DNA of 64,000 nt from BD2-11 clade cluster bacterium bin43 (lineage in GTDB: Bacteria > Gemmatimonadota > Gemmatimonadetes > Longimicrobiales > Gaopeijiaceae), in the NCBI GenBank assembly GCA_002238605.1, contig MPMR01000012.1, positions 62,001-126,000 on the forward strand, in the 5' to 3' direction. Position 1 is the stretch's first letter. Every line of letters begins with the position of its first letter. The notes beneath the pieces are model-generated. The model was not told where the DNA came from, ran no database searches, and was given only the letters and a program-made list of their open reading frames with translations. The position numbers and the translations under genes were made by a program. Shown piece after piece: positions 1-64,000 of the stretch.

Positions 1-240
1 CCGGTGACAGTTTCCTCCGGTGAGACCGCCAGCTTTGTGGTGGGTACGCTGCGCATCATGAGCGACAGCACGCTGGATGCCTGGGAGGGCCAGGGGGCGT
101 TCGACAACACCCCGACAGGCCGTCTTGAGGCCGAATTCGCGGATGTGTTCCTGGAATTGGTCCATTTCGAACCGAGCGCTTCCGAGGCCGAGGAGTCCGG
201 GACGGAGGAGGCTTCTCCGCCGGGAGGCGGATCCCAGTAA
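1..240 (+). CDS. 3' fragment of an unrecognised protein
   Basis: The reading frame is open from the first base to a TAA at 238-240, so this is the C-terminal end (about 79 residues) of a gene that begins outside the window. A GTG at position 4 could start a short protein, but no ribosome binding site can be judged there and a truncated gene is more likely. The visible part alternates hydrophobic and polar residues like beta strands (for example [11 protein letters not shown]) and ends in an acidic, Gly/Pro-rich tail. I do not recognise the family. It reads in the same direction as the L28 gene 82 bases downstream. Confidence 0.45.
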
Positions 241-322
241 CCCCTGGTCGCGCCGGCCGCAGTGGCGGTTTCGCGACCACAGGAGAGGCTCCGCTACGGC
301 GGTTAACGGATCAGGCGAGCAG

Positions 323-541
323 ATGGCGAAAGTGTGTGAATTGTGCGGCAAGGGGCCCGCGACCGGCAACAACGTGAGCCACGCCCACAACAAGAGCCGG
401 CGCCGGTGGCTACCGAACATCCAGACCGTTCGCGTCTTCGACGACGGCGGGCGGCGCCGGAAGGCCCGGGTATGCACCCGTTGCATTTCCGCCGGAAGGG
501 TCAGGAAGGCGCCGCGGTTCCAGCCGAGCGGGGAAGCCTGA
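323..541 (+). CDS. rpmB: 50S ribosomal protein L28
   Basis: L28 is a small structural protein of the large ribosomal subunit. The 72-residue product begins [12 protein letters not shown] and keeps the family landmarks: a [15 protein letters not shown] segment near residues 16-30 that binds rRNA, then [10 protein letters not shown]. Two CxxC pairs (CELC at 5-8 and CTRC near residue 54) make it the zinc-binding form. ATG at 323 is chosen because the conserved N-terminus begins there; longer upstream frames add no L28 sequence. It stands alone, 58 bases before the sugar-nucleotide dehydrogenase. Length and motifs are typical, so the call is firm. Confidence 0.97.
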
Positions 542-575
542 CCGGGTTCCCGTCCCCCGAGCGCCCTTCCGGGGC

Positions 576-593
576 GGTCCGGGACTCCGGACC
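576..593 (+). promoter_or_regulatory. stem-loop just before the dehydrogenase start
   Basis: GGTCCGG and CCGGACC form a perfect 7-bp stem around a 4-base loop. It ends 6 bases before the ATG at 600, where a ribosome binding site would be expected. No run of T follows, so it is not a classical terminator. It could fold over the translation start, or be chance in GC-rich DNA. Confidence 0.25.
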
Positions 594-599
594 CAGGGC

Positions 600-1949
600 A
601 TGAACGACCACACGCGAGACCCGGTGCTGGAGCATTTCCGTTCCGGCAGCCTCACCATGGGGGTGATCGGGCTCGGCTACGTTGGACTGCCCCTTGCCGC
701 CATCGTCGGCGAAGCCGGGATACGCGTCATCGGTTTCGATATCGACGAGTCCGTCGTGGACGGGGTCAACGCGGGCGAGAGCCATATCCGCGACCTGCCC
801 TCGAGTCGCCTGGCCGCACTCACGGAGCGAGGCGTGCTCCGGGCGACCGCGGACATGTCCCGCCTTCCGGATTGCGAGGTCATCGCGATCAGCGTCCCGA
901 CCCCGCTGTCGAAGACCCGTGATCCCGACATCTCCTTCATCCTGGCGGCTGCGTCCTCGGTTGCCGCGGGATTGCGGCCCGGCCAACTGGTCGTGCTGGA
1001 GTCCACCACCTATCCCGGCACGACCCGGGAGGTAGTGCTCGGAGAACTGGCGAAGAGCGGCCTGGTTGTGGGGGAGGACTTCTTCCTCTGTTTTTCGCCG
1101 GAGCGCGTGGATCCGGGAAACCAGGTCTGGACGACGCGCAACACGCCCAGGGTGATCGGGGGCGTGACGTCCCGGTGCACGGCCGCCGGTGAGGCGTTCT
1201 ACAGCCGCTTCATCGACCGCATGGTGCCGGTGTCGAGCGCGGAGGTGGCCGAACTCAGCAAGATCCTGGAGAACACCTTCCGGGCCGTGAACATCGGGCT
1301 GGTGAACGAGACCGCCCTCATCGCCGATCAGCTGGGCGTGGACATCTGGGAGGTGGTCGAGGCGGCCGCCACCAAGCCATTCGGGTTCATGCGCTTCGTC
1401 CCGGGTCCCGGCCTCGGGGGGCACTGCATCCCCGTCGATCCCCACTATCTGTCCTGGAAGATGCGCACGCTCGACTTCCGCACCCGCTTCATCGAGCTGG
1501 CGTCGGAGATCAACGCGAGCATGCCCCGGTTCGTCGTAGACCAGGTTCGCGACGCGCTGAACGCCGAGGGCAAGGCGGTCAGGGATTCCACCGTGGTGAT
1601 TCTGGGAGTCGCGTACAAGAAGGACATCGACGACGTACGGGAATCTCCGGCGCTCTACATCATCGAACTGCTGGAGGAAGCGGGCGCCCGCGTCCGCTAC
1701 CACGACCCCTACGTGCCGTCCCTCAACGACGAGCGGACCGGCCTGCGGGAATCGGTCGCGCTGACCCCTTCGCTGCTGGGTCGGGCGGATGTGGTGTTGA
1801 TCCTTACCGACCACTCCTGCTTCGACATGCGCGGAATCGTCGCGAAGTCGCGGTTGCTGGTGGACGCCCGCAACGCCACGGCGGGAACGAAGGCGCGGGC
1901 GGCTTCCCGCCGCGGGGTGGGGTGGATCGTGAAGGGTGGCCTCGCGTAA
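600..1949 (+). CDS. wbpA: UDP-N-acetylhexosamine 6-dehydrogenase (WbpA type)
   Basis: This NAD-dependent nucleotide-sugar dehydrogenase should oxidise C6 of a UDP-N-acetylhexosamine to the uronic acid, supplying a precursor for surface polysaccharide. The N-terminal Rossmann fold shows GLGYVG at residues 24-29. The catalytic cysteine is C276 in GGHCIPVDPHYLSWK; this context is that of WbpA/VipA enzymes acting on N-acetyl sugars, whereas UDP-glucose dehydrogenases usually have GGSCFPKD. The C-terminal domain contains the usual GVAYKKDIDDVRESPA stretch. At 449 residues it is full length. A DegT aminotransferase lies 1.1 kb downstream, as in pathways to amino-uronic acids. Exact substrate is inferred from motif context only. 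Confidence 0.9.
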   Translation: MNDHTRDPVLEHFRSGSLTMGVIGLGYVGLPLAAIVGEAGIRVIGFDIDESVVDGVNAGESHIRDLPSSRLAALTERGVLRATADMSRLPDCEVIAISVPTPLSKTRDPDISFILAAASSVAAGLRPGQLVVLESTTYPGTTREVVLGELAKSGLVVGEDFFLCFSPERVDPGNQVWTTRNTPRVIGGVTSRCTAAGEAFYSRFIDRMVPVSSAEVAELSKILENTFRAVNIGLVNETALIADQLGVDIWEVVEAAATKPFGFMRFVPGPGLGGHCIPVDPHYLSWKMRTLDFRTRFIELASEINASMPRFVVDQVRDALNAEGKAVRDSTVVILGVAYKKDIDDVRESPALYIIELLEEAGARVRYHDPYVPSLNDERTGLRESVALTPSLLGRADVVLILTDHSCFDMRGIVAKSRLLVDARNATAGTKARAASRRGVGWIVKGGLA

Positions 1950-2016
1950 CCGCCTTGCCCGGTGCGACGCGGCCTGCGTCCCGGAACCTGTGGGGCGCGA
2001 GCCCGGTAGGGGACGC

Positions 2017-3030
2017 ATGCCTGAGCACGGGAGGGAGAAGGTCGCCGGGTGGCTCCTGCGGGGCTGCCTGATCGCAGTTGCGGTATCCGGCTGCGTGACA
2101 GGCGCAGCGGAGGACGGCGCAACCCTGCGCGGCGACCAGGCCTGGGCGCACGGCGACTACGAGGAGGCGCTCGCCGAGTACCGGCTGGCGGCGCGGCGCG
2201 GAGCCAACTCCGGAGACGCGCATCTGCGGGTGGCGCATGCCTACGCCCGGCTGGGGCGGGTGGACGAGGCCAGGCAGGCCTACCGACGCGCCATCGACCT
2301 CGAGCCCGACCTGGCCGACCAGGCGGTTTCCGACCTGGTTCGCCTGGCGCGCACCGCCCAGCAGCAGGCGGATCGCTTCGCCCTTGCATCCGCGCTGGAG
2401 GCTGCCGCGGAGCTCAATCCGGACGTCAACTTCGCGCGTCTGGCCTTCCCCCTGGCCTCTCACTATGCGGCCAACGGGGAGCACGCGCGCGCGCTCGTCT
2501 TCTTCCAGCGGGCGCTCTCGGGGGATTCGGTGCCGGAGGTGCTGTATGAAGCCGCCCTCGCCTACGAGGAAGTGGGAGCCTGCGAGGCCGCTCTCGCCTT
2601 CTACGGGCAGTTCACGGAGGCCGTACCGACACGGCAGCAGCGCGATGCCGGGTGGCACATCGGCAAGTGCTCCTACGATCTCGCGCAGGAATACCGTGAT
2701 GACGGCGACCATGAAGGGGCCCTGACCCTGATCCAGGAGACCGTGGCTCGCGGCGAACCCCGGACCCACCTGGCCCGGGCCTATTATGAGATGGGCGAAC
2801 TGCTGGTCTCCTTCGCCCGCTGCGACGAGGCCGTGGATGCCTTCCGGGGAGCGGCGCGGGAGGATCCGTCAGCGTCCAGGGCACTCGCCCGGCGAGCCGA
2901 GCACTGGATCGACCAACTGCGCTTCGGGGTGTCCTTCGGCGATGAGGAGGGCCGCGGGGTGATGGAGGGGGAGGAGAGCCCGGGCGGCGGCCCGCCGGGT
3001 TGGCCGGAAGACCTCGAGTGGGCGTGCTGA
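2017..3030 (+). CDS. TPR-repeat lipoprotein
   Basis: A predicted secreted, lipid-anchored scaffold protein of 337 residues. The start at ATG 2017 is preferred because AGGGGA lies just upstream; an earlier frame start at 1936 would overlap the dehydrogenase gene and bury the signal peptide. A hydrophobic stretch ends in the lipobox VSGC (Cys26). The rest is helical repeats of the tetratricopeptide kind, such as GDYEEALAEYRLAARRG, LGRVDEARQAYRRAIDLEPD and EHARALVFFQRAL. TPR proteins bind other proteins; the partner is unknown. It sits between a sugar dehydrogenase and a sugar aminotransferase and overlaps the latter's start, so a role in polysaccharide assembly or export is possible but unproven. 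Confidence 0.82.
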   Translation: MPEHGREKVAGWLLRGCLIAVAVSGCVTGAAEDGATLRGDQAWAHGDYEEALAEYRLAARRGANSGDAHLRVAHAYARLGRVDEARQAYRRAIDLEPDLADQAVSDLVRLARTAQQQADRFALASALEAAAELNPDVNFARLAFPLASHYAANGEHARALVFFQRALSGDSVPEVLYEAALAYEEVGACEAALAFYGQFTEAVPTRQQRDAGWHIGKCSYDLAQEYRDDGDHEGALTLIQETVARGEPRTHLARAYYEMGELLVSFARCDEAVDAFRGAAREDPSASRALARRAEHWIDQLRFGVSFGDEEGRGVMEGEESPGGGPPGWPEDLEWAC

Positions 3031-4154
3031 CGCGTACTCCGCTGGTCGACCTGCCGGCGCAGTACGATACCATGCGGGCGGAGATCGACCGCGCCATGGC
3101 CGGCGTGGTCGAAAGCCAGAGGTTCGTGCTGGGACCGCCGGTCGGAGCGTTCGAGGAAGCCGTAGCGGAACGCGTCGGCGTGCGTCACGCGGTCGGATGC
3201 GCCAACGGCACCGACGCCATCTGGCTCGTGCTGCGCGCTCTCGGGCCAGGTCGCCCGGACGAAGTGATCGTGCCGGCCTTCACCTTTTTCGGGACCGCGG
3301 GAGCGGTGTGGAACGCCGGCCTGCGTCCGGTCTTCTGCGACGTGGACCCGGAGACGTTCAACGTAAACGCGAATACGGTGCGCGCGTGCTGGAGCGATCG
3401 CACCCGCGTCGTCCTGCCCGTGCATCTGTTCGGACAGATGGCGCCCATGGCCGAATTGCTCGAGCTCGCGCGCGAACGGGGCGCCCACATGGTCGAGGAC
3501 GCGGCCCAGGCGCTCGACGCCCGGCAGCGGACGCCCGGAGGAGCGATCGCGTGCGCGGGGGCTTCGGGAACGGCGGGAACCGTCAGCTTCTTTCCCACCA
3601 AGAACCTGGGAGGATACGGCGACGGCGGGCTGATCGTCACCGACGACGACGCGCTCGCGCGGCTGCTGCGCAGACTGCGCGTGCACGGAGGGGTGAGCGG
3701 CGGGCGCTACGACGCGGTCGGCGTAAACAGCCGCCTGGATTCCCTGCAGGCCGCGGTACTGCACGCGAAGCTTCCCCGACTGACCCAATGGACGGAGTCC
3801 CGCAGGGCGAACGCCGCGGTATACGACGAGATGCTTGCCGGGGTCCCCGGCGTCCGTCGCCCCCGGGTGCTCTCCGGGAACTTCCACACCTACCATCAGT
3901 ACACGATTCGCGCGCGCGAGAGGGACCGGCTCCGGGACCACCTGCGCCGGCGAGGACTGGAGACCGGAGTGTACTACCCGCGACCGCTCCACCTGCAGCC
4001 CTGTTTTTCGGAACTCGGATATCGCCCCGGAGATCTCCCGGTAGCCGAAACCGCGTGCCGGGAAGTGCTCAGCCTTCCCGTGTTTCCGGAGTTGGGGGCG
4101 GACGGCGCAGCACGGGTTGCGCGCGCGATTCGGGACTTTTTCCGGGCAGGATGA
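3018..4154 (+). CDS. DegT/DnrJ/EryC1/StrS-family sugar aminotransferase
   Basis: These PLP enzymes transfer an amino group to keto-sugar nucleotides. The product has the family pattern: PLVDLPAQY near the start, GCANGTDAIWLVLRAL in the cofactor-binding region, HLFGQMA, VEDAAQA, and SFFPTKNLGGYGDGG, in which K195 is the Schiff-base lysine. GTG 3018 is chosen because GGAAG lies 8 bases upstream and families of this type start just before PLVDL; TTG 3000 and GTG 3024 are alternatives. The gene overlaps the preceding TPR gene by 13 bases. Together with the WbpA-type dehydrogenase it could make a 3-amino uronic-acid sugar, as WbpE does, but an acetyltransferase and oxidase for the full route are not in view. 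Confidence 0.9.
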   Translation: MGVLTRTPLVDLPAQYDTMRAEIDRAMAGVVESQRFVLGPPVGAFEEAVAERVGVRHAVGCANGTDAIWLVLRALGPGRPDEVIVPAFTFFGTAGAVWNAGLRPVFCDVDPETFNVNANTVRACWSDRTRVVLPVHLFGQMAPMAELLELARERGAHMVEDAAQALDARQRTPGGAIACAGASGTAGTVSFFPTKNLGGYGDGGLIVTDDDALARLLRRLRVHGGVSGGRYDAVGVNSRLDSLQAAVLHAKLPRLTQWTESRRANAAVYDEMLAGVPGVRRPRVLSGNFHTYHQYTIRARERDRLRDHLRRRGLETGVYYPRPLHLQPCFSELGYRPGDLPVAETACREVLSLPVFPELGADGAARVARAIRDFFRAG

Positions 4155-4245
4155 CGCATCGGTTCATGGACGCGCCCGCCTTCTTTCGCGATCCTTCATT
4201 GAGGGGATCGGAGGTGGTGCCATTCGGGAGAAACGGGGGTCGGTG

Positions 4246-4998
4246 ATGGGCAGGAGTCGGGCCTGCAGAAGCACGTGGATTTGGGCGCTTGCCCCGCTGG
4301 TCGTGTGCCTGTGCGTCGCATGCGCATCCACTCCGCCCTATTTCGGATTGACCGCCTCTCAGCTGCTCGAGTATTCGCAGGAGGCGTTCGATCGCGAGGA
4401 TTGGGATGAAGCCGTGACGGCGCTTGAGAGGCTGGTGCAGGGAGCACCGGGTTTCGATCAGATGGCGGAGGCCCGCATGCTGCTGGCGCAGGCCTATCTG
4501 AACAAGGGAGACTACATCACCGCCAACTCCGAATTCGTTCGCTTCTCGAGCACGTATCCGACCCACGAGCTCATGAGCGACGCCGCGCTGGGGCTGTGCC
4601 GCTCGCACTCGCGTCTTTCTCCGATCCTCGATCGGGACCAGCAGTATACGGTGCAGGCGCTGTCGTCCTGTCAGGCGGTGACGCTCGACTACCCGGGGAC
4701 ACCGGAGGCCGCGGAAGCCGATTCGATCCGCGACGTCATGGTGGAGAAACTTGCGTGGAGGGACGTCGGCCGGGGCGAATTCTACTTCAGGCGGGGCCTG
4801 CTGGATTCCGGGCTCATCTATTTCGAGCAGGCGCTCGAGAGCTTTCCCGATACGAACGCGGCGCCGGCCGCCCTGCTCTTCATCTATCGCTCCTACCAGC
4901 GCCTTGAATACGAGGAAGAGGCGGCCGAGGCGCGCCAGCGACTGCTCGACCGATATCCGGACTCACCTGAGGCGGAGGAGGTCCGCGATGTCGGATGA
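4246..4998 (+). CDS. bamD: outer-membrane assembly lipoprotein BamD-like
   Basis: BamD is the essential lipoprotein partner of BamA in inserting beta-barrel proteins into the outer membrane. This 250-residue product has a signal peptide ending in a Cys26 lipoprotein site (CVAC, with an unusual Cys at -3). Five TPR-like helical pairs follow, with typical BamD phrases such as GDYITANSEFVRFSSTYP and DSGLIYFEQALESFPDT. ATG 4246 is chosen because the signal peptide begins there and a GGGGTCGG stretch precedes it. The 3' end overlaps nadD by 11 bases and secA follows, so export and outer-membrane insertion genes sit together. YfgL/YfiO-type scaffolds other than BamD remain possible. Confidence 0.82.
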   Translation: MGRSRACRSTWIWALAPLVVCLCVACASTPPYFGLTASQLLEYSQEAFDREDWDEAVTALERLVQGAPGFDQMAEARMLLAQAYLNKGDYITANSEFVRFSSTYPTHELMSDAALGLCRSHSRLSPILDRDQQYTVQALSSCQAVTLDYPGTPEAAEADSIRDVMVEKLAWRDVGRGEFYFRRGLLDSGLIYFEQALESFPDTNAAPAALLFIYRSYQRLEYEEEAAEARQRLLDRYPDSPEAEEVRDVG

Positions 4999-5685
4999 GC
5001 GCGCCTCCGGAGGCATCGCGCTCTTCGGGGGAACCTTCGACCCGCCGCACCTCGGGCACCTGACGGTAGCGCAGGACGCCTTCGACGCCCTTCCCGTGCG
5101 GCGCGTCGTGTGGATTCCCTGCGGGCGTCCTCCGCACAAGCGCTCGTGGCGGCTGACCTCACCCGAGCTTCGCCTGGAAATGACCAGGGCGGCGGTGGCG
5201 GGCGACGAACGTTTTCGGGTCAGCGACCGGGAGGTTCTGCGGACGGGCATGTCCTATACGGTCGACACGCTGCGGGAGCTTGTGGCGGCTGATCCCGCGA
5301 CCCGACTGTTCCTGCTGATCGGCCCCGATCAGGCGGCGGCCTTCCGCAGCTGGCGGGAGCCCGACGAGATCGCGCGACTGGCGCGGGTGGTGGTCATGGT
5401 GCCGGGTGGCGGCTCCTTCGGACGGGTTGCGCCTCCCGGGGTGGAACACGAGCAGTTGCCCGTCACCCGGATCGACGTCTCGTCGAGCGAGATTCGGGCC
5501 CGATTCAGCGAGGGACGCCCGCTGCGGTACCTGGTGTCCGACGCGGTCCGCGCCATTGTTGAGCGGGAGGGGCTGTACCGCCAGGCGGAACGCACGTACA
5601 TGGCGGCCGGGGGGATGGCTTCGGGAAGCGCAGCCGGAGCCGGTAGCCGCCATGTCATGACGCGCGTGACCCGCTGGACGGAACG

Positions 5686-5689
<4 letters not shown>
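4988..5689 (+). CDS. nadD: nicotinate-nucleotide adenylyltransferase
   Basis: NadD joins nicotinate mononucleotide and ATP to give deamido-NAD, the shared late step of NAD synthesis. The nucleotidyltransferase signature [11 protein letters not shown] lies at residues 14-24 and the second ATP motif SSSEIR near 165-170. PCGRPPHK and [11 protein letters not shown] are also characteristic. ATG 4988 lies inside the end of bamD, and the TGA overlaps the secA ATG (ATGA), implying coupled translation of bamD-nadD-secA. The last 30 residues, after [10 protein letters not shown], are a Gly/Ala/Arg-rich tail not needed in most NadD proteins. Confidence 0.95.
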
Positions 5690-9000
<3,311 letters not shown>

Positions 9001-9014
9001 CAACCTCGCGCCCG

Positions 9015-9686
9015 ATGCGCGAATGGCCGCGCGGCGACCGTCCCCGTGAACGCCTCCGGGAGGTGGGCGTCCACGGGCTGGCGACCCGCGAGCTGCTCGC
9101 GCTCGTGGTGGGGAGTGGAAGCCGGGGCGCGAGCGCAATGGATGTCGCGGACGCCCTGTTGCAGCGCTGCGGGGGATCGCTGGCGCGCATGGGATCGGCC
9201 CCCGCCGGGCTCCTGGAGGGCATCGCCGGTGTCGGGGGGGCGACCGCCGCCCGTGTGCTGGCGGCGCTGGAACTGGGTCGGCGGGGCGTCAGGGAGCGCC
9301 TTGCCACCCGCGACCCGATTCGCGGGCCGGGCGACATCTATGCGCGCATGGCTCCCCGGTTGCGCGATCTGCGCCACGAGGAGTTTCACGCCCTTTTGCT
9401 CAACAGCCAGCACGGCGTGCTGCGCGAGGTGCTGATCACGCGCGGAATCCTGGACGCCTCTCTCATCCATCCGCGCGAGGTGTTGCGGGAGGCGATCGTG
9501 GAGAGCGCGGCAGCGGTTATTCTGGTGCACAACCATCCATCCGGAAACCCGTCGCCTTCGCCCGAAGACCGCGAAGTCACCCGACAGCTGTCCGCGGCCG
9601 GCCGCACAGTCGGAATTCCCGTGCTCGACCATGTGATCATCGCGGGCGAGGCATTCCGTTCCCTGGCCCAGGACGGCTTGATGTAG
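9015..9686 (+). CDS. radC: RadC/UPF0758-family JAMM protein
   Basis: RadC proteins carry a metalloprotease-like JAMM (MPN) fold; despite the name, a DNA-repair role has not been firmly established. The 223-residue product has an N-terminal helix-hairpin-helix-like region (LLEGIAGVGGATAARVLAALELGRR). The JAMM motif HNHPSGNPSPSPED starts at H172, with the upstream glutamate in the EVLREAIVESAAAVILV area. ATG 9015 is used because the conserved REWPRGDRPRERL opening starts there; a GTG start at 8979 would lie inside secA. It follows secA by 14 bases. Confidence 0.93.
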   Translation: MREWPRGDRPRERLREVGVHGLATRELLALVVGSGSRGASAMDVADALLQRCGGSLARMGSAPAGLLEGIAGVGGATAARVLAALELGRRGVRERLATRDPIRGPGDIYARMAPRLRDLRHEEFHALLLNSQHGVLREVLITRGILDASLIHPREVLREAIVESAAAVILVHNHPSGNPSPSPEDREVTRQLSAAGRTVGIPVLDHVIIAGEAFRSLAQDGLM

Positions 9687-9836
9687 CGAACCTTCCCGAG
9701 CTCGAGCCGGGGTGCCGGCTGCGTCAGGCTGCGCGCACGCCCGGTCCCTGCGGATACCCCGGCGGGCGATTATGTTCACTGGTCGGGCATCGCTCGAACC
9801 CTTCGGTACACCGCTCTCCCGTTTTGCAGGGTCACA

Positions 9837-12044
9837 ATGGCGACTTCGACTGCCACGATTGCCAGGAACGCGGTGCAGAAACTGCCCGCCGGTCTTGCTC
9901 CGGCCATCGAGGCGTACGCCGACCGCCTGGACGTCGGCCGGATCGAGAGGGCGCACCGGCTCGCGGCCGAGGCACACGCGGGCCAGCGGCGAGCCTCCGG
10001 CGCCAGCTACGTCACCCACGCAGTCGGCGTCGCCACCATCCTGGCGGAGCTTCGTCTGGATACCGCCTCCATAACCGCAGGCCTGATCCACGATGTGGTG
10101 GAGGACACCGCCGTCGACCTGACCGATGTGGAGGCCCAGTTCGGCGGCGAGGTGGCGGGCATCGTGGACGGGGTGACGAAGATCGGGAGGGTCCGCTTCC
10201 GGTCGAATGCGGAACGGCAGGTCGAGAACTACCGCAAGCTGCTGGTGTCGATGGTCCAGGACGCCCGCGTCATCCTCATCAAGCTCGCCGACCGGCTCCA
10301 CAACATGCGGACGCTCGAGCACCTGCGACCTGCCAAGCAACGGCGAATCGCGCTGGAGACACGCAACATCTATGCCCCCATCGCCCATCGCCTTGGACTG
10401 GCCGCCATCAAGTGGGAACTCGAGGACCTGGCCTTCAAGTTCCTCGAACCCGACGATTACAACCAGCTGAAGAAGAAGATTCAGCAGCGCCGGCGGGAGC
10501 GCGAGCGCCAGATCATGGAAATGAGGCGTCCGGTGGTGGACATGCTGACCGAGGCCGGCATTCCCTTCGTGGACGTGACGGGCAGGCCGAAGCACCTGTG
10601 GTCCATCCACAAGAAGATCCGTGCCAACGACCTTCCCTTCGAGGACATCCAGGATCTGCTCGCACTGCGCGTGATTACGGACTCGGTGCAGCACTGCTAT
10701 GCGGCGCTCGGGGTCATCCACAACCGCTGGACTCCGGTGCAGGAGCGCTTCCGCGACTATATCGCAACACCGAAGTCCAACATGTACCAGTCCCTGCACA
10801 CGACCGTGTTCGGTCCGCGCGGGCGCCGCTACGAGATCCAGATCCGCACCGAAGCGATGCATCTGACGGCGGAGCAGGGGATCGCCGCGCACTGGCGCTA
10901 CAAGGAAGGCGGGCACGCCAGGAAGGACGAGGTCGGAGAAGCTCTCTCCTGGTTCCGGCAGGTGCTCGAATGGCAGAAGGATACCAGCGAGCCGGAGGAA
11001 TTCATGGAGTTCCTCCGCATGGACCTCTTCCAGGGGGAGATCTTCGTCTTCACCCCCAGGGGTGAAGTCAAGCAGCTTCCCGTCGGGGCGACCCCGATCG
11101 ACTTCGCGTATTCCGTCCACAGCGAAATCGGATCGCACTGCGCGGGCGCGCGGGTGAACGGACGCATCGCCCCGCTCTCGCGCAAGCTGAAGAACGGCGA
11201 CACGGTCGAGATCATCAAGAACCAGAAGCAGCGGCCCAACCGCGACTGGCTCGCGTTCGTGAAGACGTCGCGGGCGCGCGGGCAGATCCGGCGCTGGATC
11301 CGCAAGGAGGAATTCGCCTCCGCGCTCCAGCTGGGTGGGGATTTCCTGAAGCAGGAGCTGCGCAAGCGACGCCTTCCAAAGCCGGGCGACGAGGCGAGGA
11401 TTCACGCGGCCGCACAGCTGGGCTATCCCGACTTCGACCAGCTGCAGGCGGCGCTGGGGCGCGGGGACGTGGGGCCGGGGGCCGTGCTCAAGGCGCTCTT
11501 CCCGGACCGGGAAACTCCCGGCCCCCAGCCCCCCTCCACCCTGCGGCGCATCGCCGCCAGGATACGTCCGTCCAGCAGGGGCGTGCGCATCCAGGGCGTG
11601 GACAACCTGATGGTGCGCTACTCCCAGTGCTGCCAGCCCGTACCCGGTGACAACGTCATCGGCTACATCACGGTCGGCCGCGGCATCTCGATTCACCGGA
11701 CGGACTGCGCCAACGTGCTCTATCTGTCCCAGGACCCGGAACGCAGGGTCGAGATCCGGTGGACGGCGGAGAAGGGCGATACCCGGATGGTGAAGATTCA
11801 CGCCCGGGCCGTCGACCGCCGGGGGCTCCTGTCGGATATCGCCAAGGCCATCACCAACACCGGGACCAACATTCAGAACGCGGACGTCCGGTCGGACAAG
11901 GCCGGCATGACCGGCGAATTCGTAGTGGAGGTGGAGGACCGGTCCCACCTGGAAAAGGTGCTGAAGGCCGTGAACCAGGTGAAGGGCGTGCTCAGGGTCG
12001 AGCGGCGCGAGAGCAAGGGCGAGGCGGAAAGGACCGAGGCCTGA
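9837..12044 (+). CDS. rel: bifunctional (p)ppGpp synthetase/hydrolase (Rel/SpoT)
   Basis: This enzyme makes and degrades the alarmone (p)ppGpp in the stringent response. Domains in order: an HD hydrolase with HDVVED at residues 85-90 and [17 protein letters not shown] near 150; the synthetase with [19 protein letters not shown] and [17 protein letters not shown]; a TGS domain ([24 protein letters not shown], about 400-460); the zinc-finger/helical region with [11 protein letters not shown]; and a C-terminal ACT domain (about 660-735). Both catalytic halves keep key residues, so it should be bifunctional, and no second rel gene is in the window. A 150-base gap precedes the ATG, so it probably has its own promoter, although I see no convincing -35/-10 pair. 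Confidence 0.97.
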
Positions 12045-12048
12045 CGCC

Positions 12049-14055
12049 GTGCCCCGGTTCGAGATTCACTCTTCCTTCGATCCCGCGGGAGACCAGCCTT
12101 CCGCGATCGAGCAACTGTCGGCCGGGCTCGAGGGCGGCACGCGCTTCCAGACGCTGCTGGGGGCGACCGGCACCGGGAAGACCCTCACCATGGCGCACGT
12201 CATCCGGAACCATCGCCGTCCGACGCTCGTCATGTCCCACAACAAGACTCTGGCGGCCCAGCTCTACGGGGAGCTGAAGGCCCTCTTTCCCGTCAATGCG
12301 GTCGAGTATTTCGTCTCCTACTACGACTATTACCAGCCTGAAGCGTACGTCCCCTCCACGGACACCTACATCGAGAAGGACGCGAGCATCAACGAGGACA
12401 TCGACCGGCTGCGCCTGCGGTCCACTTCCTCCCTTTTCGAACGGGACGATGTCATCGTGGTGGCGTCGGTTTCCTGCATCTACGGCCTCGGCAATCCAGC
12501 CGACTACCGCTCCCTGATGCTCGAAGCTCGCGTCGGCGAGGTCGTGCCGCGCGACGAGCTGCTGCGGGCGTTGGTCGACATCCAGTACGGCCGCAACGAC
12601 TTCGCCTTCGAGCGCGGCACCTTCAGGGTCCGGGGCGACACCGTGGAGATTCTCCCCGCTTATGAGGAGCAGGGCATCCGCATCGAGCTGTGGGGTGATG
12701 AAATCGAGCGAATCACCCGTTTCGAGCCCCTCACGGGGGATGGGATCGTATCCCTGAACCGCACCGCCATCTATCCCGCCAGCCACTACGTCACCCATCG
12801 GCGCACCATAGAGGAGGCGGTGCCCCTGATCCGCGACGAACTGGCCGATCAGCTGCACCGCTTTCGCAGGGCGGGCAAGCTGCTGGAGGCGCAGCGGCTC
12901 GAATCCCGCACCAACTTCGACATCGAGATGATGCTCGAGGTGGGCACCTGCCCCGGCATCGAAAACTACTCGCGCTTCATCAGCCGCCGCGAGGCGGGGG
13001 AACGGCCGTCCTGCCTCCTGGACTATTTCCCGGACCATTTCCTCACCATCGTCGACGAATCGCACGTGTCCCTCCCGCAGATTCGCGGGATGTTCAACGG
13101 CGACAAGGCGCGCAAGGACACCCTGGTCGAGTTCGGCTTTCGACTGCCCAGCGCGCTGGACAATCGGCCGCTCCGGTACGAGGAATGGGAGTCCGTGCTC
13201 GATCAGGCGGTCTTCGTGTCGGCCACCCCCGGCGACATGGAGCTGGGGCTGTCACGCGGCGTCGTGGTGGAGCAGATCATCCGTCCCACGGGGCTCGTCG
13301 ACCCGGAGGTGGAGGTGCGTCCCGTGCGTGGCCAGGTCGACGATCTGCTGGCCGAGATCCGCGAGCGGGCGGCCCGCGGGGAGCGCATCCTGGTCACCAC
13401 CCTGACCAAGCGCATGGCGGAGGACCTCTCCGAGTACCTGCAGTCGCTGGGGGTGCGGGTGCGCTACATGCACTCGGAGATCAATACCATCGACCGCGTG
13501 GACATCCTGCGGGCACTGCGGCTCGGCGGGATCGACGTGCTGGTGGGCATCAACCTGCTGCGCGAGGGTCTCGATCTTCCGGAGGTGTCGCTGGTCGCGA
13601 TTCTCGACGCCGACAAGGAAGGGTTCCTGCGCGACGCCCGTTCGCTCATCCAGACCATCGGCCGGGCCGCCCGCAACGTCCGCGGCACGGCGATTCTGTA
13701 TGCCGACACCATCACCGAATCGATGGCGAGATGCCTCGACGAGACCGACCGCCGGCGCGAGATTCAGCTGGCCTACAACAGGGAACATCGGATCACTCCG
13801 GAGACCATCGTGAAGAGCGTGGAGGAGATCGAGTTCAGCACCCGCGTGGCGGATGCGCGCGAAAAGCCGGTGGCCCTGGTGGCCGAGCCTCGGTCGGGCT
13901 ATTCGGACGAAGTCAACCGTGAAGAGTACGTGAAAATTCTGGAGGAGGAAATGAACCGGGCGTCCGACGCGCTGGAGTTCGAGCGGGCCGCGATGCTGCG
14001 GGACCAGCTGTTCGAGCTGCGGGTGTCGCTCGAGGGCGAAACCGCGAAGAGGTAG
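12049..14055 (+). CDS. uvrB: excinuclease ABC subunit B
   Basis: UvrB is the damage-verifying helicase-like subunit of nucleotide excision repair; it is loaded by UvrA and recruits UvrC. The GTG start lies 5 bases after the rel stop. The protein opens with [14 protein letters not shown], then Walker A GATGTGKT (about residues 38-45). The beta-hairpin region [20 protein letters not shown] lies near residue 95, the helicase motifs include [10 protein letters not shown], and QTIGRAARN is motif VI. A C-terminal UVR domain ([29 protein letters not shown]) would bind UvrC. The 668 residues match the family. Confidence 0.98.
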
Positions 14056-14061
14056 GCCGGG

Positions 14062-14547
14062 ATGCCCCCTGACAGGGCGGAAGCCCCGGTCGCGCAGACG
14101 CAGTTGGTGCTGAGCGAGGAGGAGTTGGCGCGGTGGGGCCGGCGCATCGGATCCTCGGTCAGGCCTCCGGTGTTTCTGATGCTGCGCGGTCCGGTGGGTG
14201 CGGGGAAGTCGGTCCTGGCCAGGGCGGTGGCCCGCGGGGCGGGGGTGCGCGGGGCCTTGCCCTCCCCGACCTTCAATCTGGTCTTCCGCTATCCCGGGAC
14301 GGGGGGACGCACCATCGTGCACATGGATCTGTATCGCCTGAACGACGAGTCCGAACTGGCGGAGCTGGGCTGGTTCGAGCTCGGCGTCCCGCGTGAAATC
14401 GTGATCGTCGAATGGCCGGAGAGGGCGCGGGCCGTGCTTCCGCCGGACCACTGGGAGATATCCCTGAGCGCAACGGCGCCCGGTGCCGACGTGCGCGCGG
14501 TGGAGGTTCTGCGCAGAGGAAACCCGCCCGCGTTGCCGAATCGATGA
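14062..14547 (+). CDS. tsaE: tRNA t6A synthesis ATPase TsaE
   Basis: TsaE is the ATPase that resets the TsaD-TsaB complex making N6-threonylcarbamoyladenosine on tRNAs that read ANN codons. It shows Walker A GPVGAGKSV (about residues 43-51), the switch-like SPTFNLVF, and the conserved IVEWPERA with HMDLYRL before it. At 161 residues it is a normal size. It overlaps tsaB by 4 bases (ATGA), so the two are almost certainly co-translated. TsaD and TsaC are not in this window. Confidence 0.95.
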   Translation: MPPDRAEAPVAQTQLVLSEEELARWGRRIGSSVRPPVFLMLRGPVGAGKSVLARAVARGAGVRGALPSPTFNLVFRYPGTGGRTIVHMDLYRLNDESELAELGWFELGVPREIVIVEWPERARAVLPPDHWEISLSATAPGADVRAVEVLRRGNPPALPNR

Positions 14548-15305
14548 ACGGACGCGGCCGCACCATCCTCGCCTTCGACACGTCGTCGCGCCTGGGGTCG
14601 GTCATCGTGACCGCGAACGGCAAGGTGCTTGCGCGCGCCTTCCTGCGCAGTCCGCGCCGGCATGCCGCCCGCCTGCTGCCCGCCATTCGCGGGGTGCTGG
14701 TGGCCTCCGGCGCCCAGTTGGGCGATCTGGCCGGCATCGTCGTGGGAAGCGGCCCGGGATCCTTCACCGGCGTGCGCGTCGCGGCGGCGACCGCCAAGGG
14801 GCTGGCGGAGGGATGCGGGGTGCCGATATGGACCTATTCCAGCCTGGCCGCCGCCGCCGCTTCGGAAGGGGTGTGGCTGCCCGCCGGCTGGTCCGGGCCG
14901 GCCGGCTGGCGCAAGGGGCAGGAGGACCGGGGGGCGGAGCCTTGCGAGCCCGGCACGCCGTGCTACGTCCTCTTCGACGCGCGCGCCGATCGGGTCTACG
15001 CGGGCTGTTTCCGGGTAGGGCCTGCCGCGGCGGACATCCTGGTCCCCCCGACTGCCACGCGCCTGGGCGAAGTGTTGTCGTCGGCCGTTCCCGAAGGCGC
15101 GATCTTCGCGGGCGACGGCGCCTTTCGCCACGCTGCGGCGATCAGGCGGCAGGGCTGGCGTGTTGTCGCGCCCCCGGTCGGACTGCCCACGGCCGAAGGG
15201 CTCGCGCGCCTCTTCACGCTCATGCCCGGGCCACCCGTAGCGAACGCGCGCGCGTGGGAGCCGGAGTACCTGCGTCCCTGGAGGGCGGGGGCCGCCGGAC
15301 CGTGA
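14544..15305 (+). CDS. tsaB: tRNA t6A synthesis protein TsaB
   Basis: TsaB is the inactive paralogue of TsaD that scaffolds t6A formation. It has the ASKHA-fold start TILAFDTSSRLGSV, the family block GSGPGSFTGVRVAAATAKGLA and a C-terminal region with a loop rich in Gly/Trp/Glu around residues 110-130, which is longer than usual. Its ATG overlaps the tsaE stop. It ends 130 bases before tolQ; that gap holds GC-rich sequence without an evident promoter or terminator. TsaB sequences are poorly conserved, but partner tsaE and the FTGVR block make the call safe. Confidence 0.93.
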   Translation: MNGRGRTILAFDTSSRLGSVIVTANGKVLARAFLRSPRRHAARLLPAIRGVLVASGAQLGDLAGIVVGSGPGSFTGVRVAAATAKGLAEGCGVPIWTYSSLAAAAASEGVWLPAGWSGPAGWRKGQEDRGAEPCEPGTPCYVLFDARADRVYAGCFRVGPAAADILVPPTATRLGEVLSSAVPEGAIFAGDGAFRHAAAIRRQGWRVVAPPVGLPTAEGLARLFTLMPGPPVANARAWEPEYLRPWRAGAAGP

Positions 15306-15434
15306 TCACCGGGCCCGGACACGCCAGGATCCCGCGGAGCGAGCGGGGGTAGTGTGTCCCGGATTTCGTCATCGCCCGGGCCGCCGTCCATTCCCGGCCC
15401 CGTCACCCCTGAAGAGCCGGAGAACTGAAGCCCA

Positions 15435-16157
15435 ATGACCGCGATCGGGATCCTCGCGCTCCAGAGCCGCCCCCCGGCAACCTTGCTGGACATGGTCGTC
15501 GGAGCGAGCGCTCCGACCCTGGTGGTGCTGGCCGTGCTCGGGGTGTTTTCCCTGGCAAGCTGGTACGTGATCGGCTGGAAGTACCTCCAGTTTCGTCGGG
15601 TTCAGACCCAGGGCAACCAGTTCCTGGACGCGGTGTCCAATGCGCGCGGGCTCGAAGAGGCCTATACCGCGATCCTGGCCCTTCCGGAGTCCCCCTACGG
15701 CCGTCTCTTCCGACACGGGGTGAACTTCTTCAGCGAGCTGCGGCCGGGAGCGCTGCGCGAAGGCGTGTCCGCGAGGGAAGGCTTGACCCAGGTCCAGCTG
15801 GACACGCTTCGGATGGTGCTGCAGAAGGAGGAATCCGACGAGCGCGACGACCTTGCCCACGGGCTCACGTGGCTCGCGGTCATCGGCTCCATCTCACCCC
15901 TGCTCGGGCTGATGGGAACCGTCATCGGCATCATGAACACCTTCCGGGGCATCACCGCGAGCGGCTCGGCGAACATCGCCGCCGTGGCGCCGGGGGTGGC
16001 GGAGGCGCTACTGACCACCATGACCGGGCTCTTCGTCGCCATCCCCGCGGTCATCGCCTACAACTACTACGTTTCGCGGTTGAACCTGGTCACGGGTGAA
16101 CTCGAGGGGTTCTCGAGCGAGTTCATCGGCACGCTCGCGCGGGAGGGCCACGTTTGA
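15435..16157 (+). CDS. tolQ: TolQ/ExbB-family proton-channel subunit
   Basis: TolQ and TolR form the inner-membrane proton-driven motor that energises the Tol-Pal system during envelope constriction. The 240-residue protein has three predicted membrane helices, at about 24-46, 145-168 and 186-212. The second carries ISPLLGLMGTVIGIMNTF and the third carries GVAEALLTTMTGLFVAIPA, the MotA/TolQ/ExbB signature, with channel Thr/Ser residues. It begins the tolQ-tolR-TonB/TolA-like-tolB-pal-cpoB series, which marks it as TolQ rather than ExbB. Its TGA overlaps the tolR TTG. Confidence 0.95.
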   Translation: MTAIGILALQSRPPATLLDMVVGASAPTLVVLAVLGVFSLASWYVIGWKYLQFRRVQTQGNQFLDAVSNARGLEEAYTAILALPESPYGRLFRHGVNFFSELRPGALREGVSAREGLTQVQLDTLRMVLQKEESDERDDLAHGLTWLAVIGSISPLLGLMGTVIGIMNTFRGITASGSANIAAVAPGVAEALLTTMTGLFVAIPAVIAYNYYVSRLNLVTGELEGFSSEFIGTLAREGHV

Positions 16158-16591
16158 GCCACGACAGCCGGTCCCGGGGACGCCGCGAGGATCTGCCGTT
16201 GCGCGCGGAGATCAACGTGACCTCCCTGGTGGACGTCGCCTTCACGCTGCTGGTGATCTTCATCATCACGGCCCCGATCCTCCAGGGGGGCATCGAGGTG
16301 GGCGTGCCGCGGGCCGATGTGGCGCCTCTGACCGCGGACGAGGAGCCCCTGATCGTCGCGGTTCGCGCCAACGGCGAGATCGTGATCTCCGAGACGGTCG
16401 TGCCCTACGACGACTTCCCGGACGTGCTTTCCCAGGCGGTGACTGCGCGGAACGTCGGGCAGATCTACATTCGGGGTGACTCCCTTGCGTATCATGGCGA
16501 CATGGTGCGGGTCTTCGCGAGGGTCCAGGACCTGGCGCGCCAGGAGGGAATCCGCTTCGCGATCGTTGCCGAGCCCGACGCGAGCCGATAG
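16154..16591 (+). CDS. tolR: TolR/ExbD-family motor subunit
   Basis: TolR pairs with TolQ in the proton channel and contacts the cell wall. The 145-residue product has a short basic N-terminus, then NVTSLVDVAFTLLVIFIITAP. The Asp in this single membrane helix (LVDVAF) is the proton-carrying residue of the family. A periplasmic domain follows with IVAVRANGEIVISETVV and VGQIYIRGD. The TTG start overlaps the tolQ stop as TTGA; the next in-frame candidate, GTG inside INVTS, would remove the cytosolic tail, so TTG is kept. Confidence 0.94.
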   Translation: MSHDSRSRGRREDLPLRAEINVTSLVDVAFTLLVIFIITAPILQGGIEVGVPRADVAPLTADEEPLIVAVRANGEIVISETVVPYDDFPDVLSQAVTARNVGQIYIRGDSLAYHGDMVRVFARVQDLARQEGIRFAIVAEPDASR

Positions 16592-16605
16592 CACGAGGAG
16601 TGGCG

Positions 16606-17364
16606 GTGGACCGAAGCGCACGACGGCGAAGGGACGGGCCGGGCCGATCTCCGGTTCTCTTCTCGGTTGGCCTCCACGGGTTTTTCCTGATGCTGGTTGT
16701 GGCGACCAACATGCAGCCCGAGCCGGTGCAGCTGGTGACCATAGAACTGGAACTGGTCGCCATGCCCGCGCCCGCTTCCGAGGTCGAACCCGCCCCGGCT
16801 CCGGAGGAGGAGGAGCTCACCGTCGACACCCCCGAGCCCGAGCCCCTTCCCGAGGAGGAATCCGCGGCGGTACTGGAGGACGAACCGGAGCCGGAGCCGG
16901 AACCGCGCCCCGACGCCCCGGAGCCGGTACCGGACGCACAGCCGGTGGAGGAGGAAGCCCAGCCTGCGCCCATCGATGAACCCGGCACGGGCACCGACGA
17001 TCTCGACGTCCGCATGAGGGGCGTGGAACGGGATTTCCCACAGTACTACGCCAACATGCAGCGGCAGATGCGGCGCTGCTTCCGTCCGCCCGGGAGAGCC
17101 GATCTGACCGCTTCGGTGGACTTCGTGCTCGACCGGGAGGGCAAGGTGATCGACACGACGGTTCGCATTTCCGAGGCATCGAGGAGCGTGGTCTTCAACC
17201 TGGCCGTCCGGGAGGCCGTCGAGTGCGCCGGAGGTGGACGCTTCGGCCCGCTGCCGCCGGAGATGGGGCTTGAACACGCACCGTTCCGGTTCACATTCAG
17301 CCCGGCGCGGCGCCGGCCGCCGACGGAGTCCCCGGCCCATCCAGGGTCGTCTCCGGCTGCGTAG
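16606..17364 (+). CDS. TonB/TolA-like periplasm-spanning protein
   Basis: In the Tol operon this position belongs to TolA, which links the TolQR motor to the outer membrane. The protein has a basic cytosolic end, one membrane helix (LFSVGLHGFFLMLVVATNM) and an extended Glu/Pro-rich spacer of about 100 residues (EPEPLPEEE, EPEPEPEPRPD). The compact C-terminal domain, with VERDFPQYYANMQRQMRRCF and DFVLDREGKVIDTTV, looks like a TonB/TolA C-terminus. The Pro/Glu spacer is more TonB-like than the helical TolA spacer. GTG 16606 is preferred over GTG 16600 because AGGAG (16596-16600) sits 5 bases before it. Function as the TolA equivalent is inferred from position. Confidence 0.85.
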   Translation: MDRSARRRRDGPGRSPVLFSVGLHGFFLMLVVATNMQPEPVQLVTIELELVAMPAPASEVEPAPAPEEEELTVDTPEPEPLPEEESAAVLEDEPEPEPEPRPDAPEPVPDAQPVEEEAQPAPIDEPGTGTDDLDVRMRGVERDFPQYYANMQRQMRRCFRPPGRADLTASVDFVLDREGKVIDTTVRISEASRSVVFNLAVREAVECAGGGRFGPLPPEMGLEHAPFRFTFSPARRRPPTESPAHPGSSPAA

Positions 17365-17377
17365 GGAGGATGGTCAC

Positions 17378-18808
17378 ATGAGGACAGGCGTCCGGAACGC
17401 AAATCAGGTCCGACAGGTCAACCCGGGCGGACCCCGCCCGCGCCTGCCTGGAGGCACGGCCCTTCTGATGCTCCTGCTGGCGACCAGCGCCGGCCAGGCG
17501 GCTGCCCAGGTCGACACCATCCCGGGCACGGTGCGCCATCTGGGGGTGGTCTACGAGAGCTATGTGCCCACCCTGGCGATCAGCACCTTCACGGGCCGTT
17601 TCGGCGGCCTGACGGTCGCGCCCCGGGTCGAAGCCGTGATCGCCCGCGACCTGCGCTACAGCGACCGGTTCGAGATGATGGACTCGATTCCCCTCGCGCC
17701 CGGCGGCGGAGCGGTGGATTACGGCCTCTGGGACCAGTTCGGCGCCGACTGGCTCGTGACCGGCCAGGTCGAGGGGCTGGGCGACCGCTTCGTGCTGGTC
17801 CTGGAGCTTCACGACGTCGTCTTCTCGGAAGTCAGGGAACGGGCGCGCTTTTCGCTTCCGCGCCCCGACGCGGAAGACTTCCGCATGGCGGTCCACGCGA
17901 TCTCCGACGACGTCGTCCGATGGATTACCGGGGAGCCCGGGATGGCCGCCAGCCGGATCTGCTTTTCGATGGAATCGGCCTCCGGTTCCCAAGAGCTCTA
18001 CGTGGTCGACTCGGACGGCGAGAACCTGCGGCGGCTCACCAACTTCAACTCCCTCACCATGTCCTGTTCGTGGTCCCCGGACGGCTCCCGCCTGGCCTTC
18101 CTGTCGTTCGCAAGCGAGGATCCGGCCATCCACGAAATGGAACTCGCCACGGGGCAGTCGCGGGTCCTCGAGTTCAACCGCACCGGGCAGCCGATGACCC
18201 CGGTGTATCATCCGAACGGGGAGGAGATCCTCTTTTCCCTGGCAGACGGCGCCGAGAGCGGTCTCTTCTCCTGGCGCGTCCGCGAGAACTGCTGCCTGTG
18301 GCGCCTCACCGGCGGGCGCTGGAACGATCTGTCGCCCACTTTTTCACCGGACGGCAGGCGTCTGGCCTTCAACTCCAACCGGCTGGGCGTGGCCATCCCG
18401 CAGATCTACGTGATGCCGGCGGAGGCCGGCGGCCGACCGGACCTGGTTTCTCCCTATCTCTACGGACAGGGCGGCTACTATACCTCGCCCGACTGGGCGC
18501 CGTCCGGCGACCGGGTCGCCTTCCACGGCCGCTACCGCCGGGGCAGCTACCACATCCTCATCGCCGATGTGGCGGCACAGGGACAACGGTTGCTGCAGCT
18601 GACCTACGAGGGCAACAACGAGGACCCCAGCTGGGCGCCGGATGGGCGGCACCTGGTCTTCGTGGGAGAACGGGACTGGGGATTCGGGCTCTTCGTCGTG
18701 GACACGGTGAGCGGAAGGATTCGTTCCGTGCTCTCGGGCGTGAGGCCGCGCGTACCCGACTGGTCACCCAGTCTGGCGTCCAGCCAGCCCCCGACCCGGG
18801 AGAACTGA
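17378..18808 (+). CDS. tolB: Tol-Pal system beta-propeller protein TolB
   Basis: TolB is the periplasmic protein that shuttles between Pal and TolA and regulates Pal mobility. After a signal peptide (LLMLLLATSAGQAAAQ) comes the N-terminal domain with VIARDLRYSDRFEMM and GADWLVTGQVEG. A six-bladed propeller follows, whose blades repeat SWSPDGSRLAFLS, TFSPDGRRLAFNS, DWAPSGDRVAFHG and SWAPDGRHLVFVG. ATG 17378 is selected because GGGAGG precedes it by about 8 bases and it leads directly into the signal peptide. The 476 residues are slightly long, mostly from the extended N-terminus. It lies between the TonB/TolA-like gene and pal. Confidence 0.96.
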   Translation: MRTGVRNANQVRQVNPGGPRPRLPGGTALLMLLLATSAGQAAAQVDTIPGTVRHLGVVYESYVPTLAISTFTGRFGGLTVAPRVEAVIARDLRYSDRFEMMDSIPLAPGGGAVDYGLWDQFGADWLVTGQVEGLGDRFVLVLELHDVVFSEVRERARFSLPRPDAEDFRMAVHAISDDVVRWITGEPGMAASRICFSMESASGSQELYVVDSDGENLRRLTNFNSLTMSCSWSPDGSRLAFLSFASEDPAIHEMELATGQSRVLEFNRTGQPMTPVYHPNGEEILFSLADGAESGLFSWRVRENCCLWRLTGGRWNDLSPTFSPDGRRLAFNSNRLGVAIPQIYVMPAEAGGRPDLVSPYLYGQGGYYTSPDWAPSGDRVAFHGRYRRGSYHILIADVAAQGQRLLQLTYEGNNEDPSWAPDGRHLVFVGERDWGFGLFVVDTVSGRIRSVLSGVRPRVPDWSPSLASSQPPTREN

Positions 18809-18847
18809 GCTGGCCATCCGCCGCGCACGGGCAGGCCGCGCGGGATA

Positions 18848-18876
18848 TTGCGCGCGGGCGTCCGATATCGTAGGTA
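18848..18876 (+). promoter_or_regulatory. possible promoter before pal
   Basis: TTGCGC and TAGGTA are separated by 17 bases, and the second box runs on into TAT (TAGGTATAT). It lies in the 129-base gap between tolB and pal, the largest gap inside the Tol cluster, so pal could be transcribed separately at a higher level. The match is weak (4 of 6 and about 3-4 of 6). Confidence 0.25.
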
Positions 18877-18937
18877 TATGGCTGATTCCGGCGCACACTT
18901 GGTATCCGACACCGAACCCCATATTCCAGGAGTAGCG

Positions 18938-19522
18938 ATGTTGCACCGCAGTCTCATCATTTCCGTCGTTGCGGCCGGACTGTTCGTCGCTGCGTGCGGA
19001 CAGGAGGAGATTCCTCCTCCCCCACCGCCGCCCGTCGAAGAGGGCCCGAACCAGGATTCGATCGACGCGGCTCGCAGAGCGGCGGAAGAAGCGGCCCGCA
19101 GGGCGGCCGAAGAGGAGGCTCGCCGTGCTGCCGCGCTTGAGGCCGCGCGCGAGGCCCTCACGGCGATGGTCTTCTTCGACTTCGACATGGCCGAGATTCG
19201 CAACGACGCCGAAGGCGTGCTCCAGCAGAAGGTCGACGTACTGCGCGCGAGCCCCGCGGTCCGGCTTCGCATCGAGGGACACGCGGACGAGCGCGGATCC
19301 TCGGAGTACAATCTGGCCCTGGGAAGCCGGCGCGCGGAGGCCGTGCGCCAGTTCCTGGTCAACGCCGGGCTTGGCGAATCGCGCTTCGAGGTCCGTTCCT
19401 ACGGCGAAGAGCGCCCCCGCGAGCAGGGCAGCAACGAACAATCCTGGGCACAGAACCGGCGCGACGAGTTCGTGATCACGGCTGGAGGCAATCAGATCCA
19501 GGTTCCGGGCGGCGGCCAGTAG
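18938..19522 (+). CDS. pal: peptidoglycan-associated lipoprotein Pal
   Basis: Pal anchors the outer membrane to peptidoglycan and is moved by the Tol motor. The 194-residue product has a signal peptide with lipobox VAAC (Cys20), then a Pro run and an Ala/Glu/Arg-rich helical linker (AARRAAEEAARRAAEEEARR) of about 50 residues. The OmpA-like peptidoglycan-binding domain follows, with FFDFDMAEIR and IEGHADERGSSEYNLALGSRRAEAV. AGGAG stands 6 bases before ATG 18938. The helical linker is longer than in enterobacterial Pal. It is followed by cpoB, as in the classical tol-pal order. Confidence 0.97.
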   Translation: MLHRSLIISVVAAGLFVAACGQEEIPPPPPPPVEEGPNQDSIDAARRAAEEAARRAAEEEARRAAALEAAREALTAMVFFDFDMAEIRNDAEGVLQQKVDVLRASPAVRLRIEGHADERGSSEYNLALGSRRAEAVRQFLVNAGLGESRFEVRSYGEERPREQGSNEQSWAQNRRDEFVITAGGNQIQVPGGGQ

Positions 19523-19554
19523 TCGCGCGACCCGGAATCGGCCTGGCCGGGTAA

Positions 19555-20370
19555 GTGCGTCGGGATACGACCGCCGTGCCGCGACATGTCGTCCTGATCG
19601 CCCTGATCGGGGTGCTGGCGGGCGCGGGATGCGCCACCAAGGGGGACATCCGCGTACTGCAGGAGGAGGTCGGCGCGCTCGCCGATCGCCAGGCGAGGGA
19701 TCTGGCCGACTTCGAGACGCTGGTTCGCGCCGGTCAGGACACCCTTTCGGGCCAGACGGGTCTCTATCTGGAGTTGCGCCGAGAGGTACTGCAGAGGCTG
19801 GATGAACTCCTCCAGCAGATCCTGATCCTCATTGAGGTTGAAGGCCAGAGCCAGCGAGCCATGGCCTCCCTGCGCGACCAGGTCGAAATGATGCAGCGGG
19901 CGCCCGTCGTCGTTCAGGATTCGGGCGACGTCGGGCTTCCGTTGGAGGATGTCGAAGGGCCCGACGCGCATTTCGAGGCAGCCCTGGTGATGTACAACCG
20001 GGGCTCGAACGTCACCGCTCGCCGCGGTTTCGACGAGTTCCTCGCCAACTACCCGAATCACGAACTCGCCGGGGACGCGACCTTTTTCCTTTCCGACCTC
20101 GACCTGCAGGAGGAACGCCTCGAGGACGCGATCGAGGGGTTCATGCGCGTTCCCATGATGTACCCGGACTCCCCGAGGGTTCCGGAGGCGCTCTACCGTG
20201 CCGCGCTTCTCCACGACGAACTCGGAGATACGGAAGAGGCCCGCAACCTGCTGGAACGAGTGATCAGCGGGTTCCCCGACTCCGACGTCGCGGAGGACGC
20301 GCAGCAGAAACTTCAGGAGATCCCCCAGGGCGGGTCCGGGGAGGCGCAGGTCACCGGGCGGCTGCGATAA
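19555..20370 (+). CDS. cpoB: Tol-Pal associated coiled-coil/TPR protein CpoB (YbgF)
   Basis: CpoB coordinates Tol function with septal wall synthesis. This 271-residue product carries a signal peptide ending in a lipobox (AGAGC), so unlike the soluble E. coli protein it is probably lipid-anchored. An N-terminal coiled coil (DIRVLQEEVGALADRQARDL through about residue 120) precedes TPR repeats such as NRGSNVTARRGFDEFLANYPNHELAGDATFFLSD. The GTG start is 33 bases after pal and the only suitable start before the signal peptide. Position after pal and the coil-TPR order support the call. Confidence 0.88.
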   Translation: MRRDTTAVPRHVVLIALIGVLAGAGCATKGDIRVLQEEVGALADRQARDLADFETLVRAGQDTLSGQTGLYLELRREVLQRLDELLQQILILIEVEGQSQRAMASLRDQVEMMQRAPVVVQDSGDVGLPLEDVEGPDAHFEAALVMYNRGSNVTARRGFDEFLANYPNHELAGDATFFLSDLDLQEERLEDAIEGFMRVPMMYPDSPRVPEALYRAALLHDELGDTEEARNLLERVISGFPDSDVAEDAQQKLQEIPQGGSGEAQVTGRLR

Positions 20371-20425
20371 GGCTGTAGGGTCTGCCGGCGCTGCCCGCCA
20401 GCGACATTCCCTCGGGAGGTGCGGG

Positions 20426-20923
20426 ATGCGGTGTCCTCACTGTGGTTGCCGCGACAATCACGTGGTTGATACGCGCTCGACCGGGCAGGGGCAGGCTGTG
20501 CGCCGCCGCCGGGAATGCAAGGAGTGCCGTGGCCGATTCACGACCTACGAGTACATCCAGGAGCGGCCGCTGCGGGTCCTGAAGGCGCGCGGCGACTCCG
20601 AGGACTTCGAGCGCGCGAAACTCGTGCGCAGCATTCAGGTGGCCTGTGCCAAGCGCCCCGTCTCTCCTTCCACCATCGACGCCATCGCCGGGAACATCCA
20701 GTACACGCTCACCGTGGAGGGGGGCGGTGAGGTCCGGAGTTCGCGTATCGGCGAGATGGTGATGGAAGCGCTCAAACCCCTCGATCGGGTTGCCTACGTC
20801 CGCTTCGCCTCCGTGTACAGGAACTTCCAGGATATCCAAGAGTTCCAAGAGATGATCGCGGACCTGAACCTCCGGCGGGAACGCAGCCTTCGGGCCAGGG
20901 ACCAGGTCGAGCTTCCGATCTGA
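20426..20923 (+). CDS. nrdR: transcriptional repressor NrdR
   Basis: NrdR senses ATP/dATP and represses ribonucleotide reductase genes by binding NrdR boxes. The 165-residue protein has the zinc ribbon C3, C6, C31, C34 (MRCPHCG and ECKECRGRF) and an ATP-cone domain including LVRSIQVACAKRPVS and SSRIGEMVMEALKPLDRVAYVRFASVYRNF. GGGAGGT lies 7 bases before ATG 20426. Length and motifs are standard. Its target genes are not in the window. Confidence 0.98.
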   Translation: MRCPHCGCRDNHVVDTRSTGQGQAVRRRRECKECRGRFTTYEYIQERPLRVLKARGDSEDFERAKLVRSIQVACAKRPVSPSTIDAIAGNIQYTLTVEGGGEVRSSRIGEMVMEALKPLDRVAYVRFASVYRNFQDIQEFQEMIADLNLRRERSLRARDQVELPI

Positions 20924-21033
20924 CGCGCGAGCGGAACGTCAGCGGAAGCCTGCTGCCGGCACCGTTCCTCCGCCGTCGAGTCATTATCTTTCCGTGATCA
21001 TCGGTCGGGCCGTAACCCGCGGAGTCTCATCGC

Positions 21034-21834
21034 ATGCCCAGCAAAACCCCGAACCCTGCCGGAGAGATGCCTTTTCTCGACCACCTTGAGGAGCTTCGCT
21101 GGCGCATCCTGTGGAGCCTGCTGGCGCTGGCGATCGGGGCAGTGGCGGGGTTCCTGCTGGTTCACTACGGCCGCGCGATGGACATCCTGTTCCAGCCCTA
21201 CCAGGCGCTGTTCGGCGAGGACCAGATGCTCATCAATCTGAGACCCACGGACGCGTTCTTCATTACGCTCAAGTACGGGATCCTGGTCGGGTTCCTCCTG
21301 GTGTTCCCCATCATCGTCTATCAAATCTGGTCGTTTCTGGCGCCGGCGCTCAAGAAGGCCGAGAAGCGGGTCATCGTTCCCTCCCTCTACATGGGCCTGG
21401 TGCTCTTCGTTCTGGGCGTGGTGATGGCCTACTACATCGCGCTGCCGATCAGCCTGGATTTCCTGGTCGGGTTCCAGACGGAAATCATGATGCCCCAGTG
21501 GACCGCCCAGGACTACTTCGGATTCACCATTCAGCTCCTGGTGGCGTTCGGCATCATCTTCGAGTTGCCCGTGGTGGTCATGATCCTGAGCGTTCTGGGC
21601 CTCGTGACGCCGGCGTTCCTGCGCGACAAGCGCCGGCACGCCATCCTGCTGATCACGATTGTCGCGGCGCTCATCTCCCCGGGTGACGTCATCATGGTGA
21701 CGCTGCTCATGATGGTGCCGCTGATCATTCTGTACGAATTCTCGATCCTGCTCTCGGTCATGATCTACCGCAAGCGGGAGGAGAGGATCTCAGCTGCGGC
21801 CGACCCGCCGTCGGACTCCGTTCAGGCGGGGTAG
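21034..21834 (+). CDS. tatC: Sec-independent translocase subunit TatC
   Basis: TatC is the receptor subunit of the twin-arginine pathway, which exports folded proteins. It shows the N-terminal MPFLDHLEELRWRI motif (the Glu pair that binds signal peptides), then six membrane helices including FPIIVYQIWSFLAPALKKAEKR and ISPGDVIMVTLLMMVPLIILYEFSIL. At 266 residues it is normal. The cognate TatA lies 7.6 kb downstream at 29405 rather than adjacent. The 110-base gap upstream contains imperfect inverted repeats but no firm promoter. lptD starts 3 bases after its stop. Confidence 0.97.
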   Translation: MPSKTPNPAGEMPFLDHLEELRWRILWSLLALAIGAVAGFLLVHYGRAMDILFQPYQALFGEDQMLINLRPTDAFFITLKYGILVGFLLVFPIIVYQIWSFLAPALKKAEKRVIVPSLYMGLVLFVLGVVMAYYIALPISLDFLVGFQTEIMMPQWTAQDYFGFTIQLLVAFGIIFELPVVVMILSVLGLVTPAFLRDKRRHAILLITIVAALISPGDVIMVTLLMMVPLIILYEFSILLSVMIYRKREERISAAADPPSDSVQAG

Positions 21835-21837
21835 GTC

Positions 21838-24800
21838 ATGACCCGCGGTCACTCCTGCGCGGCCCTGCCCTTCCGGCGCCATCGGCTGCCGGATCCGCGC
21901 CGCCGGCTCCCGCACCCGGTGGTCGCTGTGCTTCTGCCGCTGCTAGTGGCGGGCCTCCCCCTCCAGGCGCACGGGCAGCAGGCCCCGGACTCGATCGCCC
22001 CGCCACAGTCTCCCGACACGACCGTGGTCGTGGACTCCGCGCGGGTACAGGTTCTCCAGCTGCTCGAGCGCCTGGCCGCCCCGCCGCTCCCCGACTCGCT
22101 TCGGGAACTGCCCGACTCGACGGAACGGGCTCCCCGACCGGTCGCCCCGGGTCCGGACTCCGTGCTCAATGCCCTGCTCTCGCTTCCGGGATACCAGGCC
22201 AGCCAGTACGAGGGAACCGGGCTGGAGTTCGGGTCGAGCGGCGAGGTGGTCCTTTACGGCTCATCGGACGCGCGTGCGCGATTCTTCCGGGAAGGTGCGG
22301 AGCGCATGCAGCTGGAGGCCGACTCCTCCATCACGATGGACGACTCCACGAGCCTGCTGTGGACCGAGGGCGCTTCGGTGTTTACCGGGCGCGAGGGCGA
22401 GCCCCTCAACAGCACCTCCATGATCTACAGCCTCGACAGCCGGCGCGGCACCGCCTACAGCGCGCGCACCCAGTTCGCGGAATCGGGCAGTCCCTGGATC
22501 GTGAGCGGCGACCTGCCCTCGGTGACGTCTGAGGTCGTCCACGGGGCGCACGTCGGCTTCACCACCTGCGATCTCGAGCATCCCCACTACCGCTTCGACA
22601 CCAACCAGATCAAGATCGTGGCCGGCAACGTGCTGGTGGCGAGGTCGGTGAAGCTCTACTTCGACGATGTTCCCGTCTTCTGGTTCCCCTTCATGTTCCA
22701 GAGCATCGAGCGCGGACGCGCCAGCGGCATCCTGACACCGCGCTTCAGCGTGAACGACATCGTGCGCAGCTCGGCGGGCTACAGCCGGCGCATCTCCAAC
22801 CTCGGCTTCTACTGGGCCATCAATGAGTACGCCGACGCATCGGTGGCGATGGACTGGTGGGCCGACAACTACGTGGGCGTGACGGGGACCCTGAACTACA
22901 GCTGGCTACGGCAGTTTCTGCGCGGCAACATCAACTTCCGCAACTTCTGGCGGGAGGGCGGGAGCACCACGCTCGCCTTCAGCACCTCCCACAACTGGGA
23001 ACTCGACGAGCGCACCCGCTTCGAACTCCGGTCCAGCTACGCCTCCTCCACGGACTTCGTGCGCCAGAACTCCTTCGACCCGCGCGAGGTCACGCAGTCG
23101 ATCGACTCGCAGGGAGGGATCAACCGCCGCTTCGACTGGGGCAACGTCTCCCTGAGTTCCAACCGCCGCCAGTTCCTGTCCGACGACCGGATTTCGCTCA
23201 CGCTGCCCTCGGCCAACCTCTCGCTGTCGCCCATCACCTTCTTCTCCGCCCCGTCGTCGCGGGCGAGCTGGTACAACAACGTCATCTGGACGGGAAGCGG
23301 GAACTACACGCGCAGCATCGAGGACCGGCTGGATCAGCCGCCGGGCGACTTCAAGGAGAGCCTGGCGGACAAGCAGAACGTGCGCGGGGGACTGTCGTCG
23401 AGCCTCAGCCTGGGCGCGCTCTCCCTGTCGCACAGCCTGAGCTTCGACGAGGCCGTGACACGGAACGGGCTTGAGGTCCTCGCGCCCGACGCCGGCCTGG
23501 CGGCTGCCGACCGCCTGGAGGCCTGGTTCGGCCGTGTGGTCGCGCCGGCGGCCGACAGCGCCTTCCCTGAGCGCGTCGACCTGAGCAGCACCGACCTAAC
23601 CTGGTCCCAGACGCTCAGCTACCAGCAACGCCTCGTCGGGACCACCACCCTTACGCCCAACCTTTCCATGTCGGGCCGGGCGCTGCAGACGAACAAGATT
23701 CCGGAGGCGGGGTCGCTGGTGTCCGCGCCCACCCGCCTCTCCTTCGGTGCCGGGCTGAAGACCGACCTCTACGGCCTCTGGCCGGGTGTGGGGGGCTTCT
23801 CCGCCATCCGCCACAAACTCTCGCCCGGCTTCGATTACTCCTACGCCCCGGCAGTGACGCAGACGGACCTCCAGGACGCCGTCTTCGGCCGCGGGGAGTT
23901 CCGCGCCAAGAACGAGATGCGGATCCGGCTCAACCAGACCTTCGAGGCGAAACGGGAGACCGGGGAGGAAGCGGAGGTGGGCGAAGACGATGCTCCTCCG
24001 GACCTCGGCGCGGAACCGCGGCGCAGGGAGCGGGCGGAGATCGTTCAGCTGCTGGCGCTGCAGACCAGCGCGGTCAACTACGACTTCGTGCGCGCGGACT
24101 CGCTCGGCCAGTTCACGGAAGGCTTCACGACCACCACCCTCTCCAACAGCATCAGCTCGGATTTCCTGCGCGGCCTGCAGATCTCCATGGAGCACTTGCT
24201 GTTCGACGAGAGCGCTCAGGGAGGGGAGGGGCGGCAGTTCGCGCCCCATCTCTCCGGGCTCGATCTCTCGTTCTCCCTGAACGCGGCTTCTCCGCCACTG
24301 CGCTGGATCGGGGGGCTGATCGGCCTCGGGGGCGGCGACGGAGAGACGGTTTCGGAGCCGGAACCGGAAGAGGAAGAGCTCCTCGAGGAGGAAGACCCCT
24401 TCACGGCGAGCAGCGGCCTCGACGAAAGCCAGGTCGTGCCGGGGTTCGGCGATGCCTCCCGCGACTTCGGCAGGCCGAGCGCTCAGGGGCGGTCCAGGGG
24501 CGGCAGCGGATGGGACGCGAGTGTCTCCTATTCGCTACAGCGCCCGCGGCAGGCCGAGATGGCCCGGCAGATGCTTCAACTGAACGTCCGCTTCGAGCCC
24601 ACCGAGCTGTGGCGGGCGAGTTGGCGCACCTCCTACGACATGGAACTCGGGTCGTTCAACGACCACATGATCACCTTCACCCGGCAGTTGCATCGCTGGG
24701 AAGCCAACTTCGACTTCAGACGCACGGTCACCGGCAACTGGGCGTTCCGCTTCGAGGTGGCCCTGAGCGACAATCGCGACCTGAAGTTCGACTACCAGCA

Positions 24801-24840
24801 GTACGACCGTTCCGACCCGCTGGCGGGACAGTTTCGCTGA
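21838..24840 (+). CDS. lptD: LPS-assembly outer-membrane protein LptD-like
   Basis: LptD is the beta-barrel that inserts lipopolysaccharide into the outer leaflet. The 1000-residue product has a signal peptide (VVAVLLPLLVAGLPLQAHGQ), a proline-rich stretch, then an OstA-like jellyroll region with SSDARARFFREGAERMQLEADSS. The LptD core includes FTTCDLEHPHYRF, VLVARSVKLYFDDVPVFWFPFMF and SGILTPRF. The second half is a long barrel of alternating strands (FRNFWREGGSTTLAFSTSHN and similar), interrupted by an acidic loop (EPEPEEEELLEEEDPF) near residue 845. The family is typical of large LptD forms outside Proteobacteria. It follows tatC with 3 bases between. Confidence 0.88.
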   Translation: MTRGHSCAALPFRRHRLPDPRRRLPHPVVAVLLPLLVAGLPLQAHGQQAPDSIAPPQSPDTTVVVDSARVQVLQLLERLAAPPLPDSLRELPDSTERAPRPVAPGPDSVLNALLSLPGYQASQYEGTGLEFGSSGEVVLYGSSDARARFFREGAERMQLEADSSITMDDSTSLLWTEGASVFTGREGEPLNSTSMIYSLDSRRGTAYSARTQFAESGSPWIVSGDLPSVTSEVVHGAHVGFTTCDLEHPHYRFDTNQIKIVAGNVLVARSVKLYFDDVPVFWFPFMFQSIERGRASGILTPRFSVNDIVRSSAGYSRRISNLGFYWAINEYADASVAMDWWADNYVGVTGTLNYSWLRQFLRGNINFRNFWREGGSTTLAFSTSHNWELDERTRFELRSSYASSTDFVRQNSFDPREVTQSIDSQGGINRRFDWGNVSLSSNRRQFLSDDRISLTLPSANLSLSPITFFSAPSSRASWYNNVIWTGSGNYTRSIEDRLDQPPGDFKESLADKQNVRGGLSSSLSLGALSLSHSLSFDEAVTRNGLEVLAPDAGLAAADRLEAWFGRVVAPAADSAFPERVDLSSTDLTWSQTLSYQQRLVGTTTLTPNLSMSGRALQTNKIPEAGSLVSAPTRLSFGAGLKTDLYGLWPGVGGFSAIRHKLSPGFDYSYAPAVTQTDLQDAVFGRGEFRAKNEMRIRLNQTFEAKRETGEEAEVGEDDAPPDLGAEPRRRERAEIVQLLALQTSAVNYDFVRADSLGQFTEGFTTTTLSNSISSDFLRGLQISMEHLLFDESAQGGEGRQFAPHLSGLDLSFSLNAASPPLRWIGGLIGLGGGDGETVSEPEPEEEELLEEEDPFTASSGLDESQVVPGFGDASRDFGRPSAQGRSRGGSGWDASVSYSLQRPRQAEMARQMLQLNVRFEPTELWRASWRTSYDMELGSFNDHMITFTRQLHRWEANFDFRRTVTGNWAFRFEVALSDNRDLKFDYQQYDRSDPLAGQFR

Positions 24841-25058
24841 CACCCGCGCCTGCGCAGCCTCGGGGCTCGTGGGAGGAGACGTGGGGTTGTACCCATGAGC
24901 ACCGCCAGGCCGATGTCGGAGTCCTCCAGCCGCGCGCCCGTCTTCCCCTGGTCTCCCGTCCCCGCATGCCGGCGTTGTGGCACACCTCGTGCAAGGTGAT
25001 CGGAGTTGATGGGTGAAGACGCCTGCAATGCTCCAGGGGATGCCACGGGGAGGTGCCG

Positions 25059-26225
25059 ATGTTCGGTCAGGGGTATGCGGTTGGACGGTATGTTCGCAGC
25101 GTGCAGGCCCTCCTCCTGCTGGGCGCCCTGACGGCGTGTGACGAGGACGGAGTGCTGCTCAGTCTGGACGATCCCCCCGCTGCGCCGCGCGCGCTGGATG
25201 CCCACTACTTCGCCGGGGTGGTCACCGTGACATGGACCCTGGCGCCCGGCTGGAGCGGTGAATCCTTCCGCGTCTACGCCCGGCGCATCACCGACCCGGA
25301 CTACTTTCTCATCGCGGAGGTGAGCAGCTGCGCGGAAGGCGCCTGCGAGTACCGCGACGCCAACGTGGCCGCGGGGGTGACCTACGAGTACTACGTGGCG
25401 GCGGTCGGGGCCTCGGGACTGGAAACACCTTCCAGCCACCTGGTCGAGGTCGCCGTTCCGATGCCCGATCCTCCCGCGGTACCGGTCACCGTCCTGGCGA
25501 CGGCGCTGGATGGATCCGTCTTCCTCACCTGGAGCGACGACGCGCGCGCCGCCGCGGACTTCTCCCACTACAAGGTATACCTCGACGACGGGGACACCTT
25601 CCTCCTGGGCGAGACGGACTCCGAGGGGTTTCTTGACCTGCGGGCGAACAACGGCGAGACCTACAGCTACTTCGTTTCCGCCCTCGACGACCAGGGGCAC
25701 GAGAGCACAGCCAGCGCGATGGCGAGCGCGACCCCGCGCCCCGATTACCACGGGGAGCTGATCTACTCCTACCTCGACGCGCCGTCGTCTTCAGGCTTTC
25801 GCTTTCCGCTGAACGAGCAGGACGGCCCCATCGTTCACGGAGACGCGCCCGGTCGACACTTCCGTTTCGAACAGGATCGGTCCGGGTGGTGGCTGGTTCC
25901 CGGGCCGGGCGCCGAGATCCACAACCGGGTCTTTTCCACCAGCCAGCTCAAGTGCGGACCCGGAAGCGACGCCGGATGCATCGACGTGACCACCGCGCCC
26001 GCGGGGGACTACACGACCCAGGCGGTCGAGGCTCTTTCCGCGACCACGTACGTGCTCCGTTATTCGGGAGCGGAAGGGCACCACTACGCCGCGGTGCGGA
26101 TTTCCAGCCAGGGCTACCTGGACGATGGCGCGGTGATGGTCTTCGATTGGGCGCACCAACTCCAGCCCGGCAATTTCGGCCTCGAGCGCCGCGTGCCGGC
26201 AGTGCTGGTCCGCACCGGGAACTGA
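25059..26225 (+). CDS. lipoprotein with two fibronectin type III-like domains
   Basis: A predicted surface or periplasmic lipoprotein of about 389 residues. The signal peptide ALLLLGALTAC gives a lipobox Cys near residue 27. Two fibronectin type III-like beta sandwiches follow (about 40-130 and 140-225), recognisable from VTVTWTLAPGWSGESFRVYAR and GSVFLTWSDDARAAADFSHYKVYL. A further unknown beta-rich domain of about 160 residues carries two Cys (KCGPGSDAGC). GGAGG lies 5 bases before the chosen ATG; GTG two codons earlier is possible. I do not recognise the C-terminal domain. A gap of about 215 bases separates it from lptD. A binding or adhesion role would be a guess. Confidence 0.75.
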   Translation: MFGQGYAVGRYVRSVQALLLLGALTACDEDGVLLSLDDPPAAPRALDAHYFAGVVTVTWTLAPGWSGESFRVYARRITDPDYFLIAEVSSCAEGACEYRDANVAAGVTYEYYVAAVGASGLETPSSHLVEVAVPMPDPPAVPVTVLATALDGSVFLTWSDDARAAADFSHYKVYLDDGDTFLLGETDSEGFLDLRANNGETYSYFVSALDDQGHESTASAMASATPRPDYHGELIYSYLDAPSSSGFRFPLNEQDGPIVHGDAPGRHFRFEQDRSGWWLVPGPGAEIHNRVFSTSQLKCGPGSDAGCIDVTTAPAGDYTTQAVEALSATTYVLRYSGAEGHHYAAVRISSQGYLDDGAVMVFDWAHQLQPGNFGLERRVPAVLVRTGN

Positions 26226-26321
26226 CACCGGAAGAGGCTTCCCCCGACAGGCGGGGACGGCGCGCTCTCCCGCTGACCGATCCGGGTTGAGAGGGCGGCG
26301 CCGCCGGGGTATAATCGCGAC

Positions 26322-27224
26322 ATGACGCCGGTCCTTGAAGCGGTCCCCAACTTCAGCGAAGGCCGCGATCCTGCCCTGGTTCGCGAGTTCGCCCGGGTCA
26401 TCGCCTCCGAGGGCGCAGAGGTGTTGGCCCGTACCGCCGATCCGGACCACCACCGTTCGGTCATCTCCTTCGCGGGCGCTCCTCCGGTCGTGGAGCGAGC
26501 GGCTCTGGCGGTCGCGCGTCTGGCGGTGGAGGCCATCGATCTGCGGCGGCACACGGGCGTACACCCGCGCGTGGGCGCCCTCGACGTGCTCCCGTTCATC
26601 CCCGCCCGCGGCCTCGCCATGCAGGACGCGGCCGCGAGCGCGCGCAGGGTGGCGAAAGCGCTCGCCGCGATGGGGATACCGGTGTACCTGTACGGGGCTG
26701 CCGGGGCCGGCCGCTCCCTGGCCTCTCTGCGCGCCGGGGGATTCGAGGCGCTGGTGGAGGGATTCCCAATCGGCCGCGAGCCCGATATCCTGCCTCGGCC
26801 CTGGGGCCATCCGGGCGTCCATCCCACCGCAGGCGCGACCTGTGTCGGAGCCCGGCCGCCCCTCCTCGCGTGGAATGTCTGCGTATCGGGGTTATCGTTG
26901 GAGCAAGTGAAGGGAATCGCGTGCCGACTGCGCGAGAGCGGCGGCGGATTTGTCGGGTTGAGGGCTCTGGGGCTATATCTGCCCTCCAGCGAGGTATTTC
27001 AGATCTCCATGAACCTGGAAGACATGGAACGCACACCGCCCATGCGCGTCTTCGAAGCCATTGAAACGGAGGTGGACCGACTGGGTGGCCGCGTCGCACA
27101 AACCGAGGTCATCGGCACCATCCCCGAGGCCGTGGTCCTTTCCGCGGCCGCCTCGCGCCTGAAGCTGTTGGATCCCGACCCGTCCCGGTTGCGCGGGTCT
27201 CTGCTGGCGGGGGTCCGTTCATGA
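26322..27224 (+). CDS. ftcD: glutamate formimidoyltransferase
   Basis: This enzyme moves the formimino group from N-formimino-glutamate to tetrahydrofolate, a late step in histidine breakdown. The family marks are VPNFSEGRDPALV at the start, DPDHHRSVISFAG, RHTGVHPRVGALDVLPFIP (containing the catalytic histidine region), VYLYGAA and SMNLEDMERTPPMRVFEAI. At 300 residues it is the stand-alone transferase without the cyclodeaminase half found in animals. No other histidine-utilisation gene is in the window; its stop overlaps the next TPR gene's start. A role in general one-carbon folate supply is an alternative. Confidence 0.93.
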   Translation: MTPVLEAVPNFSEGRDPALVREFARVIASEGAEVLARTADPDHHRSVISFAGAPPVVERAALAVARLAVEAIDLRRHTGVHPRVGALDVLPFIPARGLAMQDAAASARRVAKALAAMGIPVYLYGAAGAGRSLASLRAGGFEALVEGFPIGREPDILPRPWGHPGVHPTAGATCVGARPPLLAWNVCVSGLSLEQVKGIACRLRESGGGFVGLRALGLYLPSSEVFQISMNLEDMERTPPMRVFEAIETEVDRLGGRVAQTEVIGTIPEAVVLSAAASRLKLLDPDPSRLRGSLLAGVRS

Positions 27225-27892
27225 CGGCCGACGCGCGCCTCGAGCCGTCCGGGGATCATCCCCCGGGCCCGGAACCGCCCGCCGATCTTCGGGAGGCGAC
27301 CCGCGAATCCGAATCGTCTTCCGCGTTTGTGGACCTCAGGGCGCTGATCCTGGACGGGGGGTCGGGCTCGGCGGCGACCCGCCTGACCGAGGCGGACGAG
27401 GATGCCGAACCCGCCGAGGACTTCAAGGCCGCATTGTCGCGTTTCAGGGCCCGCTTGATCCGCAACCTTCCTTCCGGGGACGCGCGCACCCATCACGACA
27501 TGGGCACCGCGTACCGGATCATGGGGCTCGGCCATGAGGCCATCGGCGCGTTTCAACGCGCTGTCCGGGAGGACCCCGCGAGCCCGGCGGCCTATGAGAT
27601 GCTGGGTCGCTGCTTTCTCGACGCCGGTCAGCCCGCTCTCGCGGCCGGTGCGCTGGCGAAGGCCCTCGAACTGCCCCCCGGGAGCGAAGACGACTTCCTC
27701 GGAATCTACTACTATATGGGGCGGGCTCAGGAGGCGTCCGGCAATGCCGAGGCGGCGTACGACTTCTACAGGAAGACCCTCGCAATCGACATTGGCTTTC
27801 AGGATGTCGAGGCGCGCGAGCGCGATCTCGGCCGGGCCCTGAGGAGGACGGCCGACGAGGCGGTGGATCCTGCTCCCGGCGACCCCTCCTGA
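27221..27892 (+). CDS. TPR-repeat protein, cytosolic
   Basis: A 223-residue protein without signal peptide or membrane helix. The first 75 residues are acidic and probably disordered. Three TPR-like units follow, with HHDMGTAYRIMGLGHEAIGAFQRAVREDP, AYEMLGRCFLDAGQPALAAGALAKALELP and YYMGRAQEASGNAEAAYDFYRKTLAID. ATG 27221 overlaps the ftcD stop (ATGA). Gene order ftcD-TPR-polyprenyl synthase suggests one transcript, but the TPR protein's partner is unknown. Confidence 0.8.
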   Translation: MTADARLEPSGDHPPGPEPPADLREATRESESSSAFVDLRALILDGGSGSAATRLTEADEDAEPAEDFKAALSRFRARLIRNLPSGDARTHHDMGTAYRIMGLGHEAIGAFQRAVREDPASPAAYEMLGRCFLDAGQPALAAGALAKALELPPGSEDDFLGIYYYMGRAQEASGNAEAAYDFYRKTLAIDIGFQDVEARERDLGRALRRTADEAVDPAPGDPS

Positions 27893-27921
27893 CCCAGGCT
27901 CACCCTTTCCGGAAGAGGTAG

Positions 27922-28920
27922 TTGACCCAGCCCGTCACCACGACTCGATCCACGCTTGCCCACATCCAGGAGCCGGTGCGAGAGGATCTGGAGCGCGTGC
28001 GCGAAGAGCTCCGGCGCATCGTTCGTGCGAATCTGGGGATGACCGACGAGGTCAACCAGTACCTCCTGCTCATGCGGGGCAAGATGTTTCGCCCCACCCT
28101 GGTGCTCCTGGCGGACCGGATCTGCGGGGGAGACGGGGATCCCGCCGTTACTCTGGCGGCGGCGGTCGAACTGGTGCACCTCGCGACCCTGGTGCACGAC
28201 GATGCCGTGGACCATTCCGTGCTGCGCCGCGGCCTGCCGACGGTCAACGCGCTGTGGTCGCATCAGGTTGCGATCATCATGGGGGACTACCTGTACAGCC
28301 GCTCCGTCACCGAGCTGACCCGCGTCGGCAATCTGGACGTGCTTCGGTGCCTGGCAGTCGCCGCCAACGAGATGAGTCTGGGAGAGATGCGCCAGCTGAC
28401 CTCCTACGACGCCCTGGACTTCTCCGAAGAGGACTACTACGCCCTGATCGCGGCCAAGACGGCATCCCTCATGGCCGCATCCTGCGAGATCGGCGCCCTC
28501 GCCACCCGCCCGGGTCCCCGGTGCTCGGCGCTCCGGCGCTTCGGGCACAACCTCGGAATGGCGTTTCAGATCGCCGACGACCTGCTGGACTACACCGGGA
28601 CCGAGGCGGTGACCGGTAAACCGACGGGGCACGACCTGCGTCAGCGGAAGGTTACGCTACCCCTGATCGGAGCGATGAAGGTGGCCGGGGACCAGGAACG
28701 GCAAGGGATTCGCAGGTTCTTTTCCAGGCGCGATCCTTCCGACGAGGAGATCGCCGGGCTCATCGGGCTGGTGGAGGAACTCGGCGGGCTCGAGTACGCG
28801 CGCGAGCGGGCAGAGCGCTACGCCGGCTGGGCGGCCGCGGAGCTCGACGATCTGGAGGAGGGGCCCGCGAAGGATGCGCTTCTCACGTCGATTGCCTACG
28901 TGGTCGATCGGCGTCGATGA
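27922..28920 (+). CDS. long-chain polyprenyl diphosphate synthase
   Basis: This trans-prenyltransferase extends FPP with isopentenyl units; products feed quinones or undecaprenyl-type carriers. The first Asp-rich motif DDAVD is at residues 93-97, followed by LRRGLPTVNALW, and the second, ADDLLDYTG, has Asp at 219, 220 and 223. GKMFRPTLVLL and KVTLPLI are also family hallmarks. The start is TTG 27922 with GGAAGAGG a few bases upstream; no better start lies nearby. Small residues before the first Asp motif suit long products (octaprenyl or heptaprenyl), but chain length cannot be read safely. 332 residues is normal. Confidence 0.93.
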   Translation: MTQPVTTTRSTLAHIQEPVREDLERVREELRRIVRANLGMTDEVNQYLLLMRGKMFRPTLVLLADRICGGDGDPAVTLAAAVELVHLATLVHDDAVDHSVLRRGLPTVNALWSHQVAIIMGDYLYSRSVTELTRVGNLDVLRCLAVAANEMSLGEMRQLTSYDALDFSEEDYYALIAAKTASLMAASCEIGALATRPGPRCSALRRFGHNLGMAFQIADDLLDYTGTEAVTGKPTGHDLRQRKVTLPLIGAMKVAGDQERQGIRRFFSRRDPSDEEIAGLIGLVEELGGLEYARERAERYAGWAAAELDDLEEGPAKDALLTSIAYVVDRRR

Positions 28921-29007
28921 AACCTCGCGGGTCCAGGCGCGCAACAGCAGAGGCGAAGTCGTTCAACAAGCTCCGTGGGCGGGAACGCCGCGGTTGGAGG
29001 CCGTGCA

Positions 29008-29289
29008 TTGGCTAAGTTGCTTGAAGCTCGAAGGCGATCATATTCCCGGTTCGTGGTGGTCCTGGTGGGTGGCTTCATCCTGGGTGCCCTGCTGACCCGT
29101 CTCGCGCAGTTCATGCCCGAGAGCGCGACCCGCGAGTTCCTGACCGCGGCGGTAACGGCGAGCCTGGGACCGGTCTCCCTGGGGCTGGTTGCGCTTGACA
29201 TTACGCTGGGGCCGCTGGCATTTCATTTCAACGTGCTCACGCTGGCGGGAATCGGCATCGTGGCGCCGATCGTCCGCGCCTGGCTCTAA
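29008..29289 (+). CDS. small DUF4321-like membrane protein
   Basis: A 93-residue protein with two hydrophobic segments: FVVVLVGGFILGALLTRLAQFM (about 14-36) and LGLVALDITLGPLAFHFNVLTLAGIGIVAPIV (about 58-90). The pattern GGFILGALL, then LDIT-GPL and FNVLTLAGI, resembles DUF4321, a family of unknown function in low-GC Gram-positives and others. TTG 29008 is chosen because GGAGG lies 7 bases upstream; GTG 28975 would add 11 residues without a ribosome site. It lies between the prenyl synthase and tatA, so membrane-associated, but no function can be stated. Confidence 0.7.
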   Translation: MAKLLEARRRSYSRFVVVLVGGFILGALLTRLAQFMPESATREFLTAAVTASLGPVSLGLVALDITLGPLAFHFNVLTLAGIGIVAPIVRAWL

Positions 29290-29322
29290 AGGACCCGGCG
29301 CGCTGTAGAGGACCCGGCGCGC
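29290..29322 (+). repeat. short direct repeat before tatA
   Basis: AGGACCCGGCGCGC occurs at 29290-29303 and again at 29309-29322, a period of 19 bases, starting at the stop of the preceding gene. TATAAG at 29333-29338 just downstream resembles a -10 box, although no -35 box is seen at the right distance. The pair may be a regulator site or slippage duplication. Confidence 0.45.
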
Positions 29323-29404
29323 GCGACGCCTGTATAAGTTAGATTGACCGAGCACACAGAACGGACCAGCACGCTTCGCCGGTCATCAGCGGGAGGGAGC
29401 TGTC

Positions 29405-29683
29405 ATGGGTTTCAGCGGACTTGGAATGTGGGAGATCATCCTGATCTTCCTGGTGTTCTTGCTTCTCTTCGGCGCCAAGCGCCTCCCTGAAATCGGCTCG
29501 TCCCTGGGCAAGGGGATTCGCGAATTCAAGGGTTCGGTGCGGGACATCGAGCGTGAGCTGAAGACGCCCCAGCAGCCCAAGATGGTCACGCCTTCTCCCG
29601 CGGAGAGTTCGGAAGAGGGTGGAGAGCCGCGTAAACTCGGCAGTCGAACAGAAGCCGGCGCGGAAGCCGGGACGACTGCCTGA
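29405..29683 (+). CDS. tatA: Sec-independent translocase subunit TatA
   Basis: TatA oligomerises to form the pore of the twin-arginine translocase. The 92-residue protein has one membrane helix (MWEIILIFLVFLLLFGAKRLPEIGSSLGKGIREFKGSV), with the conserved FGAKRLPE hinge and an amphipathic helix following. A polar tail rich in Glu/Pro/Gly follows. GGGAGG is 8 bases before ATG 29405. TatC is encoded at 21034. It converges on the - strand foldase gene; the 36 bases between contain a weak hairpin (ACGGC/GCCGT) that could stop transcription. Confidence 0.96.
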   Translation: MGFSGLGMWEIILIFLVFLLLFGAKRLPEIGSSLGKGIREFKGSVRDIERELKTPQQPKMVTPSPAESSEEGGEPRKLGSRTEAGAEAGTTA

Positions 29684-29719
29684 GAAGGGATCCGGTTACG
29701 GCGGTCAGGCCGTCGCCGG

Positions 29720-31543
29720 CTAGAAGGCCAGCGGCAGTTGCGTCTGGTTCGCGGCCTCTTCCTGAGCCCGGAAGACCTCCCGGCGGCGGTCGACGATGCG
29801 GGCGCGCTCACGCAGGCTGGTGATCCACTGGTCCAGCCGCTGCTGGCCCAGGGTTCCCCCGATCATCGCCCGCTGAATCACCTTCTGCTCCTCCCACGCG
29901 GTGCTGTCGGCCGGGATCCGCTCCGTCAACTCGATGACGAACGCTCGTCCGTTGGCCTCCACGACGCCGCTCAGCTGGCCCGCCTCCAGACCGAATGCGG
30001 TCCCGATGACCGTGTTCTGCCGCCCGAGACCGGGAACGAAGTCGCTGCGTGAGAACGGAGGGGATTCCTCGATGTCCGCCTCCAGCCGCGCGGCGATCTG
30101 CTCCAGAGTGCCCCCACCCTCGGCGGCTCCTTCGGCCTGAGCCAGGGCACGCTCGATCTTCTTTTCCAGCCTCAGGGTTTGCTCGATGGATGAGCGCGCC
30201 TGTTCGAGCGGCAGAACCTCCTCCGGCTCTCGGCCGACCAACTCCAGTGCGTAGAAGGCTTCGGCGTTCTCGAAGACGGGGCTGACATCTCCTTCCTCCG
30301 CTTCCTCGAACGCCCACTCGGACCCCTCGCGCACCTGGCCGGCACCGAGCACGAACGGAAAGTCCTCGGTGATGTCGACCGGCGTGGCCTCCAGGCCCAG
30401 CTCGCCCGCCGCCTCCCCGAGCGTGAGGTTCTCGCCCAATACCTCGAGGGAATCGGCGGTGGTCAGCAGATCGATCTCGGAGGCGTCGGTCCGCTCCACG
30501 GGAACCAGGATGTGGCGCGCGCTCACGGAGTCGGCGGTACGCGACGTCACTTCGATGAGGTGCCATCCGAACTGGGTGCCGACCGGCTCCGTGACCGTCT
30601 CCAGCGGCGTGCTGAACGCCGCCGAATCGAATTCCGGCACCATCACCCCGCGGGCGAAGGTTCCGAGGGTTCCGCCCAGGGCCGCCGACCCCTCGTCTGC
30701 CGACTCCTCTCCCGCCAGCTCGGCGAAATCGGCCCCATCGAGGATCTCCTGTCGTATCTCCTCGGCGCGCTCGCGCGCGGCGGCCGTGTCGGCGGCGGTC
30801 GGATCCTTGTCGAGCACGACGGCGACCACGGTCGCCCTCGGGGGCACCGCGAAGTCGTCACGGTTCTCCCTGTAGTACGCCGCGACCTCCGCATCGGTGA
30901 CCTCGACCTCGTCATCGCCGATGCGCGTGGCCGGATCCAGCGACAGGTAGCGGATTTCGACCTGTTCGTTCTCGTCCTTGTACGCCGACCAGAGGGCGGC
31001 GTCCGGAAGGTAGATGCCCGTGCTCAACTGCCGCATGAGCTTGGTGCGGGGGATGATGTCGCGGTAGTAGGCTTCGAGTTCCACCAGGGCGAGCTCCGAA
31101 GCGGTGGCGAGGTAGTCCTGGTACTTCTGCATGTCGAAGACGCCGTCGGTCTGAAAGCCCTCGAGCCCCTGGAACTGCGGCGGAGGGCTGAAGCGCGCCG
31201 CCTGACGGATCTCGTCGTCGCTCACACGGATGCCGCGCCGTTCGAGTTCGCGCCGGATCAGGATCTGGGTCACGACCTCATCGAAGGCCGCATCCTCGAT
31301 TTCGAGGTTCTGGTCGGAGGTGATCGCCTCTTCCTGGGCCAGCTGCGTCCGCTCGTAGAGATTGCGGTAGGCGAACTGGTACTGGTCGTACAGGACGGGC
31401 ACGCCGTCTACCTCGCCCAGCTCGCTCAGCCCGGCGGTGCGGCCGGTAATGTCCATGCCCCACTCGAAGACCATCAGCGCGGCAAAGGCGAGCATCGTGA
31501 TCAGCATGATCCACTTCGTGTTGTCCCGCATGGTCCGCATCAT
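29720..31543 (-). CDS. PpiD/SurA-like periplasmic foldase
   Basis: A membrane-anchored peptidyl-prolyl isomerase-type chaperone that helps newly exported proteins fold outside the inner membrane. Residues 8-30 (NTKWIMLITMLAFAALMVFEW) form an N-terminal anchor, as in PpiD. A SurA-type N-terminal chaperone region follows (DEVVTQILIRRELERRGIRVSDDEIRQAA). A parvulin-like domain comes next, with ADFAELAGEESADEGSAALGGTLGTFARG and FGWHLIEV, the most conserved part of such domains. A second, degenerate rotamase-like segment begins ARHILVPV. At 607 residues it matches PpiD. It is the only long - strand gene before 60 kb; AGGAG lies about 10 bases before its ATG. Confidence 0.88.
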   Translation of the reverse strand: MMRTMRDNTKWIMLITMLAFAALMVFEWGMDITGRTAGLSELGEVDGVPVLYDQYQFAYRNLYERTQLAQEEAITSDQNLEIEDAAFDEVVTQILIRRELERRGIRVSDDEIRQAARFSPPPQFQGLEGFQTDGVFDMQKYQDYLATASELALVELEAYYRDIIPRTKLMRQLSTGIYLPDAALWSAYKDENEQVEIRYLSLDPATRIGDDEVEVTDAEVAAYYRENRDDFAVPPRATVVAVVLDKDPTAADTAAARERAEEIRQEILDGADFAELAGEESADEGSAALGGTLGTFARGVMVPEFDSAAFSTPLETVTEPVGTQFGWHLIEVTSRTADSVSARHILVPVERTDASEIDLLTTADSLEVLGENLTLGEAAGELGLEATPVDITEDFPFVLGAGQVREGSEWAFEEAEEGDVSPVFENAEAFYALELVGREPEEVLPLEQARSSIEQTLRLEKKIERALAQAEGAAEGGGTLEQIAARLEADIEESPPFSRSDFVPGLGRQNTVIGTAFGLEAGQLSGVVEANGRAFVIELTERIPADSTAWEEQKVIQRAMIGGTLGQQRLDQWITSLRERARIVDRRREVFRAQEEAANQTQLPLAF

Positions 31544-31665
31544 GACGAAGCGTCTCCTGGCGTGTCCGGGTCCGGCAAGAATGGTGTGATCGCGGTGATA
31601 TCCGCAGAAGAGGCAATTTACGGGAATACCGGACGGCTCTCAAGCGAGGCCCCGGCAGGAATCCG

Positions 31666-31693
31666 TTGACACCCTTCGCAACGGCTCCATACT
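31666..31693 (+). promoter_or_regulatory. sigma70-like promoter
   Basis: A perfect TTGACA (31666-31671) is followed 16 bases later by CATACT (31688-31693). It lies in the divergent gap between the - strand foldase gene and the TPR-aroQ-efp-accB-accC run, and points toward the latter. Because a TTG inside the -35 box opens the longest reading frame, it also argues that the protein starts further downstream. Confidence 0.55.
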
Positions 31694-31791
31694 TTTCCCG
31701 GTTGACGCGCGAGCGCCCCTCGCGAATTCGGCGGGCGGTCCCCGAGCCGCGCGCGGTGACTGGAGCCTTCCCTCTTTCCGAGAGCCTGCCT

Positions 31792-33189
31792 GTGGATCAG
31801 TCGCTGGATCGGGAGATTCGCAGGCTCTATTCCTCCTTCCACTCTCCGGAGGATCGACAGGGCCGTTCCTTCGTGCCCCTGGCGGATGCCTACAGGCGCG
31901 CGGGAGATCTGCTGCGGGCCAGGCTCCTGCTCGAAGAGGGTCTTCGGCGTCATCCGGGCTTCTCGAGCGCGCACGTAGTGGCGATGCGAATCGCCCGGGA
32001 TGTTTCGGACCATGCGGGAGCTCTGGCGGCAACCCGACGCGTGCTGGAGCTCGATCCGGATAACGTGGAGGCGCGGCAGGTTCTGGCCATGGTCGGTCCC
32101 CTCGCCGAGGACGCCGGGAGTCCCGTAGTGTCCGGTTCGGAGAGTGAAGGCGATGCCGAGCTCCCGGACGAGTCATGGATGGCCGGTGACGCGGGCGTAT
32201 GGGCCGCCGGAACCGACAGCGGACTTGCCTCGGTGGACCCGGTCGCTCTGGAAGCCGAAGAAGAGGCGGCCGCAGCGGATGCCGGGGAGGGGCCAGCGAC
32301 CGCAGCGGATGCCGAGGAGGAGCCAGCGACCGCAGCGGAGGTCGAGGAGGAGTCGCCCGCCACCGCAGAGGGCGAAAAAGAGCCAGCGACCGCAGCGGAT
32401 GCCGGGGACGAGCCGCCGGCCGCAGGTGAGGTCGAGGCAGAGCCGCGGGCCGCAGCGGATGCCGGGGAAGAGCAGCTGACCGCGGCGGATGCCGAAGAGG
32501 AAGAGGCGACCGCCGCCGTGGAGGCCGAGGCCGAGGAGGAAGAGGCGATCGCCGCCGTGGAGGCCGAAGAGGAAGGGGCGACCGCCGCCGTTGAGGCTGA
32601 AGTAGACCAGCGCGCTGCACGCGAGGCCGAGGAGCAGGACGCCGCGGCCGAAACCGGGGAGCGGGCCGCGCCGGTATCGACGAAGCGGGCGGTAAGAAGT
32701 ACCCGTTCAGCCGGGATTCCGGTCGCAACCCCGGCCAACGCCTCGGACGCCGTAAGGGACGCGGGAATCTACACCCGCACCATGGGCCAGCTCTACGAAC
32801 AACAGGGGCTCCACGCCCAGGCGATCGCGGTCTACGAGCGTCTCATCGAATCCGAGCCCGACGACGAGGCGCTGGTGCGCCGCCTGGCGCATATTCGCCG
32901 GCAGGCCCGCGACGAAGCATCCCGCACCGCACCGGTGCAACGCGAGCCGGGCGAAGCTTCTTCCGGGCTCGAGTCGCCGCGCACCGAGGCGCCGCCGGAC
33001 GACGAGCGTTCCGGAACTGCGAGCGCCGGGAGCATGGACGCGACCAGGGAGCCGGAGCCGGCTCGAGGCGGCGTGGCGGCGAAGACCCCGGTCGTCGACC
33101 CGGAGCCCGGTGACGGTTTGCCCGTTGTTCCGATCGAGGCGCTGGCGCCCGATGCGCACGTCGCCGGGGCACGCGAGGAGACGCTGTGA
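31792..33189 (+). CDS. TPR protein with long Glu/Ala repeat linker
   Basis: A 465-residue protein of unknown role. The N-terminal 90 residues are TPR-like (RSFVPLADAYRRAGDLLRARLLLEEGLRRHP, HAGALAATRRVLELDPDNVEARQVL). A linker built from degenerate 10-residue units such as ADAEEEPATA covers about 120 residues. Another TPR follows (IYTRTMGQLYEQQGLHAQAIAVYERLIESEPDDEAL), then a polar tail. No signal peptide is seen. GTG 31792 is chosen since a TTG start at 31666 would lie in a promoter -35 box; GTG 31756 is an alternative, and neither has a strong ribosome site. The stop overlaps the aroQ GTG, so the two are translationally coupled. Confidence 0.75.
   Translation: MDQSLDREIRRLYSSFHSPEDRQGRSFVPLADAYRRAGDLLRARLLLEEGLRRHPGFSSAHVVAMRIARDVSDHAGALAATRRVLELDPDNVEARQVLAMVGPLAEDAGSPVVSGSESEGDAELPDESWMAGDAGVWAAGTDSGLASVDPVALEAEEEAAAADAGEGPATAADAEEEPATAAEVEEESPATAEGEKEPATAADAGDEPPAAGEVEAEPRAAADAGEEQLTAADAEEEEATAAVEAEAEEEEAIAAVEAEEEGATAAVEAEVDQRAAREAEEQDAAAETGERAAPVSTKRAVRSTRSAGIPVATPANASDAVRDAGIYTRTMGQLYEQQGLHAQAIAVYERLIESEPDDEALVRRLAHIRRQARDEASRTAPVQREPGEASSGLESPRTEAPPDDERSGTASAGSMDATREPEPARGGVAAKTPVVDPEPGDGLPVVPIEALAPDAHVAGAREETL
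32254..32612 (+). repeat. degenerate 30-bp tandem repeats inside the TPR gene
   Basis: About a dozen imperfect copies of a unit of roughly 30 bases encode variants of ADAEEEPATA (for example ATAADAEEEP, AAADAGEE, ATAAVEAE). The phase is kept in multiples of three, so the reading frame survives. GCGGATGCCG and CGACCGC recur as blocks. Such arrays change copy number by slippage. Confidence 0.75.
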
Positions 33190-33623
33190 GGGTCGCCGTC
33201 ATCCACGGAGCCAACCTGCGCATGCTCGGACGGCGCGAACCGGAGGTGTATGGTTCGGACACCCTCGAGGACATCAACGGGCACCTTCGCACGCTGGCGG
33301 AGGAGCTGGGAATGGAGATCGAGATCTTCCAGTCCAACTCGGAAGGGGCGATTCTCGACTACCTGGAGGAAGCCGCGCCCCGGGTCGACGGTGTCCTGAT
33401 CAACCCGGGCGCGTTCACGCACACCAGCATCGCCCTGCGCGACGCGCTCGCGGGAATCGACAAGCCCTTCGTGGAGGTGCATCTGTCGAATCCGGCAGCG
33501 CGCGAATCCTTCCGGCATCGGTCGTACCTGGCGCCCGTGGCCGCGGGCGTGGTCGCCGGTTTTCGCGCGGAAAGCTATCTTCTGGCCCTTCGAGGACTTC
33601 TGGCGCACCTGTCCCGGGATTGA
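33186..33623 (+). CDS. aroQ: type II 3-dehydroquinate dehydratase
   Basis: AroQ dehydrates 3-dehydroquinate in the shikimate pathway to aromatic amino acids. The 145-residue protein has the type II layout: VIHGANLRMLGRREPEVYG with the catalytic Arg/Tyr loop, FQSNSEGAILDYL, INPGAFTHTSIALRDAL and VEVHLSNPAARE. The usual GPNLN motif reads GANLR here, a small deviation. GTG 33186 overlaps the stop of the TPR gene. aroQ-efp-accB-accC is a recurrent bacterial gene order. Confidence 0.96.
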   Translation: MRVAVIHGANLRMLGRREPEVYGSDTLEDINGHLRTLAEELGMEIEIFQSNSEGAILDYLEEAAPRVDGVLINPGAFTHTSIALRDALAGIDKPFVEVHLSNPAARESFRHRSYLAPVAAGVVAGFRAESYLLALRGLLAHLSRD

Positions 33624-33665
33624 TTCCGGCTCCGGTGCCCTGACGCAAAACGACAACGAGGCTGC

Positions 33666-34232
33666 ATGGCCACCACAGCCAATTTTCGCAATGGCATGAT
33701 CCTGGACATCGATGGTGTCCTGTGGGCGATCACCTATTTTCAGCACGTCAAGCCGGGTAAGGGCGGCGCGTTCGTGCGCACGAGGCTCAAGAACGTGCTG
33801 GGCGGCCACGTGGTCGAGAAGACCTTTCGGGCGGGGGAGCGGGTCACCGGCGTTCGCCTGGAGCGCCGTCCCATGCAATACAGCTACACCGATGGCGAGT
33901 TCTTCCACTTCATGGACCTGCGCACCTACGACATGCATCCCGTCTCGGGAAGCATGGTCGGGGAGGAGCAGTTGAAGTACATGAAGGAGAACATGGAATG
34001 CGAAGTGCTGGTCCACGACGACGCCGCCATTGCCGTGGAACTCCCCGCCTTCGTCGAGCTCGAGGTGACCGGCACGGAGCCCGGCGTGCGGGGTGATACG
34101 GCCCAGGGCGGCACCAAGCCGGCCACCCTGGAGACCGGGGCGGTGGTGCAGGTTCCCCTCTTCGTGGAGGTGGGTGACGTGCTCAGGGTGGATCGCAGAG
34201 AGGACAAGTACCTGACCCGGGTGACGTCATGA
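33666..34232 (+). CDS. efp: elongation factor P
   Basis: EF-P rescues ribosomes stalled at polyproline runs. The 188-residue product has the three-domain layout; the domain I loop carries [18 protein letters not shown], whose Lys (in PGKGG) is the site modified by lysylation or rhamnosylation-type systems in other species. [23 protein letters not shown] and the C-terminal [17 protein letters not shown] are standard. It overlaps accB by 4 bases (ATGA). Many polyproline proteins in this window (SecA linker, TonB/TolA-like, Pal, FtsK) would need it. Confidence 0.98.
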
Positions 34233-34726
34233 TCGACGCCGAGTTCGTCGAGCGCCTCATTCGCGCGGTGGATGAGAGCGGCATCGACACCGTGGAGATC
34301 CGGCGCGGCGCCACGCGCGTGCGCATCAGCAAGACCCCCCCGCCGGCCCCCGTGCGGACCGAAGCGGCCGCCGGATCCGTCGCGGGAGTAGTCGAATCGC
34401 CGGCCTCCGGGGATCCTGCCACGGCTGCCTCGGTGGAATCGACGGCTGCGGGCGACTCGGGCGGGGACGAGCAGCCGGCTACGACGCTGATCGAGATCAA
34501 GTCGCCGATGGTGGGAACGTTCTACCGTGCCGGGGCCCCGGGCGCGCCCCCGTATGTCGACACCGGGCAGCGAATCTCGGAGGGGGACACGCTCTGCATC
34601 ATCGAGGCGATGAAGCTCATGAACGAGTTCGAGAGCGAAATCAGCGGGACCATCGAGGAGATTCTCGTGCAGGACGGCGAGCCTGTGGAGTACGGGCAAG
34701 TGCTTTTCAGGGTGGCGCCGGTCTGA
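34229..34726 (+). CDS. accB: acetyl-CoA carboxylase biotin carboxyl carrier protein
   Basis: AccB carries biotin between the carboxylase and transferase halves of acetyl-CoA carboxylase, the first committed step of fatty-acid synthesis. The biotin-attachment motif EAMKLMNE places biotin on K129. An Ala/Ser/Gly-rich flexible linker (about residues 38-80) joins the short N-terminal helix region to the biotinyl domain ([23 protein letters not shown]). 165 residues is typical. It overlaps efp and stands 69 bases before accC. Confidence 0.97.
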
Positions 34727-34795
34727 GCGGGCCGCGCCCTTTCGACGGGCGTTCCACGGGCGCGACCCGACGCGCGCGTTGCGGGAGCATCACGG

Positions 34796-36145
<1,350 letters not shown>

Positions 36146-36148
36146 GCG

Positions 36149-38569
36149 GTGGCGGCGCGCAGGAAGTCGGGAGGAAGTGCCCGCGGCAAGCCGGCGCCGG
36201 TGCGTGGGGGCGGGGCGGACAAGGGAGGGGGCGCCTTGCTGTCCCCGAGCCAGAGGTTCGACATCCTGGCGCTGGGTCTGGTGGTCCTGGCGCTCTTCGT
36301 GCTTCTGGCCCTTTTCCCGATATCGGTCCTGGGCGCGCGCGCCCAGGCGTGGTTTCCTTCGGGGAACGCGATCGGCCCGCTGGGAGCCAGGTTCCGGGAA
36401 GCGGCGATCGCGGCGCTTGGCGCGGCAGCGTTCGCGCTCCCGGTCCTCCTGACGCTCGGAGGACTGCGCGCGGGCTCATGGACGACGACCCGCACCGCCG
36501 TGCGGGCGGCGATCCTGACGGCCGGTCTGGCGCTGATCGCCTCCTGCGTCGCATCGCTGCTGGGGAGCGCCGGTGGTTCGGGATGGCTGGGGTCGATCGT
36601 AGCCGGCACGCTCAGCTCGGCCATCGGCTGGCTGGGGACGACGCTGCTGCTCGCGGGGTTCCTGATCGGACTCATGGTGGCGACTCTGGACTGGAACCCG
36701 CTCCGCTGGCTGGAACGCGCCATCAGGTCGCTGGGACGAGCCCTCAGGTCGGCGTGGTCCGCGATCGATCTGCGCCGGAGAGTGGCTGTCCGGCCGCGGC
36801 TGGCGGCGAAAAAGGACGGCGACGACCGGGGGACGCGCGCCCCGCGGGGCAGCGAACGGGGCATTCCCGAGGATGTCGCGGCAGTCCTGGACGGCGCCGT
36901 GGGGGAGCTGGAGGACGGGGTCCCGCCGCCCGAGCCGGCAGGCGAAGTGCCCCCGGAACCGCCACCCGAGCCGGCCGGGGCCGGAACGGAAGCTTCCTCG
37001 CCCGCGGAGACCCCGGACGAGCCACCGGCAGCAGACCCGTCCGACGTGGCGTTGCCGTCGATCGATCTGCTGGATGCCCCGGAGGCGAAGGATCCCTTCC
37101 GCATGGAACTCCAACTCTCGCGGCTGGGCGAGATCCTGGTGGAAAAGCTGCGCTCGTTCGGCGTGCAGAGCAGGATCGGCGGCCGCACCACCGGGCCGGT
37201 CGTGACCCAGTTCGAGGTGGTGCCCGCGGCGGGGGTCAAGGTCAACCGCATCGCCAACCTCGAGGCCGACCTGGCGCTGGCGATGAAGGCGAGGAGCATC
37301 CGCATCGTCGCCCCGATCCCCGGAAAGGGCGCCGTCGGCGTTGAAATCCCCAATCCCGAGCCGGAAATCGTCTATCTGCGGGACATCCTCGAGTCCACCG
37401 CGTTCCGGTCGTCGAAGGCGGCGCTTCCCCTCGCCCTGGGCAAGGACCTGACCGGGCGTCCCTATGTTTCCGACCTGGCCCGCATGCCCCATGTGCTGAT
37501 CGCGGGCGCCACCGGATCGGGAAAGTCGGTTTGCCTGAACGCGTTCATCACCAGCCTGGTCTACTCCCACTCGCCCGAGTCGCTTCGGCTCCTGATGGTC
37601 GATCCCAAGATGGTCGAGCTGTCGGTGTACGCCGATCTTCCCCACCTGCGCCATCCGGTGGTGACCGATCCGGCCGACGCCGCGAGCGTCCTGAAATGGG
37701 CGGTGATGGAGATGGAGCGCCGGTACGCGCTGCTCTCGGCGAACCAGGCGCGCTCTCTGGGGGAGTTCAATCGGAAGGTGCGGGACGGGCGGTCCCTGCG
37801 CCATCCGCCGCGCCCGCCCGCGCCCGGCGAGGAACCGGAGGAGGAAGCCTGGGAGGAGGGCATCCTCCCCTTCGTGGTGGTGATCATCGACGAGCTCGCC
37901 GATCTGATGATGACGGTCCAGGGCGAGGTCGAACGCCCGCTGACGATGCTCGCCCAGAAGGCGCGCGCCATCGGCATCCACCTGATGGTGGCGACCCAGC
38001 GGCCCAGCGTGAACGTGATCACCGGGCTCATCAAGGCCAACTTCCCGTGCCGCATCGCCTTCCGGGTCGCCTCCAAGACCGACTCGCGCACCATCCTCGA
38101 CCAGAACGGCGCGGATGCGCTGCTGGGCAACGGCGACATGCTGTTCCTGCCGCCCGGCCAGAGCGAGCCGGTGCGCATCCAGGGCGCCTTCGTACCGGGG
38201 TCGGATACGAACCGGCTTACCGGCTGGTTCCGGGAGCTGGTGCGGCACTGGGAGGACGCCGGCGAAATGCCGGACTTCACGGGAGAGGAGGACATCCTGG
38301 CCATGGTTCGCACCCGGGAAGGGGAAGGAGACGCCGGGGAGGAGGACGGCCCGGTGGAGCGCGACGACCTCTTCTTCGCCGCGGCCGAAGTGTGCGTACG
38401 GCAGAATCAGGGCTCGACGTCCCTTCTGCAGCGGAAGCTGCGCATCGGCTACGGCCGCGCGGCGCGCGTGGTGGACCAGCTGCACGAGGTGGGCGTGCTG
38501 GGTCCGCCCGACGGCTCCAAGCCGCGCGAAGTGCTCATGGGGCTGGACGAGATCGAGTCGTTGCGCTAG
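36149..38569 (+). CDS. ftsK: DNA translocase FtsK
   Basis: FtsK pumps chromosome ends through the closing septum and activates dimer resolution. Four membrane helices occupy roughly residues 38-185, followed by a Pro/Glu linker (PEPAGEVPPEPPPEPAG) of about 120 residues. The motor comes next, with Walker A GATGSGKS at about 453-460, VDPKMVELSVY and IIDELADLMM as Walker B. A C-terminal gamma winged helix (STSLLQRKLRIGYGRAARVVDQL) would read KOPS sequences. 806 residues is normal for short-linker FtsK/SpoIIIE. It is in one run with accC and lolA. Confidence 0.97.
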   Translation: MAARRKSGGSARGKPAPVRGGGADKGGGALLSPSQRFDILALGLVVLALFVLLALFPISVLGARAQAWFPSGNAIGPLGARFREAAIAALGAAAFALPVLLTLGGLRAGSWTTTRTAVRAAILTAGLALIASCVASLLGSAGGSGWLGSIVAGTLSSAIGWLGTTLLLAGFLIGLMVATLDWNPLRWLERAIRSLGRALRSAWSAIDLRRRVAVRPRLAAKKDGDDRGTRAPRGSERGIPEDVAAVLDGAVGELEDGVPPPEPAGEVPPEPPPEPAGAGTEASSPAETPDEPPAADPSDVALPSIDLLDAPEAKDPFRMELQLSRLGEILVEKLRSFGVQSRIGGRTTGPVVTQFEVVPAAGVKVNRIANLEADLALAMKARSIRIVAPIPGKGAVGVEIPNPEPEIVYLRDILESTAFRSSKAALPLALGKDLTGRPYVSDLARMPHVLIAGATGSGKSVCLNAFITSLVYSHSPESLRLLMVDPKMVELSVYADLPHLRHPVVTDPADAASVLKWAVMEMERRYALLSANQARSLGEFNRKVRDGRSLRHPPRPPAPGEEPEEEAWEEGILPFVVVIIDELADLMMTVQGEVERPLTMLAQKARAIGIHLMVATQRPSVNVITGLIKANFPCRIAFRVASKTDSRTILDQNGADALLGNGDMLFLPPGQSEPVRIQGAFVPGSDTNRLTGWFRELVRHWEDAGEMPDFTGEEDILAMVRTREGEGDAGEEDGPVERDDLFFAAAEVCVRQNQGSTSLLQRKLRIGYGRAARVVDQLHEVGVLGPPDGSKPREVLMGLDEIESLR

Positions 38570-38641
38570 CTGCCCGTCCAGGGGCCGCCTGACAGCGCGC
38601 CGGGCCGGAACGGGGGCGCTCGCCCGAGGGTATGGCGTCCC

Positions 38642-39310
38642 ATGCAAAACACGTTCTTCGGCCTTCTGGCGGTCCTCTGCGCAGCTGTCGGTCCGGGCGC
38701 CGCCTTCGCCATGCAGGAGGCCGCGGATCCGTTGGCCATCCTCGAGCGTGCTTCCGGCGAGTATTCCGCGTTGACGGGGTTCTGCGCCGACTTCCGGCAG
38801 ACCCTGACCTCGCCGCTTCTGAGCCAGGTGACCCGTTCCCGGGGGCGCATGTGCCAGCAGCAGCCCGACCGCTTCTCCATGCGGTTCACCGACCCCGAGG
38901 GCGACCTGGTGGTCGCTGACGGGGAGTGGCTGTGGGTCTACTTCCCGAGCAGCGACGCCGGTCAGGTGATTCGCTCGCCCATGACCGCCGACCGACAGGG
39001 CGGCTTCGACTTCCACCGCGAATTCCTCTCGGATCCCGGAACCCGCTACGCTCCCGTGTATCTGCGCGGCGAGGAACTCGACGGGGCAGCCACCCACGTC
39101 ATTCGGCTGGTTCCGCGCCAGCGGACCGCCTATCGCGAGGCGCGGGTGTGGATCGACGAGGGGACGTGGTTCATCCGGCGTACCGAAATCGAGGAGGAAA
39201 ACGGCAACCTGCGCGAGGTGCAGCTGACGGGATTCGAGCCGAACCCCCGACTGGGGAGCGAGGCTTTCCGCTTCACGCCGCCACGGGGGGTTCAGGTCAT
39301 CACCCGATGA
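38642..39310 (+). CDS. lolA: outer-membrane lipoprotein carrier LolA
   Basis: LolA ferries lipoproteins across the periplasm from LolCDE to the outer membrane. The 222-residue product has a signal peptide (FFGLLAVLCAAVGPGAAFA). LolA-fold phrases follow: LTGFCADFRQTLTSPLLSQVTRSRGRM, DGEWLWVYFPSSDAGQVIRS and VWIDEGTWFIRRTEIEEENGN. A lolB is not seen, consistent with most bacteria outside beta/gamma-Proteobacteria. Its stop overlaps a possible ATG of the next gene. It follows ftsK closely, and lnt lies one gene further on. Confidence 0.93.
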   Translation: MQNTFFGLLAVLCAAVGPGAAFAMQEAADPLAILERASGEYSALTGFCADFRQTLTSPLLSQVTRSRGRMCQQQPDRFSMRFTDPEGDLVVADGEWLWVYFPSSDAGQVIRSPMTADRQGGFDFHREFLSDPGTRYAPVYLRGEELDGAATHVIRLVPRQRTAYREARVWIDEGTWFIRRTEIEEENGNLREVQLTGFEPNPRLGSEAFRFTPPRGVQVITR

Positions 39311-39351
39311 GAGCCTGGCGCCGAACGGGGGGTGATCCCGGAAGGGGCCGG

Positions 39352-40050
39352 ATGAGGGGCGCTGCGATGCTCCTGATGGGCCTCGTGGCCGGGTTCGGCA
39401 TGGCAGGACCGGCGGCGGCGCAGGACCTCGCCGACTTCGACTACATAAACCTGAGCTTGCGGGGCATCGGTTTCGAAGCCGGGTATCTCCCCGGGTACAG
39501 GATCCACGGGGTGCGCGGGGAGACACGGAGCTGGGGCGCGCGGCTCGACCTCGGGTATCTCGGGCCGGGGCTCCGCATCTCGCCCTCGGTGACCTATTGG
39601 TCGTCGGAGTTCGAGACCGAGGAGGTGTCCCGCCTCGAGACCCGTCTGGAGCAGTTGATCGCAAGAGAGGTGGGGGACGCCGGAACCGAGGGCGGGCCCG
39701 CCCTCGATCTGGGCACGATCACATGGACCGATCTGGTCGTTGGCGTCGACTCCCATGTCGTCTGGAACGTGCCCTTCGGATGGCTGACCTTTCTCGGGCT
39801 GGGCGCCTCCGTGCATGTGCTCGACGGACAGGGCGAGGCGATCGACGACACCTTCATCGAGGACCTTCTGGACACGGTGCGCCCGGGGGTGAACGTGCAC
39901 CTGGGGCTCGAGTATCCGCTCTGGCGCTGGTCCCGTCTCTACTGGCACGGCCGCTACGAGGTGACCGACGATCTGCGCTACTTCAACGTCCGGGGTGGGC
40001 TGCAGATCATGTTCGGTGGCACGGCTCCCGGGGAGATGGAACCCCGCTGA
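39352..40050 (+). CDS. predicted small outer-membrane beta-barrel protein
   Basis: A 232-residue secreted protein of unknown function. The signal peptide (MLLMGLVAGFGMAGPAAAQ) is followed by alternating strands typical of a small outer-membrane barrel, such as WGARLDLGYLGPGLRISPSVTYW and VNVHLGLEYPLWRWSRLYWHGRYEV. It ends FNVRGGLQIMFGG, close to the usual C-terminal aromatic signal but with a short hydrophilic tail. ATG 39352 is preferred because GGAAGGGG precedes it; ATG 39307, overlapping the lolA stop, is an alternative. Wedged between lolA and lnt, it may belong to envelope assembly, but this is context only. Confidence 0.72.
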   Translation: MRGAAMLLMGLVAGFGMAGPAAAQDLADFDYINLSLRGIGFEAGYLPGYRIHGVRGETRSWGARLDLGYLGPGLRISPSVTYWSSEFETEEVSRLETRLEQLIAREVGDAGTEGGPALDLGTITWTDLVVGVDSHVVWNVPFGWLTFLGLGASVHVLDGQGEAIDDTFIEDLLDTVRPGVNVHLGLEYPLWRWSRLYWHGRYEVTDDLRYFNVRGGLQIMFGGTAPGEMEPR

Positions 40051-40083
40051 GACCGGTTCCGGGCGGCTGCGGAGGTTCGCGCG

Positions 40084-41655
40084 GTGGCTGATTCCCGGCA
40101 GGGGAGAGCGGGCCCGAGGGGCATCGGGGCCCTCTTCGGCCTGAACGCGCGGGAATGGTGGCTGGCGTCGGCGTCCGCGCTCCTGCTCTTTGCGGCCTTC
40201 CCCCCGATGCACCTGGTCGCGCCTTCCTTCCTGGCGCTGGTCCCGCTGTCGGTCGCGGTCCGGGAGGCGCGCACGCCACGTCGAGCTGCGCGCGTCGGGG
40301 TGGTGTTCGGGTTGCTGCACTACGGCCTGCTGCTGCACTGGATGGTCCCCGCGCTGGCGCGGCTGACAGCGACGGCGCCCCTGGTCTTCGCCACGGCCGT
40401 GATGCTGCTCGCGCTGTCGCAGGCGCTGGCGTGCTGGATGCTCAGCCTCTTGCGGCGTGACTGCCGGGTTCCGCTCTGGTGCGCGCTGCCCCTGGTGTGG
40501 ACGGCGGTGGAGTGGGGAATCGCCCACGCCCCGGGGACGCTGGCCTACCCGTGGCTGGGGCTGGGCACGTCGCTCACGGGGTACCCGGAGCTGGTCGGGG
40601 TTGCAGAGCTGGCCGGTGCCCGCGGGGTCACGTTCTGGCTGGCGCTGGTGAACGGCCTGGTCGCCGAGGCCGTGCCGGCCGGCCGGCACGCGCGACGGCT
40701 GCGGGGTGGAGTCGGGCCTGCCCGCCCGTGGCTGGCCGCCGCCCTGGTCGTCGCGGCCGTCCCCGCCGCGTGGGGGGTCTGGCGCGCGCGCCACCTGGAC
40801 CTGCGGCCCGGCCCGGTGGTGGCCACCGTTCGCACCACCTTGCGCGCCGGGCCGGGCGAGGTGGTTTCCGACCTGGAGGCGCTCGCCGCCGTGGACGCAC
40901 TTCTGGCGGCGGCGGACGGAGCGCCCGCGCCGTCGCTGGTGGTGCTCCCGGAGGGCACCTTCCGGGACGGGTTGGACCAGCCGGAAGTGGTCGCGGGGCT
41001 GGAGGACCTGTCACGGCGGCTGGGGGCGCCCGTCCTGTTCGGCGTGGTGCGCGCGGCGGAGCGGGGGGCGGGGCGGTACAACTCGGCGGCCCTGGCCGGT
41101 CCTGCCGGGCTGCTGGGCGATCCCTACGACAAGCGCCGCCTGGTGCCGTGGGTGGAGCGGGCGCCGCTTGCGGGCGTTCTGCCGGTGGAGGCCGGCGAGA
41201 GCCCGTTGCGCGCGGGCGGGGCGTGGACGCTGTTCGAAGTCGGCGGCTACCGGGCAGGTGCGCTCATCTGCTACGAGGCCGCGTTCGCCGGCGCCGCCCG
41301 GGCGCTCCGCCGCGCCGGCGCCGGGGTGCTGCTCAACATCACCAACGACGCATGGTTTGCGCGCTCGGGCGCCTTCGCCATCGCGCAGCAGGAGGCGCAC
41401 CTGGTGATGCGCGCCATCGAGACGCGCACCGGGGTCGTGCGCGCGGCCAATCTCGGGCCCGCGGGTTTCGTCGATCCCACCGGCCGGGTGCGCGCGCGGT
41501 TCGGCGGCCCGGGCGCGGGGGTCGCGACCGCCCGGGTCGATGCGGCCGTGGCGCCCACCTGGTACGCGCGCATCGGGGATGTGGCGGGGCCGGGGGCCGC
41601 GGCAGTTCTGTTCCTGCTGCTCCTGTTTGCCCGCCCGCGCGGCAGGCCGTCTTGA
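40084..41655 (+). CDS. lnt: apolipoprotein N-acyltransferase
   Basis: Lnt adds the third acyl chain to the N-terminal cysteine of lipoproteins in the inner membrane. The N-terminal half has several membrane helices (LLLFAAFPPMHL, WLALVNGLVAEAV and others). The C-terminal nitrilase domain has the catalytic triad E290 (LPEGTF), K350 (YDKRRLVPW) and C396 (ICYEAAF), followed by LLNITNDAWFARSGA. 523 residues is normal; GTG 40084 is the only plausible start. Together with LolA and the many lipoproteins predicted here it supports full triacyl lipoprotein processing. Confidence 0.95.
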   Translation: MADSRQGRAGPRGIGALFGLNAREWWLASASALLLFAAFPPMHLVAPSFLALVPLSVAVREARTPRRAARVGVVFGLLHYGLLLHWMVPALARLTATAPLVFATAVMLLALSQALACWMLSLLRRDCRVPLWCALPLVWTAVEWGIAHAPGTLAYPWLGLGTSLTGYPELVGVAELAGARGVTFWLALVNGLVAEAVPAGRHARRLRGGVGPARPWLAAALVVAAVPAAWGVWRARHLDLRPGPVVATVRTTLRAGPGEVVSDLEALAAVDALLAAADGAPAPSLVVLPEGTFRDGLDQPEVVAGLEDLSRRLGAPVLFGVVRAAERGAGRYNSAALAGPAGLLGDPYDKRRLVPWVERAPLAGVLPVEAGESPLRAGGAWTLFEVGGYRAGALICYEAAFAGAARALRRAGAGVLLNITNDAWFARSGAFAIAQQEAHLVMRAIETRTGVVRAANLGPAGFVDPTGRVRARFGGPGAGVATARVDAAVAPTWYARIGDVAGPGAAAVLFLLLLFARPRGRPS

Positions 41656-41689
41656 CCGGGACCATCGCCCGCTTGCCCGAAACCGGCCA

Positions 41690-41718
41690 TTGAACGCCCT
41701 TCGGGCCAAATCTATACT
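41690..41718 (+). promoter_or_regulatory. sigma70-like promoter before prfA
   Basis: TTGAAC (41690-41695) and TATACT (41713-41718) are separated by exactly 17 bases in the 156-base gap between lnt and prfA. The -10 box matches the consensus at five of six positions. The intervening GC-rich spacer is unlike coding DNA. It would give a leader of about 90 bases before the prfA ATG. Confidence 0.6.
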
Positions 41719-41811
41719 ACGGGCTCCCGCCCCCGACCGGCCGCGCATCGCTCCCTGCGGCCGGGCCGGGCCTTCACCCATCCCGCAGGGACGACCCGCG
41801 CATCGCCGCGC

Positions 41812-42927
41812 ATGGCGCACGGAATGACGTTTCTCGACAAACCCCTGGAGCGCCTCGATCAGGCGCGCAAGCGCTTGAAGAAGGCGGAGGAACGTCTGCG
41901 CGAACTGGACGCGGAGCTGGCCGACCCCGAGGTGGCCCGCAACCCCGCGCGCCTGCGCGTTCTGAGCCGGCAGCGCGCCGGCGTGGACCCCGTCGCCCGC
42001 ACCTCACGCGAGATCGAGAGCGCGCTGGAGCAGCTGGAGGAGGCGCGCGAGCTCACGGACGATCCAGACGACCCGGAAGTCCGGGAACTCGCCCGCATGG
42101 AGGTCGAGGAGCTGGAGGGCCGGCTCAAGGTGCTGGCGAGGCGTGCATGGGAGCTCCTCCTCCCGCGCGATCCCATGGACGACCGCGCCGCGGTCGTCGA
42201 AGTTCGGGCCGGTACCGGCGGCGACGAAGCCGGGCTGTTCGCCGCCGAGGTGATGCGCATGTATCAGCGGCTGGCGGAGCGGCGCGGCTGGAGCATCGAG
42301 CTCCTCAGCCTCTCCGAAGGCATCCCCGGCGCCGTCAAGGAGGCCGTCTTCTCGGTGAGCGGCCGCGGGGCCTACGGCGCGCTGCGCTACGAATCGGGAG
42401 TGCACCGGGTGCAGCGGGTTCCGGCCACCGAGAGCCAGGGCCGCATTCACACCTCCGCGGCATCGGTCGCGGTGCTGCCGGAGGCGGAGCCGGTCGACGT
42501 CGGGATCGACCCTGCGGATCTGCGCATAGACGTGTTCCGTTCTTCGGGTCCGGGAGGACAGTCGGTGAACACCACCGACTCGGCCGTGCGCATCACCCAC
42601 GAGCCCAGCGGGCTGGTGGTGACCTGCCAGGACGAGAAATCCCAGCACAAGAACAAGGCCAGGGCTATGAAGGTGCTGCGCAGCCGTCTTCTCGACCGCG
42701 AGCTCGCCCAGCGCGCGGCCGAGCGCTCGCGGGAGCGCAAGTCGCAGATCGGATCCGGAGACCGATCCGCCAAGATCCGCACCTACAACTTTCCCCAGAA
42801 CCGGGTGACGGATCACCGCATCGGGCTCACCCTGCACCGGCTGGAATCGATACTCCACGGCGAACTGGACGAGCTTCTGGAAGCCCTTCGCCTGGCCGAG
42901 CGGCGCGAGCGGCTGGAGGACGGGTGA
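41812..42927 (+). CDS. prfA: peptide chain release factor 1
   Basis: RF1 ends translation at UAA and UAG. The stop-codon reading motif PAT occurs in [15 protein letters not shown], and the catalytic GGQ lies at residues 248-250 ([10 protein letters not shown]), whose Gln is methylated by PrmC. The coiled N-terminal domain ([22 protein letters not shown]) is complete. ATG 41812 gives 371 residues; ATG 41824 is equally plausible. prmC, the matching methyltransferase, overlaps its end. Confidence 0.97.
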
Positions 42928-43853
42928 GCACGATCTCGCTCAGGCGCCCCTCCGGCCGCGTTCCCGGGAGGGAAGAACCCTGGACCGTCCTGAACCTGGT
43001 GCTCTGGAGCGCGCACTACCTCGAGGGCAAGGGCGTGCCCGGCGCGCGGCTGGACGCCGAGCACCTGCTGGCCGACACGGTCGGGGTGCCGCGCCTCGAG
43101 CTCTACCTGCAGCATGACCGGCCGCTCCAGGCATCCGAGCTGGCCGCCTTCAAACCTCGTCTCCTGCGGCGCGCCCGCCGGGAACCCCTCCAGTACATTC
43201 TGGGCAGGGCCGCCTTCCGCGAAATGGATCTGACCGTGGACCGGCGGGTTTTGGTTCCCCGTCCGGAAACGGAGCTGCTCGCCGGAGAGGTGCTGGCCTG
43301 GGCCGCGGGCCGCGCCCCCGCCGGGCTCCGGGCACTCGACCTGGGGACCGGCTGCGGGGCCCTGGCCCTGGCGCTGGCCACCGAAGGCGACTTCGCCTCC
43401 GTCGTCGCCACCGACATCAGCCGGGACGCGCTCGAGGTGGCTTCCGTGAACGGTGAGCAATACCATGACGGGGCTCCGGTGGAGTTCAGGGCGGGATCGC
43501 TGTACGACCCCGTCGGGCGCGACGAGCGCTTCGACGTGATCGTATCGAACCCTCCCTACATCCCCGGCACCCAAATGGAGGGCCTGGAGCCCGAGGTGCG
43601 GGACTGGGAACCCCGGCGCGCGCTGGAGGCGGGTGCCGACGGCATGCAGGTGCTGGCGCCGCTGATCGCCGGCGCGCCGCGGCATCTGGCGTCCGGGGGA
43701 CTGCTGGCGCTGGAGGTGGGGGCCGATCAGGCGCCGCCGGTGGCGCGCCGGATTGACGACACGAGCGCCTTTGCCGGGGTGCGCATCGTCCCCGACCTGA
43801 CGGGCCGCGAGCGCATGGTGCTGGCGAACCGGCAACGGAACGAGGACCAATAA
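42924..43853 (+). CDS. prmC: release factor glutamine methyltransferase
   Basis: PrmC methylates the GGQ glutamine of release factors using S-adenosylmethionine. The catalytic NPPY is at residues 209-212 (VSNPPYIPG). The SAM-binding loop is [16 protein letters not shown], and an N-terminal helical domain contains [39 protein letters not shown] 42924 overlaps the prfA stop (GTGA) with GGAGG just upstream; longer frames run inside prfA and are not used. 309 residues. Confidence 0.95.
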
Positions 43854-43864
43854 CGGGAGGCTGA

Positions 43865-44224
43865 ATGGCCGCGATCGAGGAGATGGCCCGCGAACTGGGT
43901 CTGGCCCTGGGCCGGACCCCGCAGTATCAGGATCTGCAACGCGCCGCACGGCGGGCGGATGAGGATCGCGAGCTGGTGATGCTTCGGAACGAGCTCACGA
44001 AGCTGGAGGAGAGCGTGACCCGGAGCGTGCAAGCCGGCGAGGAGCCCGCGCCCGAGGTGGCCGAGGAATACGAAAAGGCCTTCGGGCGCATGCAGGCGAG
44101 CCCCTCGTACCAGGGGCTGGTTGCGGCCCAGGCCAATTTCGACCGGGTGTTGGGCCGTGTGAACGAGGGCATCTCGAAGGCTATCGAGGAAGGCGCGAAA
44201 TCGCGCATCATCATCAGTTCCTGA
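43865..44224 (+). CDS. YlbF/YmcA-family protein
   Basis: A 119-residue, mostly helical protein resembling YlbF/YmcA, which in Bacillus assist RNA processing (the Y-complex with RNase Y). It has the usual two helices with MAREL...RTPQYQDLQRAARRADEDRELVMLRNELTKLEE and YQGLVAAQANFDRVLGRVNEGISKAI. A ribosome site GGGAGG is 5-6 bases before ATG 43865. The family is short and weakly conserved; function here cannot be inferred further. It follows prmC by 11 bases. Confidence 0.78.
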   Translation: MAAIEEMARELGLALGRTPQYQDLQRAARRADEDRELVMLRNELTKLEESVTRSVQAGEEPAPEVAEEYEKAFGRMQASPSYQGLVAAQANFDRVLGRVNEGISKAIEEGAKSRIIISS

Positions 44225-44285
44225 CCGCCGGCCGGTTGCGGCCGGAACGGAAGGCGACGCTCACCCCAGGCAGGGGACTCGATCA

Positions 44286-45602
<1,317 letters not shown>

Positions 45603-45626
45603 CGGGCGTCCCGGGGGGAGCCGGGA

Positions 45627-45667
45627 ACCCACTACCCGTCGTGGGTCACCCGCTACCGGTAGTGGGT
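45627..45667 (+). repeat. three-half-site inverted repeat before tmk
   Basis: ACCCACTACC at 45627-45636 is an exact inverted match of GGTAGTGGGT at 45658-45667, and ACCCGCTACC at 45648-45657 abuts the latter to form a near-perfect 20-bp palindrome. A further GGGTCACCC lies between. It ends 13 bases before the tmk ATG (45681), so it could be an operator, an attenuator-like RNA hairpin or an intergenic repeat element. Confidence 0.6.
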
Positions 45668-45680
45668 CGGGGACGGCTCG

Positions 45681-46415
45681 ATGGTGAAGGGATGCTTCGT
45701 CGTGCTGGAGGGCGGAGAGGGTGCGGGCAAGTCCACGCAGGCCGCGCTCCTGGCCCGGTGGCTCCGCGACCGGGGCGTGCCCTGCACCCTGGCGCGCGAG
45801 CCGGGATCCACGGGGGTGGGCGAAGCCATTCGCGAGGTGGTGCTGGGGAGGACGGATCTGGAGATGCCCGCCGAGTCGGAGCTGCTGCTGATCCTGGCGG
45901 CGCGCGCCGCTTTCGTGCGCGAGGTGGTGCGTCCCGCGCTAGCCCGGGGCGATGTGGTGGTGGCGGATCGCTTCGACCTCTCCACGCTGGCGTATCAGGG
46001 ATACGGGCGCGGGCTGGATCTCGCGCGGGTGCGGGCGGCGATGGAGCTCGCGACGGGCGGTCTGCGCGCGGATCTGTACCTGGTGCTCGACGTGCCGGTG
46101 GCGGAGGGAGCGGCCCGGCGACGGGCCGCGGGAGGGAGCGCGGATCGCATCGAGAGGGCGGGCGCCGACTTTCTGCGCGCGGTGAGAGAGGGATATCTTG
46201 AGCTCGCCGGAGCCGAGGATCGCGTGGAGCTGGTGAGCGGGCTGGGTACGCCGGACCAGGTGCGGAAGCGGATTCTGGAGTGCCTGAGCCGGCACCTGCC
46301 GGGTGTGTTCGGGTCCGCGGCGGAGGAGCCGCGCGCGGTGGACGGCCGAGGCCTCGGCGGCGACGCGCCCGCACTCCGTTGCCGCCGGGATGAAGCAGGC
46401 GGCATGGCAGGGTGA
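45681..46415 (+). CDS. tmk: thymidylate kinase
   Basis: Tmk phosphorylates dTMP to dTDP. The P-loop LEGGEGAGKST spans residues 9-19; LAREPGSTGVGEAIREVVL carries the DRY-equivalent upstream segment, and VVVADRFDLSTLAYQGYGRGL is the DR substrate-binding region. The lid has RRRAAGGSADRIERAG. The core ends near residue 205; about 40 residues of Gly/Ala/Arg-rich tail follow, unlike most Tmk. ATG 45681 is the clear start. An unusual inverted repeat lies directly upstream. Confidence 0.95.
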   Translation: MVKGCFVVLEGGEGAGKSTQAALLARWLRDRGVPCTLAREPGSTGVGEAIREVVLGRTDLEMPAESELLLILAARAAFVREVVRPALARGDVVVADRFDLSTLAYQGYGRGLDLARVRAAMELATGGLRADLYLVLDVPVAEGAARRRAAGGSADRIERAGADFLRAVREGYLELAGAEDRVELVSGLGTPDQVRKRILECLSRHLPGVFGSAAEEPRAVDGRGLGGDAPALRCRRDEAGGMAG

Positions 46416-46454
46416 GACGGGAGCTTCGGACGGGAACCTGAATCGGAGAGAAGC

Positions 46455-48068
46455 ATGAGGACCCTCCCACCGCGCATGGCCGCCCTGACGCTGGCCGCGT
46501 GCTTCGCCGCCGGTTGCGCCGAGTCCGCTCCGGAGAGGTCCGGAGCCGCTGGGTGGCGCACAGGCGACGAGAGCACGCGCGCCGCCCTCTTCGAGAGCAT
46601 CCTGGCCCGCACCGAGGCCCGCGAGGCCTTCTCGCCGGTGAAGAACGAATCGCTGGGGCTGGAGCCGCTCGAGGCGATGCGGGCCCTTCGCGATCGCGTC
46701 GTCGCGGCCGACACCGAGGAGGACCTCTACTACGCGCTGGCGGCCCTCAGCGCCGCGCGCCGCGATCGCCACCTCGACGTGATCCTGGTTCCCGGCGGGC
46801 TCGAACTGCCCGACAGCGCCGGTCTGGAGGTGAGCGGAGGAAGCGCGCCCGAGCCCCAGCAGGCGGGCGTCAGGGTCTTCCCCGACTACGGCAGCGAGGA
46901 GCTCGTCTACTTCGTGGGGGAGGTCGCGGAAGGAACGGACGGGCCGCCCGTGGGCAGCCGGGTGCTCGAAGTGAACGGCATGCCCGTGGAGGCGTGGCAC
47001 GAGGCTGCGGCGGTCTACGTGCCCCACTCCACGGAGGCCGGCCTGCGCTGGAAGCTGGCCGAGGCCATGACCGTCTCGAGCGCGATCTTTCCGCCCGCCC
47101 TGCGCCCGGAGGAACTCACGCTGGTGGTGGCCGGCGGCGACGGATCCGAGGGGCGCTTCCGGCTTCCCTGGCGCGACCCCGGGGATCTTGCCTGGTCCGG
47201 TCTCTCCCAGCCGCGCTATCCCGGCACCCGCAACGTGCTCGACACCCCCACCTTTGACTTCCTGGTGCCCGTCGTCCCGGCCGGCCACGTGGTTCTGGTG
47301 TGGTACGGGTTCCGGGAGACCATGGTCCCGGATGTCGACCGGCTGGTGGAATACGCGGCCGCCAACGACCTCCTCGACCACACCCTGGTGATGGACGTGA
47401 CCCGCAGCCGGGGCGGCTCCCTGGGGCCCTACGCGATGCAGCGCCTGCAGCCGCGGCCCTTCAGGACCACCTTCGGCAACCTGCGTCTGAGCGACGTGAT
47501 CCAGCCCTTCATCGACGAGAAGCGGGCCGAAGCCGCCGAACAGGGCGCGATGGATTCGGGGGTGCCGGAGGTGATCGACGACGGCACCTGGCTGCTTGAC
47601 TGGCTGGAGACCGACGTGGCGCCCGCCCTGGCGCGCGGCGACGCCTACTCGGGCGCCGTGCCGTTCAAGAGCGCGCACGCCCCGCGCGACTCCGACGGGA
47701 TCCTCGAGCCCGCGCCGGTCCACTTCCGCGGGCCCATCGCGATCATCTCCGGACCGAGCGGCGGATCGCACCTGGACCAGTTCGTCTCCATCATCTCCGA
47801 CAACGGGCTTGGGCCGGTGGTGGGGATGCCGCCCGGGGGCTACTCCAACACGTGGGAATGGGAGGAGACGCTGACGCTCGAGCCCGGCGGACAGCCCGTG
47901 GTCGGCTTCATGTGGAACATCGGCCACACGGTGCGGCCCAACGGCGAGATCCTCGAAGGCAATCCGGTTGAGGTCGACGACTGGATTCCGCTCACGGCGG
48001 ACAACGTGGCCGACTACTACGGGATCCTGCTCGATCGCGCGCTGGCGCTTGCCGAAGCCTGGAACTGA
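46455..48068 (+). CDS. lipoprotein with S41-like (C-terminal-processing) peptidase fold
   Basis: A 537-residue predicted lipoprotein: the signal peptide ends FAAGC (Cys21). A PDZ-like segment (VYFVGEVAEGTDGPPVGSRVLEVNGMPVEAW) lies near residue 155. The C-terminal half resembles the S41 peptidase domain, with TLVMDVTRSRGGSLGPYAM and a serine motif GPSGGS (S435). The usual Lys in FGKG is not evident; instead VVGMPPGGYSN follows, as in S41 proteins that use another residue or have lost activity. GGAGAG lies upstream of ATG. A real peptidase or a peptidase-like binding protein are both possible. Confidence 0.72.
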   Translation: MRTLPPRMAALTLAACFAAGCAESAPERSGAAGWRTGDESTRAALFESILARTEAREAFSPVKNESLGLEPLEAMRALRDRVVAADTEEDLYYALAALSAARRDRHLDVILVPGGLELPDSAGLEVSGGSAPEPQQAGVRVFPDYGSEELVYFVGEVAEGTDGPPVGSRVLEVNGMPVEAWHEAAAVYVPHSTEAGLRWKLAEAMTVSSAIFPPALRPEELTLVVAGGDGSEGRFRLPWRDPGDLAWSGLSQPRYPGTRNVLDTPTFDFLVPVVPAGHVVLVWYGFRETMVPDVDRLVEYAAANDLLDHTLVMDVTRSRGGSLGPYAMQRLQPRPFRTTFGNLRLSDVIQPFIDEKRAEAAEQGAMDSGVPEVIDDGTWLLDWLETDVAPALARGDAYSGAVPFKSAHAPRDSDGILEPAPVHFRGPIAIISGPSGGSHLDQFVSIISDNGLGPVVGMPPGGYSNTWEWEETLTLEPGGQPVVGFMWNIGHTVRPNGEILEGNPVEVDDWIPLTADNVADYYGILLDRALALAEAWN

Positions 48069-48081
48069 CGGAACAGCGGGC

Positions 48082-49392
48082 ATGAGTCGCTCGCCGGAGC
48101 GGAAGGGCCGCCGGTTCGGACCCGGCGCGCGCATCTTCGCCGGCATGGCGGCGGGGATCGTCGCCGGTGCCGCCCTGGGCGAAAGAGCCGCCGTGCTTCA
48201 GCCGATCGGCGACCTCTTCATCCGGCTCCTGGTGCTGGCCGCGGTTCCGCTGGTCTGCTTCAACCTGCTGGCCGGGCTGGCGGCCCATTCCGGCGTGCGC
48301 GCGTTCGGGCGGCTGGCCGCGAAGATCCTGGCCTGGTTCATCGCCACGGACCTGGTGGCGCTGTGCGCGGGGATGGGGGCGATGGCGCTCCTGCGTCCCG
48401 GCGCCGGGATGGAGCTGACCACCCCGGTGGACGAAGCCGTGGGCGCGGTACCGTCGCTCGCGGACATCCTGCTCGACATGATCCCGGTCAACCTCTTCCA
48501 GGCCTTCGCGGAGGGGAACATCGTGCAGGTCGTGGTGGCTTCGCTCGCGATCGGGGTGGCCACCCTGATGCTCGGCGGCGGGGCGCGTGCGCGGCTGGAG
48601 GCGGCCTATCGCGATCTGGCCGACCTCTTCCGCCGCCTCGTGGACCTGGTGCTCGTGCTGGCGCCGCTCGGGATCGGCGCGCTGATGGCGGTGACCGCCG
48701 GACGCTACGGGGCCGAGCTGATCGGCGGGCTGGCGCGCTTCCTGGCGGGCGTGTGGGGCGCCCAGGCGCTGCTCTTCTGCGGGTACATGCTCGTGCTCCG
48801 TTTCCTGACCGCGCAGCATCCCCGGCGCTTCCTGAGCGAGACCGGCGCTCTGTGGGCGACCACGGCGGCGACCTCGTCCAGCCTGGCCTCCCTCTCGGTG
48901 GGCCTGGAGAAGGCGGAGAAGCTGCGGGTGCCGCAGTCGGTCTACGGCTTCACCCTGCCGCTGGGCGCGCAGCTCAACAAGGATGGCACCGCGGTCATGC
49001 TCGCGGCGGTGCTGGTCTTCACCGCCCAGGCGGCGGGGGTGGAGTTCGGCCCCGGGGCGCTGCTCGCCATCCTGCCGATCGGGCTCCTGCTCTCGCAGGG
49101 CTCGGGCGGGATCCCGGGCGGGGGCTTCGTGGTAGCGCTGGTCTACGTGCAGGCATTCAACCTGCCGATCGAGATCGCCGCGATGGTGGGCGGCATATAC
49201 CGGCTGGTCGACATGGGGAACACGACGTTGAACATCATGGGGGACATGGTCGGGACGGCGCTGGTGGCGGGGCGCGGGACGGGCGCAACGGCGTCCGCGG
49301 CCGATTCGGGGCCCGCGAACGGCGGCCGGACCGAGAGGGGCGGCGCGTCCACCCATGCGGGCGGGTCCGCGGTCTCCGGAGCGGGCCCGTGA
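48082..49392 (+). CDS. dicarboxylate/amino acid:cation symporter (DAACS, SLC1 type)
   Basis: A secondary transporter that takes up acidic amino acids or C4-dicarboxylates with Na+ or H+. About eight membrane helices are visible in 436 residues. Family motifs are the serine-rich ATTAATSSSLASLSV reentrant loop, GFTLPLGAQLNKDGTAV (the NMDGT region, here NKDGT) and VDMGNTTLNIMGDMVGT, which forms the substrate/cation site. The usual Arg after DMxR is replaced by Gly-Asn, so substrate may not be plain glutamate. ATG 48082 is taken 13 bases after the previous stop; upstream in-frame sequence lies within the S41 gene. Confidence 0.9.
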   Translation: MSRSPERKGRRFGPGARIFAGMAAGIVAGAALGERAAVLQPIGDLFIRLLVLAAVPLVCFNLLAGLAAHSGVRAFGRLAAKILAWFIATDLVALCAGMGAMALLRPGAGMELTTPVDEAVGAVPSLADILLDMIPVNLFQAFAEGNIVQVVVASLAIGVATLMLGGGARARLEAAYRDLADLFRRLVDLVLVLAPLGIGALMAVTAGRYGAELIGGLARFLAGVWGAQALLFCGYMLVLRFLTAQHPRRFLSETGALWATTAATSSSLASLSVGLEKAEKLRVPQSVYGFTLPLGAQLNKDGTAVMLAAVLVFTAQAAGVEFGPGALLAILPIGLLLSQGSGGIPGGGFVVALVYVQAFNLPIEIAAMVGGIYRLVDMGNTTLNIMGDMVGTALVAGRGTGATASAADSGPANGGRTERGGASTHAGGSAVSGAGP

Positions 49393-50567
49393 ACCCGGGG
49401 GTGCGCGCGCTCTTTCCGGGCGCCGGACGCCGCGCGTACTTCGACATCGCCGCGCGCTGCCTGCTCGCCGAACCGGTGCGGGCTGCCGCCGCCGCCCACC
49501 TGGAGACGCGCATGCACGCCGGCGGCGACAAGGACGAGTTGCGGGCAGTGGTCGAGGAGGCCCGCGCCGACTTCGCCGCCCTGGTCGGGGCCGACCCCGA
49601 AGAGATCGCGATCACCAAGAACGTCTCCGACGGGCTCAACCTCTTCGCCGCCAGCCTGCCCTGGCGGGCCGGGGACAACGTGGTCTTCTGCCCGGAACTC
49701 GAGCATCCCAACAACATCTACCTGTGGTACAACCTGCAGCGCACCCGCGGGGTGGAGGTGCGGCCCGTGGCACCGGTGGACGGGGAAGTGCCGGTGGAGG
49801 CGATGGCGGCGGCCATGGACGGGCGCACGCGCCTGGTGACGGTCCCGAGCATCTCCTTCGCGCCCGGTTTCGTGACCGACATGGCCGCAGTCGCGGCGGC
49901 GGCGCGGGGGGTGGGGGCCCTCACCCTGGTCGACGCGGCCCAGTCGGTGGGGGCGGCGGGCACGGACGTGCGCCGGCTGGGGATCGACGCCCTCGCGGTG
50001 GCGACCCAGAAATGCATGCTCTCGCTCTACGGGTTCGGGTTTCTGTACGTGCGCCGGGAGTTGGCCGACGACCTGATCCCGGGTCACGTGGCCCGCTACG
50101 GCATCGAGCTGGAGGGCGCCCACGAGACCGCGTTCTCCGCCGACGAGCTTCGCTACCGGCCGGGCGCCCTGCGCTTCGATGTCGGCAACTACAACTACCT
50201 GGGCGCGGTGGCGGCCCGCGCGGCCCTCGAGCTGATCCGCCGGTGGACGGTAGAGGCCGTCGAGGCTCATGTCTGCCGCGTGGCCGGGCGGATGGCCGCG
50301 GGCCTGGCCGAGCTCGAACTGCCCGTCGTGGGCGGGGCGGAGTCGCCTCGCCGGGCGCACATCGTGACGGTCGGCAGGAGCGGCGGCGGCCGCCACTACA
50401 CGGCGGATGATCCGGCGATGAACGCCCTTCACGCGCACCTGACTGACGATGGCATCCGACTCGCCATCCGCAGTGGAGTATTGCGCTTCTCGGTGGGCGT
50501 CTACAACGATGACTCGGATGTGGAGAAGGTCCTGGCCAGTGCCCGCGCCTGGCGCCGGCACCGCTGA
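49389..50567 (+). CDS. class V aminotransferase-fold PLP enzyme
   Basis: A PLP enzyme of the fold shared by cysteine desulfurases, phosphoserine aminotransferase and isopenicillin-N-epimerase-like proteins. The cofactor lysine is K208 in ATQKCMLSLYGFGFLYV; LVDAAQSVGAAGTDVRRLGIDAL places the Asp and Gln that bind the ring. ITKNVSDGLNLFAASL is the phosphate region. 392 residues, with FDVGNYNYLGAVAARAALEL toward the end. A desulfurase cysteine loop is not obvious, so aminotransferase, lyase or epimerase activity cannot be separated. GTG 49389 overlaps the symporter stop, suggesting they handle related compounds. Confidence 0.85.
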   Translation: MNPGVRALFPGAGRRAYFDIAARCLLAEPVRAAAAAHLETRMHAGGDKDELRAVVEEARADFAALVGADPEEIAITKNVSDGLNLFAASLPWRAGDNVVFCPELEHPNNIYLWYNLQRTRGVEVRPVAPVDGEVPVEAMAAAMDGRTRLVTVPSISFAPGFVTDMAAVAAAARGVGALTLVDAAQSVGAAGTDVRRLGIDALAVATQKCMLSLYGFGFLYVRRELADDLIPGHVARYGIELEGAHETAFSADELRYRPGALRFDVGNYNYLGAVAARAALELIRRWTVEAVEAHVCRVAGRMAAGLAELELPVVGGAESPRRAHIVTVGRSGGGRHYTADDPAMNALHAHLTDDGIRLAIRSGVLRFSVGVYNDDSDVEKVLASARAWRRHR

Positions 50568-50736
50568 CGATCGCCACGCACCTGGTCCGGAAACCTTCGG
50601 CGCGGGCGGGGTTAGCAACCGGCAGGCTGCTTTTTCCGTCCTAGCGAGGAGACCCGACGCGGGGAACTCCGGTTCCCACGCGTAAACCAGCCACGCGGGA
50701 AGCCCGAACCCCGCCCTCAGCCGAGGCGTGACGCTC

Positions 50737-52416
50737 ATGCCATCCTCCCGCTCCCTGCTCGCTCCGGGTCTCATCCTGGCGGCGGCCCTGCTGTGCGGCG
50801 GCTGGTTCCTCCAGCAGGGCATCGCCCAGGACCGCAACGTCTACTTCCAGGCGCGACTCCTGGAAGAAGTTCTCGACCGGGTGGCGGGGGACTTTGTCGA
50901 CCCCGTCGAGCTGAATGAGCTCTACGGGACCGCCATCGACGCCGTCATCGATGAACTCGACGATCCCAACACCGAGTTCCTGAGCGCCTACGAGTGGTCC
51001 AACCTGCGCATCCGCACGGATGGGGAGTACGCCGGGGTGGGGCTGGAAATTGCTCGCCAGGGAGACTGGGTCACGGTGATGAGCGCCCTGCCGGGCACCC
51101 CCGGGGAGCGGGCGGGCATCCGCGCCGGTGACCGCATCGTCGAGGTCGAAGGCGAATCCGCCCGGGGCTGGAACCCGGACCGGGCGGTGATGTCGCTGCG
51201 CGGACGGCCGGGCACGGAAGTGAACGTCACAATCGGGCGTCCGGGGATCGAGGAGCCCATTCCCTTCACGCTGGAGCGGGCCACGGTACAGGTCCTTTCG
51301 GTGCCGTTCACCCATCTCTTCGAGGACGGGGTGGGATACGTTCCCCTGAGGGTGTTCAGCGAAAGCGCCCGCGAGGAACTCGAGGGCGCCATCGAAGCCC
51401 TCATCGCGGACGGGGCCACCCGGATGATCCTGGACCTGCGCGGAAACCCGGGCGGGTTGCTGGACCAGGGCGTCGCGCTGGCCGATCTCTTCCTCGGAGA
51501 GGAGCTCACGGTCGCGGAGACGCGCGGACGGACGAGCAGCCAGAACTCGGTGCTGCGCACCCCGGGCGGAGAATCCTTCCCGGGACTTCCCCTGGTGGTT
51601 CTGATCGACGGACGCAGTGCGAGCGCGTCGGAAATCGTCGCCGGCGCACTTCAGGACCATGATCGGGCACTGGTGCTGGGGGCGACTTCGTTCGGCAAGG
51701 GGTTGGTGCAGACGCTCTACCGCCTGAGCGGTGGCAACATGCTCAAGCTGACCACGGCGCGCTGGTACACGCCGTCGGGACGCTCGATCCAGAAGGCCCG
51801 GGTGCGCGGCGACTCGGCCTTCGATGACGTCGTGCTGACCCTGGCGGGGAACTGGGTGCAGCGTTCGGACGCAGAGGACCGGCAGCCGTACCGCTCCTTC
51901 GGCGGCAGAAGCCTGCTCGGGGGCGGCGGCATCACGCCGGATCTGCGGGTGCTTCCCGATACCCTGACCGACGCGGAAGAGACGGCGGTGCTTCGACTGT
52001 GGCGGCAGGCCCGTGGTTTCAGCAACGCCCTGTTCGAGTTCGCCGTTCTCTACATTCAGGAGAGGCCGAACCTCCCTCCCGGGTCCGCGATCGGGGATGC
52101 CGATCTGGCGCGCTTCCGGCAGCACCTTGCGGAGCGAGGGGTTGACGCGGAGGCCGCGGCGTTGGAGCGCGCGGAACGCTTTATCCGGTTCCAGCTGGAG
52201 CGCGAGATTGCCCTCAGGCGTGCCGGTGCGGAAGGCGAATTCCTCCGTCTGATGACCGCAGATCGGGCGCTGGCGCGCGCCGTGGAGTTGCTGGCGCGTG
52301 CGCGCTCGCAGCAGGATCTGTTCGATCTGGTGACCGCCGAGGAGTCCCTCGCGAGCGCCGCTCCGGCTGCGGGCGGCATCGCCCAGGGCGATTCGCCGGG
52401 CCCGGGATCGTTCTGA
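50737..52416 (+). CDS. ctpA: S41 C-terminal processing peptidase (CtpA-like)
   Basis: A periplasmic serine peptidase with a Ser-Lys dyad that trims or degrades proteins from the C-terminus. The 559-residue protein has an N-terminal membrane anchor (LLAPGLILAAALLCGGWFL), a PDZ domain (EYAGVGLEI ... PGERAGIRAGDRIVEVEGES) and the catalytic core. The nucleophile is S296 in SASASE and the base K321 in SFGKG, with the Asp of LQDHDRAL between. The tail of about 150 residues after the core is helical and extra. ATG 50737 is chosen because GAGG lies 11 bases before it; GTG 50728 is an alternative. Confidence 0.94.
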   Translation: MPSSRSLLAPGLILAAALLCGGWFLQQGIAQDRNVYFQARLLEEVLDRVAGDFVDPVELNELYGTAIDAVIDELDDPNTEFLSAYEWSNLRIRTDGEYAGVGLEIARQGDWVTVMSALPGTPGERAGIRAGDRIVEVEGESARGWNPDRAVMSLRGRPGTEVNVTIGRPGIEEPIPFTLERATVQVLSVPFTHLFEDGVGYVPLRVFSESAREELEGAIEALIADGATRMILDLRGNPGGLLDQGVALADLFLGEELTVAETRGRTSSQNSVLRTPGGESFPGLPLVVLIDGRSASASEIVAGALQDHDRALVLGATSFGKGLVQTLYRLSGGNMLKLTTARWYTPSGRSIQKARVRGDSAFDDVVLTLAGNWVQRSDAEDRQPYRSFGGRSLLGGGGITPDLRVLPDTLTDAEETAVLRLWRQARGFSNALFEFAVLYIQERPNLPPGSAIGDADLARFRQHLAERGVDAEAAALERAERFIRFQLEREIALRRAGAEGEFLRLMTADRALARAVELLARARSQQDLFDLVTAEESLASAAPAAGGIAQGDSPGPGSF

Positions 52417-52525
52417 GGGAGCGTCCGCCGGCCCTCGAGCACCGGGCGGCCCATCCTGCCATTCCATCGCCCGGAGAATCGATGTTCCTTTCTCGTGCGA
52501 GTCGCGGACCGCGTCCGCCTCTTTC

Positions 52526-53554
52526 GTGAGCCGGGACATGAGCCGGCCGGCACGCCGGGGTGTGGGGCCTCATGTCCGGGTTACGCGCTGCGGCACCACC
52601 GAGTCGATTCATCGGGTGCACGTTGCGGTCGCCGATGCCCGCGGGCGGTTGATCGGCGGGTGTGGCGACCCGGCGCAGGTTGCGTTCTACCGATCGGCCG
52701 CAAAGCCCTTCCAGGCGCTTCCGCTTGTGGAAGACGGCGTGGTGGAGCGATTCGGATTCACGCGAGAGGAGCTCGCGCTGTGCTGCTCGTCCCACAACGC
52801 CGAACCCGAACACCTGGCTCTGGCGCAAAGCATGCTGGCCAGGACCGGGCTGGACGAGCGCGCGCTGGCATGCGGGCCGCATCCGTCGCTGCGACCGGAG
52901 AGGGCTCGCGAATTGTGGGCCCGGGGCGTCCGGCTCCGCGCCGTTCACAACAACTGTTCGGGAAAACACGCGGGGATGCTCGCCCTGGCGGTGGCCCGGG
53001 GATGGCCCCCGGAGGGGTATCTCGAGCGCGGGCATCCCGTGCAGCAGCGCATGCTCGCCGAGATCGCGCGCTGGACGGGGGTGGCGGCATCGGAACTCGT
53101 GACGGGGACGGACGGATGCGGGGTGGTGACCTTCGCGCTGTCGCTGGCGGAGATGGCGGCGTCCTTCGCACGCTTCACGGCGGCGGCGGATGCGGGAGAT
53201 CCGGCGGCGCGCATCGTGGCTGCGATGACGGGGCATCCGTTCGCGGTAGGGGGAACGGGTCGCACCTGCACGGCGGTCATGCAGCGGCTGGGTGGCCGGG
53301 TGTTCGTCAAGACGGGCGCCGAGGGCGTGTACTGCGGAGGCGTGCGCGGGCGCGGCCTGGGCTTTGCTCTCAAGGTGGAGGACGGGGCCCGGCGCGCGAG
53401 CGACATGGCCCTCATCGGGGTGCTGTCGGATCTGGACATCGCGGACGCGGCCGACGTCGCGGCACTCGCGGAGGGGCGCATGGAGGTAGTCAATACCCTG
53501 GGGGTGGATGTGGGACGGATCGAGAGCCTGTTCCGTGTCGAGATGAATCGGTGA
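52526..53554 (+). CDS. asparaginase, Rhizobium etli type (asparaginase II family)
   Basis: This family hydrolyses L-asparagine to aspartate and ammonia and is unrelated to the common AnsA/AnsB fold; it is beta-lactamase-like. Signatures are YRSAAKPFQALPLV with the SxxK-like serine and lysine, CSSHNAEPEHLALA, VHNNCSGKHAGMLALA with two nearby Cys, and GTDGCGVVTFALSLAEMA. The 342 residues are typical. GTG 52526 gives the longest form; ATG 52538 is an alternative and neither has a strong ribosome site. It overlaps the next gene by 4 bases. Confidence 0.9.
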   Translation: MSRDMSRPARRGVGPHVRVTRCGTTESIHRVHVAVADARGRLIGGCGDPAQVAFYRSAAKPFQALPLVEDGVVERFGFTREELALCCSSHNAEPEHLALAQSMLARTGLDERALACGPHPSLRPERARELWARGVRLRAVHNNCSGKHAGMLALAVARGWPPEGYLERGHPVQQRMLAEIARWTGVAASELVTGTDGCGVVTFALSLAEMAASFARFTAAADAGDPAARIVAAMTGHPFAVGGTGRTCTAVMQRLGGRVFVKTGAEGVYCGGVRGRGLGFALKVEDGARRASDMALIGVLSDLDIADAADVAALAEGRMEVVNTLGVDVGRIESLFRVEMNR

Positions 53555-54300
53555 CCGGCCGGACCGGGGGTGAAGCCGTGGCCGCGGCGTCGCTCTCCAC
53601 TGCGGAGCGGTCGCTGGTGGAGGCGAGCGCCGCGCTGGCTTCGGGAAGCGAGGACGCCCTCCGCACAGCGCTCGCGGACGCGGCGCTCGCCGCCGACCCG
53701 CTGGAGGTGGAAGAGGCGCTGCTGCAGAGCTACCTGTTCCTTGGATACCCGGCCGCGCTCGCCGCGCTGGCCCTGTGGCGGAAGCTGAGCCCGGCGCCGC
53801 CCACGGGTGCGAGCCGCGACGACTGGCCGGGATGGGCGCGTCGGGGCGCGGCGCTTTGCCGGCGCGTCTACTCCACGCAGTACCGCGAGCTGCGCGACAA
53901 CGTCCGGCGCCTGCACCCCGACCTGGAGCGGTGGATGGTGGTCGAGGGCTACGGCAAGGTGCTCAGCCGTCCCGGGCTGGCCCCGCTCACCCGCGAGTAC
54001 TGCATCGTGGCTCTGCTCGCCGTGGCGGACGCCGGACCCCAGCTGTATTCGCACATGCGCGGGGCGCTCAACCTGGGCGCTCCGGCGGACGCGCTGGTGG
54101 AAACCCTGGAGGTGGCCGGTCGCTTCTTGGACGAGGCCCGGGGCGCGGCGGCCCGCGCCACTTGGCGCCGGGTGGTGTCCCGCCGGGAAGAAGGCGGGCC
54201 GCAGGTGCGGGACGGCGTACGGCCCGGTGAGCCGGATGGTGGGAAGGGCGGCGACCGGAACGCGGGGGAGATCGCGCGTCCGGACGGGGACGGAAGGTAG
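53551..54300 (+). CDS. carboxymuconolactone decarboxylase/AhpD-fold protein
   Basis: A 249-residue protein with a carboxymuconolactone-decarboxylase-like helical domain, seen in LTREYCIVALLAVADAGPQLYSHMRGALNLGAPADALVETLEVAG. Family members decarboxylate protocatechuate intermediates or act as peroxidase partners through a CxxC pair; here no CxxC is present and the residue pattern TREYC...SHMRGALNLGA fits the decarboxylase branch better. An N-terminal half (about 80 residues) has a helical pair, SYLFLGYPAALAALALW. GTG 53551 overlaps the asparaginase stop and obgE starts 3 bases after. Function uncertain. Confidence 0.75.
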   Translation: MTGRTGGEAVAAASLSTAERSLVEASAALASGSEDALRTALADAALAADPLEVEEALLQSYLFLGYPAALAALALWRKLSPAPPTGASRDDWPGWARRGAALCRRVYSTQYRELRDNVRRLHPDLERWMVVEGYGKVLSRPGLAPLTREYCIVALLAVADAGPQLYSHMRGALNLGAPADALVETLEVAGRFLDEARGAAARATWRRVVSRREEGGPQVRDGVRPGEPDGGKGGDRNAGEIARPDGDGR

Positions 54301-54303
54301 CGG

Positions 54304-55296
54304 ATGGGCGAGGGGATCTTCGTCGACCGTGCCGTTATCGAAGTGGCTGCGGGAACCGGGGGGTCGGGGGCCGAGGCGTTCCGGCGGGAGAAGGGCACGC
54401 CGCGCGGCGGCCCGTCCGGCGGAGATGGCGGCCGCGGGGGGGATGTGGTGCTGGTCACGGATCCCCAGCTCTCGACCCTGCTCGATTTCAGCTACCGGCG
54501 TCACTACCGGGCGGAGAGGGGGCAGCACGGAGGGGGCAACAACCGCACCGGGCGCAGCGGGGCGGACCGGGTGGTGTCCGTTCCGCCGGGCACCACCGTG
54601 CGGGACGCCGACACCTCGGAGCTCATTGGGGAACTGGTCGCGGCCGGCGAGCGGGTGGTGGTCGCCCGGGGGGGACGAGGGGGGCGGGGCAACGCCCGCT
54701 TCGCCTCCTCGCGCAACCAGGCGCCGACGCGGTGGGAGCCCGGCGCGGAGGGGGAGGCCCGCCGTATCCAACTTGAGCTCAGGCTGATCGCGGATGTCGG
54801 CCTGGTCGGAGAACCCAATGCCGGCAAGTCGACCTTGCTCGCGAGCATTTCGGCGGCCCGGCCCAAGGTAGGGGAGTATCCCTTCACCACGCTCGTCCCC
54901 AGCCTGGGAGTGGTTCACCTGCCCGACTTCCGATCGTTCGTCCTGGCCGACATCCCCGGAATCATCGAGGGCGCCCACAAGGGGAAGGGCCTGGGGTTGC
55001 GGTTTCTGCGCCACGTCGAGCGCACGCGCACGCTGGTCTATCTGATTCCGGCCGACGCGAGCGACCCCCAGGCCGAGTACGCGCGGCTGCGCTCCGAGCT
55101 GCGGAGCCACTCCCTTGCACTGGCTGCAAGGGAGCATTGCCTGGTGGTGTCCAAGATGGACCTGGTGGATCCCGGCGCCCCGGCGCCCCGCATCGAGGCC
55201 CCCGACGCCTGGGGGTGCTTCGCGGTGTCGGCGGTGACCCGACGGGGCCTCGACGAACTGTGCGAGGCGCTCTGGCGCCGAACCCGACCGAGCTGA
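54304..55296 (+). CDS. obgE: ribosome-associated GTPase Obg
   Basis: Obg is a GTPase needed for large-subunit maturation and stress control. The glycine-rich N-terminal domain (KGTPRGGPSGGDGGRGGDVVLV and GGRGGRGNARF) precedes a G domain with G1 GEPNAGKST (K175), switch region YPFTTLVPSLGVV and G3 ADIPGIIEGA. G4 reads SKMD at 283-286 instead of the usual NKMD. The protein ends after the G domain at 330 residues, lacking the C-terminal OCT domain of some Obg proteins. ATG 54304 follows the previous stop by 3 bases. Confidence 0.97.
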   Translation: MGEGIFVDRAVIEVAAGTGGSGAEAFRREKGTPRGGPSGGDGGRGGDVVLVTDPQLSTLLDFSYRRHYRAERGQHGGGNNRTGRSGADRVVSVPPGTTVRDADTSELIGELVAAGERVVVARGGRGGRGNARFASSRNQAPTRWEPGAEGEARRIQLELRLIADVGLVGEPNAGKSTLLASISAARPKVGEYPFTTLVPSLGVVHLPDFRSFVLADIPGIIEGAHKGKGLGLRFLRHVERTRTLVYLIPADASDPQAEYARLRSELRSHSLALAAREHCLVVSKMDLVDPGAPAPRIEAPDAWGCFAVSAVTRRGLDELCEALWRRTRPS

Positions 55297-55301
55297 CGGT
55301 C

Positions 55302-56429
55302 GTGTCCGGTCCATCGACTTCCCCCGCGGCGGAAGCCCCGCTCGACGTCATGAACGACGAGATCGTCGCCCGCATTCGCTGGACCCTCCACGAGGGATTC
55401 GGGGCGGTGAGCCTGCGGCACCTGATCGACAAGTTCGGTTCCGCCCGCGCCGCGCTCTCGGCGGATCGGAAAAAGCTGCCGCCGCCCGCCCGCCGGGCAC
55501 GCGAGACGGGCGAAACCACGCGGCCGCTCCCGGAAGTGCTCGCCATCGCGCGGCGGATCGGGGCGTTGGCGACCGGATACAAACTGCCCGGGTTTCCGGC
55601 GCGCCTGAACCACCTGCACCACCCGCCGCCGCTGCTCTTCCTGCGCGGAGACCCCTCCCTGCTGAGCGCTCCCGCCGTGGCCGTGGTCGGGTCGCGCAAG
55701 GCCAGCGAGTACGGGCGCGGCATGGCGCGCAGCATGGGGGAGGGGCTGGCCCGGGCGGGAGTGGCGGTGGTGAGCGGGCTGGCGCTGGGGATCGACGGCG
55801 CCGCGCATCGGGGAGCCCTGTCGGCGGGGGGAGACACCATCGCGGTGCTCGGGTGCGGGCCCGACCGGGCACATCCACCCTCCCACCGCCGACTCTTCGG
55901 GGACATCCTCGAGAGAGGTCTTGTGGTCTCGGAGTTCCTGCCGGGCGAAGCGCCTCTCCCGCACCACTTCCCACGGCGCAACCGGTTGATCGCCGGCCTC
56001 TCCAGGGCGGTGGTGGTCGTGGAGGCTGCGATCAGAAGCGGCGCCCTGATCACGGTCGACCACGCCCTGGAAATCGGCCGGGACGTGTTCGCGGTTCCGG
56101 GAACGGTCGGCCGTCCCCGGAGCGAGGGAGCCAATGCCCTGATCCGCGACGGAGCCGGCCTGGTTACCAACGCCGACGACGTTCTCCTGGGAACCGGCCT
56201 CGCAGGCGCATGCCCGGATGCGCGCTCCCCCGACCGTACTCCCGCCGGACTGGACGCCCGCCAGCGGGCCCTGTGGGACGCGCTGGAGGCCGACCCCGAC
56301 CACATCGACCTCCTCGCCCGGAGGGCCCGCATGGACATCGCGACCGCGGCGGCGACCCTGTCGGTCATGGAGGTTCACGGATGGGTGCGACGCGCGTCCG
56401 GGCTCCGCTTCGCCAGATCCCCGACCTGA
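55302..56429 (+). CDS. dprA: DNA processing protein DprA
   Basis: DprA binds incoming single-stranded DNA and loads RecA in natural transformation. The Rossmann-like domain shows VAVVGSRKASEYG, SGLALGIDGAAHRGAL and FPRRNRLIAGLS followed by VVEAAIRSGALITVDHALEIGRDVFAVPG. The usual GxGxDxxYP reads GCGPDRAHPPSH. An N-terminal SAM-like helical region and a C-terminal winged helix (ALEADPDHIDLLARRARMDIATAAATLSVMEVHGWV) complete it. GTG 55302 is used (6 bases after obgE); ATG 55350 is possible. No competence pilus genes are in view. Confidence 0.93.
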   Translation: MSGPSTSPAAEAPLDVMNDEIVARIRWTLHEGFGAVSLRHLIDKFGSARAALSADRKKLPPPARRARETGETTRPLPEVLAIARRIGALATGYKLPGFPARLNHLHHPPPLLFLRGDPSLLSAPAVAVVGSRKASEYGRGMARSMGEGLARAGVAVVSGLALGIDGAAHRGALSAGGDTIAVLGCGPDRAHPPSHRRLFGDILERGLVVSEFLPGEAPLPHHFPRRNRLIAGLSRAVVVVEAAIRSGALITVDHALEIGRDVFAVPGTVGRPRSEGANALIRDGAGLVTNADDVLLGTGLAGACPDARSPDRTPAGLDARQRALWDALEADPDHIDLLARRARMDIATAAATLSVMEVHGWVRRASGLRFARSPT

Positions 56430-56435
56430 CGGCCC

Positions 56436-57656
56436 ATGGACGAAGTCGCCCGGGCTGCCGGCACGCGGTGCGGGGAGCAACCTCGGGAAGAGCCGTCTTC
56501 GGTGGATGGCGCGACAGTATCCGTTTACGTGCACGCGCCCTTCTGCGCCCGCCGGTGCTTCTACTGCGACTTCGCCGTAAAGGTGGACCGTGAGGGCGGT
56601 CACGAAGCCTGGCTGCAGGCGATCTCCGCGGAATGGGACCAGGCCCGGCGCGAGGCGCTGTTCTCCTTCCCGGAGCCGCTCCAGACGCTCTACGTCGGGG
56701 GAGGCACGCCTTCCCTGCTGGGTCCCGGCGCCATGGGCGGGCTCGCAAGCCTGATCGGACCCCGCCTCCTCAGCCATCCCCTCCTGGAGTGGACCGCGGA
56801 GGCCAATCCGGAGAGCTTCACGCCCGCCATCGCGCGAGCCTGGCGAGAGGCCGGAGTGAATCGGGTCAGCCTGGGCGTCCAGAGCTTCCACGAGCCGTCG
56901 CTGCGCTGGATGGGACGCCTGCACGGTTCCGCGGGTAGCGCCGAGGCCGTGCACAACGCCCGGGGAGCCGGCTTCAGGAATGTGAGCGCGGACCTCATCT
57001 TCGGCCTTCCGGGGCACCTTGCGCGCGATTGGAGCGACGATCTCGGTCGCGCGCTCGACCTGGGGGTCGAGCACATGAGTCTCTACGGGCTGACGGTGGA
57101 GGCGCGCACGCCTCTGGGACAGGCCGTGGCAGGCGGGTGCGAGCGGGTGGCCTCCGAGGGTCGGTACCGGGACGAATACCTGGAAGCGGTGGAACGGCTC
57201 ACCGGGGCGGGCTACCTTCACTACGAGGTCAGCAGCTTCGCCCTCCCTGGCCGGGAGTCCCGCCATAATGAAGTGTACTGGTCGGGCCGTCCCTACCTCG
57301 GTCTGGGCAACGGCGCGCACAGCTTTTGCAAGCCCTTGCGGCGCTGGAACCTGCGTGACTGGGAGGAATACAGTACATCGGTCGCGCAGGGGGGCTCCGC
57401 GATCGTGGGTCACGAGGTGCTGGACCCGGCCGCACTGCGCCTGGAGCGGATCTGGCTGGGACTCCGCGCCCGGAGTGGCGTGTCCCTGGCGTCGATGCCC
57501 GCGCGCGCCGACGGCGTGACGGAGCGATGGATTCGCCGGGGTTGGGCCCGGGCCGAAGCCGGCAGACTTCGCCTGACATGCGAAGGCTGGCTGCTGCTCG
57601 ACGCCCTTGCCATCGAGCTGGACGAAGCAGTTACGAGTCGAAAGGACATGGAATGA
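56436..57656 (+). CDS. hemW: heme chaperone HemW (coproporphyrinogen-III-oxidase-like)
   Basis: HemW is a radical-SAM protein that binds heme and hands it to apoproteins; it was long confused with HemN. The cluster motif CARRCFYCDF gives Cys37, 41 and 44, preceded by VYVHAPFC. YVGGGTPSLL, RVSLGVQSF and LIFGLPGHLARDW are family hallmarks, and a C-terminal HemN-like domain follows. HemN's extra N-terminal coproporphyrinogen-binding residues are absent. 406 residues. ATG 56436 is used; the hrcA ATG overlaps its stop. The hemW-hrcA-dnaJ order is common. Confidence 0.93.
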   Translation: MDEVARAAGTRCGEQPREEPSSVDGATVSVYVHAPFCARRCFYCDFAVKVDREGGHEAWLQAISAEWDQARREALFSFPEPLQTLYVGGGTPSLLGPGAMGGLASLIGPRLLSHPLLEWTAEANPESFTPAIARAWREAGVNRVSLGVQSFHEPSLRWMGRLHGSAGSAEAVHNARGAGFRNVSADLIFGLPGHLARDWSDDLGRALDLGVEHMSLYGLTVEARTPLGQAVAGGCERVASEGRYRDEYLEAVERLTGAGYLHYEVSSFALPGRESRHNEVYWSGRPYLGLGNGAHSFCKPLRRWNLRDWEEYSTSVAQGGSAIVGHEVLDPAALRLERIWLGLRARSGVSLASMPARADGVTERWIRRGWARAEAGRLRLTCEGWLLLDALAIELDEAVTSRKDME

Positions 57657-58735
57657 CGATGCGGACAGGCGGATTGCAGGAACGCATCGTCGTCCGCGAA
57701 GAGCTGACGGCGCGGGAGCGACAGGTATTGGAGGCGGTGGTACGCACCTACGTCGACACCGCCGGTCCGGTTGGCAGCCTCTCGGTGACGCGGCGCTGGA
57801 AGCTGGGGGTTTCGGCCGCCACCATCCGCAATACCATGGCGGAGCTGGAGTCGAAGGGGTATCTGGCCCGGCCTCACGCATCCGCCGGGCGGGTCCCGAC
57901 CGACTCCGCCTATCGGTACTTCGTGGACCGCCTCATCCGCCCCACGCCCCTGACCAACGCGGAGCGCGACCGCATCGAGGAGGAGCTCGACCCGGATGCC
58001 GCCTCGCCGATCGAGCGCCTGGTGCGGCGAACCACCCGCGCCCTCAGCCTGATCAGCCACGAGCTGGGGCTGGGGCTGGTCCCGAGCCTGGACTCGGCGG
58101 TACTCGAAAAGATCGAACTCATCCGGCTCTCCTCGCACAAGGCGCTGATGGTGGCCACCGTGCGCAACGGGCTGGTGCGCACGGTCTACGTCGATCTTCC
58201 ACTGGAGATTCCGCGGGATACCCTGGTGACCCTGACGGTCATCCTGAACGAGCGTCTCGCCGGGCTCACCTTCGCGGACCTGAGGGAGTCGCTGCCCGAA
58301 CGCCTTCGCGACCCGGGCACGGACAGCGAAACCGCCACCGAGCTGCTGAACATCTTCATGGAGTCCGCGCAGTCGCTGCTGGACTGGCCGGAGGCCGGTG
58401 GATCGCCCGTGCTCTTCGGGCAGACCTCGGTCCTCGCCAGCCAGCCGGAGTTCACCAGCGGACAGCGACTCAAGAGCCTGATCGAATTGACCGAGCACAA
58501 CCAGCTCATGGAGGGCGTGCTGAGCAACCGCAGCCACAGCGGCGGGTTGCGCATCACGATCGGTCAGGAGCATCGGGACGAAGCGCTGTCGAGCTTCACG
58601 CTCGTGACCGCCGAGTACCACGTGGGTGGGCTCAAGGGGGTGGTGGGGGTCATCGGTCCCACGCGCATGCCCTACGAAAAGGTCATCAGCCTGGTGGGCT
58701 ACACTTCTTCACTCGTGAACGACATTCTGCGCTGA
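57653..58735 (+). CDS. hrcA: heat-shock repressor HrcA
   Basis: HrcA represses chaperone operons by binding CIRCE elements and is refolded by GroEL. The N-terminal winged helix has [24 protein letters not shown] and [39 protein letters not shown], the strongest family signature. GAF-like and C-terminal domains follow, with LNIFMESA and [26 protein letters not shown] 57653 overlaps the hemW stop (ATGA) with AAAGGA 6 bases before. 360 residues. No CIRCE repeat was seen upstream, so self-control is not evident. Confidence 0.96.
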
Positions 58736-58748
58736 GCGCGGGGTCCGA

Positions 58749-59894
58749 ATGGCAGACTACTACGAGACCCTGGGCGTTTCCCGGGGCGCGGACGTGCAGG
58801 AGATACGGAAAGCCTACCGGCGTCTGGCGATGCAGCACCATCCCGATCGCAACCAGGGTTCGCGGGAGGCGGAGGAGCGCTTCAAGGAGGTCACCCGCGC
58901 GTACGAGGTTCTGAGCGATCCGGAGAAGAAGGAGCTCTACGACCGCTACGGGGAGCAGGGACTCAACCGCGGCCAGGGAGGAGGCGGCTTCGGCGGCTTC
59001 GACTTCTCGGACGCGATCGAGATCTTCATGCGGGACTTCGGAGGCGGAGGCGCGTTCGGCGACCTTTTCGGCCGTCGCCCTTCCGGCACCGCGCCCAGCC
59101 GGAGAGGGAAGGGCATTCGCCTGCGTCTCGCCCTCACGCTGGCGGAGGTCGCGAGCGGAGTCGACAAGCGCTTGCGGGTGAGCCTGCTCGAGGCCTGCGA
59201 CGACTGTGGCGCCACCGGGGCGCGTGGTTCCGGACCGACGCTCTGTCCGGGCTGCAGCGGCACCGGCCAGGAGCGCATCAGCCAGCGGTCCCCCTTCGGA
59301 CAATTCGTGAGCGTGCAACCGTGCCGCAGGTGCGGGGGGGAGGGACAGGTCATCCACGATCCCTGTCCCGCATGCCGCGGCGAGGGCCGGGTGCGCGAGG
59401 AATCCACCATCACCGTCGAGGTGCCCGCGGGCGTCTCGTCGGAGAACTACATCACCCTGCGCGGGCAGGGCAACGCAGGGCCGCGGGGAGGACCGCGCGG
59501 CGACATCACCGTCCTGATCGCCGTGGAGGACCATCCCGACTTCAGGAGGGACGGCAACGACCTCGTCCACGAGCTTCACGTGACCTTCACCCAGGCCGCG
59601 TTGGGCGATCACGTCGACGTGCCGACCGTCGAGGGAATCGCGCCCCTTTCGGTGCCCGCCGGGATCCAGACCGGCGAGGTGCTGCGCATGCGCGGCCTCG
59701 GACTGCCCGACCTGGAAGGGGGCACCAGGGGCGACCAGCTGGTGCGCGTGGTCGTCTGGACCCCCGAGGACCTCGACCGGCGGCAGCGGGAGGCGCTGGA
59801 ACGGCTGCGGGAGGTGGAGGAACCGGTGCCCGAGCATGCGGGGCGGGGCAGGCGAGGTTTCTGGGCACGCGTCAAGGAGGCCTTCGTACCGTAG
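58749..59894 (+). CDS. dnaJ: chaperone DnaJ
   Basis: DnaJ stimulates the DnaK ATPase and binds unfolded clients. The J domain carries HPD at residues 31-33 (MQHHPDRN), followed by a Gly/Phe-rich stretch ([12 protein letters not shown]). Four zinc-binding CxxCxGxG-type repeats begin [24 protein letters not shown] and CPACRGEG. The C-terminal substrate domain and dimerisation end are complete at 381 residues. The first repeat has lost the usual spacing glycine (CDDCGATG). It follows hrcA by 13 bases; grpE and dnaK are not in the window. Confidence 0.97.
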
Positions 59895-59943
59895 GCGGCG
59901 TCCACGGGCTGCTGGCCCGCCGCCCGGTCCCATCCGTCGCGCC

Positions 59944-60825
59944 ATGAAACCCGATCGCTGGCTCGCCGTCGTCGCCGGCGTACCCGATTCCGCCACGACC
60001 GGTCTGGTGGCCGCGGAACTCGTCCGCGCGGGTGCGCGTGCCGCGGTTGAGCAGGCGGACGGCACGCTGGTCACCCATTTCACGCCCCCCGCCGACGTCC
60101 CGGCGTTCCTGGCCGCCCTCGGCAGCGAACTGAACCGGGCGGCGGGCCACACGGTCGATCTGCGCTGGCACTGGCAGCCGCACGAGGAATGGGCGGAGAC
60201 CTGGAGGCGAGGGCTCGGTCCCACGCGGGCCAGCCGCCGCATCACCGTGGCGCCGACCTGGGACCTCCCGCCGGAGCCGGATGAAGGCGTGCTGATCGTC
60301 CTCGATCCCGGTGTGGCGTTCGGCACCGCCGGCCACGCCTCGACCCGATGTGCCCTGCGGCTGCTCGACGCCGCGATTCGCCCGGGGGTCGCCATTGCGG
60401 ACGTGGGAACGGGTTCCGGCATTCTCGCCATCGCCGCGGCCAGGCTCGGCGCCGGGCGCGTGCTGGCTGTGGACAACGATCCCATGGCCTGCGCAGCGGC
60501 CCTCGACAACGTGGACGTCAACCGCGCAGGCGCGGTGGTCGACGTCCAGGAGCGTGAGGTGTCGCCCGACTGGCTCGCAGCTCACCACCCTCTGGACGGC
60601 GTGGCCGCGAACATCGAGAGCGGGGTGCTGACCGCTCTCCTGCCCGGGTTCGCCGCCGCCCTGGCGCCCGGGGGCTGGCTCCTGGTGTCGGGTTTGCTCG
60701 CGGAAGAATCAGGCGACTTCGCCTACGAGGCCGCGCCCTGGGGTTTCCGTCTGCGGGACGACGATGCCGAAGACGGCTGGTGGGCGGGGACCTTCCGACT
60801 GGTTCCCGGACCCTCGGACGGGTAG
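59944..60825 (+). CDS. prmA: ribosomal protein L11 methyltransferase
   Basis: PrmA trimethylates ribosomal protein L11. The C-terminal SAM domain shows IADVGTGSGILAIAAARLGAGRVLAVDNDPMACAAALDNV, and the PrmA-specific loop reads LDPGVAFGTAGHASTRCALRLL (usually FGTGTHPTT). The later NxxNI-like site appears as AANIESGVL. 293 residues and location after dnaJ are both typical (dnaJ-prmA). ATG 59944 is used. Its last 103 bases are overlapped on the opposite strand by another gene. Confidence 0.92.
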   Translation: MKPDRWLAVVAGVPDSATTGLVAAELVRAGARAAVEQADGTLVTHFTPPADVPAFLAALGSELNRAAGHTVDLRWHWQPHEEWAETWRRGLGPTRASRRITVAPTWDLPPEPDEGVLIVLDPGVAFGTAGHASTRCALRLLDAAIRPGVAIADVGTGSGILAIAAARLGAGRVLAVDNDPMACAAALDNVDVNRAGAVVDVQEREVSPDWLAAHHPLDGVAANIESGVLTALLPGFAAALAPGGWLLVSGLLAEESGDFAYEAAPWGFRLRDDDAEDGWWAGTFRLVPGPSDG

Positions 60826-61286
60826 GCGAACCACAGCCCCGCCGCGTTGCGTTGTCTCTGCAGCCGCCGGTGCTCCCTCAGCAGTCGGAACCAGCGGTTG
60901 ACGGCGGACGGCGACTTCGCGTCCAGACTGCGGGCAAGGCAGGCCAGCGTTCGGTGGTTCCAGCGGACCAGAGGGTCGCGGTGTGGAAACCGGCGATCGT
61001 TGGTGTCAAGCAGGACCACCCAGGGGCAGGGTGTGAGATATTGCTCCGAGAGCACCTTCTCGTAGGGCCCCGGCGACTGGTGCAGGTTGCCGGCGGTCCA
61101 CGCTCCGCGCATGGGATCGAGGAGGCGATACCGGTCGGGGTGGTGGAGCACGGCCTCGACCACCTGTGCAGCCGCGGGTTCCGCATCGCCCTCCCGCCCG
61201 AGCCTGCGCATGAGCGTGTCCAGGCTGGCGGCGATCATTCCGGTCTCCGACATCACCCGGTTGATTCGCTCCGCGATCTCGTTCAA
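60723..61286 (-). CDS. unrecognised 187-residue protein
   Basis: A - strand gene not matching any family I recognise. Its start is TTG (61284-61286) with GGAGG 6 bases upstream, strong evidence of translation. The N-terminal half looks helical and may form a winged-helix-like fold (IAERINRVMSETGMIAASLDTLMRRLG, then PDRYRLLDP). The middle has TPCPWVVLLDTNDRR, and the C-terminus is very basic. The last 103 bases overlap prmA in the opposite direction, so the end may be looser than the family norm or the two genes have collided. No relation to the upstream housekeeping genes is apparent. Confidence 0.6.
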   Translation of the reverse strand: MNEIAERINRVMSETGMIAASLDTLMRRLGREGDAEPAAAQVVEAVLHHPDRYRLLDPMRGAWTAGNLHQSPGPYEKVLSEQYLTPCPWVVLLDTNDRRFPHRDPLVRWNHRTLACLARSLDAKSPSAVNRWFRLLREHRRLQRQRNAAGLWFAYPSEGPGTSRKVPAHQPSSASSSRRRKPQGAAS

Positions 61287-61891
61287 CCAGAGCCTCCGTC
61301 CATTCGAGGAAAGTCAGGGAGTCACCGGCGGATTCCCGGAATGAGTCCCAGATAGGTTAGGCTCTGGAGGCGGGCTCTCCCATGGCTCGATGGGAAGAAA
61401 TGTTGTAAAGTGTTGATAGCAATGTTATTACGATGTATATGGTTAACTTGGTTCCCTAACCAGTTCCCGTTTCTTGGACTGGATACTGATCGACGCCTTC
61501 GGACGCTCTCGGATGTGCCATCCGGGTGCACTAGGTCGAAGAAGCCCACTCTTGGGGAGGTACCCGGCCGGCTTTCTCGTGGCAAGCGGGTGCGGCCCGT
61601 GACCGGGATTCCTCCACGATAGAAACTCATCCTTGCAAATTACAGCGGTGGGTTGACAGCGCGCACCGGTCCGCAGCTGGCTCTTCTTGCCCATCGGAGG
61701 CTGCGAGCTCTCTCGGCTCTCTTTCCCCGACTTGATTAGCTCGCTTTCCCGGCGGATACCGCAAGGCACGCCGCCGCTACCTGCTCCGGCGTCGCTTCGC
61801 CGTCGTCGGCCTTGAGTCTTTTCCGGCCTTCTCGGCTTCCTCGCTCATGGAGTGGTGACCGGGTTACAACAAGCACTTCCCAGGGAGGGGG
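61287..61891. other. 605-base region without a convincing gene
   Basis: No open frame here has a ribosome site or recognisable protein. The stretch 61395-61450 is strikingly AT-rich against the GC-rich background and contains a promoter-like pair. GGTTA/TAACC around 61441-61461 can form a short hairpin. The rest (61640-61850) contains only short frames, including one in the - direction starting near 61848 that breaks after 23 codons. It may be the scar of an insertion or the control region of something beyond recognition. Confidence 0.6.
61413..61441 (+). promoter_or_regulatory. strong sigma70-like promoter in the AT-rich patch
   Basis: TTGATA (61413-61418) and TATATG (61436-61441) are separated by exactly 17 bases. 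Matches are 5 of 6 and 4 of 6. It is the best-formed promoter in the accessory end of the window and points rightward, yet no coding gene follows on the + strand for 1.4 kb. It could drive a small RNA or be a relic. Confidence 0.5.
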
Positions 61892-62284
61892 CTAACCTCC
61901 GAAGGACTTCTCGGCGATCATCTTCATGGTCTCCGCAATGGCTTGAGTCGTGAGTGTACTCTTCGCCTTCGCGAGCATCGCCTTGGCTGACTCCAACAGC
62001 TTCCCGTCTCGACTCTCGGCAGCACGAACATACTCTTGGCCACGAGCGGTAAGGCCGTAGATGTGCCCGACCACTATGGATCGCTCTCCGCTCAAGTAGC
62101 CCTCCAGCTCGATGTCGGCCCGAATGAAGCCGCCATCGGCACACAGATAGAGGTGGTAATCCACCTCCTGCTGGGCGACTCCTAGCGTCCGCGCGATATC
62201 TTGCTCCGTTGCCCGAGAAGGAAAGACGTCTTCGTCCGCCAGGAATTGCATGATCCTGAGCGATGTGTCTGGATTCTCTCTCAT
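61892..62284 (-). CDS. small winged-helix-like protein (DUF2513-like)
   Basis: A 130-residue protein. The first 80 residues look like a winged helix (TEQDIARTLGVAQQEVDYHLYLCADGGFI), ending in VVGHIYGLTARGQEYV. The last 40 residues are a helical stretch (SAKAMLAKAKSTLTTQAIAETMKMIAEKSFGG). The arrangement resembles the DUF2513/YjcQ group of small proteins often found in prophages and islands, but similarity is weak. AAGGA lies about 12 bases before ATG 62284. A DNA-binding role is inferred from shape only. It is adjacent to a decayed transposase. Confidence 0.65.
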   Translation of the reverse strand: MRENPDTSLRIMQFLADEDVFPSRATEQDIARTLGVAQQEVDYHLYLCADGGFIRADIELEGYLSGERSIVVGHIYGLTARGQEYVRAAESRDGKLLESAKAMLAKAKSTLTTQAIAETMKMIAEKSFGG

Positions 62285-62367
62285 TGCGGGGGCTATTCCT
62301 TAGTTCAAGGGGTGTGATGGAGAGAAGCGTCGGGAGCTGCTTGCGATTAGCATATGGTCGGTCAGCG

Positions 62368-62704
62368 TCAAGGGGAAGCACTGAAGTGAAGCCGGGGGTG
62401 AATGTGCTTGGAGCCGAGGCCCGAAACTTTACGTTGCGCTGCCGAGTCTTCCGTGTCGGCGATCAGGTCCCGGTACATGAGCCGCCGGCCGACCATTCCC
62501 GGCCACGACATGCTCCATCTGCTGGATTGGGTCGAGATCGTGGATGTTGTGACGGCCGCAGGACTCGGCGACGTAGCGGTGCGGGTGCTTCGGGGCAGCC
62601 GGTGGAAGGTTCGCTCTGTAGGCTCGTTTCGGCATCGACCACGGTTCGACGCCGTTCGTGTAGATCTTCTCGCTCTCCAGGTAGGGGACGTACTCCCGCC
62701 TCAT
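62368..62704 (-). pseudogene. decayed ISXO2/IS1595-type transposase, C-terminal part
   Basis: Pieces of the catalytic-domain C-terminus appear in different frames on the - strand. One frame gives YTNGVEPWSMPKRAYRA and PKHPHRYVAE, then GRHNIHDLDPIQQMEHVVAG. Between the first two, a shifted frame gives TFHRL, bounded by a +1 and a compensating -1 base. After VVAG a further shift (near 62495) gives MVGRRLMYRDLIADTEDSA, the usual C-terminal block of ISXO2-like transposases, down to a TGA at 62368-62370. The N-terminal zinc-ribbon and DDE residues are missing. At least three indels make it a pseudogene unless sequencing error is involved. Confidence 0.75.
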
Positions 62705-62898
62705 TCCATCCCTCTTCCCAGACGGGAACACAATAGGCCTCCAAGGACCTGCTTGGAGCCCCGGAGGACTCGCGGCCACGGACTTGAGGCTTTACCCTGT
62801 GTTCGCCCGGTTGATCGCCAGCGCGCAAACACCTTATCGTTTTTCGACCTCAATCTCGCATCCAAGACTCTGATTCCGGGGCCGACGGGAGACCGCCA

Positions 62899-64000
62899 TT
62901 GAGCCGCTTCAAGGACGCCGAGCCCATCTTGGCCGCAGCCGAACGCTGGAAGCGGCGGTGCCTCTTGGGTGAGAAGTCACTGTTTGCGGAGCGGTCCCTT
63001 TGGACCCGCGAGGGCTTTGACGAACTGAGCCGACTGTATGTGGAGAGCATTGAAGACGGTTTGCCCGCATCCTCGTGGCTGAGTGAACTTGAGCGCACGG
63101 TCAAGCCCGGGTCGCCAGATGCCAGTTGCCTTTGGGCGGAAATGACATGGGTGTACCGCCTGATCCACCACTCGCGATCTATGGGGGCGGCCAAGAAGCG
63201 CGCCCGAATCGCCGAGATCTGGAATTGGTCGGGGCGAGACTTTCCAGCAGATCACGACCTGTTGAGCGACTCCGTGCTCGGAGCAGGCGTCGCCAACCCG
63301 GGTGCGGCGTACAACACATTGGCGTGGAAAGAATTCCGCTTCTTCGCGTCCGTCATGCTCCGATGGGTCTCGCTGGAGATTGACGAGCGCGAATCCCTCC
63401 TCGACCACCCATGGGATTTCGCGTCATGGCTGGATGCTGGAGAGTTTACTGAGAATCGGATGTTCCGCCACATACTGCTCTTCCTTCTCTTTCCCGACGA
63501 GTTCGAACCGATCTCGACAGGCAAGCATAAGGCCAAGATCGTGATCACCCTGTACGGTGGCAACTGGATGGAACTCACCGATGACGTTGCGATCGACCGA
63601 GCCGTCCTTTCGATCCGTCGGCGCCTCGAAAGTGAGTATCCCGATGAGATTCACTTCTTCCGCTCACCGGTCAAGGAACTCTGGCAGGAAGAGCGCCGCA
63701 GTCCCGACGGGAGCGGCCATGCAGGCGGCAGCCCGACCAGCGGAAAAAACGATGAGGATCCAAGACATCGCAGCTACACCGCGACGCAAGCCCTGCAAGA
63801 CCTCTTCATTGATCCCGGCCATTTTGCCCGCCTTGTCCAGGCCATCAAGTCCGGTAAAAACCTGATCCTCCAAGGGCCGCCCGGCACCGGGAAGACCTTC
63901 ATAGCCCGCCGAATCGCTTGGTCCCTGATTGGCCGCCAGGACTCCGACCCGATCGAGATGGTCCAGTTCCACCAGTCCTACGCCTACGAGGATTTCGTAG
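62899..64000 (+). CDS. McrB-type AAA+ ATPase, 5' part (runs off the window)
   Basis: The frame is open from an in-frame stop at 62812-62814 to the last base, so the gene continues beyond the window. TTG 62899 is the only start codon in between, with GGGAG about 7 bases before it. The first 300 residues (SRFKDAEPILAAAERWKRRC...) are an unassigned N-terminal region. Then NLILQGPPGTGKTFIARRIA provides Walker A at 326-333, followed by PIEMVQFHQSYAYEDFV, the hallmark opening of McrB GTPase-like domains. McrB proteins with a nuclease partner McrC restrict modified foreign DNA. McrC would be downstream and is not visible. Confidence 0.85.
   Translation, partial: MSRFKDAEPILAAAERWKRRCLLGEKSLFAERSLWTREGFDELSRLYVESIEDGLPASSWLSELERTVKPGSPDASCLWAEMTWVYRLIHHSRSMGAAKKRARIAEIWNWSGRDFPADHDLLSDSVLGAGVANPGAAYNTLAWKEFRFFASVMLRWVSLEIDERESLLDHPWDFASWLDAGEFTENRMFRHILLFLLFPDEFEPISTGKHKAKIVITLYGGNWMELTDDVAIDRAVLSIRRRLESEYPDEIHFFRSPVKELWQEERRSPDGSGHAGGSPTSGKNDEDPRHRSYTATQALQDLFIDPGHFARLVQAIKSGKNLILQGPPGTGKTFIARRIAWSLIGRQDSDPIEMVQFHQSYAYEDFV

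Follow-up and report, generated by a model that had tools for sequence, protein, structure and literature searches.

A probable integrative element beside mutS2 that carries mcrBC, and the apparently exchanged N-terminal module of its McrB

In type I restriction, the target-recognition domain of HsdS is exchanged, and the motor and the nuclease are kept. The choice of which modified DNA a cell turns away falls to type IV enzymes. In the E. coli enzyme, McrB recognises modified DNA through its N-terminus, translocation is powered by GTP hydrolysis, and McrC makes the cut (PMC3874153, PMC7680126, PMC6624300). Related forms include EVE-McrB and YTH-McrB (PMC7641849) and the CoCoNuT branch of McrBC, which has an NxD GTPase motif and coiled coils (PMC11090510), and in metagenomes of Ircinia sponges mcrBC has been reported to be enriched in some hosts (PMC9531527). 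Here we describe an mcrBC pair at the right end of a stretch of 64,000 nucleotides (hereafter the window; G000:C18:62001-126000), whose contig runs 4338 bases past the window end, by comparison with ten congeners, all of the genomes being metagenome-assembled genomes (MAGs). We consider it quite probable that an integrative element inserted beside mutS2 brought mcrBC with it, and that the N-terminal module of its McrB has been exchanged by recombination.

The mcrBC locus and its gene content

The original prediction saw, to the right of prmA, the edge of an accessory, likely defence-associated island made up of a reversed gene, an AT-rich patch, a DUF2513-like gene, a transposase wreck and an McrB-type ATPase at the very end. 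Every one of these items exists, and the features of the region are as follows (window coordinates).

60723-61286, minus strand: conserved gene of unknown function that shares about 100 bases with the 3' end of prmA; left neighbour of the island
61381-61394, plus strand: left core site CATGGCTCGATGGG, 14 bp, with the break in congener synteny directly 3' of it
61395-61891, no strand: lower-GC left end of the element, in which no ORF makes a convincing gene; the inserts in G001 and G003 have homologous left ends
61892-62284, minus strand: DUF2513-like small protein (Pfam DUF2513, E=5.5e-5, below the curated cut-off; phrog_585, E=4e-8)
about 62440-62668, minus strand: frameshifted C-terminal remnant of an IS1595/ISXO2-type transposase (tblastn E=2e-15 against a full copy on contig C13 of the same genome)
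62899-64656, plus strand: mcrB, crossing the window end at 64000
62899-63783, plus strand: N-terminal module of McrB, residues 1-295, predicted to be all-helical, of no known family, with its nearest relatives in Caldilineaceae
63784-64000 (continuing to 64656), plus strand: start of the AAA+ GTPase motor of McrB, by homology to E. coli McrB
64653-65729, same contig, outside the window: mcrC, intact, its start overlapping the mcrB stop
68069-68338, minus strand, outside the window: C-terminal fragment of a P4-type integrase (last 89 residues; NCBIfam E=3e-11)

The reversed gene had been counted as part of the island. It was found in 10 of 10 congeners, nine of which have the complete gene and one a copy truncated by a contig end, with protein identities of 80-84% across them and nucleotide changes mostly at third codon positions, and it matched no family in Pfam, NCBIfam, PADLOC or PHROG. 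Because it is present in all ten congeners with this third-position bias, it is a real gene that belongs to the backbone and not to the island.

By homology, mcrB and mcrC are a type IV (McrBC) restriction module of a known kind, situated on an integrative element, and the two genes are predicted to restrict DNA. The motor (residues ~290-585) matches E. coli McrB with E=6e-89 and has an intact Walker A motif (GPPGTGKT), Walker B motif (VFIIDE) and NxxD signature (MNTAD), and McrC aligns over its whole length with E. coli McrC (E=3e-59), keeping the PD-(D/E)xK nuclease motif as D248, D261 and K263 (D..DxK). Relatives of this mcrBC at about 90% were found in four congeners. Elsewhere in the congeners, the pair lies beside an AbiU2-like HEPN gene (G003; L067:9354-10172) and beside an integrase and a PD-(D/E)XK gene (G007; L069:891-4012); the pair therefore moves between different islands. 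The mcrB of G165 (L104:682-2283) is a broken copy of 534 residues, in which an early stop after the middle domain leaves no motor.

From the left, the element consists of the gene-less end, the DUF2513-like gene, the IS1595 remnant, mcrB, mcrC, 85-bp repeats, three small open reading frames (ORFs) that matched no family and the integrase end. The gene-less patch has about 57-60% GC and the DNA preceding it 70-74%; GC-based gene picking, which included spurious ORFs, was used only for choosing genes for Pfam scans. The DUF2513-like protein probably carries a helix-turn-helix. The integrase fragment would belong to the enzyme that moved the element. It shares 80% identity with an integrase encoded on contig C8, and a search of this genome for the missing part of the gene yielded four other P4-type integrases and no obvious partner end. 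A hairpin-rich repeat of about 85 bp lies to the right of mcrC (window 65857-65944; L004:5858-5945), with a similar element at L004:6195-6295; nine copies occur in the genome at 72-100% identity, and the repeat folds far better than shuffled sequences (z -4.3). It is possibly a MITE- or REP-like family.

The integration site before mutS2

Where does the island begin? The congeners align with our sequence across prmA and the reversed gene, and this alignment stops at about 61395; in G004, the contig ends to the left of the border. The predicted island edge is thus real, but it starts at 61381-61395, about 100 bp further right than had been proposed. Six congeners (G002, G005, G006, G007, G008 and G009) have an empty site, at which the sequence passes straight through a core of CATGGCCGGATGGG or CATGGCCGAATGGG into mutS2, and G008, G009 and G002 are collinear over 20 kb beyond it. 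In the genome studied here, mutS2 is found near the beginning of another contig, C58, which re-aligns with the empty sites from base 286; the re-aligned part starts with a second copy of the core, CATGGCCGAATGGG, ahead of mutS2. The left and right cores, which lie on two contigs, have 12 of 14 bases in common. The insertion and the duplication of its core are shown by computational comparison. The region downstream of prmA and the sequence to the right of 64000 had both been named as places where the prediction could be checked: the insert is absent in the six congeners, with mutS2 directly next, and beyond 64000 stand the mcrC nuclease gene and then the integrase fragment, and not housekeeping genes, as expected of an accessory defence island.

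The site is occupied in four genomes, that is, our own, G001, G003 and G010. The last three diverge at the same core, their left ends are homologous to that of our element, and the right ends of G003 and G010 have beside the core an arm, TGGACGCCTATGGAYGAYACTGGA, that is also found at our right end. G003 and G010 are identical at the insert and were counted as one event. Because inserts are found at the same core in these genomes, the core before mutS2 is a recurrent integration site, or hotspot, for a family of related elements, and cargo at this site can be compared across the genus. The two assemblies G003 and G010 (L055, L060), treated as separate species, show no difference over 1823 bases here and have other contigs in common, and one may be a near-duplicate of the other. 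The G001 insert, although at the same core, differs in its cargo, which includes a DUF6884 protein (L056:4260-5711).

The assembled parts of our element amount to at least 6.9 kb on its left side and about 0.28 kb on its right; its middle is unassembled and its two cores lie apart on separate contigs. The target is intergenic, before mutS2, and no tRNA gene was found near the site. A 48-base stretch that ends with the core (window 61347-61394) is better conserved than the intergenic DNA just upstream, and may serve the reversed gene as promoter or operator. Rfam gave no match in the core region, which folds no better than shuffled sequences (z 0.4 to 0.5), and therefore we claim no RNA there.

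Might IS elements and gene drift instead have built up the region as a composite of independent insertions, with no single integrase-borne element behind it? The IS1595 remnant inside it, the dispersed hairpin repeats and the unassembled middle would fit such an origin; however, we regard a composite as unlikely, since in four genomes the break falls on one and the same base next to the 14-bp core, the elements have homologous ends at either side, and an integrase stands at the contig end.

Under the single-element explanation that we favour, an integrative element would enter site-specifically between the conserved gene of unknown function and mutS2, its entry would duplicate the short core site, and the type IV restriction module mcrB-mcrC would be brought in as cargo. 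By homology, the N-terminal module of McrB would bind foreign DNA bearing some base modification, McrB would form a GTP-hydrolysing ring that moves along the DNA, and the ring would activate the McrC nuclease, leading to a cut. Recombination at the junction with the motor would exchange the N-terminal module, and the motor and nuclease would stay with the local lineage.

Mosaic ancestry of McrB

McrB is mosaic in its ancestry, with an apparently exchanged N-terminus and with a motor and McrC of the local lineage. Over the same aligned columns, our McrB is 57-59% identical to those of three congeners in the N-terminus (~290 residues) and 89-92% in the motor, with 87-91% for McrC; against two MAGs of Caldilineaceae (Chloroflexota), the values are 77-79%, 77-78% and 82%, respectively. 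In the tree of the N-terminus, our McrB groups with Caldilineaceae (support 100/99), and in that of the motor with the congeners and G154 (support 99/96). Approximately unbiased (AU) tests rejected the opposite grouping for the N-terminus (p=3.3e-4 with 9 taxa, 1.3e-6 with 23 taxa) and for the motor plus McrC (p=3.7e-4), and for the motor alone only marginally (p=0.045); the groupings to be tested were chosen with the identities already known, which makes these p-values somewhat optimistic. The trees are compatible with transfer of the N-terminus in either direction.

G154, which belongs to another genus of the same family, is a second, separate and stronger chimera. Its motor is 87-90% identical to the clade of our McrB, and its N-terminus groups with G002b, G009b, G399 and others at 60-67%, the motors of which are only 55-57% identical to its own. 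A change-point scan placed the breakpoints of both proteins in one common linker that leads into the motor, ours at residue 297, within YTATQALQDLF, and that of G154 at residue 443, just before GTYTAEQAQQDLF; each exceeded all of its 5000 permutations. In the literature that we searched, which consisted mostly of papers available without subscription, we found no prior report of module exchange in McrB.

How might this pattern have arisen without exchange? If the McrB N-terminus simply evolved much faster, as in an arms race, the mosaic look would reflect rate variation, and most of the pairs compared do show a larger divergence in the N-terminus than in the motor, which is what a recognition domain should show. 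However, rate variation cannot explain why the N-terminus has 77-79% identity with another phylum and 57-59% with congeners when the motor shows the reverse order; the AU tests also reject it, and in G154 the N-terminus is more alike to a clade whose motors are only 55-57% identical to its own. We consider this reading strongly disfavoured and quite improbable. That the right part of contig C18 is foreign DNA joined to a host contig by faulty binning or assembly is very improbable indeed: these are MAG data and the contig ends inside the element, but the join coincides exactly with the core that is used in other assemblies too, the corresponding right junction is present in this genome, and mcrBC relatives at about 90% are found in four congeners.

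Exchange of the N-terminus would most likely change the target of McrB. Natural chimeras with a common breakpoint provide matched pairs, in which a nearly identical motor and nuclease are combined with different N-termini, and what the module reads therefore becomes testable by swapping. Mobile defence cargo of this kind is known, and the hotspot that holds it is newly delimited; the repeated exchange of an undescribed McrB N-terminal module is the part worth keeping. The suggestion that new systems may be found in such an island holds in so far as this exchanged module is unusual, but the McrBC is otherwise classical.

The N-terminal module and comparison with known systems

Residues 1-295 of McrB matched no Pfam, NCBIfam, PADLOC or PHROG family, including DUF3578, EVE and YTH, and a profile search with the module returned no significant PDB sequence. 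AlphaFold2 modelled it as all-helical, with a mean pLDDT of 72 and higher values over most of residues 10-180; a fold search with this model gave no Foldseek match at E < 0.001, and VIA gave Z of at most 3.0. In a sample of 395 genomes of the phylum, 30 contain the module. It is also present in MAGs whose labels name other phyla, and query coverage suggests that plasmids of Rhodococcus, Ketogulonicigenium and Sinorhizobium carry it too. In some proteins (L121, L122), the same module stands ahead of a KAP-type P-loop NTPase and not of McrB. In longer McrBs, module and motor are separated by a further domain of about 150-170 residues, which is absent from our McrB and from those of the congeners and Caldilineaceae; an EVE-like identity for this domain, suggested by motif likeness by eye only, was set aside, since Pfam and PDB gave no match and the AlphaFold2 model had a mean pLDDT of 40.

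The N-terminal module is a putative reader of modified DNA. We put forward, tentatively, the wider proposal that McrBC is re-targeted here by whole-module exchange at one linker, even across phyla, and that the module, which is fused to other NTPases as well, may be a previously undescribed, all-helical reader of modified DNA.

How does this locus compare with described systems? With McrBC of E. coli K-12, it has in common a homologous AAA+ GTPase motor with NxxD, a homologous McrC and a two-gene operon with mcrB first; the E. coli McrB, however, has DUF3578/ADAM, whereas our module is longer, all-helical and without a family match. CoCoNuT systems likewise contain relatives of McrB and McrC, but our McrB has NTAD (NxxD) in place of the NxD motif that marks them. 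Like EVE-McrB and YTH-McrB, our protein is an McrB fused to a variable N-terminal specificity region; it differs in having no middle domain, and its longer relatives gave no EVE match. Integrase-borne islands with defence cargo resemble our element in their integrase, duplicated short core, restriction cargo and reuse of one site, whereas the target here is intergenic before mutS2, with no tRNA found nearby. Finally, although a single module at the N-terminus of a type IV motor protein is concerned here and the change of specificity is putative, our McrB resembles the exchange seen in HsdS in that the recognition part is swapped and the motor and nuclease are kept.
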